Assembly (NCBI GenBank): GCA_003021505.1
Contig: PXPT01000051.1
Span: 32,640-74,230, forward strand
DNA length: 41,591 nt
Direction: 5' to 3'
DNA from: Cyanobacteria bacterium QS_4_48_99
GTDB taxonomy: Bacteria; Cyanobacteriota; Cyanobacteriia; Cyanobacteriales; Rubidibacteraceae
Part shown: positions 1-41,591 of the stretch, one piece after another
Layout of the letters: every line of letters begins with the position of its first letter
How positions within the stretch are numbered: the first letter of the stretch is position 1
Translations under genes and position numbers: made by a program
Notes under the pieces: model-generated
Told to the model about the DNA's origin: nothing
Database searches by the model: none
Seen by the model: the letters and a program-made list of their open reading frames with translations, nothing else

Positions 1-1208
1 ACTGTAGTTGCCCCAGAATCAATCGCTGCCTGGATTGCCTTGGTGTCGTCTACTTCGTCGTCCGGTTGACCACCGAAATCCAACGGAGTTGCCCACTCAG
101 AGAGAGCGTCCCACTGAACCTTGGGTGTCTCTTCGATAGGCAGATTCAAGGACTCTTCCCGAGTGTCAAATAGGTGCTTGGGGTTTCGGTGAGAGAGCCA
201 TTGCTCGACCTCAGAAGCAGAAATCCCGGGCTCATTGCCTCGACCTTTGTCGTCATGCTTAACAGACGTTTCGTAACCGCTGGTAGTAAGGTTGCGCAGA
301 TACATGCTCTTCTGATTCCAGATGGCGGGCTTGCTGGAAGCTTTCCCTATTCCTGCCAAATTTGCATCAACCAGTACGACGTGGCTGGGGTTATCTTTCA
401 CGTTCTTGAGGGCGGGGACGGCGTTATTGCTTTTCAGCCCCCGAATGAAGGTCATCTGACCGTAATTTTCCCAGCCAAAAACGTTCTGGTTTTTGAGCGT
501 GACATCCTCAAAGGTGACGCTAGCAGTCTGCCAGTAAGTGCGGATGCCGATGTCAAAGCCATCGACGTGCAAGCCTCGCACTAGCAGGGGTCCGATTTCC
601 TCGGTGTAGCTCATATCCAAGCCGATTTTGCCCTGACAGTCTTCAGAAATAATCTTGACGTTGCGGATGCCGCCCTGGTTATTGGCGATGAATTGGATAC
701 CACTAGCACCTGGGTTGCCGCTTCCGGTATTAACGCTCAGGTTGCGAATGGCATTACGGAAGCGCTGGGCAGGAGCCTCGCCTGTCCAAATTACTGCTTT
801 AGGATGGTCTGGGTCTTGGTAGCCTGGAGCGCTGTCTTGGAGTTTAATAACTGCACCGTCTTGGCTTTGCCCCTGAACAATAGTGCGCTTCTGGTGCAAG
901 CCACCGCGATCGCCCTGGGGCCAATTCAATCTATCCGAAACTAGATAAGTCCCATTAGGTAGGTAAATGATGCGGTTGCCGTTGGCTTCTTGACTTAGCG
1001 CTCGCTGAATTGCAGTCGTATCATCCTTACCGTCATTGGGAATGGCGTTGTAGGGCGATTTAGTCACGTCGATAACGCCACTGTCGCTGGGGAAGACTAC
1101 ATTCTGAGCTGCTGACTCATCGGAACTCATTAGCAAGTTAGCGGTAGCAAACAGCAGACCAATGCCTACAATTGATAAGATTTTTTTGATCGGTTTGGAG
1201 ACAGACAC
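1..1208 (-). CDS. Secreted pectate-lyase-fold (beta-helix) protein, C-terminus cut by window edge
   Basis: This reading frame has no stop from 1208 to the left edge (over 400 codons). The N-terminus looks like a signal peptide: a basic stretch (KPIKK) and then a hydrophobic run ending near SSDESAAQ. Two stretches match the start of a Pectate_lyase_3 type right-handed beta-helix domain: YNAIPNDGKDDTTAIQRAL near residue 50 and DFGGQPDDEVDDTKAIQAAI near the truncated end. Proteins with two such halves resemble GH55-like or phage-tailspike-like polysaccharide-active proteins, so an exported polysaccharide-binding or -cleaving role is inferred. No catalytic residues can be assigned from the visible part. 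I chose GTG at 1208 because it places the signal peptide at the N-terminus. No good ribosome site precedes it, and an in-frame TAG at 1269-1271 blocks the ATG at 1307. The glycosyltransferase gene lies 174 nt upstream on the same strand. Confidence 0.75.
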   Translation of the reverse strand, partial: MSVSKPIKKILSIVGIGLLFATANLLMSSDESAAQNVVFPSDSGVIDVTKSPYNAIPNDGKDDTTAIQRALSQEANGNRIIYLPNGTYLVSDRLNWPQGDRGGLHQKRTIVQGQSQDGAVIKLQDSAPGYQDPDHPKAVIWTGEAPAQRFRNAIRNLSVNTGSGNPGASGIQFIANNQGGIRNVKIISEDCQGKIGLDMSYTEEIGPLLVRGLHVDGFDIGIRTYWQTASVTFEDVTLKNQNVFGWENYGQMTFIRGLKSNNAVPALKNVKDNPSHVVLVDANLAGIGKASSKPAIWNQKSMYLRNLTTSGYETSVKHDDKGRGNEPGISASEVEQWLSHRNPKHLFDTREESLNLPIEETPKVQWDALSEWATPLDFGGQPDDEVDDTKAIQAAIDSGATT

Positions 1209-1382
1209 AGGCTTTATTTTTGTCTGGGAAAGTATTGTTGTTACGCGAGCAATAATGATAATGTGATTCTATCCTTTCCTCAATGCAAGTGTCATCTTGT
1301 TCGCCATATTTAGACTAGAAAACGGGATTGATAAGGCTGATTAGGTATCGGTTCCAATAGTTTTATTAAACAATTTTATTTT

Positions 1383-2651
1383 CTATATATACTCAAAAAT
1401 TACACTTGCAAACCGTTCAGCGGAATTCTGTTGGGCAAATGATTTCATTTTGGTACGATCGCCAAACCGCTCTGGAGATTCCAGTAAGAATTGCTTCAAT
1501 CCCCTGGCAAGTTCGTCGGGCACAGTTGAATCAACCGCTAGACCAAGCTTGTACTGGTGAACAATTTCTCCCATCAATCCATAATTTGAACTCAAAACAG
1601 GTTTCTGGGCAGCCGCGGCTTGCAAGAGAATACCGCTCATGCCGACATGCCGCTGGTAAGGAGCTAGCACCACATCTGCTAACTGAAAATGCTCAAAAAC
1701 TTCTGGTTCTGGCATGTATTCGTATCGACGAATAATTTGTACAGGTTGGGACTGACAGACGGCTTCAATTTGGGATTCTAATGAGACTCTTCCTGTCGAG
1801 TTAGCTTGTCCGGCAAATACCAAACAGAGTTTCTGGCAAAGCGGCGCTGGTAAGATTGATACCGCTTCTAGCAGTTGAGAAACGCCTTTACGGGGATTAG
1901 TTAATCCCCCGAATAACAGAAAAATTTGCCGACTAGGATCGATACCCAATTTTTCTCTGAGTTTTTCTACCTGAACCTCCGAATTGTTGCTGATTTCGAC
2001 TGGATCTGGTAAATGTATGGCTTTGACTCTACTCTGAAACTGATCAATATATTTGACCACAAACGGATCGAGGCAAAATAGCGTGTGAAGTTGGGGATGG
2101 CGAAGAACTTGAGACAGGAGAAGCTTCTCTCGCCATTGCTGCAAGCGATCTTTCCAGGAGGGAATATAGCTGGCAAAATCACTGTAGTGAAATGTCGGTC
2201 GGAAATAAATACCTGAAAATGGACAAGGTAGCTTTGCCCCTAAAGCCAGTGGTAACTGACGAGTGTCGAAGTAAGTAATTAGGCAGTGAGTGGCTTCTAA
2301 GCGAGTTGCGTACTTACGCAGGATTTGCCACTCCTCGAAAGTACGGGAAGCCCGACTAATGCGAGATTTTCTAGAACTAAGACTCGCTTGTTCTTCTGGG
2401 GCGATCGCCCTAAAGTTAACATTTTGCCCGCCGTTCCACTCCAAATCCACCACATCAGCGTGTTGCTGCATGAACTGTGGAGAAACAACGATATCTAAGC
2501 TTCCTGGTAGTTCGTGTTTTTGCCAATATTTAACTAAATGCTTGATGTAGGCGGGATAGTGTCCTCCCACCGAAAGTTCAAACAACAAAATCTTGCGATC
2601 GCTGCTTGATTTTTTGATCTCAGAAGAAGAAACAGTATTCTTGCTTGGCAT
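1383..2651 (-). CDS. GT-B fold glycosyltransferase, family 4-like
   Basis: A 422-residue protein with the two-domain pattern of GT4 glycosyltransferases, which move a sugar from an NDP-sugar to a glycan or lipid acceptor. The N-terminal half begins after a Ser/Lys-rich leader with KILLFELSVGGHYPAYIKHL, a Rossmann-like opening with a glycine-rich turn. The C-terminal half starts near residue 240 with IFLLFGGLTNPRKGVSQLLE. It includes YEYMPEPEVFEHFQLADVVLAPY and then GMSGILLQAAAAQKPVLSSN, where the usual E-x7-E donor-site motif is replaced by a weaker Gln/Ala-rich version. Acceptor and donor cannot be read from the sequence. It lies upstream of the secreted beta-helix protein on the same strand, which suggests exopolysaccharide or cell-surface work. 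Start at ATG 2651 with a GAGG about 11 nt upstream. Confidence 0.8.
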   Translation of the reverse strand: MPSKNTVSSSEIKKSSSDRKILLFELSVGGHYPAYIKHLVKYWQKHELPGSLDIVVSPQFMQQHADVVDLEWNGGQNVNFRAIAPEEQASLSSRKSRISRASRTFEEWQILRKYATRLEATHCLITYFDTRQLPLALGAKLPCPFSGIYFRPTFHYSDFASYIPSWKDRLQQWREKLLLSQVLRHPQLHTLFCLDPFVVKYIDQFQSRVKAIHLPDPVEISNNSEVQVEKLREKLGIDPSRQIFLLFGGLTNPRKGVSQLLEAVSILPAPLCQKLCLVFAGQANSTGRVSLESQIEAVCQSQPVQIIRRYEYMPEPEVFEHFQLADVVLAPYQRHVGMSGILLQAAAAQKPVLSSNYGLMGEIVHQYKLGLAVDSTVPDELARGLKQFLLESPERFGDRTKMKSFAQQNSAERFASVIFEYI

Positions 2652-3147
2652 TTATTTATCAGTCCTCGAATTGACTATTTTTATCTAAAAATCGAACCGA
2701 TTTAGTCGATTGACTGATTAGGTTTCTGGAAACAACCATCATGGGGTTGATATACGAAAAATAAATAGAGCAGCAGGTGCATGCTTAGGCAAGATTAACT
2801 TAAAATTATCAAAAAATCAAACATCAAAACGGTCAGGCGGAATTGTAATGATGGACACCATCAAGCTTCTCCCAGCCATAGCGTTTCAGTAGGGAAATTG
2901 TGAGCATTATCACTTCCAATCCAGTAAAGCATCACTTCCACTCCAAAAAAGTAAAGGTAGGCTGGATTAACCGAAACCATCACCTCAAGTGTCTGTCAAA
3001 GCTTTATCATCAACTTATAGCAGTTCTCACTTAAGTAAAGTACACCTGAAGTCCACTCTGACTAGTGATCGCATTCTGAATTTGTACCTTATGAGTCTAA
3101 GAACCGCTATATTTTTTCTCTACACGATTGGAGCTAAATCGTTACTG
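2652..3147. other. Intergenic region between divergent genes, with imperfect tandem repeat
   Basis: About 500 nt separate the minus-strand glycosyltransferase from the plus-strand acyltransferase, so promoters for both should lie here. Around 2909-2956 an ATCACTTCCA-type unit occurs twice about 22 nt apart, each followed by a TCCA and a GTAAAG. The plus-strand frame stays open from 2989 (GTG). That 53-codon extension has no family similarity I recognise, so I treat it as leader sequence. I see no RNA gene. Confidence 0.4.
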
Positions 3148-3966
3148 ATGGAATTTCAGAGTATCAGCGACCAGTTTAATGCCCAGTTCAGCCTCGTTGT
3201 TGCCAACACCCCTGAACTATTAGAAGAAGTTTTCAAGATTCGCTACCAAGTTTACTGCCAAGAACTCCATTATGAACCTATAGAAAATTTTCCCGATGGC
3301 ATGGAAAAGGATATTTATGACTGCCGCTCCCTCCACTGCCTTTTGAAGCATCTGAAGAGCGGAATGTATGCTGGTTGTGTTCGTCTAGTGCTTGCTGATC
3401 CGCAACATCCAGAAGAAGCTTTTCCTTTTGAGAAAGTTTGCCGTGATGCCTTATGGAGAGGACAAAATGGACAGGCGGACAAGGTTTCTCTTTTGTCTGC
3501 TATACCTTTGAGAAGTTCTTGCGGTGAGGTTTCCCGATTAGCTGTTAGAGGTGAATTTCGCAAACGTAAAGGAGAATTCCAAACACCAACAGGGGTATCA
3601 TGGCACCAGTCTCTGAATGATGAGAACGAGAGGCGAGGCTTTCCTCTCATTGCCCTCAGTCTTTGCTTGGCAGCTACTAGTATTGCCCTAAAGAGTGGTA
3701 CTGACCCAGTATATACCCTAATGGAAGCAAAGCTAGAACGTCACCTGAGGCGCTACGGGATGCCCTTTCAACAAGTTGGTGATTTTGTAGACCATCATGG
3801 TCAACGGGGAACTTTCATGATTACTCGAGAAATGGTTTGCAATAGCCTGAGTTCCCATTTACGTGATTTACTTCAAACGATCAGCTCTCAAATCAAAATG
3901 TCTGATGTGCATCTATCTAGTGTCGATATGCCGTCACCAACTTCGGCAGGAAAACTCCGGCTTTAG
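3148..3966 (+). CDS. PEP-CTERM/exosortase-associated acyltransferase (LuxI-like GNAT fold)
   Basis: From ATG 3148 the protein is 272 residues and opens with the layout of autoinducer-synthase-like acyltransferases: VFKIRYQVYCQELHYEP about 30 residues in (compare the RYxVYxxE of LuxI/FeeM relatives). It continues with a beta strand AGCVRLVL and then CGEVSRLAVRGEFRKR, the expected S-R-L-x-V block. The C-terminal half (TLMEAKLERHLRRYGMPFQQVG) fits the same family. Exosortase-system members are thought to attach acyl chains to small amines or amino acids, and relatives make N-acyl amino acids. The substrate here is unknown. The frame is open back to GTG 2989, but the ATG fits the family N-terminus better. 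It lies opposite a glycosyltransferase and a secreted beta-helix protein and 117 nt before an FAD oxidoreductase, which suggests an extracellular-matrix or signalling context. Confidence 0.75.
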   Translation: MEFQSISDQFNAQFSLVVANTPELLEEVFKIRYQVYCQELHYEPIENFPDGMEKDIYDCRSLHCLLKHLKSGMYAGCVRLVLADPQHPEEAFPFEKVCRDALWRGQNGQADKVSLLSAIPLRSSCGEVSRLAVRGEFRKRKGEFQTPTGVSWHQSLNDENERRGFPLIALSLCLAATSIALKSGTDPVYTLMEAKLERHLRRYGMPFQQVGDFVDHHGQRGTFMITREMVCNSLSSHLRDLLQTISSQIKMSDVHLSSVDMPSPTSAGKLRL

Positions 3967-4083
3967 TATATCAACGGAGGTGAGACCTAGTTGAGCTAGG
4001 ACTTACGCAATTACGTCTTGCACTCAACCCTGTCAGGCATCCTGTTATTTTTAGGGCGGAGAAGAAATCAATTGTTAAGAGAA

Positions 4084-5688
4084 ATGGGCGAAATTAGCGC
4101 ACTCGAAGCTTGGAGTAAAATTCTGGGGAAAAAGAACATCCTGAGCGAAAATTCCGCCTTGGATGATGCCCAAACGGCAACATTTTTCACGCAGCAGCAG
4201 ATTCGTGCCATTCTACAGCCTGCCAACTGCCAAGAGGTTCAGGAGTGTTTGAAAATTGCCAATCAGTTTGGCATCGCCTTGTATCCAATCAGCCGTGGCA
4301 AGAACTGGGGTTATGGTTCCCGAGTGCCAGTGCAGGATGGGTGTGCACTTTTGGATTTAGCCAGGTTGAATCAGATTATCGACTTTGATGAGAATCTCGC
4401 TTATGTCACAGTTGAGCCAGGGGTAACTCAGCGCCAGCTTTACCAGTTTTTGCAAAAGCGCTCCTCGGGCTTATGGATGGATGCTACCGGTTCAAGCCCA
4501 GATAGCAGCCTGATTGGCAACACCATGGAGCGAGGATTTGGGCATACTCCCTACGGAGATCATTTTGCCCACGTTTGTGGTTTGGAAGTGGTGTTACCGA
4601 CAGGGGAGTGCGTGCATACAGGCTTTGGACGATTCCCTGATGCTAAAGCTGCGTCCCTTTATCGCTGGGGAGTGGGACCTTACCTGGATGGTTTATTCTC
4701 CCAGTCTAACTTCGGTGTAGTAACGAAGATGACCATGTGGCTGATGCCAGCTCCGGAGTCTTTTCAAGCTTTCTACTTTAGTGTTGAGACCGAAAGCCAA
4801 CTTGCCGAACTGGTGAATGCCCTGCGTCCGCTACGACTGAATGGAACAATTAAAAGTGCCGTTCACATTGGCAACGATTACAAGGTTCTTGCTGGCATCC
4901 GGCAGTATCCTTGGCAGGAAGCAGGGGGTAAAACACCGCTGCCGCCAGAAGTGATGGCTGATTTCGCCAAAGCTTGGGATTTTGGAACATGGAACGGTTC
5001 GGGGGGACTCTATGGCACTCGCAAACAGGTTGCTGAAGCCCGCAGATTGGTCAAACAAGCCCTAAAAGGCAAGGTTTCAAAATTGCAGTTTCTAGATGAC
5101 CGCAAGCTGCAACTGGCGCAAAAGCTGGCCAAGCCTTATCGGTGGGCAACTGGATTAAATTTACCGGAAATGCTGAAGCTGGTTCGACCTGTCTATGGTT
5201 TGATGAAAGGCATTCCCACCGAGAGTCAGTTGAAAAGCACCTATTGGCGCAAGCAGTCGCCTATTCCGGAACATATGAACCCTGACCGGGACAGTTGCGG
5301 TTTGATTTGGTGTGCCCCTGTCGCACCACTGGATGGGCAGCACGCAGTTGCAATCAACCAGATTGTTACTGAGACGCTGACAGCTCACCAACTCGAACCC
5401 CAAATTTCCATGACGATGCTGACGGAACGATGCCTAGGCTGCGTTGTCTCCATCGCCTATGACAGAGACGTAGTTGGGGAAGATGAGCGGGCAATGGCGG
5501 GCTACGAAGACTTGACCCTGAAGCTCACTCAAGCAGGATACTACCCTTATCGACTAGGAATCCATTCAATGGAGATTCTCGCCCAAGCTGAAGATAGCTA
5601 TCAGGATTTGTTGGAGCGCATTAAGCATACCCTCGATCCCAATCAAGTTTTGGCTCCTGGAAGGTATTCTGGTAAGCAGGGGGAGTGA
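4084..5688 (+). CDS. FAD-linked oxidoreductase of the VAO/PCMH (FAD_binding_4) type
   Basis: A 534-residue flavoprotein. The N-terminal FAD domain shows ALYPISRGKNWGYGSRVP, then LAYVTVEPGVTQRQLYQFL and DATGSSPDSSLIGNTMERGFG, the glycine/serine-rich loop that holds the FAD pyrophosphate. SNFGVVTKMTMWLMPAPE closes the domain. The C-terminal half fits a substrate-binding cap, ending in LDPNQVLAPGRYS, typical of glycolate-oxidase, vanillyl-alcohol-oxidase and p-cresol-methylhydroxylase relatives. Such enzymes oxidise phenols, alcohols or hydroxy acids; I cannot name the substrate. I chose ATG 4084 over TTG 4018 because the upstream 22 residues look non-conserved and lie in a dispersed-repeat-like stretch (GGACTTACGCA just before 4018). 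Same strand as the acyltransferase, so co-transcription is possible. Confidence 0.75.
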   Translation: MGEISALEAWSKILGKKNILSENSALDDAQTATFFTQQQIRAILQPANCQEVQECLKIANQFGIALYPISRGKNWGYGSRVPVQDGCALLDLARLNQIIDFDENLAYVTVEPGVTQRQLYQFLQKRSSGLWMDATGSSPDSSLIGNTMERGFGHTPYGDHFAHVCGLEVVLPTGECVHTGFGRFPDAKAASLYRWGVGPYLDGLFSQSNFGVVTKMTMWLMPAPESFQAFYFSVETESQLAELVNALRPLRLNGTIKSAVHIGNDYKVLAGIRQYPWQEAGGKTPLPPEVMADFAKAWDFGTWNGSGGLYGTRKQVAEARRLVKQALKGKVSKLQFLDDRKLQLAQKLAKPYRWATGLNLPEMLKLVRPVYGLMKGIPTESQLKSTYWRKQSPIPEHMNPDRDSCGLIWCAPVAPLDGQHAVAINQIVTETLTAHQLEPQISMTMLTERCLGCVVSIAYDRDVVGEDERAMAGYEDLTLKLTQAGYYPYRLGIHSMEILAQAEDSYQDLLERIKHTLDPNQVLAPGRYSGKQGE

Positions 5689-5870
5689 GAGTCAAAAGCG
5701 GATTTGGGGACTTGCTGAGAGTAGCAATTCCAGCAAGGGCAAAGCTCCAAGTGAGGAATGATGAGAGTCGCTTCGCTCCAAATGCAAAATTTAAGAAATG
5801 CCAAATTTAAGGATATCAATTTTGAATTTTTAATTTCTAATTTTTAATTGTTTGTTCCCGCGTCTTTCTC

Positions 5871-5885
5871 CCCCTGCTCCTCTGC
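5871..5885 (-). repeat. Dispersed GCAGAGGAGCAGGGG repeat
   Basis: The complement reads GCAGAGGAGCAGGGG. The same 15-mer occurs inside menE at 40233-40247, and a permuted form lies at 30145-30163. It lies next to an AT-rich TTTTTAATTTCTAATTTTTAA stretch (5828-5850) of a type also found near 25800 and 36045. The whole 5689-5954 spacer appears to be repeat-derived, with no gene in it. Confidence 0.6.
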
Positions 5886-5954
5886 AACTTTCCATTAAGG
5901 TTATGCCCTCACGCTAGCCTAAATGTAAGAGTCACTACAAGAAAGCCATTAAAG

Positions 5955-8060
5955 ATGACAAGCGCGACAACGATAGATAATCCTCTACTCATCGGCGAAG
6001 GACTTCCTCCTTTTGAAGCGATTCAACCGGAACACGTGGTTCCGGGAATGACGCAGCTTTTGGCAGAGTTAGAGGAAGAACTTGCTCATTTAGAGGCTAA
6101 TGTTACTCCTACCTGGGGTGGCTTGGTCGAACCGCTTACCCAGATTGAAGAGCGCCTCACTTGGAGTTGGGGCGTTGTTAGCCACCTGATGGGCGTTCAA
6201 AACAGCTCCCAACTGCGGGAGGCATACGAAACAATGCAGCCGCAGGTAGTCGAGTTTGGCAATAAACTCAGTCAAAGTAAGCCGCTTTATGAGGCGTTTA
6301 AAGCACTGCGAGAAGGGAAAAACTGGAATACCCTAGATCCAGCGCAGCAACGGATTGTGGAAGCTGCTATCCAGGATGCAGAGCTTTCTGGTGTGGGATT
6401 GGAAGGAGAGAAGCGATCGCGCTTCAACGAAATTCAACTTCAGTTGGCAGAGCTTTCCACTAAATTTTCTAACCACGTTCTCGACGCCACCAAAGCCTTT
6501 AAATTGAAGCTAACTAGTAAAGAGGAAGTGGAAGGTTTACCAGAGAATGCCCTCTCTTTAGCTGCTCAAACTGCGCGTAGTGAGGGTGATCCAGAGGCAA
6601 CGCCGGAAAATGGTCCCTGGGTAATCACTTTAGATATCCCTAGTTTTCTCCCCTTCATGAAGCACAGTCGGCGGCAGGATTTGCGAGAAAAGGTCTACAG
6701 AGCCTTGATTACCCGTGCCTCTAGTGGGGAGTGGGATAATACTCCCATCGTGGAGCGGATATTAGCGCTGCGTCAAGAAAAAGCTGCTATGCTAGGCTTT
6801 GACAGTTATGCCCGGTTGAGCCTAGCCAAGAAAATGGCTCCTGATGTGGAGACGGTGGAGAAGCTGCTAGAGGAATTACGCAGTGTCAGTTACGATGCTG
6901 CTGCTCAGGAATTCGAGGAGTTGAAAGCTTTTGCTGCTTCTAAGGGGGCACCAGAAGCGGACGATTTGAAGCATTGGGATATCCGGTTTTGGGCAGAACG
7001 GCAGCGAGAAGAGAAGTTTGCTTTTAGTGCTGAGGAGTTGCGCCCTTACTTTCCACTTGACCAGGTTTTAGAAGGATTGTTTGGTTTAGCGAAGCGGCTC
7101 TTTAGTGTCACGATCACACCTGCTGATGGTCAAGCCCCGGTTTGGCATGAAGATGTGCGCTATTTTCAGATTACCAATGAGGCAGGGGAAGCGATCGCTC
7201 ATTTCTATCTTGACCCCTATTCTCGTCCTGGGGAAAAACGCGGTGGAGCCTGGATGGATGAGTGCATCAATCGCGCCCAAATCACGGATGAATTAGGGAG
7301 GGTAACGACTCGTTTGCCTGTTGCCTATCTCAACTGCAATCAAACCCCTCCTGTGGATGGGCAACCCAGCCTGATGACTTTCGAGGATGTGGAAACTCTC
7401 TTCCACGAGTTTGGTCACGGTTTACAGCACATGCTTACTCGGGTAGACTATCCTGGAGCAGCAGGGATCAACAATGTGGAGTGGGATGCAGTGGAGCTAC
7501 CCAGCCAGTTTATGGAAAACTGGTGCTACAATCGCCCCACCCTGTTTTCAATGGCAAAACATTACCAAACGGGTGAACCATTGCCAGAGCATTACTATCA
7601 GAAACTTCTGGCGGCGCGGAATTACATGAGCGGCTCTGGGATGCTGCGGCAGTTGCATTTTAGTTTCCTCGATTTGGAACTGCACCACCGCTATCAGCCT
7701 GGTGGTGAGGAAACCGCAGTGGACGTGCGCGATCGCATTGCCCAAACAACGGCGATTATGCAACCATTGCCCGAAGATGCCTTCCTCTGCTCCTTTGGAC
7801 ATATTTTTGCAGGGGGATATGCCGCTGGATATTACAGCTACAAGTGGGCGGAAGTGCTGAGTGCCGATGCCTTTGCTGCTTTTGAGGATGTGGGATTAGA
7901 AGATGAAGACGCGATCGCCTCTACCGGAAAACGCTTCCGAGATACTGTCCTCGCCCTGGGCGGCAGTCGCGCTCCTATGGAGGTTTTCAAAGCTTTCCGA
8001 GGTCGGGAACCTCAAACTGAACCTTTGCTAAAACACAGCGGTTTGCTCACTGCGACATAG
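5955..8060 (+). CDS. prlC: M3 family oligopeptidase A
   Basis: A 701-residue zinc metallopeptidase of the thimet-oligopeptidase family; OpdA/PrlC members are about 680 residues. The zinc motif HEFGH is at residues 484-488, and the third ligand is expected at the Glu of DAVELPSQF near residue 514. The C-terminal part GYYSYKWAEVLSADAFAAF is highly typical. These cytosolic enzymes cut short peptides, including released signal peptides and targeting peptides. The N-terminus (NPLLIGEGLPPFEAIQPEHV) matches the family opening, which supports ATG 5955. It stands alone on the plus strand and ends convergently with plastocyanin, 111 nt away. Confidence 0.93.
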   Translation: MTSATTIDNPLLIGEGLPPFEAIQPEHVVPGMTQLLAELEEELAHLEANVTPTWGGLVEPLTQIEERLTWSWGVVSHLMGVQNSSQLREAYETMQPQVVEFGNKLSQSKPLYEAFKALREGKNWNTLDPAQQRIVEAAIQDAELSGVGLEGEKRSRFNEIQLQLAELSTKFSNHVLDATKAFKLKLTSKEEVEGLPENALSLAAQTARSEGDPEATPENGPWVITLDIPSFLPFMKHSRRQDLREKVYRALITRASSGEWDNTPIVERILALRQEKAAMLGFDSYARLSLAKKMAPDVETVEKLLEELRSVSYDAAAQEFEELKAFAASKGAPEADDLKHWDIRFWAERQREEKFAFSAEELRPYFPLDQVLEGLFGLAKRLFSVTITPADGQAPVWHEDVRYFQITNEAGEAIAHFYLDPYSRPGEKRGGAWMDECINRAQITDELGRVTTRLPVAYLNCNQTPPVDGQPSLMTFEDVETLFHEFGHGLQHMLTRVDYPGAAGINNVEWDAVELPSQFMENWCYNRPTLFSMAKHYQTGEPLPEHYYQKLLAARNYMSGSGMLRQLHFSFLDLELHHRYQPGGEETAVDVRDRIAQTTAIMQPLPEDAFLCSFGHIFAGGYAAGYYSYKWAEVLSADAFAAFEDVGLEDEDAIASTGKRFRDTVLALGGSRAPMEVFKAFRGREPQTEPLLKHSGLLTAT

Positions 8061-8171
8061 GTAAAGGGGAGATGGGGGTAGACAAGGAAGAAGCGCTATC
8101 TCCCTGGTCTACTTTGTATGGGCGATCCGGCTGGTCGCGCGTACTTTCTCCCCATCTATTTCAACTAGAAA

Positions 8172-8591
8172 CTAATCCTCGACAATGACTTCGCCAGTCA
8201 TGCCAGCACCACGGTGAGGGGTGCAGTAATACGGATAGACACCAGCGGGAGCGTCTTCTGGGAAAGTTGTTTTGAAAGAGTCACCAGGAGCATAAGCAAA
8301 CTGCTGGTGAGAGAACTCTTTCGCGAGTGCCTTGTTACCCTGTGGGACTTTATCTCCCTCGAAGACAACGTTGTGAGGTGGGATTTTGTTCATTACCCAC
8401 TTGACTGTGTCACCTGGCTTAATGTTCACAGTCTCAGGGACGAAGGCAGTTTGCCCGGTATCCGCACCCATTTTTACTTCGTAGGTTGCTGCGGTTGCAG
8501 GATCTGCTGACAAGGCGAAACTGGCTACAGTCATCAAGATTGTAGACAGTAGTAAACCGATTTGGCGTGGAATCAAGGTTCTAAATTTCAT
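8172..8591 (-). CDS. petE: Plastocyanin precursor
   Basis: A 139-residue precursor with a signal peptide of about 34 residues ending ADPATA before ATYEVKMGAD, leaving a mature lumenal protein of 105 residues. The type I copper ligands are H73 (PPHNVVF), C123, H126 and M131 (YYCTPHRGAGM). It carries electrons from cytochrome b6f to photosystem I in the thylakoid lumen. It lies 191 nt downstream of a ferredoxin gene on the same strand. In many cyanobacteria petE is copper-regulated, but I see no operator I can assign. Confidence 0.97.
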   Translation of the reverse strand: MKFRTLIPRQIGLLLSTILMTVASFALSADPATAATYEVKMGADTGQTAFVPETVNIKPGDTVKWVMNKIPPHNVVFEGDKVPQGNKALAKEFSHQQFAYAPGDSFKTTFPEDAPAGVYPYYCTPHRGAGMTGEVIVED

Positions 8592-8706
8592 AAATTTCTC
8601 AGCAAAATTCGTGCTATTCCTCCATTATCCTACTAAATCAACTGGAGAATTCAGCAATTTTTTTAATACAGCCCGGTATGAGTTCCTTCTCAACAGTGCA
8701 GGATTC

Positions 8707-8724
8707 CCTAGCCCTATAGCTAGG
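8707..8724. other. Small hairpin in the ferredoxin-petE spacer
   Basis: CCTAGC and GCTAGG form a perfect 6-bp stem around a 6-nt loop (CCTATA). There is no adjacent T-run on the minus strand, so it is not a convincing terminator. It could be an RNA-processing or stability element between the two electron-carrier genes. Confidence 0.35.
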
Positions 8725-8782
8725 TATGGAACCTTTAGCAGGGCTGGGCTAAAATTGGCAGTGGCTGGCTAGTACACTTGCA

Positions 8783-9088
8783 CTAGTAGATATCTTCTTC
8801 TTTGTGAGTGACAATGGTGCAGTTGGAGGTTGCATAACCAACGCAGGTTAGGACGTATCCTTGATCGAGCTGCTCATCGTCGAGGTACTGCTGCTCAGAC
8901 TGATCCATTGTTCCTTCTGTCAACAACCCGGTACAGGTAGAGCAAACCCCAGCGCGACAGGAGTAGGGCAAATCGAGTCCATATTCTTCTTCGGCAATGT
9001 CGAGAATATATTCGTCTTCTGGAACTTCTATGGTTTCATCGAGTTCATGCTCCTCATTAACTAATCTGACTTGGTAACTCTCTGCCAT
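8783..9088 (-). CDS. Plant-type [2Fe-2S] ferredoxin
   Basis: A 101-residue soluble ferredoxin. Cluster ligands are C44, C49, C52 and C82 ([12 protein letters not shown], then YVLTCVGY). The acidic ends and C-terminal THKEEDIY match PetF-type ferredoxins that accept electrons from photosystem I. It differs from the commonest PetF in an acidic insertion around residues 24-36 and in CRAGVC rather than CRAGAC, so it may be a secondary isoform; I leave the symbol empty. Start ATG 9088 is fixed by an AAGGAGGT ribosome site 8 nt upstream. Plastocyanin follows on the same strand. Confidence 0.92.
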
Positions 9089-9522
9089 AGGAATTGACCT
9101 CCTTAATTAAGGCTGCGATTAAACTCACTCGCTAGAAGTTTCCAGTAATGAGCTATCACTTAAAGACTATCTCTTGTCAAGAAAAGCAGCATATATCATA
9201 AGTTAGGTTATATAGCAAAGCAATTCTCTCCTAAGGTAGAGTTTCTTCTCTAACTTCCCGCAATAGTGCTTGACTTATCAGCGGCTAATACCATTTTTGT
9301 AAATACTTGAGGGAGATAAGGCGCTCAGGCGATGAAGAGATGAGGGAATAATGAAATGATGGATTTGCTACACTTGTTTGCCAGTTCTGCCTTCTGCTTT
9401 CACAAGTCAAGGTTGGGTAGCGCACAACAGAAGTCTCTTGCTCTGGCAAGGGTTCATCTCATACTGAGGCAATCGGCAATTCGGTAATAGGATTAGTAAG
9501 TGGACTTTTATGGAATATTGCC
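9089..9522. other. Divergent intergenic region, ferredoxin / aldo-keto reductase
   Basis: About 430 nt that must hold promoters for both flanking genes. Apart from the ferredoxin ribosome site I see only AT-rich stretches (around 9190-9215) and no RNA gene or repeat I can support. Confidence 0.4.
9097..9104 (-). promoter_or_regulatory. Very strong Shine-Dalgarno of the ferredoxin gene
   Basis: On the minus strand AAGGAGGT, complementary to the 16S rRNA 3' end over eight bases, lies 8 nt before the ATG at 9088. Most genes in this window have weaker or no such sites, so this ferredoxin is probably translated at a high rate. Confidence 0.75.
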
Positions 9523-10572
9523 ATGCACTATCGTCGTCTCGGTGACACCGACATTCAGGTTAGCCAGCTTTGCCTAGGCACAATGACCTGGGGCGAGCAA
9601 AACACGCCGCAGGAAGGTTATGCCCAGATGGATTATGCCCTAGAGCAAGGCATCAATTTTTTTGATACGGCAGAATTGTATTCTATTCCCCCAAAACCAG
9701 AAACCTTTGGGCGGACAGAGGAAATCATCGGTGACTGGTTTCAGGAGCGGGGCACTCGTGACCAGGTAATTCTGGGCACTAAAGTGGTGGGCAAAACTCC
9801 TAATATGCCCTGGATTAGGAACGGTCAAACCAGGCTGGATCGCGACAATATCAAAACCGCGCTAGAGGATAGTCTGCGGCGGCTAAAAACTGATTATGTT
9901 GACCTCTATCAGCTTCATTGGTCCGATCGCCCCACGAATCGTTTTGGTCAACTGGGCTATTCTCGCAGTGATGCCGATGTGGAGGATGAAACGGCACGAT
10001 TGCACGAAACCCTGAGTGTATTGGATGATGTGGTGAAATCTGGTAAAGTTCGCTACGTGGGTTTGTCCAACGAAACCCCTTGGGGAGTAATGACTTTCCT
10101 AAAGCTGGCTGAGGAACACGGTTTGCCCAGGATAGTGAGTATCCAGAACCCCTATAATCTTCTCAATCGCACTTTTGAAGTTGGGCTTTCAGAAGTAGCG
10201 ATTCATGAGAATTGCGGTTTGCTTGCTTACTCGCCTCTGGCAGGTGGTACTCTAACAGGCAAATATTTGGATGGTCAGATGCCACCAGGAACTCGCCGCG
10301 CGATCGATTATCGCAGTTCCCGCTATGATAATCCCCAGGGCGAGGCAGCCACTCGGGCTTATCTTGATATTGCCAAGCGCCACGGACTTGATCCCGCACA
10401 AATGGCGATCGCGTTTGTGAATCAGCAGCCTTTCTTGACTTCCAATATTCTCGGTGCAACAACCTTAGATGACTTGAAAACCAATATCGACGCTGCGGCG
10501 TTGACGCTTTCAGAAGAGGTGCTGGCAGAAATTGAGGCAGTTCATCAAAAGCATCCCAATCCTTGTCCCTAA
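9523..10572 (+). CDS. Aldo/keto reductase, Tas-like
   Basis: A 349-residue NADPH-dependent aldo/keto reductase with an (alpha/beta)8 barrel. The catalytic tetrad can be read as D48 and Y53 (NFFDTAELY), K87 (ILGTKVVG) and H132 (DLYQLHWSDRP). The GRTEEIIGDWF block and the insert after LHWSDRP resemble E. coli Tas. Cofactor-binding residues are expected in the C-terminal NILGATTLDDLKTN segment. The physiological substrate is not predictable. It stands alone between opposite-strand genes. Confidence 0.9.
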   Translation: MHYRRLGDTDIQVSQLCLGTMTWGEQNTPQEGYAQMDYALEQGINFFDTAELYSIPPKPETFGRTEEIIGDWFQERGTRDQVILGTKVVGKTPNMPWIRNGQTRLDRDNIKTALEDSLRRLKTDYVDLYQLHWSDRPTNRFGQLGYSRSDADVEDETARLHETLSVLDDVVKSGKVRYVGLSNETPWGVMTFLKLAEEHGLPRIVSIQNPYNLLNRTFEVGLSEVAIHENCGLLAYSPLAGGTLTGKYLDGQMPPGTRRAIDYRSSRYDNPQGEAATRAYLDIAKRHGLDPAQMAIAFVNQQPFLTSNILGATTLDDLKTNIDAAALTLSEEVLAEIEAVHQKHPNPCP

Positions 10573-10602
10573 GGGAGCATCATCGGTAGAGCTGCTAGTT
10601 AG

Positions 10603-10638
10603 CCCGGAGGTTAGTCGCTCCTTATCCGACTCTCCGGG
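10603..10638 (+). terminator. Possible hairpin after the aldo/keto reductase gene
   Basis: CCCGGAG (10603-10609) pairs with CTCCGGG (10632-10638) about 30 nt after the stop. No T-run follows, so it may be an RNA-stabilising hairpin rather than an intrinsic terminator. Confidence 0.35.
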
Positions 10639-10930
10639 TAAATACCTTCGTAGCAATTGCGAGCATGGCTGGCACTTTTCGCGCTTTTTGCCTTTGCTCG
10701 CTAATTATCTATAAAACTGGGACGACCCCTATATCTGAGTTCGTTGAGTTCGGAATGTAAAAAATATACCAGAAGATGTTATTTTTTTAGAAATAATAAT
10801 TAAACGCCAGTGAGATAGCCTTCTTTGATTGCCCTCGGAAGGAGAAGCACCTCGGTAAGTAAAGGTTTCTGGAGGTCTGAGCGCGATCGCGCCTACCCTT
10901 TTCGTAACAAATAGAAGTCATTAATTCATC

Positions 10931-10973
10931 AAAAAAAGCTCCCCGAGCTTGCTCATCGAGCAAACTCGGGGAG
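10931..10973 (-). terminator. Intrinsic terminator of apcE
   Basis: On the minus strand a 9-bp GC-rich stem (CTCCCCGAG with CTCGGGGAG) is extended, after one mismatch, by 6 more pairs (TTGCTC with GAGCAA) around a 3-nt loop. Seven T follow. It begins about 33 nt after the apcE stop, so apcE mRNA should end here. Confidence 0.9.
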
Positions 10974-11005
10974 ACAAAAATTATACCAAAGGCGACAGCT
11001 CCCAC

Positions 11006-14089
<3,084 letters not shown>

Positions 14090-15268
14090 ATGAGTGAAAT
14101 TCGGGCTGCCGTGCAACGGCTTTATGATACCTATCCTTTCCCCCCAGAGCCACTTTTGGATGCTCCTCCTCCAGGATACAACTGGCGCTGGAATTGGCTT
14201 GCTGCCTATAATTTTTGTACGGGGCAAAAACCGCCAAAGCAGGATATTCGGATTCTCGATGCCGGTTGCGGCACCGGGATAGGAACAGAATACCTAGCTC
14301 ATCTCAATCCCGAAGCTGATGTGGTTGGGATCGATCTCAGCGAGAAAGCATTAGGGGTGGCACGAGAGCGTTGCCGCCGTTCTGGAGCGAATCGGGTTGC
14401 TTTTCATCAGCTTAATCTAGAGGAGGTAGAGCAACTCCCAGCTCAATTTGATTTGATTAACTGCGTGGGTGTTCTACATCACTTGCCCAATCCCATGCAG
14501 GGGATTCAGTCTCTAGCAGCCCAGTTAGCCCCCGGTGGTTTGATGCATGTGTTTGTCTATGCCGAGTTGGGGCGCTGGGAAATTCGGCTAATGCAGGAAG
14601 CGATCGCGCTGTTGCAAGATCAGGAGGATTACCGTGAGGGAGTCAAACTCGGTCGTGAGCTTTTTGAGACTTTGCCAGAAAACAACCGCTTGGTGAAGCG
14701 CGAAAGAGAGCGTTGGTCCCTGGACAATCAGCGGGATGAGTGCTTTGCCGATATGTACCTCCATCCCCAAGAGATTGATTTCAATCTCGAAACGCTGTTT
14801 GAGCTAATTGATGCCTCGGGATTAGAGTTTGTAGGATTTTCCAACCCTCAGTTTTGGCAGCTTGAACGACTGCTAGGGAAAGCCCCGCAGTTGCTAGAGA
14901 GAGCAAAAGACTTACCAGAGCGCGATCGCTACCGCCTCATCGAACGACTCGATCCAGATATGGCACATTACGAATTCTTCCTGGCACGCCCGCCTCTCAC
15001 CCAAGCCGATTGGTCAAGCGACAAAGCACTTTTGGCAGCCATTCCCGAACGCCATCCCTGTATAGAGGGTTGGCCCAGCCGTAGTCTGTTTAACTACGAT
15101 TACCAGATTGTCAATCTATCGGAATCGGAGTTTGAGTTTCTCCAAGCCTGCGATGCGAACCCCGCTCGTGGTGCGAATGTGCAAGACATTCTGGCAGAGG
15201 TTTCGCTAAATTTAGAGAGAGTGCGTGCGCTCTTAGACCAGCAGCTAATTATCCTCACTCCCGCGTAG
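14090..15268 (+). CDS. Class I SAM-dependent methyltransferase
   Basis: A 392-residue protein. Motif I is ILDAGCGTGIGTEYL at residues 55-69, followed by the acidic ribose-binding strand DVVGIDLSEKAL and motif IV-like FDLINCVGVLHHLPNP; LAPGGLMHVFVY completes the Rossmann core by about residue 165. The N-terminal YDTYPFPPEPLL segment and the approximately 120-residue C-terminal tail with a possible winged-helix (FEFLQACDANPARGANVQDIL) go beyond the minimal fold. The substrate is unknown. It lies directly upstream of the ATP synthase operon on the same strand, but a possible terminator separates them. Confidence 0.85.
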   Translation: MSEIRAAVQRLYDTYPFPPEPLLDAPPPGYNWRWNWLAAYNFCTGQKPPKQDIRILDAGCGTGIGTEYLAHLNPEADVVGIDLSEKALGVARERCRRSGANRVAFHQLNLEEVEQLPAQFDLINCVGVLHHLPNPMQGIQSLAAQLAPGGLMHVFVYAELGRWEIRLMQEAIALLQDQEDYREGVKLGRELFETLPENNRLVKRERERWSLDNQRDECFADMYLHPQEIDFNLETLFELIDASGLEFVGFSNPQFWQLERLLGKAPQLLERAKDLPERDRYRLIERLDPDMAHYEFFLARPPLTQADWSSDKALLAAIPERHPCIEGWPSRSLFNYDYQIVNLSESEFEFLQACDANPARGANVQDILAEVSLNLERVRALLDQQLIILTPA

Positions 15269-15287
15269 GGAACCGAGAGAATAGATG

Positions 15288-15307
15288 AACGGTTTGTCCG
15301 TTTTTTT
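15288..15307 (+). terminator. Short possible terminator after the methyltransferase gene
   Basis: AACGG, loop TTTGT, CCGTT followed by five more T. The stem is only 5 bp, so the call is moderate. It would separate the methyltransferase from the atp operon. Confidence 0.5.
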
Positions 15308-15456
15308 AGAAACGTTTAAATATTGTTATTGTCCCGTGATATCATTGCTGCTGGCTCGTTTGAGTTGAGTCGCAGATTACTCCCTTAGTAAGACTGCCGA
15401 ACTCGGCACGCGACCGTTGGTCATAAATCGACAAGCAAGCCTAAATCCGAAGTATC

Positions 15457-15903
15457 GTGACTCCATCCGACCAATCTCTCGAAACCGAACCGCAAAACTC
15501 AGAGCTTGCTCAAGCCGAGTCTTACCCATCCGGCGATTCGGGGAACTCCATGCAAGAGTATTACCAACTGCAAAAAAACTTGTTTTTGGTGACTCTAGCA
15601 ATGACAGGGGTGGCATTTTTCTCTGTTTGGATTTCTTACTCCCTCGATATTGCCCTAAATTATTTGCTCGGAGCATGCGTAGGTGTGGTTTACTTGAGAA
15701 GGTTGGCAAAAGATATTGAGGGTCTAGGGACTCAAAAAAGGAGTCTCGGTATAAGCCGACTGGCGCTTTTTATCGGGCTGATTGTGGTGGCGACACAGTT
15801 GCAAAACTTGCAAATTCTGCCCATATTTTTCGGATTTATGACTTATAAAGCCGCCATTATCGCCTACGTGGTGCAGACTACCTTTCAGCCGCAAAAAAAG
15901 TAG
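15457..15903 (+). CDS. atp1: ATP synthase subunit I (Atp1), assembly factor
   Basis: A 148-residue membrane protein at the head of the atp operon, the usual place for AtpI/UncI. After a polar, acidic N-terminus of about 40 residues it shows four hydrophobic segments in two hairpins: [18 protein letters not shown] with [20 protein letters not shown], then [14 protein letters not shown] with [20 protein letters not shown]. It helps assemble the c-ring. GTG 15457 is the annotated-style start; ATG 15550 would shorten it by 31 residues while keeping all membrane segments. The gene for subunit a follows 66 nt downstream. Confidence 0.88.
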
Positions 15904-15969
15904 CTTGCTGCCTCGGTTGACAAAATCCTTGACTCACCTAGATATCTAAGGAAATCTCGCTCGATCAAC

Positions 15970-16713
15970 ATGGAATATGGTTTAAACGTTCTGAATTCTT
16001 TTCCTCTGGCTACTGAACTGGGAGTTGGCGAGCATCTTTACTGGGAAATCGGTAATGTCACTATTCACGGGCAGGTATTTATTACCTCCTGGATAGTGAT
16101 AGGGATTCTCTTAGTCGCTTCGCTTACTGCTACTCGCAATCTCGCGAGAGTTCCCGGCGGTTTCCAAAACTTTATGGAGTACGCCCTGGAATTTGTTCGG
16201 AACATCGCCAGAGACCAAATAGGAGAGAAAGAGTATCGTCCCTGGGTGCCATTCGTGGGAACTTTGTTTTTGTTCATTTTCGTTGCTAATTGGTCAGGGT
16301 CACTTGTGCCCTGGAGTGTAGTTGAACTGCCGGAAGGAGAATTAGCTGCCCCAACGAACGACATCAACACCACCGTCGCCCTGGCGCTACTCACCTCTTT
16401 GGCTTATTTCTACGCTGGCTTCAGCAAGCGGGGTTTAGGCTACCTGAAAAAGTATATCGAGCCCACTCCCATTTTGCTGCCCATCAATATTTTGGAAGAG
16501 TTCACTAAACCCCTCTCCCTCAGTTTTCGTCTGTTTGGTAACATTCTGGCGGACGAATTAGTGGTGGCGGTTTTAGTGCTGCTGGTCCCCTTGTTTGTTC
16601 CCTTGCCCGTGATGGCTTTGGGACTATTCACCAGTGCCATCCAAGCACTGATTTTTGCCACCCTAGCAGCCGCTTACATTGGGGAGGCAGTGGAAGTGCC
16701 TGGTGAGGAATAA
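15970..16713 (+). CDS. atpB: ATP synthase Fo subunit a
   Basis: A 247-residue polytopic membrane protein (atpI in chloroplast naming). The conserved proton-channel helix [25 protein letters not shown] contains the essential arginine in SFRLFGN. The C-terminal half ([17 protein letters not shown]) carries the other half-channel residues. With the c-ring it forms the thylakoid proton path. The N-terminus [20 protein letters not shown] is typical of cyanobacteria. Second gene of the operon. Confidence 0.97.
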
Positions 16714-16741
16714 GGAGTGATGCTTGAGGTCGCTCAGTTGA

Positions 16742-17077
<336 letters not shown>

Positions 17078-17084
17078 GCTTTTA

Positions 17085-17119
17085 CCCAGTGTTCTTTCCT
17101 GTCTGGTTTGGGCACTGGG
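17085..17119 (+). other. Hairpin immediately after the subunit c gene
   Basis: CCCAGTG (17085-17091) pairs with CACTGGG (17113-17119), 7 bp, starting 7 nt after the stop. There is no long T-run afterwards, so it is more likely an mRNA-stability or processing element that could favour c-subunit expression than a terminator. Confidence 0.45.
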
Positions 17120-17196
17120 GAAAAATCACTGATTATAGTGCATCTCAATGGCAATAACTTGAGCTGACCAAGTTCAAGCGATCAGGTCGAAAAATT

Positions 17197-17691
17197 ATGA
17201 CAGATTGGATAGTTTTGCTGGCTGCCGAAGCAGCAGAAACCACTTCCGAAGAAGGGGGACTATTTGATTTTGATGCCACCCTGCCTTTAATGGCTCTGCA
17301 ATTTTTGATTCTGGTGGCAGTGCTGAATGTGACGTTTTACAAGCCTCTATCTCAAGCGATTGATGGGCGTGCTGATTATCTCCGTCAGGCTCAGGCGGAG
17401 GCGCGGGAACGCCAAGAAAAATCGCGGAATTTGGCAAAACAGTACGACGAAGAACTCCAAGAAGCACGCCGTCAGTCTCAAGAGATTATTTCTGCTGCTC
17501 AAGCCGAGGCTCAACAACAAGCTTCCGAAAGAACAGCTCAAGCGCAGCGAGAAGTGCAAGCGCAGCGAGAAGAAGCTGACCAGCAGATTAAATCTCAACA
17601 AGCAGAAGCGTTGCAATCCCTGGAGCAACAGGTGGACACCCTCTCTAGCCAGATTCTAGAAAAGTTATTGGGACGGGATTTGATTAAATAG
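17197..17691 (+). CDS. atpG: ATP synthase Fo subunit b'
   Basis: A 164-residue peripheral-stalk subunit (also called atpF2) found in photosynthetic organisms. It has one N-terminal membrane segment ([20 protein letters not shown]) and then a long charged coiled coil to the end. It pairs with b to hold the F1 head. An 18-nt duplication (17539-17574) encodes [12 protein letters not shown] within the coiled coil. The symbol follows cyanobacterial usage and should not be confused with gamma, called atpG in other bacteria. Confidence 0.93.
17539..17572 (+). repeat. Short tandem duplication inside the b' gene
   Basis: CAAGCGCAGCGAGAAG occurs twice, 18 nt apart (17539-17554 and 17557-17572). It keeps the frame and adds six residues to the coiled coil. 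Confidence 0.7.
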
Positions 17692-17715
17692 GGTGGTTTT
17701 TGCAATCTCGAACAA

Positions 17716-17757
17716 TGGGCGAGGTTCTCATGGTGCTAAGAGATCAGGCTTCGCCCA
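17716..17757 (+). other. Hairpin between b' and b genes
   Basis: TGGGCGA (17716-17722) pairs with TCGCCCA (17751-17757); inside it TCTC and GAGA can pair too. No T-run follows. It may be a processing site within the atp transcript. Confidence 0.4.
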
Positions 17758-17809
17758 ACCCTTCCAAGGAAATCACAACTAAGATTAATTTAAGCATAGC
17801 GCAGGGTAG

Positions 17810-18349
17810 ATGGAGAATATGGGGACGTACTCATACCTGGTAGCCGCATCGGAAGGCGGTTTCGATCTTAAGCTAGACATTTTAGACACTAACCTGGTAA
17901 ACCTCGTCATTATCATCGGTATCCTATTTTACTTTGGACGTAAGTTTCTAGGGAGCATTCTCAGCGAACGACGCTCGAGAATAGAACAGGAAATTCAAGA
18001 AGCCGAAAAGGCGAGGGAAGACGCGGCTGCTGCCTTAGCCGATGCCGAACAGAAATTAGCTCAAGCTCAGAGCGAAGTACAGCGAATTCGCCAATCGGCT
18101 CAAGAAAGTGCCAAAAATGCCAAAGAAAGGATTCTTGCAGAGAATTCCCGAGAAATTGAGCGGATCAAGGAAACCGCTGTCCAAGACATGGATGCTGAAA
18201 GAGAACGAGCAATTAACGAAATCAAGCAGCAAGTCACTACGCAGGCGATTGAGCGAGTCGAGTCGCAATTGAGAAAGCGTCTGGATGACAAATCTATTCA
18301 AGAAAAATTAATAGACCGCTCCCTGGCTGAGTTGGGAGGTAGTCGATGA
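17810..18349 (+). CDS. atpF: ATP synthase Fo subunit b
   Basis: A 179-residue peripheral-stalk subunit. A single membrane helix ([21 protein letters not shown]) is followed by a long Glu/Arg/Ala-rich coiled coil ([20 protein letters not shown] onward). It dimerises with b' and its C-terminus binds delta. Its last four bases overlap the next gene (ATGA), so b and delta are translationally coupled. Confidence 0.95.
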
Positions 18350-18903
18350 AAAGTAGTTTCTTAAATGCAGAAATCGTCGAGCCTTATGCCGAGGCTTTGA
18401 TGTCGCTGGCACAGTCAAACAACCTCACAGACCGTTTTGGAGAAGATGTTCGTTCGCTAGTGGAGTTATTAGAGGAGTCCCAACAACTACAGGGTTTTTT
18501 GGGAAATCCCATCATCACCACAGAAGACAAGAAGACTGTCCTACGCAAAATCGGGGGGGGAGGAACTCACCCGTACCTGAGAAATTTCTTGATGCTGCTG
18601 GCAGATAAAAAACGGCTCATTTTTCTAGAAGGCATCTTTCAGCAATACTTGGCGCTGCTGCGGGAACTCAATCAAACGGCTTTGGCAGAAGTGACCTCGG
18701 CTACTGAATTGACAGAAGCGCAGCGTCAGTCTATTTCGGATCAAGTTAAAGCGATGACAAATGCCCAGTCAGTGGAAATTAAGACCTCCATTGACCCGGA
18801 TTTAATCGGGGGTGTAATCATTAAGGTAGGTTCTCAGGTGCTCGATGCCAGCCTGAGAGGGCAACTGCGTCGCCTCGGTATGAATTTGAAGGGCGCAGCT
18901 TAG
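18346..18903 (+). CDS. atpH: ATP synthase F1 subunit delta
   Basis: A 185-residue protein of the OSCP/delta family. The N-terminal helical domain begins [18 protein letters not shown]. The C-terminal block [28 protein letters not shown] is the family signature. It links the peripheral stalk to the top of the alpha3beta3 head. The start ATG overlaps the atpF stop. It is called atpD in some cyanobacterial papers. Confidence 0.95.
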
Positions 18904-18987
18904 TGTAGGAGCGATCGCATCGGATCGTTGGTTTTTAAATCTAGCTATCCTAATTAGCAAGGACACCAGAAGTAAAGGACGACCAAC

Positions 18988-20511
18988 ATGGCTATTAGCA
19001 TCAAGCCAGACGAAATTAGCAGCATTATTCGCAAACAAATCGAGCAGTACGACCAAGAGGTGAAAGTCTCTAACGTCGGAACCGTTTTGCAAGCCGGTGA
19101 CGGGGTTGCCCGCATCTATGGCTTGGACAAGGTGATGGCAGGAGAACTGCTGGAGTTTGAAGACGGCACCATTGGTATTGCCCTCAACCTAGAAGAGGAC
19201 AATGTGGGTGCAGTGCTAATGGGAGAAGACCGCGGGATTCAGGAAGGCAGCTCTGTCAAGGCAACAGGCAGAATTGCCCAAGTGCCCGTCGGCGAAGCAC
19301 TCCTGGGTCGAGTGGTCAACACCTTGGCTGAGCCTCTGGACGGCAAAGGAGAAATCCAGACCACAGAAAGTCGTCTGATTGAGTCCTCAGCACCGGGTAT
19401 AGTCGAGCGTCAGTCAGTAAACGAGCCGATGCAAACCGGTATTACTGCGGTCGACACCATGATCCCGATTGGACGGGGTCAGCGGGAGCTGATTATTGGC
19501 GATCGCCAAACCGGAAAAACTGCGATCGCAGTGGATACCATTCTCAACCAAAAGAATGAGGATGTGATTTGCGTTTACGTGGCGATCGGTCAGAAAGCCT
19601 CGACTGTAGCTCAGGTAGTGAGCATGCTTGAAGAGCGAGGCGCTATGGATTACACGATTGTGGTGACAGCGAGTGCCGACGACCCCGCCACCCTGCAATA
19701 TCTCGCTCCTTACGCGGGTGCTGCCATGGCTGAACACTTCATGTACCAGGGCAAGTCAACCCTGGTCGTTTATGATGACCTGTCCAAGCAGGCACAAGCT
19801 TATCGCCAACTATCCTTGCTGCTGCGCCGCCCACCGGGAAGAGAAGCTTATCCAGGCGACGTGTTCTATCTCCACTCTCGCTTGCTAGAGCGGGCAGCAA
19901 AGCTCAGTGACGAAAAAGGTGGCGGGAGCATGACTGCTCTGCCCCTAGTGGAGACTCAGGCAGGGGACGTTTCGGCATATATTCCCACGAACGTGATTTC
20001 AATTACGGACGGTCAGATCTTCCTCTCTTCTGACTTGTTTAACGCTGGCTTCCGCCCCGCAATTAACGTGGGAATTTCGGTGTCCCGCGTCGGTTCCTCA
20101 GCCCAGATTAAAGCCGTGAAAAAAGTGGCTGGAAAAATGAAGCTGGAGTTAGCTCAGTTTTCTGAACTGGAGGCATTTTCTCAATTTGCCTCGGATTTGG
20201 ATGAGGCGACCCAACGGCAGTTGGCACGGGGTCAGCGCTTGCGAGAAATGTTGAAGCAGCCCCAGTACTCGCCCTTGTCGGTTCCCGAGCAAATTGCGGT
20301 GGTATATGCCGGAACGAATGGCTACTTGGATGAAGTGCCCGTGGAAAAAGTTACCGAGTTCGTGCAGGGATTGCGAGATTACCTCAGCAACAGCAAGCCT
20401 CAATTCGGGGAAGTCATCTTTTCCGAGAAGAAGCTAACCGATGAAGCGGAAACGCTTCTCAAAGAAGCGATTTCGGAACACAAGCAAACCTTCATGGCTT
20501 CGGCATCGTAA
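18988..20511 (+). CDS. atpA: ATP synthase F1 subunit alpha
   Basis: A 507-residue subunit forming the F1 hexamer with beta. The P-loop GDRQTGKT is at residues 171-178. [34 protein letters not shown] carries the DELSEED-like and nucleotide-contact regions, and [17 protein letters not shown] is the ATP synthase alpha/beta signature with the arginine finger. Full-length at both ends. Beta and epsilon genes are absent from this window, as expected for cyanobacteria. Confidence 0.98.
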
Positions 20512-20520
20512 GTCCCTTCA

Positions 20521-20559
20521 GTAGTCGGTGGTCAAAGGTGACTACTGACTACCGACTAC
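20521..20559. repeat. Inverted repeat in the alpha-gamma spacer
   Basis: GTAGTCGGTGGTCA (20521-20534) pairs with TGACTACCGACTAC (20546-20559) with one G-T mismatch and an 11-nt loop. It lies 10 nt after the alpha stop. Part of a spacer filled with palindromes. Confidence 0.6.
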
Positions 20560-20601
20560 CAGGGGATAATCTCAATTAGTTAGTCATCAGTCAAAACTCA
20601 T

Positions 20602-20630
20602 GGAGGGGCGAACCGCCGGCTCGCCCGTAT
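20602..20630. repeat. Dispersed palindromic repeat, copy A
   Basis: Core arms GGGCGAACCG and CGGCTCGCCC followed by GTA. The same element lies at 25809-25839 and inside menD at 35379-35405. This copy has one mismatch between the arms. Confidence 0.7.
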
Positions 20631-20654
20631 TAACTAGCAGTTAAACTTTGTAAG

Positions 20655-20692
20655 CCTTAGTACTAAGGACTAAGGACTAGCCCCGAAGGGGC
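20655..20692. repeat. Two further palindromes before the gamma gene
   Basis: CCTTAGTACTAAGG (20655-20668) is a perfect palindrome, and GCCCC-GAA-GGGGC (20680-20692) a perfect 5-bp hairpin 27 nt before the gamma start. No T-run follows, so transcription into gamma should continue. Confidence 0.55.
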
Positions 20693-20719
20693 GCCAATCC
20701 AAAATCCCAAATCTAAACC

Positions 20720-21667
20720 ATGGCAAACCTGAAAAGTATCCGCGATCGCATTGATTCGGTTCAAAACACGCGCAAGATTACTGAGGCAATGCGCCTAGTT
20801 GCAGCAGCTAAGGTGCGTCGCGCCCAAGAACAGGTGACATCCACCCGTCCCTTTGCTGACCGCTTGGCGCAGGTTCTCTATGGTTTGCAAACGCGGTTAC
20901 GGTTTGAAGATGTTGACCTACCCTTGCTGCAAAAACGAGAAGTAGGTACGGTGGGGCTGTTAGTAGTTTCAGGTGATCGCGGTCTCTGCGGCGCTTACAA
21001 CAGTAACATCATCAAGCGAACAGAAAAGCGCGCCCAAGAGCTGCAATCGGAGGGGATAGATTACAAGTATATTCTGGTTGGGAGCAAAGCGATCCAGCAC
21101 TTCCAACGCCGCAATGCCCCTATTGATGCTACTTATGCTGACCTGGAGCAGATTCCCACAGCAGCGGAAGCCTCCAACATTGCCGATGAGTTGCTTTCCT
21201 TGTTCCTCTCCGAAAGCGTAGACCGAATAGAGCTAGTTTACACCAAATTTGCCTCCTTGGTGAGCTATCGTCCAGTTGTGCAAACGCTGCTGCCGCTAGA
21301 TCCGCAAGGTTTAGAAGCCTGGGATGATGAAATCTTCCGGCTGACTACTCGCGGCGGTGAGTTGGAAGTGGAAAGGGAAAGCGTTTCCACCGAAACCCGT
21401 CCCTTCCCTCGGGATATGATCTTCGAGCAAGACCCAGTGCAAATCCTGGATGCCCTGTTGCCCCTGTATTTGAATAACCAACTGCTGCGGGCACTACAGG
21501 AGGCGGCCGCTAGCGAACTCGCTGCCCGGATGACTGCGATGAACAACGCTAGCGATAATGCCTCGGAACTAATTGAAACCTTAACCCTGTCTTATAACAA
21601 GGCACGACAAGCGGCGATTACTCAAGAAATCCTGGAAGTGGTTTCTGGTGCGGAAGCACAGGGTTAA
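20720..21667 (+). CDS. atpC: ATP synthase F1 subunit gamma
   Basis: A 315-residue central rotor subunit (atpG in other bacteria). The N-terminal helix [31 protein letters not shown] and the C-terminal helix [33 protein letters not shown] form the coiled-coil axle. [14 protein letters not shown] is the conserved Rossmann-like strand. The cyanobacteria/chloroplast insertion around residues 195-235 is present, but the plant redox-switch cysteine pair is not: the only cysteine visible is in RGLCGAYN. Thioredoxin control of the plant type is therefore not expected. Last gene of the operon; a terminator follows. Confidence 0.97.
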
Positions 21668-21692
21668 AAAGTGCCAAGTTATCTATTTACTG

Positions 21693-21724
21693 AGAGCGTC
21701 TGGATCACCTCAGGCGCTTTTTTT
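21693..21724 (+). terminator. Intrinsic terminator of the atp operon
   Basis: AGCGTCTG (21694-21701) pairs with CAGGCGCT (21710-21717) with one G-U pair, loop of 8 nt, followed by a run of T to 21724. It starts 27 nt after the gamma stop. Confidence 0.88.
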
Positions 21725-21782
21725 ACTTTTGTGGGAACGATAAATTGGTTGATAGAACAAGGCACAGATGGGATCGCCACTT

Positions 21783-22100
21783 ATGTCTAAGACTCACACT
21801 GTAGAAATCCACCACCAAGGCCACACCCAAACAATTGAAGTCCCCGAGGAGCAAACCATTCTAGAAGCTGCCTATAGTGCGGGAATTAACTTGCCAAGTT
21901 CCTGTACTGCTGGGGTTTGTACGACCTGTGCCGCCCAAATTTGGGAAGGAAGTGTCGATCAAAGTGATGGCATGGGGGTTTCTCAGGAACTCCAAGACGA
22001 AGGCTATGTGTTGCTTTGCGTTGCCTATCCTCGCTCCGATTTGAAAATTGAGTCAGAAAAAGAAGATACGGTTTATCAGCGACAATTTGGGCAGCCTTAA
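21783..22100 (+). CDS. Plant-type [2Fe-2S] ferredoxin with C-terminal extension
   Basis: A 105-residue ferredoxin. Cluster ligands are C41, C46, C49 and C79 (SSCTAGVCTTCAAQ, then YVLLCVAYP). Beyond the usual KEED end it continues EDTVYQRQFGQP, a C-terminal extension not found in main PetF. It lacks the acidic cluster of the first ferredoxin in this window, so it may serve different partners. ATG 21768 would add five residues and has AAGG nearby; I prefer 21783 because it gives MSKTHTVEIHHQG. It lies behind the atp terminator, so it is probably transcribed on its own. Confidence 0.9.
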   Translation: MSKTHTVEIHHQGHTQTIEVPEEQTILEAAYSAGINLPSSCTAGVCTTCAAQIWEGSVDQSDGMGVSQELQDEGYVLLCVAYPRSDLKIESEKEDTVYQRQFGQP

Positions 22101-22197
22101 GAGGTGTTAGGTATTAGTCGTTTAGTCGTTTAGGTAATGTCACTTGAAATTCTAAAGACGCTATTCCTAATCCCCAGGAGTTCTAACCTTGGTTGGG

Positions 22198-23721
22198 CTA
22201 ACTAGATGTATTGTTTTTCTTCTCCAAATCATTCACTGCTGGTGCTTGAAGAACCTTTCCTTCGTAGCTGAAACGAGCGCCATGACAGGGACAGTCCCAA
22301 CTTTTTTCGGCACTGTTCCAGTTCACGATACACCCCAGGTGAGAACACACCGCCGATACAGCGTGGATTTTGCCTTGCTCGTCTCGATAGGTGGCTACCT
22401 TGTCGCCATTGACTGTTACTAATTTTCCTTCCCCTTTAGATACTTGTGAAAAGGAATTGGTTTGTAAACCCTTAAAGCGATCGCTAATCCAGCGTGTGGC
22501 AACATCAGCATTCTCTCTCAAAGAATCTTGAGAAACAAAAGGTGTAGCGCGAGTGGCATCGTAAAGTTCTGCCCAGCGATTCTTTCTCCCCAAAATCAGA
22601 TCCGAGAGAATCATGCCTGAGAGCGTTCCTCTCGTCATTCCCCACAAGCTGAATCCAGTGGCTGTGTAAATATGGTTCGTTGTTGGTGTCAGTTTGCCGA
22701 TGTAAGGTAGCTTATCCATCGAAGCCATGTCCTGAGTTGACCAGCGGTACTCGATGGAGTCAACTCCAAAACGAGAGTGAGCATACTCTTCCAACTGCTG
22801 GTATCGTTCCTCAGTTTCAGAGACAGTCCCCGTTTTATGCCCTTCACCGCCGATGATCAACAGCAAACCGTCTTCGTAGGGGGTAGTCCGAATCGAGCGG
22901 TAATTGTCGTTCGCACCGATAAACATCCCTTCTGGTGCTAGAGAGCGATCAATCTTTGCGCCAATCAGATAAGAGCGCTTGGGATAAGCTTTGGCAAAGA
23001 ACAGTCCTTGGTCTAGGATAGGTAAATTGGTGGCTACAATGACATCTTGCGCTGTGACCGTCCCTTTGCTAGTTTTAACTTGGCAAGGATTGCCCTCGTC
23101 CACCGTCTTTACTCGCGTGTCCTCGAATACGTGGCAGCCGTTGCCTGGAATGCCTTGGGCGAGATGCAGTAAGTATTTACGAGCATGAAACTCTGCTTGG
23201 TTTTCAAATTGGACTGCCCCGGCAACGGAAAAAGGGAGTGAAGTCTCTCGGACAAAAGAAGCAGGCAGCCCTAGTTTCGTGGCAGCTTCCGCTTCTGCTT
23301 CCACTGCACTCAAATCCTCTGCGGATGGGGCAAAGGTATAAGCACTCTTGCGTTCAAAGTCACAATCAATCTGCTCTTGTTCGACGAAACTGGCAACGCA
23401 CTCAATTGCTGCTTGGTTAGATTCGGCGTAAACGCGAGCTTTTTCTTCACCCAATTCCTTAATCAAATCGGCATAGATTAGGCGATGGAGAGAAGTTATT
23501 TTGGCGGTTGTGTGACCGCTCACGCCTGTTCCTACTCGCTTAGACTCGATCACAGCAACCGTTTTGCCAGCCTCTTTGAGCAGCTTGGCAGCCGTTATGC
23601 CCACAATACCCGCCCCCACGATGGCAACATCCACCGATACATCATTTTCTAGGGATGGATAGTTGGTTTCCTGGGTGGAGTCGATCCAAAAGGAAACATG
23701 TTTTCCAGATAGAGAAGTCAT
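22198..23721 (-). CDS. FAD-dependent oxidoreductase (DAO family) fused to a C-terminal Rieske domain
   Basis: A 507-residue two-domain protein. The N-terminal FAD-binding Rossmann motif VAIVGAGIVGITAAKLLKEAG is at residues 33-53, followed by GTGVSGHTTAKITSLH and, near residue 345, MDKLPYIGKL...YTATGFSLWGMTRGTLSG, as in glycine-oxidase/DadA-like enzymes. The Rieske domain holds a [2Fe-2S] cluster with C459, H461, C477 and H480 (CSHLGC, then DCPCHGARF), with C464 and C479 as a probable disulfide. Electron transfer between flavin and Rieske cluster is implied; substrate and location are unknown, and there is no signal peptide. The ORF ends shortly after the Rieske motif with a Lys/Asn-rich tail. 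Confidence 0.9.
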   Translation of the reverse strand: MTSLSGKHVSFWIDSTQETNYPSLENDVSVDVAIVGAGIVGITAAKLLKEAGKTVAVIESKRVGTGVSGHTTAKITSLHRLIYADLIKELGEEKARVYAESNQAAIECVASFVEQEQIDCDFERKSAYTFAPSAEDLSAVEAEAEAATKLGLPASFVRETSLPFSVAGAVQFENQAEFHARKYLLHLAQGIPGNGCHVFEDTRVKTVDEGNPCQVKTSKGTVTAQDVIVATNLPILDQGLFFAKAYPKRSYLIGAKIDRSLAPEGMFIGANDNYRSIRTTPYEDGLLLIIGGEGHKTGTVSETEERYQQLEEYAHSRFGVDSIEYRWSTQDMASMDKLPYIGKLTPTTNHIYTATGFSLWGMTRGTLSGMILSDLILGRKNRWAELYDATRATPFVSQDSLRENADVATRWISDRFKGLQTNSFSQVSKGEGKLVTVNGDKVATYRDEQGKIHAVSAVCSHLGCIVNWNSAEKSWDCPCHGARFSYEGKVLQAPAVNDLEKKNNTSS

Positions 23722-23925
23722 CTAGGTTTCTAGAAATTTGTATAAAGTTTGCATATTAAAAGAATATAATTTGAAACCGTGCTACGTTCATCTGTCCAGA
23801 GATGGAATAAAATTCATTACAGCCGCGCCAAGCTATTGAGAAAGCCAAGATGAGCGTTTTTGAATTTTGAACCGACGCGCAGAAATCTGTGACGCGCGAG
23901 CATCGTTGAATTGGAGCGAAGCGAC

Positions 23926-24114
23926 ATGACGACTCACTTTATTGATGCAGAAATTGAGCTGCAAGAAACACCAGCGAAATTGCAGCAAGCAATCGAGGCA
24001 GAGCTGGAAAAACGAGGAGAGCCTCTGCGCTGGGCAATTACTCGTGTAGACAGCGACAAGCGGAAAGCTCAGGTAGAAGCAATTGTTACAGTGGAGTCAG
24101 ATCCAGCGATTTAG
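23926..24114 (+). CDS. Small conserved-looking hypothetical protein (62 aa)
   Basis: From ATG 23926 this encodes 62 residues rich in Glu/Ala with an alpha-then-beta pattern (IELQETPAKLQQAIEAELEKRGEPLRWAITRVD...AQVEAIVTVES). I do not recognise a named family. A GGAG lies about 10 nt upstream. It ends 3 nt before the DUF3326 gene, so the two are almost certainly co-transcribed. TTG 23911 is an alternative start. Confidence 0.65.
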   Translation: MTTHFIDAEIELQETPAKLQQAIEAELEKRGEPLRWAITRVDSDKRKAQVEAIVTVESDPAI

Positions 24115-24117
24115 CGC

Positions 24118-25176
24118 GTGAACCAACGTCCTTATACAGTTGCTTTAATTGTCCCTACAGGCGTGGGAGCCTCAATCGGAGGGTATGCCGGAGATGCCCT
24201 GCCAGTCGCGAGAGCGATCGCGTCATGCTCGGATCGCCTGATTACTCACCCCAATGTCCTCAATGGGGCGCAGCTTTACTGGTTTTCCCCCAATACCTTC
24301 TACGTAGAAGGCTACGGCCTTGACAAATTTGCCGCAAAATGTTGGGGACTGCGCCCGGTTCACCAAAACCGGGTAGGGTTGATTCTTGATCGCGCCATGG
24401 AATCAGAGTTGCGCTTGCGCCATATCCAGGCAGCAGACGCTAGCCAAGCTACTTTGGGGCTGAATCTCACTGACTATGTGATGACAGATGCCCCCCTAGA
24501 AGTGGAACTGCGAACCGCAGCATCAGGGGCAAGCTGGGGGACAATTGGCAATCCCGGCAGTTTGTTGCGAGCTGCTGAGAAGTTAATTCGCCAAGCTAGG
24601 GCAGACGCGATCGCTGTAGTGGCTCGTTTTCCCGATGACACCGATAGCACTACTGTGGAAGACTATCGCCACGGTTCCGGCGTTGACCCCCTGGCGGGTA
24701 CTGAAGCCGTCATCTCTCATCTAATTGTCCGTACCTTTCAAATTCCCTGCGCTCACGCTCCCGCTTTGATGCCCCTACCAGTTGACCCGAATGTGTCTCC
24801 TCGCGCCGCTGCTGAAGAACTGGGCTATACCTTCTTGCCTTGCGTTTTAGTGGGACTCTCGCGCGCCCCTCAGTTTGTGGTTGGGAGGCAAAACTCTCAA
24901 ACCCAAGATATCTGGGCAGAGCAAGTTGATGCTCTCGTTGTCCCAGCCACCGCCTGCGGAGGCAGCGCCCTTTTGAACTTCAGCCAATCCCACCCTCAGA
25001 TTATCGCTATTGAAAACAATCATACCCAGATGCAAGTGCCCCCAGAACCATTGGGAATTAAAGCAATTCGGGTACACTCGTATCTAGAGGCGCTGGGCGT
25101 TCTAGTGGCTCATCGCGCTGGCATTAATGCGGATGCCTTGCGCCCTTCCCTTTCGTCTTTGCATTATTTATCTTGA
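24118..25176 (+). CDS. DUF3326 family protein
   Basis: A 352-residue protein that I recognise as the DUF3326 type from cyanobacteria and plastid-bearing organisms. It opens with YTVALIVPTGVGASIGGYAGDALPVARAIAS and has other conserved-looking blocks: FPDDTDSTTVEDYRHGSGVDPLAG, a proline-rich ALMPLPVDP, and VPATACGGSALLNFSQSHPQIIAIENN. The glycine-rich blocks and buried Asp/Glu suggest a nucleotide- or metabolite-binding enzyme, but no function is established to my knowledge. The start is GTG 24118, 3 nt after the small protein stop. A CPBP membrane protease gene follows immediately. Confidence 0.8.
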   Translation: MNQRPYTVALIVPTGVGASIGGYAGDALPVARAIASCSDRLITHPNVLNGAQLYWFSPNTFYVEGYGLDKFAAKCWGLRPVHQNRVGLILDRAMESELRLRHIQAADASQATLGLNLTDYVMTDAPLEVELRTAASGASWGTIGNPGSLLRAAEKLIRQARADAIAVVARFPDDTDSTTVEDYRHGSGVDPLAGTEAVISHLIVRTFQIPCAHAPALMPLPVDPNVSPRAAAEELGYTFLPCVLVGLSRAPQFVVGRQNSQTQDIWAEQVDALVVPATACGGSALLNFSQSHPQIIAIENNHTQMQVPPEPLGIKAIRVHSYLEALGVLVAHRAGINADALRPSLSSLHYLS

Positions 25177-25180
25177 ACCT

Positions 25181-25753
25181 GTGGCAGATTCTAATCATCC
25201 TGAAATCGAACCTCTCACTCGCACCCAAGTCTTGATGGTGATGGGGGTAACAGCAGTTATCCTGCTGGCAGTTGTGAAGTTGTGGCAACAGTTCGGCTCG
25301 GCTTCCCTCCTTCCCGTGCGATTGACTACCGAAGCAGTCCTGCTAGGACTAGGCATGGCATTGGCAATTACCGTAGCCAGTAGTGTAATTTATCGCCTTT
25401 GGCCCGCCTATCGTCGCAGTGCCAACGCTTACTTGGAATTAATCCTCAAGCCTCTAGTGTGGCCCGATTTGTTTTGGTTAGGGCTGTTGCCGGGATTAAG
25501 CGAAGAATTGCTGTTTCGTGGCATGATCATCCCTGCTTTAGGAGGAGGAATCACTGCCGTGGTGGTGTCGAGTTTAGTATTTGGCGTTCTTCACATCAGC
25601 GGTTCCCAAAAGTGGTCTTATGTGGTATGGGCAACCATCGTCGGGTTAATGCTAGGCTCGATTGCTGTGGCAACCGGAAATTTACTTGTGCCTATCATTG
25701 CTCACGTGACAACGAATTTTGCTTCTAGCTGCATTTGGAAGCTCCAGCATTGA
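25181..25753 (+). CDS. CPBP family intramembrane glutamic protease (CAAX/Abi type)
   Basis: From GTG 25181 the protein is 190 residues with several hydrophobic helices (VLMVMGVTAVILLAVVKLW, LLGLGMALAITVASSVIY and others). All three CPBP motifs are present: EELLFRG with E108, E109, R113; FGVLH with F134, H138; HVTTN with H175, N179. The motif glutamate and histidines form the putative membrane-embedded active site. ATG 25127 in the same frame would overlap the DUF3326 gene by 50 nt, so I prefer the GTG 5 nt after that stop. Target unknown; cyanobacterial relatives are mostly uncharacterised. Confidence 0.85.
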   Translation: MADSNHPEIEPLTRTQVLMVMGVTAVILLAVVKLWQQFGSASLLPVRLTTEAVLLGLGMALAITVASSVIYRLWPAYRRSANAYLELILKPLVWPDLFWLGLLPGLSEELLFRGMIIPALGGGITAVVVSSLVFGVLHISGSQKWSYVVWATIVGLMLGSIAVATGNLLVPIIAHVTTNFASSCIWKLQH

Positions 25754-25794
25754 AGGGATGCGGAGAGGGGGGAGACAAGGAGATGGGGGAAGAG

Positions 25795-25852
25795 AAATTA
25801 AAAATTAAGGGAGGGACGAGCCGGCGGCTCGCCCGTACAAAATTAAAAATTA
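25795..25852. repeat. Palindromic repeat copy B nested in an AAATTAAAAATTA direct repeat
   Basis: AAATTAAAAATTA occurs at 25795-25807 and again at 25840-25852. Between them lies the palindrome with arms around GACGAGCCG and CGGCTCGCCC followed by GTACA (25809-25839). The layout looks like insertion of the palindrome into an AT-rich repeat with target duplication, or recombination between repeats. Confidence 0.65.
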
Positions 25853-25935
25853 GGGATTCCATTTTGCCTTTTGAATTGTTTGTCCCCTTGCGCCCTGCTC
25901 TCCTTGTGCTTTGTATCCCTGCGTTCCCTCCGCTT

Positions 25936-26730
25936 CTACGACAGGAGAATATGTTGGCGGCAAAATGCCAGCACTTCCGATAAGTCGCTAGTTTGCTGGG
26001 GATAGGTAATACTCGGTCTAGTAATGACAATCAGCGGAATGCCTAACTCGGCTGCCGCAGCCTGCTTCACTTCCTCTCCCCCTGCTTTTCCAGAAGCTTT
26101 TGTTACCACTAGAGAAATCTGCCAGTGATGCCACAAAGCTTTTTCCAATTCGGCGCTTATCGGGGGACGAAGGGCAATGATTCGGTCTGAGGTAAACCCA
26201 GCAGATAAGGCGACTTCGATGGAGTTGGCAGTCGGGAGAGTGCGGGCAAACAGGGTGGAGTGGTCTTGCCAGGACTGGAACTGCGGCAGAGGCTTGCAGC
26301 CCACGGTTAGTAGCACTCGCTGCTGGTGAAGGTAGTTTCCTGCTAGTAGGGCATCGAAGCTTTCTAATGCAATGACGTTGCCTGCTTGAGTCTCTAGGCT
26401 AAGGCTGGGACGTTCGTAGCGCAGATAGGGAATTTCCCACCTTGCTGCTGATGCCATTGCGCCCTGAGAAACTGCTACTGCATGGGGATGGGAAGCGTCT
26501 AGCACCGCCCCAATTTGCTGCTGTTGAAAAAAAGTATCCAGGTTATATGGATCAATTTGTCCCACTATAATCTGGAAAAACTCTATCTGAGGATAGAGAG
26601 CCGTCGCTGCCGCTGTCGTTACAGTAATGGTGCAGGGAAGTTTTAAGGGAGCGATAGCCTCTGCGATCTGGGCACTCTCACTCGTCCCACCAATTAGCCA
26701 GAGGCGTTTTGGAACCTCACCTGTTGCCAA
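25936..26730 (-). CDS. cobK: Precorrin-6A / cobalt-precorrin-6A reductase
   Basis: A 264-residue protein with the CobK/CbiJ layout: N-terminal RLWLIGGTSESAQIAEAI dinucleotide-type loop, VLDASHPHAVAVSQGAM, the LRYERPSLS segment, and VVTKASGKAGGEEVKQAAAAELGIPLIVITRP near the C-terminus. It reduces a macrocycle double bond in cobalamin (pseudocobalamin) synthesis with NAD(P)H. No other cob/cbi gene is in the window, so it is dispersed here. Its 3' end faces the CPBP protease gene across a repeat-filled spacer. Confidence 0.9.
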   Translation of the reverse strand: MATGEVPKRLWLIGGTSESAQIAEAIAPLKLPCTITVTTAAATALYPQIEFFQIIVGQIDPYNLDTFFQQQQIGAVLDASHPHAVAVSQGAMASAARWEIPYLRYERPSLSLETQAGNVIALESFDALLAGNYLHQQRVLLTVGCKPLPQFQSWQDHSTLFARTLPTANSIEVALSAGFTSDRIIALRPPISAELEKALWHHWQISLVVTKASGKAGGEEVKQAAAAELGIPLIVITRPSITYPQQTSDLSEVLAFCRQHILLS

Positions 26731-26759
26731 TTTACTCCCCCCTGGGAGTTATGCCTACC

Positions 26760-26948
26760 CTATCCCTTAAGCGCCTTGTTAAAGTTCCGGCGGTAGGGTT
26801 TATTAAAAATCAGCACTGGCCACAACAGTGACAAGCGTAGCCGATTCGAGGAGCTGGGTTCAAAGTTGGTGCGGTTAAACCCCTTCCAAAACTTCCAGCT
26901 TCCGCCAGCATAAACGACTAGCAACACCAATCCCATTAAAGTCTCCAT
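26760..26948 (-). CDS. Small membrane protein, hypothetical
   Basis: A 62-residue protein with an N-terminal hydrophobic helix (TLMGLVLLVVYAGGSWKFW) and a basic C-terminal half with a second short hydrophobic patch (LRLSLLWPVLIFNKPYRRNFNKALKG). A GGGAG lies about 6 nt before ATG 26948, which supports real translation. No named family recognised. It is just upstream of cobK on the same strand (29 nt) and could be co-transcribed. Confidence 0.6.
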   Translation of the reverse strand: METLMGLVLLVVYAGGSWKFWKGFNRTNFEPSSSNRLRLSLLWPVLIFNKPYRRNFNKALKG

Positions 26949-27558
26949 AATTAACTCCCACTTAACAAACGCTGGGCAATGTCATTTGCTTTCTATATTA
27001 CGGTTTTCTTATTCCAATCTAGGAGTCCCCACAAATCAAGCCAGGCTCCCTAAATTGAGTAGCGGTTTTCTGGAATGTTCTCTTTAGTTCTCTCTACTTC
27101 TAACCTAAATTATTTAGCTCAATTACTGATATTGTGATTGTTCTTTTACTGACCCGAATCGTTTTTGATTGAGGAGAGCAAGGTTTGATACGCCTCCTCT
27201 AGTATAACCTTGGTACTAAGATTTTACTAGATATCGTAGAACGTTTGGCTGGGAAACAGTTAGGCTGAAGACAGCTTATTTCTCTCTAGATGCAGTTCGA
27301 GGAGTTTTTCGCTGCCATGTTCAAAGGTACAGAGTGCTGCCCAACCCAACCAAACAATCAATAAAATTTGAAAAATTTTCCGATGATAAAAATCGACACT
27401 AAAATCTTGCAATGTCTGCGCCAGCGTCCTGACAGAGCGACTACCACCCCCTAGGGAAGACAACTAAAATTTCATTAAGCCCGGTTAAAGCTTGACAACT
27501 AAGACCGGAAAAAAATTCCACTGACTCCGTAAAGCGAGCAAATAGGCAAGGAGGAATT
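26949..27558. other. Long intergenic region upstream of the nucleotidyltransferase fusion
   Basis: About 610 nt with promoters expected for both flanking genes. A minus-strand frame at 27260-27463 has only a TTG start, an immediate upstream stop and no ribosome site, so I do not call it. CGGTTTTCT occurs at 27001 and 27063. No tRNA or strong hairpin is seen. Confidence 0.35.
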
Positions 27559-30087
27559 ATGCGCGCCGTACTGATGGCTGGTGGTTCTGGAACCAGGCTG
27601 CGACCCTTAACCTGCGATTTACCCAAACCGATGGTGCCGGTTCTGAACCGACCCATTGCAGAACACATTATCAACCTGCTCAAGCGACACAACATCAACG
27701 AGGTTGTCGCTACGCTGCACTATCTCCCTGATGTGATGCGAGATTACTTTCAAGATGGCAGCAATTTTGGCATCGAGATGACGTACGCCGTCGAGGAAGA
27801 CCAACCCTTAGGCACGGCGGGCTGCGTAAAGAATGTTGCTGAGTTACTCGATGAAACCTTTATCGTAATTAGCGGCGACAGTATCACAGACTTCGATTTA
27901 AGCGCTGCGATTGAGTTTCACAAACAAAAGCAATCAAAAGCTACGCTTGTCTTAACCCGCGTTCCCGATCCCATGGAATTCGGAGTAGTAATTACGGACC
28001 AAGAGAATCACATCAAACGCTTTTTAGAAAAACCTTCTAGTAGCGAGATCTTCTCCGATACGATTAATACTGGTACTTATATTCTCGAACCGGAAGTTTT
28101 AGACTACCTTCCCACCAATCAGGAATGTGACTTCTCCAAAGATTTGTTTCCCCTGCTGCTAGAGCGCGGAGAGCCTATTTACGGCTATATTGCGGAGGGA
28201 TATTGGTGTGATGTGGGGCACCTCGATGCCTACCGCGAAGCACACTACGATAGCTTGAATGGGAAGGTCGAAATCGAGTGCGCCTACCAAGAACAATCTC
28301 CCGGTATCTGGGTGGGCGAAAACACCTCCATCGACCCCAGTGCCCAGATTCAGAGACCAGCACTCATTGGTAGCAACTGCCGCATTGGCTCGCGAGTCAA
28401 AATTAATTCGGGTGCGGTGATTGGCGATAACGTCACCGTTAGTGCAGAAGCGGACTTAAAGCATTCAGTGATCTGGAACGGAGCCATGATTGGCGAGCAA
28501 GCTAATCTAAGTGCCTGTACCATTTCCCGAGGCACTCGTGTAGAGCACCATGCTCAGATTTTAGAAGGAGCGGTTATCGGTGCCCTTTCCACAGTCGGGG
28601 AAGAAGCAAAAATTAGCCCCAATGTGCGCGTTTGGCCCAGTAAAAAGATTGAATCGGGCGCAGTTTTAAATATCAATTTAATTTGGGGCAACATGGCGCA
28701 ACGCAATCTCTTTGGTCAACAAGGCGTGACGGGAATCGCTAACATCGATATCACGCCAGAATTTGCAGTCAAACTAGGAACTGCATTTGGCTCGACCTTA
28801 AAACCGGGTTCTGCGGTTTCTGTCTCGCGCGACCAACGTAGTGTTTCACGCATGGTGAGTCGCTCTTTAATTTCGGGGTTGATGTCTGCGGGAGTGGAGA
28901 TTCAAAACCTAGAAGCAACGGCAATTCCCATCGCTCGCACCATGGCTCCCACACTTTCGGTTGCTGGAGGTATCCACGTGCGGCTGCATCCCAACCGCCC
29001 CGACCACTTGCTAATCGAGTTCTTCGACGAGCAGGGCATCAATATTTCCAAGTCCAAAGAAAAGAAAATTGAGGGGGCTTATTTTAAAGAAGACCTGCGG
29101 CGGGTACAGATTCCCGAAATCGGTCAGGTGTCTTATCCCAGCGGCATCCTTGAGGTTTATAGCCATAGTTTTGAGAAAAACCTGAATGTAGAAGCGGTTC
29201 GTAACAGTCGCTCCAAGGTAGTGATTGACTATGCTTACGGTGTTTCTGGAGCGGTTTTGCCTCAGCTACTCGGAAAGTTTGGTTGTGATGCGGTGGTGCT
29301 GAATGCCAGCTTGAGTCAAGCCTCGCTTTCGGCAGAAGAACGGGAAACCTTACTCAATCAACTTGGTCAGGTGGTCGAAGCTCTCAAGGCGAACCTAGGC
29401 ATACAGGTGGCAGCGAATGGAGAGCAGCTCATCTTAATGGATGAATCGGGGATGCCAATCCGCGGTGAGCAACTGACAGCACTGATGGTGAACATGATGT
29501 TCACTGCTCACCCAAGAGGCACAGTAGTGGTTCCGGTTCATGCCTCCAGTGCGGTGGAGCAAATAGCTCGACGCCACGATGGAAAGGTGATTCGGACTAA
29601 GGCGAGTCCCATGGCTTTGATGGAAGCGTCTCAGGAGAATTCCAACGTGGTGTTAGGCGGCAGTGGTGAAATGGGCTTTATTTTCCCGCAACTGCATCCC
29701 GGCTTTGATGCGATGTTTACGATCGCCAAGCTGATTGAGATGCTGACAGTACAGGAGCGATCGCTTGCCCAAATCCGCACTGAACTGCCACGGATTAGCC
29801 ACAAATCCTACACTATGCGCTGCCCTTGGGATGTGAAGGGAGGATTGATGCGCTATCTGGTAGAAACCCACCCCTCTGAAAAGCTGGAGTTAATTGATGG
29901 GGTGAAGGTAATGGAGTCGCAAAATGATAACTGGGTGTTGATCTTACCTGATGCGGGAGAGCCACTTGTGCATATTTTTGCTAACGGTAAAGATCGGGAT
30001 GGGGTGGATGAATCCCTGCGCGAATATCGTCAGTGCGTCCAAGCGTTTATAGACCAAGAAGAGGGCGTGGAAGCCGTTAACGTCTAA
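27559..30087 (+). CDS. Sugar-phosphate nucleotidyltransferase fused to a degenerate phosphomannomutase
   Basis: An 842-residue fusion. Residues 1-240 are a nucleotidyltransferase like mannose-1-phosphate guanylyltransferase, with GGSGTRLRPLT at 8-18, KP at 23-24 and VISGDS at 103-108. Residues 250-370 are left-handed beta-helix hexapeptide repeats. Residues 385-842 have the four-domain phosphohexomutase layout, but the catalytic loop TASHNP is replaced by GGIHVRLHPNRP (470-481), the metal loop DGDxDR by AANGEQ (618-623), the sugar loop GExSGH by GGSGEMGF (700-707), and the phosphate loop RxSGTEP by LPDAGEP (796-802). The mutase half is therefore probably inactive and may bind ligand or regulate. 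Likely role: NDP-sugar supply for cell-surface glycans. An AAGGAGGAATT lies before the ATG. Confidence 0.88.
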   Translation: MRAVLMAGGSGTRLRPLTCDLPKPMVPVLNRPIAEHIINLLKRHNINEVVATLHYLPDVMRDYFQDGSNFGIEMTYAVEEDQPLGTAGCVKNVAELLDETFIVISGDSITDFDLSAAIEFHKQKQSKATLVLTRVPDPMEFGVVITDQENHIKRFLEKPSSSEIFSDTINTGTYILEPEVLDYLPTNQECDFSKDLFPLLLERGEPIYGYIAEGYWCDVGHLDAYREAHYDSLNGKVEIECAYQEQSPGIWVGENTSIDPSAQIQRPALIGSNCRIGSRVKINSGAVIGDNVTVSAEADLKHSVIWNGAMIGEQANLSACTISRGTRVEHHAQILEGAVIGALSTVGEEAKISPNVRVWPSKKIESGAVLNINLIWGNMAQRNLFGQQGVTGIANIDITPEFAVKLGTAFGSTLKPGSAVSVSRDQRSVSRMVSRSLISGLMSAGVEIQNLEATAIPIARTMAPTLSVAGGIHVRLHPNRPDHLLIEFFDEQGINISKSKEKKIEGAYFKEDLRRVQIPEIGQVSYPSGILEVYSHSFEKNLNVEAVRNSRSKVVIDYAYGVSGAVLPQLLGKFGCDAVVLNASLSQASLSAEERETLLNQLGQVVEALKANLGIQVAANGEQLILMDESGMPIRGEQLTALMVNMMFTAHPRGTVVVPVHASSAVEQIARRHDGKVIRTKASPMALMEASQENSNVVLGGSGEMGFIFPQLHPGFDAMFTIAKLIEMLTVQERSLAQIRTELPRISHKSYTMRCPWDVKGGLMRYLVETHPSEKLELIDGVKVMESQNDNWVLILPDAGEPLVHIFANGKDRDGVDESLREYRQCVQAFIDQEEGVEAVNV

Positions 30088-30144
30088 GCGGAGGGTTTCT
30101 GTGCGGAGGGGCGGAGGTGCCCAGCAGAGGGATTGATCTGTTTT

Positions 30145-30163
30145 CTCCTCTGCTCCCCTGCCC
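30145..30163 (-). repeat. Dispersed purine-rich repeat (permuted copy)
   Basis: The complement reads GGGCAGGGGAGCAGAGGAG, a rearranged form of the GCAGAGGAGCAGGGG unit seen at 5871-5885 and inside menE. Confidence 0.5.
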
Positions 30164-30296
30164 TTGGAGCTCCTGGAGCTTTTTCTTTCTCTCCAGCTTC
30201 CCCACTCCCCTACTCGCCTCCTCGCCAGTTCTGAGTCACCTTGTCTATGATCGATTCAGCCCAGTGAGGTGTTACTGCCACCAGGAGCATTTTGAA

Positions 30297-30782
30297 ATGA
30301 ATAGCTGCATTATAATGGCTCAGATTGTTCGCAGTCCGGAACTGCGTTATACACAAGATAATCAAACTCCCCTAGCTGAGATGCTGGTAGAATTTGAAGC
30401 TCTGCGAGCTGACGACCCACCAGTTACCTTGAAAGTAGTCGGTTGGGGGAATTTGGCTTCAGAAATTCAGCAAACCTACAGCGTCGGCGATCGCGTGGTT
30501 ATTGAGGGTCGCTTGCGGATGAACACTGTTGACCGAACGGAGGGATTCAAAGAAAAACGGGCAGAACTGACAGCTTCCCGTGTCCATAAGCTGGATGGCG
30601 AAGCTCATCGTTCCTCCCACTCTCCTACCGCATCTACCGAAATTCCGAGTAACGTTGCCTCCTTTAATTCCTCCGAGCCAGCCACATCTGAGTCAGACAA
30701 TGCTGATCTAGAAGAACCAGTTGGCTCTCAGGCAGGGGAATCTGCTCAAACAGATAAGAATTTAGATGACATCCCTTTTTAA
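30297..30782 (+). CDS. ssb: Single-stranded DNA-binding protein (SSB-like)
   Basis: From ATG 30297 the protein is 161 residues: an OB-fold domain (MNSCIIMAQIVRSPELRYTQDNQTPLAEMLVEF... VVGWGNLASEIQQTYSVGDRVVIEGRL) and then an acidic, Ser-rich disordered tail ending LDDIPF, the conserved tip that binds SSB partner proteins. An AGGAG lies 9 nt upstream of ATG 30297. The frame is open back to 30117, but that upstream part covers a repeat and is not SSB-like. The domain is shorter and more divergent than main SSB, so this may be a second paralogue. Confidence 0.82.
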   Translation: MNSCIIMAQIVRSPELRYTQDNQTPLAEMLVEFEALRADDPPVTLKVVGWGNLASEIQQTYSVGDRVVIEGRLRMNTVDRTEGFKEKRAELTASRVHKLDGEAHRSSHSPTASTEIPSNVASFNSSEPATSESDNADLEEPVGSQAGESAQTDKNLDDIPF

Positions 30783-30911
30783 ACTTCTCTGATTGAGCAA
30801 AAGTCCGCCGCGCAACCACTTAGTCGTTGGGTTGGTAGCAGTGAAGATAACTCGTTCGTAGTTCGTAATGCGTAATGATCCGGCATGGAACTAACTACAA
30901 ATTATCCATTA

Positions 30912-32267
30912 TTAATCACGAATTCCTACTAGAGTAGTTGCGTTTGCTTGAAATCCAGTAGCATTGAGATGCTCGACGGCTGCGCGATAGTCCTGTACCC
31001 AAAATTTCGATCCAAAACGCACAAATTGACGCTGCTCTCCGGTAGAAATCATTCCTACTACTGGCACTTTTGCGCGATTTTTGTCTCCCGATTGGTCTTG
31101 CAAAATTCCTTGAAGCCTCTTTTGCTCGGAACTATTGGCAGCTTGCTGGGGAGTTAACTCCACCATAACCATTCGTACCTTTTCTATTGGTTCCGCATCC
31201 TCTACGATCAGTTGCAGTTTATCGTCTCGTTGCTCCACCTTTCCCCAAACAATTAAACGAGCATCTTCTTCTAAGAATGAACCTATCTGTTCATAAGTTT
31301 TGGGAAAGACAACTCCCTCGGTTTGACCCGATAAGTCTTCCATCTGCACAAATGCCATGCGATCGCCGTTTTTGGTAAGAATTGTTTTCGCAGCGCTGAG
31401 GATAACAATTGCACTGACATTCGCCTTCAGCCGTTGTTGGGAAAGATCGCTCAGGCTAATTGGAGACAGAACTGTAGCAGCTTGCTGCGCCGATTTCAGT
31501 GGATGCTCTGAAACATAGAAACCCAAGAGTTCCTTTTCTTGCTTGAGCTTCTCCGACGAGGAAAAATCCTCAACTGGTTTCGCTTTGGGAGCATGCTCAA
31601 AACCTGTACCGCGATCACTTCCTTGGGAGCTACTGCTACTCATGGCATCAAAAATACTAATCTGACCGCTATCTCTGTCTCTAGCACGGCTTTGTGCCCA
31701 ACTCAGGATAAGATCGAGGTCGTGGATTAACTGCTTGCGATTCGACTCCATGCAATCAAATGCCCCGCAGTAGATCAGCGATTCTAAAGCGCGGCGGTTA
31801 ACCAGATGCAAATCGACACGAGCGCACAAATCTGCCAATGCCTGAAACTTTCCTCCCGCCTCTTGTCTGGCATGTAAAATATTCTCAATCGCTCCTTGTC
31901 CGACATTGCGTACCGCTGACAAGCCAAAGACAATTTTCTCCCCCGCTGGCGTAAAATTTTCTTCGGAGCGATTGATATCCGGTGGTTCCACATCGATGTT
32001 CATTTTTTGACAAGTATCGATGTATTTTTCCACCTTGTCTGTGTTGCTACTGCTCGCTGTCAGCAACGCCGCCATATATTCCACCGGATAATTGGCTTTT
32101 AAATATGCGGTTTGATAGGTGAGGTACGCATATGCTGTCGAGTGAGATTTATTAAAGCAATTGGAAGCAACAGAACCATTTGCTAAGACGAAATTATGGT
32201 CTTGCTCCACCCCAATGTCGTAGACTGCCTGAGTGCCCAAGGATTTGCGATGGGTAATTTTAACCAT
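30912..32267 (-). CDS. dnaE: DNA polymerase III alpha subunit, C-terminal half, with split-intein IntC
   Basis: A 451-residue trans-splicing half of DnaE. Residues 1-36 are the C-intein: block F VYDIGVEQDHNF (15-26) and block G NGSVASN (30-36) ending in the N36 needed for cleavage. C37 of CFNKSHSTAYAYLTYQTAYLK is the nucleophile and the first extein residue. The 415-residue extein holds the end of the polymerase fingers, the helix-hairpin-helix region (IVFGLSAVRNVGQGAIENIL) and the OB domain near VSAIVILSAAKTILTKNGDRMAF. The N-terminal half with IntN must be encoded elsewhere, as in other cyanobacteria. ATG 32267 follows a GGGAG site. The stop is convergent with the SSB-like gene. Confidence 0.95.
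   Translation of the reverse strand: MVKITHRKSLGTQAVYDIGVEQDHNFVLANGSVASNCFNKSHSTAYAYLTYQTAYLKANYPVEYMAALLTASSSNTDKVEKYIDTCQKMNIDVEPPDINRSEENFTPAGEKIVFGLSAVRNVGQGAIENILHARQEAGGKFQALADLCARVDLHLVNRRALESLIYCGAFDCMESNRKQLIHDLDLILSWAQSRARDRDSGQISIFDAMSSSSSQGSDRGTGFEHAPKAKPVEDFSSSEKLKQEKELLGFYVSEHPLKSAQQAATVLSPISLSDLSQQRLKANVSAIVILSAAKTILTKNGDRMAFVQMEDLSGQTEGVVFPKTYEQIGSFLEEDARLIVWGKVEQRDDKLQLIVEDAEPIEKVRMVMVELTPQQAANSSEQKRLQGILQDQSGDKNRAKVPVVGMISTGEQRQFVRFGSKFWVQDYRAAVEHLNATGFQANATTLVGIRD
32160..32267 (-). other. DnaE split intein C-fragment (IntC)
   Basis: Codes for 36 residues that match the Npu/Ssp DnaE IntC layout in length and motifs. The splice junction N36/C37 falls between 32160 and 32159. 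Extein residues after the junction are CFN, the context favoured by this family for fast splicing. Confidence 0.93.
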
Positions 32268-32419
32268 GTTTTTTGCTCCCTCTCATAGCTTCCATCGGCG
32301 ATCGCACACTAAATAGTTACTTCCCTCAAGTTTACCAAGCAGGCAAGGGCGATTCTGTCTAGGATTGAGTTAGGGAGCAAGAGCGCCGAATGAGTTTGCC
32401 AACTGCAAGGAGTGGAATA

Positions 32420-33469
32420 ATGACTATGCCAATAACTAAGGAGCTGCCAGTTCCTCCCTTTTTTGACGCTACTAGAGTAGGAGAAGTTTGGCGAGTCCCC
32501 TATCAAGAGAGAGCCACCTATGCCCAGGAGTGGGCAGCCACCCACAATATCCAGCCAGCAGCTCAAGATCAAACTCGCATTTGCCTATTCTTAATTGATG
32601 TTCAAAACACCTTTTGCCTTCCCGAATATGAATTATTTGCGGGTGGGCAATCCGGAAGCGGAGCAATTGATGACAATGCGCGGCTGTGTGAGTTTATCTA
32701 TCGCAATTTAGCCCGAATTACTAAGATTATTCCCACCATGGATACTCACATGGCGATGCAAATTTTCCATCCCATTTTCTGGATTAATGAGCAGGGGGAA
32801 CACCCCCACCAAACACCGATGACTATTTCCCCAGAAGAGGTTGAAAATGGAGTTTGGAAAGTGAATCCGGCTGTTGCTGACAATTTGCCTGGTTGGGATT
32901 ACTCAGACTTAGAAAAATATGCCCTTCACTATGCCCAAAAACTAGCTCAAAAAGCCAAGTATCCTCTGACTGTGTGGCCCTACCATGCGATGGTGGGTAG
33001 CACCAGTCACGCACTGGTTTCTGCCCTAGAGGAGGCGCTCTTTTTCTACAGCGTTGCTCGCCAGAGTCAGGTTCAGTATGAGCTGAAGGGAAACAACCCT
33101 TTAACTGAGAACTATTCAGCGCTGGGACCAGAGGTATTAGAGGATCACAATGGGCAAGCGATCGCCCAGGAAAATAATGCTTTAATCGAGCAAATTCTAG
33201 GGTTTGATGCGGTCATTATTGGCGGGCAAGCGAAAAGTCATTGCGTTGCCTGGACAGTTGAGGATTTGCTTAGAGAAATTAAGCGCAGAGATGCCAACCT
33301 TGCCCAAAAAATTTATCTACTAGAAGATTGTACTTCTCCAGTTGTCATTCCTGAAGTTGTAGACTACACATCGCATGCAGATGAGGCTTTTGAACGGTTT
33401 GCCCAGGCGGGAATGCACCGGGTGGAGTCTATTGAACCAATGGAGCGTTGGCTAAATTTCCCTAGCTGA
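32420..33469 (+). CDS. Isochorismatase-family cysteine hydrolase (nicotinamidase-like, large form)
   Basis: A 349-residue protein, much longer than the usual 180-220 residues of the family. The triad can be read as D60 (FLIDVQNTF), a lysine probably K223 (ELKGNNPLTENYSAL), and C275 (GGQAKSHCVAWTV). HxxxxH-like MDTHMAMQIFHP (107-118) may hold a metal as in nicotinamidases. Extra sequence lies at the N-terminus (about 50 residues) and between 120 and 185. It may hydrolyse nicotinamide or another amide. ATG 32420 is chosen over 32390 because AAGGAG lies 7 nt before it. It is divergent from dnaE-C. Confidence 0.82.
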   Translation: MTMPITKELPVPPFFDATRVGEVWRVPYQERATYAQEWAATHNIQPAAQDQTRICLFLIDVQNTFCLPEYELFAGGQSGSGAIDDNARLCEFIYRNLARITKIIPTMDTHMAMQIFHPIFWINEQGEHPHQTPMTISPEEVENGVWKVNPAVADNLPGWDYSDLEKYALHYAQKLAQKAKYPLTVWPYHAMVGSTSHALVSALEEALFFYSVARQSQVQYELKGNNPLTENYSALGPEVLEDHNGQAIAQENNALIEQILGFDAVIIGGQAKSHCVAWTVEDLLREIKRRDANLAQKIYLLEDCTSPVVIPEVVDYTSHADEAFERFAQAGMHRVESIEPMERWLNFPS

Positions 33470-33699
33470 GGTGAGCTGGTTTGACAGAAAAATTGGGGAT
33501 TTTGGATTAAGATCTATTACAGTTTTCCCTATGCTCAAGGGTGGGATAATCTTAAAATCTAATCTTTTAAATAGATAAGCAATCCCAATTTTTTAAGTTA
33601 TCACGGTTAAACAATTGCGGGATAATCACGTTTTTGTTGATCGCAAATTCACGCATCGAGTGAGATTTAATTTGCTGTTTTGGGAAAGAGGAATAGACG

Positions 33700-34266
33700 T
33701 TGCCAAAAACCAAAAATCAACTCAACCTGGAAGAATTTCTAGCACTGCCAGATAACGACACAGCTTGCGAACTGATTGAAGGTAAGGTAGTCCCCAAAGT
33801 GTCCCCGAAGCGCTTTCACTCTAAGGTAACTGGCGCTCTATTTATCCTCCTGAGCCACTGGTGTCAGAATCGGGGCGAAGTGGGCATAGAATGGGCAGTT
33901 ACTCTCAAACGACGCGGTAAGGACTGGGTACCAGTACCAGACTTAAGCTACATTTCCTACGAACGCCTTCCCAAAGATCGGTTACTAGATGAGGCTTGCC
34001 CTGTTTCTCCAGAACTTGCTATTGAAATTATTTCGCCAGAACAAACTTTTGGACAACTTGCCGAAAAAGCAACTGACTATTTAGACGCTGGCGTGTTGCG
34101 AGTTTGGATTGTTGATTCGCGAGCTAGAAGCATAACAGTATTTTATCCCAACGCTGCACCTCGCACTTATACAGCAGCCATGCCACTGACGGATTTACTA
34201 TTTCCTGAACTACAACTGACGGCTGAGAGAGTGTTTCAGCAAGCAGGAATTCCCGAGAAAACTTAA
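33700..34266 (+). CDS. Uma2 family endonuclease-like protein (DUF820)
   Basis: A 188-residue protein of a family greatly expanded in cyanobacteria. It has the PD-(D/E)XK-like core: E24 (CELIEGKVV), D81 (VPVPDLSYIS), E109 (ELAIEIISP) and K123 (AEKATDYLDAGVLRVWIVD). Biological role is unsettled; many copies are linked to mobile elements. TTG 33700 is the only reasonable start, with AGAGG about 9 nt before it. Its stop is 3 nt from the menD stop, tail to tail. Confidence 0.85.
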   Translation: MPKTKNQLNLEEFLALPDNDTACELIEGKVVPKVSPKRFHSKVTGALFILLSHWCQNRGEVGIEWAVTLKRRGKDWVPVPDLSYISYERLPKDRLLDEACPVSPELAIEIISPEQTFGQLAEKATDYLDAGVLRVWIVDSRARSITVFYPNAAPRTYTAAMPLTDLLFPELQLTAERVFQQAGIPEKT

Positions 34267-34269
34267 TAA

Positions 34270-36036
34270 TTAGAGAGCAATATTTGCGGCAAATTCAGCC
34301 ATATTTTCTTGTCGCCATTTAGCATCTTCCCGCCGATTAGTTGGTATCTCTAATACCCGGATTCCCTTTTCCGGGAGTGGGTTTAATAACGCCTGAAGTT
34401 GTTGCCAGTTGGTAATGCGTTTGTATTCAATGCCGTAGGTACCACATAACTGGGCAAAATCTATTTCTTGGGGAGTGGCGAAGTATTCTTGAAACGGTGG
34501 TTCAAATTGAGAGATAGGCAACATTTCAAAAATGCCGCCGCCGTTATTATTAATTAAAACAATGGTGAGATGACCTGTAAATCGGTTGCGCTGTAAAAAA
34601 CCGTTAGTGTCATGCAAGAGGGCTAAATCGCCTGTCAGCATCACGCTACTCTGATGGTGATGGGCAATTCCCAAGGCGGTGGATAAGCTGCCCTCGATGC
34701 CATTCGCTCCCCGATTGCAGAAGGGTTGAATGCCGCTATTGTTGGGTTTCCAAAAGAATTCTACATCTCGCACAGGCATACTGTTTGCGATCAATAGGGG
34801 GGTTGCTGGGGGTAAGGTTTGCGAGAGTAACCAGGCGGCTTTGCCTTCAAACAGGGTGTCGGTTGTTGCCATTGTCTTGTCAAGGGCTTGTCTGAGCTGG
34901 GTTTCGGCATCACGCCATTGGTGGAGGTAGTCGGAGGAAACGCTCTCTTGCTTCGCAAGGGGTGGGATAGTGGTAGCGAGTTGTTCGACAGACAGGTGTA
35001 GGTGGGTGGTTTTGCCGTGGAGGGGATCGAAGTTTTCGGGACTGGGATCAATAATCCAGCGTTGTGGCTGGGTGCTGTTTAACCAGGCGCGTAACTCTTT
35101 GCTGGTGGGGAGTGCGCCTAGTTGAATGACCATTTCTGGCGCTAATTTTTGAGAGAGTTGCGGGTTACCCAGGATGAGGTCATACGTGGAGATCAGGTAG
35201 GAGTTGAGATGGGCGTAGTTTCTTACCGGGGAGAGTCCTTCGGCGAGAACTGCCCAGCCGAGGGATTGGGAAAGATGAGTGATCGCCTGACAATATTCCT
35301 GCCGATGTTGCGGCTGTGCCACCCCAGCGATAATAATTCCTCGTTCGCATTGCTTCCAGGTGGATAAAAGTGAGGAGTAGGGGCGACTCGCCGAGTCGCC
35401 CGTACAGGAGTGAGGGTAGGGGTTGAGTGTTATCCCAGTGAAGAAGTCTTCCTGGTGAAGCTGGGAGTTGAGGGTGTCGGGTTGGGGTGTGGGGGCAAGG
35501 GGTTCGCGGAAGGGAACGTTAAGGTGGACAGCACCAGGAACGCTGAAAAGTGATCGCTTCACTGCCTGCACGATAGTTTGTCGCAAGTAGCGTAGCATCC
35601 CGATTTTTTGGGAGGGGAGGGCGAGTTCGGCTTGCCAGTTGGGATAACTGCCATACAATTTCTGTTGGTCAATTGCCTGTCCAGCATGGCAATCGCGCAA
35701 TTCTGGGGGGCGATCAGCGGTGAGAACTAATAGGGGAACTTGACTTTCGCTGGCTTCTATAACAGCGGGATAGAAATTCGCTCCGGCTGTGCCAGAGGTA
35801 CAAACAAGGGCGGCAGGAACATGCGATCGCTTCGCAACTCCCAGGGCAAAAAAGGCGGCGGAACGTTCGTCTAGGATGGGAATTGCTTCGATTTCGGGGT
35901 GTTGGGCAAAGGCAACGGTTAAGGGGGCAGAACGCGAACCAGGACAGATGATGGCTGTAGTTAGTCCTAGGCGTTTTAGGGTTTCTGCAATGATGGAACT
36001 CCAGAGGGTGTTGGTGTTGCGAAAATCTAGGGGCAT
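34270..36036 (-). CDS. menD: SEPHCHC synthase (MenD)
   Basis: A 588-residue thiamin-diphosphate enzyme that joins 2-oxoglutarate to isochorismate, the second step of phylloquinone/menaquinone ring synthesis. The N-terminus TLWSSIIAETLKRLGLTTAIICPGSRSAPLTVAF and ERSAAFFALGVAKRS match MenD, with the ThDP glutamate in DERSAAF. The cofactor domain near residues 465-500 reads TGDLALLHDTNGFLQ...INNNGGGIF. Around residues 210-222 the sequence TGDSASRPYSS is encoded by a dispersed palindromic repeat in the interdomain linker and keeps the frame. It is downstream of menF with a 125-nt AT-rich spacer. Confidence 0.95.
   Translation of the reverse strand: MPLDFRNTNTLWSSIIAETLKRLGLTTAIICPGSRSAPLTVAFAQHPEIEAIPILDERSAAFFALGVAKRSHVPAALVCTSGTAGANFYPAVIEASESQVPLLVLTADRPPELRDCHAGQAIDQQKLYGSYPNWQAELALPSQKIGMLRYLRQTIVQAVKRSLFSVPGAVHLNVPFREPLAPTPQPDTLNSQLHQEDFFTGITLNPYPHSCTGDSASRPYSSLLSTWKQCERGIIIAGVAQPQHRQEYCQAITHLSQSLGWAVLAEGLSPVRNYAHLNSYLISTYDLILGNPQLSQKLAPEMVIQLGALPTSKELRAWLNSTQPQRWIIDPSPENFDPLHGKTTHLHLSVEQLATTIPPLAKQESVSSDYLHQWRDAETQLRQALDKTMATTDTLFEGKAAWLLSQTLPPATPLLIANSMPVRDVEFFWKPNNSGIQPFCNRGANGIEGSLSTALGIAHHHQSSVMLTGDLALLHDTNGFLQRNRFTGHLTIVLINNNGGGIFEMLPISQFEPPFQEYFATPQEIDFAQLCGTYGIEYKRITNWQQLQALLNPLPEKGIRVLEIPTNRREDAKWRQENMAEFAANIAL
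35379..35405. repeat. Dispersed palindromic repeat, copy C, inside menD
   Basis: Arms GGGCGACTCG and CGAGTCGCCC are perfectly complementary around one C, followed by GTACA as in copy B. Relative to copies A/B both arms changed in a compensating way (ACTCG/CGAGT against AGCCG/CGGCT). It is translated as part of MenD. Confidence 0.7.
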
Positions 36037-36161
36037 AGGGGAAAATTAAAAATTAAAAATGCAAAATTAAAAATGCAATTTTATTTTTAAAAAATTTTGG
36101 TTGAAAGTTGGAACGTTGAAAGGTTAGTGGTTAGTTAATTATTTGTAATCTGCAACTTTAC

Positions 36162-37580
36162 TTAGACTAAGGCTTTTAGCATGGTTTGCAGTTTGAGTTG
36201 AATCTCTGCAAGTTCTTTATCGGGGTGGGAACCGGCGATAATTCCTGCACCAGCGTGGAGGCGGGCGTGATTTCCGGCGATTGTGGCGGAGCGGATGCCG
36301 ACGATAAATTTGCTATTGCCTTGGTAGTCTATCCAGCCTAGGGGGGCGGCGTAGAGGGCGCGCTCAAAGGTTTCGTAGTTGCGAATCTGTTCACAGGCGA
36401 TGTCGGTGGGGACTCCGGCAACGGCTGGGGTGGGATGCAGTTGAGCGACAATTTCTAGCGGGTGGACTTTTGCTGGGACTTCTGCCTGAATGGGTGTCCA
36501 GAGATGTTGAATATTGGAGAGTTTGAGGAGTTGCAGGGGCTTGCGCTGCGGTTCCAAGCCTAGTTGGTGGAGGCGATGGGTGATAAAGTCGCTGACTGCC
36601 TGATGTTCTCGCCTCTCTTTCTCACTCTTCCAGAGTTGATTGGCAAAGCTGGCATCTTCAGCAGCGCTTTTCCCTCTGGGTGCAGAACCTGCAAGGGCAT
36701 CGGTGGCAAGCTGCTGGTTCTGGATACTAAGGAGGCGTTCAGGGCTAGCACCGATGAAATGGTTGCCTTTGCCGTTGCTGGTGGAGAAAATGGTGCAATC
36801 GGGATGCCGTTGGCGCAAGCGATTTAATGATTCTACTAGCCCAAAAGGAACGGGTGAAATAACATCGAGGGCGTGGGCAAGAACGATTTTGCTAAAGCGA
36901 TTCTTGTGGATGGATTTTAAAGCTTCAGCCACCGCTGCTTTGTAGTGAGAGGGATGATTGGGAGCTTTTTGGATAAGTTGTTCTGGCGGTGGAAAAGTTA
37001 GGTTAACGACACTATGACTGGCATTATGTATAGATTTAATTTGCTGTTTTAATTGGTGAAAAACTAGATCGATATGAACTTGGTAACTAATAGCAACGTT
37101 GGCTATTAAAACGCAGCAGTCTTTTTGAGAAGTTATCTGAAAGCAGGGTAAGAAAATTGTAGCAGCAGGAAATGTGTAATCGCTGTTGTTTGGTAAATCA
37201 AAAAAAGTGAAACTACAGAAAAAATGAGGTTCTGACCCTGGTAAATGTAGTTCACCTACTCGAAAAAGCTGTTTGCGACAAGATTGAACAAATTGCTGGG
37301 ATTGGGAAAAGCGATCTGGAGAATTTACCGTTATTGATTTAATCGCACCGATAGCTGCGATCGCTTCTTTTTCCTTGCGGTTTTCCCAATAAAAATGTTG
37401 TTGATTGGGTTGGGCGATCGCTTGGCAAACCGCTAATGGATCCAGGGAGTCGATTACTTCCGAAAGACTAACAATTAGATCGCTACCGATAATTTTAGAT
37501 TTCTCCTGGCACGCGACGAGAAACCGATATAGTTCTCGCTCGTTTTGCAGTAAGTTAGCGCGAGAGGGGATAACTGGCAT
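36162..37580 (-). CDS. menF: Isochorismate synthase (MenF)
   Basis: A 472-residue chorismate-utilising enzyme making isochorismate, first step of phylloquinone synthesis. The C-terminal chorismate-binding domain shows FIGASPERLLSIQ, ALAGSAPRG, LHPTPAVAGVP (the isochorismate-type block) and, from residue 400, RNYETFERALYAAPLGW and GAGIIAGSHPDKELAEIQLKL. Family members usually read RGLYAGPVGW, so two Gly-to-Ala changes are visible here. The N-terminal part is more divergent. It is upstream of menD on the same strand and divergent from menA. Confidence 0.95.
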   Translation of the reverse strand: MPVIPSRANLLQNERELYRFLVACQEKSKIIGSDLIVSLSEVIDSLDPLAVCQAIAQPNQQHFYWENRKEKEAIAAIGAIKSITVNSPDRFSQSQQFVQSCRKQLFRVGELHLPGSEPHFFCSFTFFDLPNNSDYTFPAATIFLPCFQITSQKDCCVLIANVAISYQVHIDLVFHQLKQQIKSIHNASHSVVNLTFPPPEQLIQKAPNHPSHYKAAVAEALKSIHKNRFSKIVLAHALDVISPVPFGLVESLNRLRQRHPDCTIFSTSNGKGNHFIGASPERLLSIQNQQLATDALAGSAPRGKSAAEDASFANQLWKSEKERREHQAVSDFITHRLHQLGLEPQRKPLQLLKLSNIQHLWTPIQAEVPAKVHPLEIVAQLHPTPAVAGVPTDIACEQIRNYETFERALYAAPLGWIDYQGNSKFIVGIRSATIAGNHARLHAGAGIIAGSHPDKELAEIQLKLQTMLKALV

Positions 37581-37910
37581 AGAAGTAGATATCGTAAAAT
37601 TTTTTATAATCTTTTCCGCCTCGAACCGACAAAGATGGTATCTCTAAACTAGAGGAGTTACGCTAGCGGTGGCTGGATGTGGGAAGTCAAACTCTACAGC
37701 TTGCAGAGATGGGTACTTTCTCCATAACTGCCCTAACTATGGTAACGAATCGAGGGGAAGTGGCGGAAGCTTCCCACGTTCCGAAATAGAGAGCGTATCG
37801 TAACTTGGTATAGGTCAGGAATTGTCCCTTTGTCAAGGATACTGTTCACAAACTAAACTAATCTGCCGTAGAAGTAGCGGTTGCAAATTATTGAGTTCAT
37901 TTTTTTGCCA
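37581..37910. other. Divergent menF / menA promoter region
   Basis: A 330-nt region that must drive both halves of the men cluster. It holds a small hairpin (GGGAAG at 37755-37760 with CTTCCC at 37770-37775). No coding frame or RNA gene is convincing. Confidence 0.4.
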
Positions 37911-38822
37911 ATGACTACAATTATTTTCCCACAAAAATTCGACAGTAAACTTTGGCTAGCTGCTCTTAAGCCCACGATGTACAGTGTTGCTGTGATTCCA
38001 ATCACCGTAGGAAGTGCGGTCACTTTCACTGAAATGAGCATTATTGATTGGCAAATCTTTTTGACTTTTTTAAGTTCAGCACTTCTAATTATGGTTTGGA
38101 TGAATCTCAGTAATGATGTGTTTGACTCGGAAACTGGTATTGACAAAAATAAACCCCATTCCCTGGTGAATTTAACGGGAAACAAATCATTAATTTTTTG
38201 GTTAAGCAATTTGTGTTTGGGGTTGGGGATTTTGGGATTGTGCGCGATCGCCTGGTTGCAACAAGACGGCAGGGTACTGGAGCTAATACTACTGGCTTGT
38301 GTGCTAGGGTATAGCTACCAAGGACCTCCCTTTCGCTTCGGTTATCTGGGGTTAGGAGAGATTATTTGCTTTATTTGCTTTGGTCCGATTGCGATCGCGG
38401 CTGCTTATTACTCTCAAGCACAAACGTTCTCAGCCACAGGTTTAGTCGCTTCTGTAATTATTGGAATAAGTACCTCAATTATTCTATTTTGCTCCCATTT
38501 TCATCAGGTTGAAGATGATAAAGTTGCCGGAAAGCGATCACCCATTGTTCGCCTCGGTACTGCTAGAGGCGCGCAGTTACTAACTTGGTTGACAGGCAGT
38601 ATTTTTGCCTTAACCGTTTTATTTGTGCTTGTAGGCTATTTTCCCATATGGACGTTACTTACCTTCGCCAGTGTGCCGTTCGCATATCAATTAGTGCGCT
38701 ACGTGCAGCAGTATCATAACCAACCTGAGAAAGTTAGTAGTTGTAAATTTATTGCCGTAAAACTCCATTTTTGGAGTGGGCTACTACTAGCATTGGGATT
38801 CGTGTTGCCGAGTGTCTTTTGA
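37911..38822 (+). CDS. menA: 1,4-dihydroxy-2-naphthoate prenyl/phytyltransferase (MenA)
   Basis: A 303-residue UbiA-family membrane enzyme that attaches the phytyl (or polyprenyl) tail to dihydroxynaphthoate. The first Asp-rich motif is NDVFDSETGID (N68-D78). The second is HQVEDDKVAGKRSP. Eight to nine hydrophobic helices span the rest. ATG 37911 is preferred over TTG 37881. Its stop overlaps the menC start by one base (TGATG), so the two are coupled. Confidence 0.94.
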   Translation: MTTIIFPQKFDSKLWLAALKPTMYSVAVIPITVGSAVTFTEMSIIDWQIFLTFLSSALLIMVWMNLSNDVFDSETGIDKNKPHSLVNLTGNKSLIFWLSNLCLGLGILGLCAIAWLQQDGRVLELILLACVLGYSYQGPPFRFGYLGLGEIICFICFGPIAIAAAYYSQAQTFSATGLVASVIIGISTSIILFCSHFHQVEDDKVAGKRSPIVRLGTARGAQLLTWLTGSIFALTVLFVLVGYFPIWTLLTFASVPFAYQLVRYVQQYHNQPEKVSSCKFIAVKLHFWSGLLLALGFVLPSVF

Positions 38823-39805
38823 TGAGTTATCGCTTTGCATTTCGCCCTTACCAGCGCCGTTTCCGGCAACCCCTGCAAACCAGTCACGGCAGTTGGGAGA
38901 TGCGCGAAGGCATTATCCTCCGTCTTGGCGATCAAGCAGGTAGGGAAGGTTGGGGAGAAATTGCGCCCTTACCCTGGTTTGGTTCCGAAACTTTAGAACA
39001 AGCTAGGGATTTTTGTCACCAGTTGGGAGAGGAAGTCACAGAGGAAGAAATCATGACCATTCCAGAAGCACTACCCGCCTGTCAGTTTGCTTTTGAGTCG
39101 GCGCTAGAAAATTTGCAGCAATTCTCACAGAAGTGCAACACAAGTTACTCTCTCCATTCTTCCTGCTGGGATAGTAAAAATCTCAGCTACAGTTGCTTAT
39201 TGCCCACCGGAGAAAAAGCCTTACAAACCTGGCAAGCCGCTTGGGAGAATAGAGAACGCACGTTTAAGTGGAAAATCGGCACTCGCCCCATTCAAGAAGA
39301 ATTGCAAGTCTTTGATCAACTCATGCAGAGATTACCTACAACAGCAAAGTTACGCCTGGATGCCAATGGGGGACTAAGCTTCGAGGAAGCACAGGAATGG
39401 CTGAGAGTAGCAGATGAGGCTGGCAATGTGGAATTCATCGAGCAGCCCCTTTCTTCCCAAGCATTCGAAGCGATGCTAGAGTTGAATGCTAAGTATTCTA
39501 CCCCACTAGCTTTAGATGAATCGGTGGCAACACTAAACCAGCTAGAGAGATGTTACCAGAAAGGATGGCGAAGGATATTTGTGATCAAAGCCGCGATCGC
39601 AGGTTCCCCGATGCGCCTGCGACAGTTTTGCCGCGAATGCGCGATTGACACCGTATTTTCTTCCGCCTTAGAAACCAGCATTGGCAGACAAGCCGCCCTG
39701 AAGCTAGCAGCAGAAATTTCTTCCTCGAACCGTGCTTTAGGATTTGGAGTTAACCACTGGTTTGAAGAAAACCAGGACAACTGGTTAGAGAAACTTTGGA
39801 ACTAG
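38822..39805 (+). CDS. menC: o-Succinylbenzoate synthase (MenC)
   Basis: A 327-residue enolase-superfamily enzyme dehydrating SHCHC to o-succinylbenzoate. Lysines K151 (FKWKIGT) and K256 (FVIKAAI) flank the metal ligands D180 (LRLDANGG), E207 (EFIEQPL) and D232 (LALDESV) in the barrel. The N-terminal capping domain is MSYRFAFRPYQRRFRQPLQTSHG. The start is fixed by the TGATG overlap with menA. menE follows 108 nt later. Confidence 0.94.
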   Translation: MSYRFAFRPYQRRFRQPLQTSHGSWEMREGIILRLGDQAGREGWGEIAPLPWFGSETLEQARDFCHQLGEEVTEEEIMTIPEALPACQFAFESALENLQQFSQKCNTSYSLHSSCWDSKNLSYSCLLPTGEKALQTWQAAWENRERTFKWKIGTRPIQEELQVFDQLMQRLPTTAKLRLDANGGLSFEEAQEWLRVADEAGNVEFIEQPLSSQAFEAMLELNAKYSTPLALDESVATLNQLERCYQKGWRRIFVIKAAIAGSPMRLRQFCRECAIDTVFSSALETSIGRQAALKLAAEISSSNRALGFGVNHWFEENQDNWLEKLWN

Positions 39806-39913
39806 TAGGAAGATGTTGTTTATTGAAATCATCTTCCCAACCTAAGAAGCTAGTTAAACGCCTCTTTTCTCTCCTTTGCGTTCTTTGTGTCCTTTGTGGT
39901 TCACTAAACACCC

Positions 39914-41305
39914 GTGGAACAACCCTTAACCTACCTCCAACAACGCGCTGGTGAAAATTGGCTGATTGGCTACGATAGCAACCAACTTTACTGCCTCACC
40001 GAAGCCTTATTTATACAATTTACCCAACTTCAGGCAACACCAGCAAAAATCCTTATAGCAGAACCCCATCCCCTACGCTTTCTCGCCGCCTTCCTCGCTG
40101 CCGTTGCTGCCGATTGTCATATTTTCCTCTGCAATCCCCACTGGGGAGAACAAGAGTCGCAACAAGTGTTTGAGTTAGTCCAACCTGATTTAATCTGGGG
40201 GCAGGGAGGCAGAGAAGCAGAGGAGCAGAGGAGCAGAGGAGCAGGGGAGGCACAATCAGCAATTAGCATTCAGCACTCAGCACTCATAATGATTCCTACC
40301 GGGGGTTCCTCGGGCAAAATTCGCTTTGCTATCCACACTTGGGAAACTTTAACTGCATCGGTAAGAGGAGTTCACCACTTTTTTGGCGAAAAGCCCATCA
40401 ATTCTTTTTGTATTTTGCCGCTCTATCACGTCAGCGGTTTGATGCAATTTTTGCGTTCTTTCCTAACCGGGGGAAGTTTATTCTTGTTGCCTTACAAAGC
40501 CTTAAAAACAGGTGAAAGGGGCAATATCGATCCCAGTCAATATTTCATCTCCCTCGTACCTACCCAACTGCAACACTTGCTAACATCTAATGGTAGTGAG
40601 TGGTTATCTCGCTTTCACACTGTTCTCTTAGGAGGGGCACCCGCTTGGCAGGAACTATTAGAAACTGCTAGATCTCACCATATCCGCCTCGCCCCTACCT
40701 ACGGCATGACAGAGACAGCCTCCCAAATTGTCACCCTTAAACCAGAATACTTTCTCGCTGGGAATAATAGCAGTGGACAGATTTTACCCCATGCAAGCGT
40801 TGCAATTTGCAGTGCCACAGGCGAGTTTTTAGGGAAAAATCAAACAGGAATTATTACTATCCAATCCGATTCTCTCTGCCTGGGTTACTATCCTGAATAT
40901 TTCGCTAACCTGCAATTTTTCCAAACAGATGATTTAGGATTTTTGAATACCAATAGTTGCTTACATCTTGTCGGGCGCCGCAGTCAGAAAATTATTACTG
41001 GCGGTGAGAATGTCTTTCCCAATGAAGTAGAGGCGGCAATTTTAGCAACACAGCTTGTTACAGATGTCTGTGTAATTGGTTTACCGAACCCATACTGGGG
41101 AGAAGTAGTGACAGCGGTTTATGTTCCCAAACACTCTGAGGTTTCCCAAGCAGCGCTAAAAATTCAAATTGAGGATAAACTAAGTAGGTTCAAGCAACCG
41201 CAATATTGGGTTGAGGTGAAAAGTTTGCCACGCAATGCCCAGGGAAAGATTAACTACGAAAAACTTCCAAGAATTGCTATGGATTCTTTAAACGAGAAAC
41301 AGTAA
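39914..41305 (+). CDS. menE: 2-Succinylbenzoate-CoA ligase (MenE)
   Basis: A 463-residue acyl-adenylate-forming enzyme. The P-loop-like motif is PTGGSSGK (128-135), then YGMTETASQ, DLGFLN, GRRSQKIITGGENVFPNEVE and the catalytic lysine K445 (NAQGKINYEKL). It activates o-succinylbenzoate with ATP and CoA. Residues about 97-124 are encoded by a purine-rich microsatellite and a CAGCACT repeat of intergenic type; the frame is kept and the insertion is in the variable stretch just before the P-loop. The start is GTG 39914. menB and the thioesterase are not in the window. Confidence 0.93.
   Translation: MEQPLTYLQQRAGENWLIGYDSNQLYCLTEALFIQFTQLQATPAKILIAEPHPLRFLAAFLAAVAADCHIFLCNPHWGEQESQQVFELVQPDLIWGQGGREAEEQRSRGAGEAQSAISIQHSALIMIPTGGSSGKIRFAIHTWETLTASVRGVHHFFGEKPINSFCILPLYHVSGLMQFLRSFLTGGSLFLLPYKALKTGERGNIDPSQYFISLVPTQLQHLLTSNGSEWLSRFHTVLLGGAPAWQELLETARSHHIRLAPTYGMTETASQIVTLKPEYFLAGNNSSGQILPHASVAICSATGEFLGKNQTGIITIQSDSLCLGYYPEYFANLQFFQTDDLGFLNTNSCLHLVGRRSQKIITGGENVFPNEVEAAILATQLVTDVCVIGLPNPYWGEVVTAVYVPKHSEVSQAALKIQIEDKLSRFKQPQYWVEVKSLPRNAQGKINYEKLPRIAMDSLNEKQ
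40204..40286 (+). repeat. Microsatellite and CAGCACT repeats inside menE
   Basis: GCAGAGGA is repeated three times from 40217 and ends with a variant GCAGGGGA to 40248. CAGCACT then occurs twice in tandem near 40271-40284. The first block shares GCAGAGGAGCAGGGG with the spacer repeat at 5871-5885. Confidence 0.75.
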
Positions 41306-41557
41306 CTAGAACATATATAGCATTTCTTAGTTTGATGAGGCACACCCTAAGTACAGGAAAAAACTGTAGTGCCTCCAACAACTGCTCGAATTTACAGTCC
41401 AGATTGAGCATGATAAAGCGGAGATGATCTCATCCGCAACGAAAAAGGCTTGGGGCTCTGCGACCATGAGATTTGATGGGCAATGGCTGGTTGGTATAGC
41501 ACTACCAAACTGCATTAGGACATCTAATGGGAGCAGTAGACTAGCTATGCAATACCC
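41306..41557. other. Spacer after menE with probable IS left end
   Basis: No convincing gene. GGTATAGCACTACC at 41493-41506 lies about 50 nt before the transposase start and may be near the left end of the insertion sequence; I cannot fix the boundary because the right end is outside the window. Confidence 0.35.
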
Positions 41558-41591
41558 ATGCCAGCCCCCTATAGTTATGATCTGCGGAAAA
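41558..41591 (+). CDS. IS630-type transposase, first residues only (cut by window edge)
   Basis: ATG 41558 opens MPAPYSYDLRK, which I recognise as the typical N-terminus of IS630-family transposases in cyanobacteria (the next residues usually form an HTH). Only 11 codons are visible, so the call rests on this motif and the IS-like upstream stretch. It suggests a mobile element directly downstream of menE. Confidence 0.6.
   Translation, partial: MPAPYSYDLRK

What the first reader, a model, noticed from the sequence alone, without database searches (positions are those of the whole stretch)
27559..30087. Nucleotidyltransferase fused to a phosphomannomutase that has lost all four active-site motifs
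The C-terminal half keeps the length and order of a phosphohexomutase, but the serine loop (470-481), metal loop (618-623), sugar loop (700-707) and phosphate loop (796-802) are all non-canonical. A conserved but inactive mutase domain on an NDP-sugar synthase could be a sugar-phosphate sensor that regulates the N-terminal enzyme.
Basis: partly seen in the sequence, partly recalled or inferred. Interest (0 to 1): 0.6.

Follow-up and report, generated by a model that had tools for sequence, protein, structure and literature searches.

The report
Sugar-nucleotide synthase with ancient pseudo-mutase domain
A bacterial enzyme predicted to make an activated sugar carries a second half that looks like a sugar-phosphate mutase but has lost every catalytic residue, and that "dead" half has been preserved as strictly as the working half across at least four bacterial phyla, which suggests a second, probably regulatory, job.

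Summary
The 842-aa ORF (27559-30087, +) is an intact nucleotidyltransferase (NTase), a left-handed beta-helix (LbH) and a phosphohexomutase-fold domain lacking all four mutase motifs. All 114 distinct fusion sequences compared (photosynthetic and non-photosynthetic Cyanobacteriota, Armatimonadota, Actinomycetota, one Campylobacterota) lack them too. The 31 live mutases compared, including the three other mutases of this genome, keep them. The dead domains form one clade (100/100). The domain is not decaying: median dN/dS is 0.036 against 0.034 for the NTase. Several replacements are themselves conserved (catalytic Lys to Glu487, metal Asp to Glu622, phosphate-loop Arg-x-Ser to Leu-Pro-Asp), and new arginines are near-invariant (R431, R460, R475, R515, R765). 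AlphaFold gives a confident mutase fold. I infer a live NDP-sugar pyrophosphorylase with a pseudo-mutase regulatory module. The "sugar-phosphate sensor" idea is only partly supported: phosphate-binding residues were replaced by acidic ones, and the ligand is unknown. The usual name, mannose-1-phosphate guanyltransferase, is doubtful, because sampled photosynthetic cyanobacteria also carry a separate ManC-like protein. Some Armatimonadota hold a mirror-image fusion (dead NTase, live mutase), always beside this one. New variant of a known kind.

The parts
27549..27554 (+). Shine-Dalgarno sequence AGGAGG, 4 nt before the ATG
   Evidence: sequence read
27559..30087 (+). fusion ORF, 842 aa: NTase - LbH - pseudo-mutase
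27559..28263 (+). residues 1-235, nucleotidyltransferase domain; signature GGSGTRLRPLT..PKP, SGDS, FLEKP, WCDVG intact
   Evidence: PF00483 3.2e-59; invariant in alignments
28264..28692 (+). residues 236-378, left-handed beta-helix (hexapeptide) domain
   Evidence: PF25084/PF00132
28705..30048 (+). residues 383-830, phosphohexomutase-fold domain without a catalytic site
   Evidence: PF02878/79/80; AlphaFold pLDDT 89.7; Foldseek best 9du5 and 1wqa
28849..28851 (+). R431, gained near-invariant Arg (61/62; not Arg in live mutases)
28936..28938 (+). R460, gained invariant Arg (62/62)
28981..28998 (+). residues 475-480 RLHPNR in place of TASHNP; R475 in 57/62; catalytic Ser position (477) variable
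29017..29019 (+). E487 in place of the catalytic Lys (E in 56/62 fusions, K in 31/31 live mutases)
29410..29427 (+). residues 618-623 AANGEQ in place of metal loop DGDADR; E622 conserved in 60/62
29656..29676 (+). residues 700-706 GGSGEMG in place of sugar loop GGExSG(G/H)
29944..29964 (+). residues 796-802 LPDAGEP in place of phosphate loop RxSGTEP; P797 62/62, D798 61/62

Best explanation
The protein is an NDP-sugar pyrophosphorylase whose N-terminal domain is catalytically competent, judged from intact motifs. Its sugar and nucleotide are not established; GDP-mannose is the database guess. The beta-helix most likely mediates assembly, as in related pyrophosphorylases. The C-terminal domain is a mutase-derived pseudoenzyme that lost catalysis once, before the sampled lineages separated. 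Its central cleft was re-tooled rather than left to decay. I infer that it binds a ligand, or takes an inter-domain position, that adjusts the output of the NTase, in the way non-catalytic GMPPA tunes GMPPB. Shown: the fusion, the loss in all sampled members, single ancestry, strong constraint, conserved substitutions, the fold. Inferred: NTase activity, regulation. Unknown: the ligand.
For: All catalytic residues universal in 31 live mutases are lost or switched in 62 non-redundant fusions, and five switches are conserved (E487, E622, L796, D798, H805). Zero motif matches in 114 fusions. Pseudo-mutase clade 100/100. dN/dS medians NTase 0.034, LbH 0.067, mutase 0.036 over 23-24 pairs. Confident mutase fold, pLDDT 89.7, TM 0.87-0.90 to 9du5/1wqa. 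Gained Arg/Asn at the strand C-ends of domain I (N395, R424, R431, R460, R475), the edge that faces the cleft in this fold (established knowledge). No pseudo-mutase was found outside a fusion except on contig edges. NTase motifs invariant. Three live mutases elsewhere in the same genome, so mutase activity need not come from here. Precedent: GMPPA, catalytically inactive, binds GDP-mannose and inhibits GMPPB (PMC11228364; PMC9168903).
Against: No biochemistry exists for this family in the papers found. No ligand pocket was measured. The full-length model was poor (pLDDT 55), so the domain arrangement and any contact with the NTase are unknown. Strong constraint would also fit a purely structural or partner-docking domain, or a new enzymatic activity. 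The Campylobacterota member is very divergent (26% over the mutase half).
Confidence: 0.55

Rival explanations
1. The pseudo-mutase is a scaffold: it sets the oligomeric state or docks a partner, for example a live mutase for substrate hand-over, and binds no small ligand.
For: The LbH-containing relatives assemble into large oligomers (PMC9168903). B. subtilis GlmM acts non-catalytically by binding CdaA (structures 7olh/7ojs among the fold hits). Several gained invariants (R515, R765, K760, P744) are not in the cleft loops. Mirror-image fusion B, with a live mutase, was found only in genomes that also hold fusion A (7 of 7).
Against: The replaced catalytic loops are themselves conserved (E622, L796-P797-D798, E487) and new Arg gather at the cleft-facing ends of domain I, which pure scaffolding would not require. 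Live mutases in cyanobacteria are encoded elsewhere.
Confidence: 0.25
2. The domain has a new catalytic activity built on the old cleft (for example a hydrolase or lyase acting on a sugar phosphate or nucleotide sugar).
For: A new set of conserved acids and bases (E487, E622, D798, R431, R460, R475) replaces the old set. Constraint equals that of the NTase.
Against: No conserved nucleophile at the serine position (477 varies: H, S, D, A). The acidic metal cluster is incomplete in cyanobacteria. No precedent known to me.
Confidence: 0.1
3. The domain still is a mutase that uses a non-canonical site, i.e. the protein is truly bifunctional as databases and the Streptomyces literature suggest.
For: S. 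coelicolor SCO1388, the same domain order by description, is said to appear bifunctional GMP/PMM (PMC5982138). KEGG has an orthologue entry for such fusions (K16881; its meaning is from memory, its use seen).
Against: The phosphoserine, the catalytic Lys, two or three metal Asp and the phosphate-loop Arg/Ser/Thr are all gone. SCO1388 disruption gave no phage-resistance phenotype, unlike depletion of the two characterised GMPs or the manB mutant.
Confidence: 0.04
4. Fusion with intact mutase exists and the window protein is simply a locally decayed copy.
For: Armatimonad fusion B has intact TASHNP, DGDxDR, GEESGG and RPSGTEP at the same positions.
Against: Fusion B's mutase nests in stand-alone armatimonad mutases and the window's lies in a separate 100/100 clade. 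Loss is shared by all 114 fusion-A sequences. dN/dS is low.
Confidence: 0.02

Closest known systems
Archaeal-type alpha-D-phosphohexomutases (1wqa P. horikoshii PMM/PGM, 9du5 T. kodakarensis PGM, TIGR03990 Arch_GlmM)
   Same: Fold and domain order; 28% identity; TM-score 0.87-0.90
   Different: All catalytic residues absent; always fused to an NTase; no Pfam domain IV match; score far below the Arch_GlmM cut-off (263 of 439 bits)
Mannose-1-phosphate guanylyltransferase family (NF052502 man1P_GTase_Rv, human GMPPB 7d72, Arabidopsis VTC1)
   Same: NTase signature, F(V/L)EKP, LbH domain
   Different: 272 bits against a cut-off of 440; extra pseudo-mutase; substrate untested; a separate ManC-like protein exists in the same genomes
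CugP, cyanobacterial UDP-glucose pyrophosphorylase (8x7s; Synechocystis sll1558 per PMC7401256)
   Same: Nearest characterised NTase by sequence (E 3e-72) and sister in the NTase tree
   Different: CugP is a separate 390-aa protein in this genome (L145/L200), without a mutase domain
GMPPA-GMPPB complex
   Same: A non-catalytic homologue of a pathway enzyme associated with an active NDP-sugar pyrophosphorylase; the proposed working principle
   Different: In GMPPA the dead part is an NTase paralogue in a separate chain; here it is a dead mutase in the same chain
S. coelicolor SCO1388
   Same: Described as GMP domain plus phosphomannomutase domain (PMC5982138); plasmid-borne Streptomyces relatives of 832-834 aa belong to the fusion-A clade
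PGM5/aciculin (6y8x)
   Same: A phosphoglucomutase-family protein known to me as lacking enzymatic activity
   Different: Distant eukaryotic family; not fused to an NTase; E 7.5e-11 only

Membership tests
alpha-D-phosphohexomutase enzyme | mutase fold, domains I-III | tested here: met
   Pfam I-III; AlphaFold and Foldseek
alpha-D-phosphohexomutase enzyme | phosphoserine loop with catalytic Ser and His | tested here: not met
   S to H477 (variable), H to P478 (53/62); live 31/31
alpha-D-phosphohexomutase enzyme | metal loop with three Asp | tested here: not met
   A618, N620, E622; partly acidic in Armatimonadota
alpha-D-phosphohexomutase enzyme | sugar loop GE.(S/N)G | tested here: not met
   E to S702 (S or D in most fusions)
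alpha-D-phosphohexomutase enzyme | phosphate loop RxSGTEP | tested here: not met
   LPDAGEP
alpha-D-phosphohexomutase enzyme | catalytic Lys and first Arg | tested here: not met
   K to E487, R to T391
bifunctional GMP/PMM (database annotation) | both active sites intact | tested here: not met
   mutase site absent
mannose-1-phosphate guanylyltransferase | NTase signature and EKP motif | tested here: met
   GGSGTRLRPLT..PKP, FLEKP
mannose-1-phosphate guanylyltransferase | curated NCBIfam cut-off | tested here: not met
   NF052502 272 of 440 bits
mannose-1-phosphate guanylyltransferase | activity on GTP and mannose-1-phosphate | not testable with these tools
   no assay found for this protein in the papers searched
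GMPPA-like regulatory pseudoenzyme | binds product and inhibits the active NTase | not testable with these tools
   needs binding and kinetics
GMPPA-like regulatory pseudoenzyme | dead part is an NTase paralogue | tested here: not met
   the dead part is a mutase homologue

The most novel reading that the evidence does not exclude
An undescribed class of mutase-derived allosteric domains, spread over at least four bacterial phyla, whose former active-site cleft was rebuilt around new arginines to sense a different anionic metabolite and gate an NDP-sugar synthase. In Armatimonadota it is matched by a reciprocal fusion (dead NTase, live mutase), so that the two proteins may divide catalysis and regulation between them.
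Probability: 0.3. Interest if true: 0.72.

Novelty: new variant of a known kind. Interest (0 to 1): 0.55.

Why it matters
These proteins are annotated as mannose-1-phosphate guanyltransferases or bifunctional GMP/phosphomannomutases in most cyanobacteria, so models of polysaccharide metabolism may credit them with a mutase reaction they almost certainly cannot perform and a product that is unproven. If the pseudo-mutase is an allosteric sensor, it is a long-kept control point for NDP-sugar supply (exopolysaccharide, glycolipid, cell envelope). It would also be a bacterial, single-chain counterpart of the GMPPA-GMPPB principle, directly testable with purified protein.

Tried and rejected
Full-length AlphaFold with 24 close homologues gave pLDDT 55 and pTM 0.42: not used. 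Viral-contig scans for fusion relatives found none; the mutases they did give deepened the alignment for the domain model. The hypothesis that the window copy is a local pseudogene was rejected by dN/dS and family-wide loss. The hypothesis that fusion B shows the ancestral active state was rejected by tree position. An early hand reading that shifted the metal loop by one residue (ANGEQL) was corrected: both alignments give 618-623 = AANGEQ. Gene neighbourhood gave no pathway clue: an ssb gene lies downstream in 14 of 41 loci; armatimonad neighbours are unrelated genes. No Rfam element, no tRNA, and no promoter-like site on the gene's strand. Searches for a paper on Synechocystis sll1496 (the likely orthologue, from memory) as an enzyme found none; only a substrain frameshift is listed.

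Full report
What is there. The ORF at 27559-30087 (+) encodes 842 aa and starts 4 nt after AGGAGG. Pfam finds an NTP_transferase domain (3-232), a left-handed beta-helix (about 250-352) and phosphohexomutase domains I, II and III (383-743), but not domain IV. The NTase motifs are complete (GGSGTRLRPLT..PKP, SGDS, FLEKP, WCDVG) and nearly all invariant among relatives. The mutase half aligns end to end with P. horikoshii PMM/PGM (1wqa; E 9e-61), but TASHNP reads RLHPNR, DGDADR reads AANGEQ, GE.SG reads SGEMG and RxSGTEP reads LPDAGEP.

Family-wide test. I collected 114 distinct full-length fusions from photosynthetic cyanobacteria, other classes of the same phylum, Armatimonadota, four plasmid-borne Actinomycetota and one Sulfuricurvum plasmid. 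None has any of the four motifs. As controls, the three other mutases of the window's own genome and the live mutases of the comparison set keep them. In the same phylum the fusion is in 76 of 89 sampled genomes of the window's class, by my count. It is absent from a small-genome family (f23, 1.6-3.0 Mb; by size probably the Prochlorococcus/Cyanobium group, inference) and from one further genome. In Armatimonadota, 28 of 61 sampled genomes hold it, one of them as a contig-edge fragment.

One loss, then conservation. In a tree of 68 mutase domains the fusion-A domains form one clade with 100/100 support and branch broadly by phylum. In a column comparison of 62 non-redundant fusions with 31 live mutases, every position that carries catalysis in the live enzymes has changed. 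These are the first Arg (T391), Ser (477, variable), His (P478), Lys (E487, 56/62), metal Asp 1 and 2 (618 and 620, variable), metal Asp 3 (E622, 60/62), Arg 623 (R or Q), sugar-loop Glu (702, S or D), and phosphate-loop Arg (L796, 55/62), Ser (D798, 61/62) and Thr (800, variable). New near-invariant residues appeared: N395, R424, R431, R460, R475, K503, R515, P744, K760 and R765. In the model, N395, R424, R431, R460 and R475 lie at the C-terminal ends of domain I strands or in the first turns of the following helices, the edge that faces the central cleft in this fold (fold knowledge; no coordinates were available to measure it). For 23-24 closely related pairs the median dN/dS is 0.034 (NTase), 0.067 (LbH) and 0.036 (pseudo-mutase). 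The dead domain is as constrained as the apparently live one.

Fold. An AlphaFold2 model of residues 379-842 built on 30 sequences has mean pLDDT 89.7 and pTM 0.87. Foldseek ranks T. kodakarensis PGM and P. horikoshii PMM/PGM first (TM 0.87-0.90, 28% identity). The first, full-length attempt had a shallow alignment and was unusable.

What the NTase makes. The name mannose-1-phosphate guanyltransferase is weakly founded. The best NCBIfam hit is man1P_GTase_Rv at 272 bits against a cut-off of 440. The nearest characterised NTase by sequence is CugP, a UDP-glucose pyrophosphorylase (sll1558 in PMC7401256), which is a separate gene here. The genome also holds a stand-alone ManC-like protein (TIGR01479, 306 bits, below that model's cut-off) and GDP-mannose dehydratase. 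Every sampled photosynthetic genome has such a ManC-like or full GMP_PMI protein. GDP-mannose supply therefore need not depend on the fusion.

Mechanism. The strongest reading is a live pyrophosphorylase with a pseudo-mutase regulatory module. Shown: fusion, loss, single ancestry, constraint, conserved substitutions, fold. Inferred: that the NTase is active, that the module binds something, that it acts on the NTase. A phosphosugar bound in the mutase way is disfavoured, because the phosphate-loop Arg and Ser became Leu and Asp and the catalytic Lys became Glu. A differently placed anion on the new arginines is possible. Published precedents for the principle are GMPPA, inactive, which binds GDP-mannose and inhibits GMPPB (PMC11228364, PMC9168903), and GlmM bound to the cyclase CdaA (structures). 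In Streptomyces, SCO1388 was called bifunctional from its domains. Its disruption left phage sensitivity unchanged, whereas depletion of the two characterised GMPs or mutation of manB did not (PMC5982138). Insertions in it lower actinorhodin (PMC6585502).

Mirror image. Seven of 201 sampled Armatimonadota genomes carry a second fusion (B) of the same length and order, with NTase motifs broken (GERGAPLYPLT..PRA, NGH for SGD) and mutase motifs intact. Its mutase nests in stand-alone armatimonad mutases, so it arose independently. All seven genomes also hold fusion A. Six of those fusion-A copies were checked to have an intact NTase and a dead mutase; the seventh, L210, was identified by 63% identity only because the script picked the wrong frame.

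Limits. Only one collection scan of genomes was allowed, so other phyla (Chloroflexota, Bacillota, Deinococcota) were not systematically sampled. Pocket geometry, oligomeric state and ligands were not testable. The library of papers lacks most subscription journals, so an unseen biochemical study is possible.

Noticed in passing
L143/L146 (G223), L144/L152 (G209), L147-L151 (G340, G289, G308, G345, G275): Armatimonadota 'fusion B': dead NTase (NGH for SGD, RA/RS for KP) fused to a live mutase; independent origin; in all seven genomes fusion A is present too.
   Followed up: yes
L142/L158 (G254:C31:16984-19512): The NTase (352 aa) and a live mutase (487 aa) sit adjacent and unfused on one strand, a plausible picture of the state before fusion.
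   Followed up: partly
L066 and G147:C1:1666245-1668754: In the Epithemia turgida diatom endosymbiont the fusion gene is broken (two pieces with a stop, length not a multiple of three), while sister endosymbionts keep it intact.
   Followed up: partly
L201 (G000:C4:6759-7805): Photosynthetic cyanobacteria carry a stand-alone ManC-like protein of about 360 aa that scores below the GMP_PMI cut-off, beside the fusion; smaller-genome clades without the fusion have full GMP_PMI.
   Followed up: partly
L208 (Sulfuricurvum kujiense pSULKU01), 12035-15324: The divergent fusion overlaps by 4 nt with a patatin-like phospholipase gene and follows a phospholipase A gene, hinting at a membrane or glycolipid role there.
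   Followed up: no
30315-30782 (+): Single-strand DNA-binding protein gene directly downstream; the same neighbour follows the fusion in 14 of 41 loci checked.
   Followed up: partly
30912-32267 (-): DnaE C-terminal half that starts with what looks like a split DnaE intein C-part (ending ...FVLANGSVASNCFNK), recognised from memory and not tested.
   Followed up: no
L090 and L092 (G053): One non-photosynthetic Cyanobacteriota genome carries two fusion-A copies, 93% identical; the assembly has 9% contamination, so they may be two strains.
   Followed up: no
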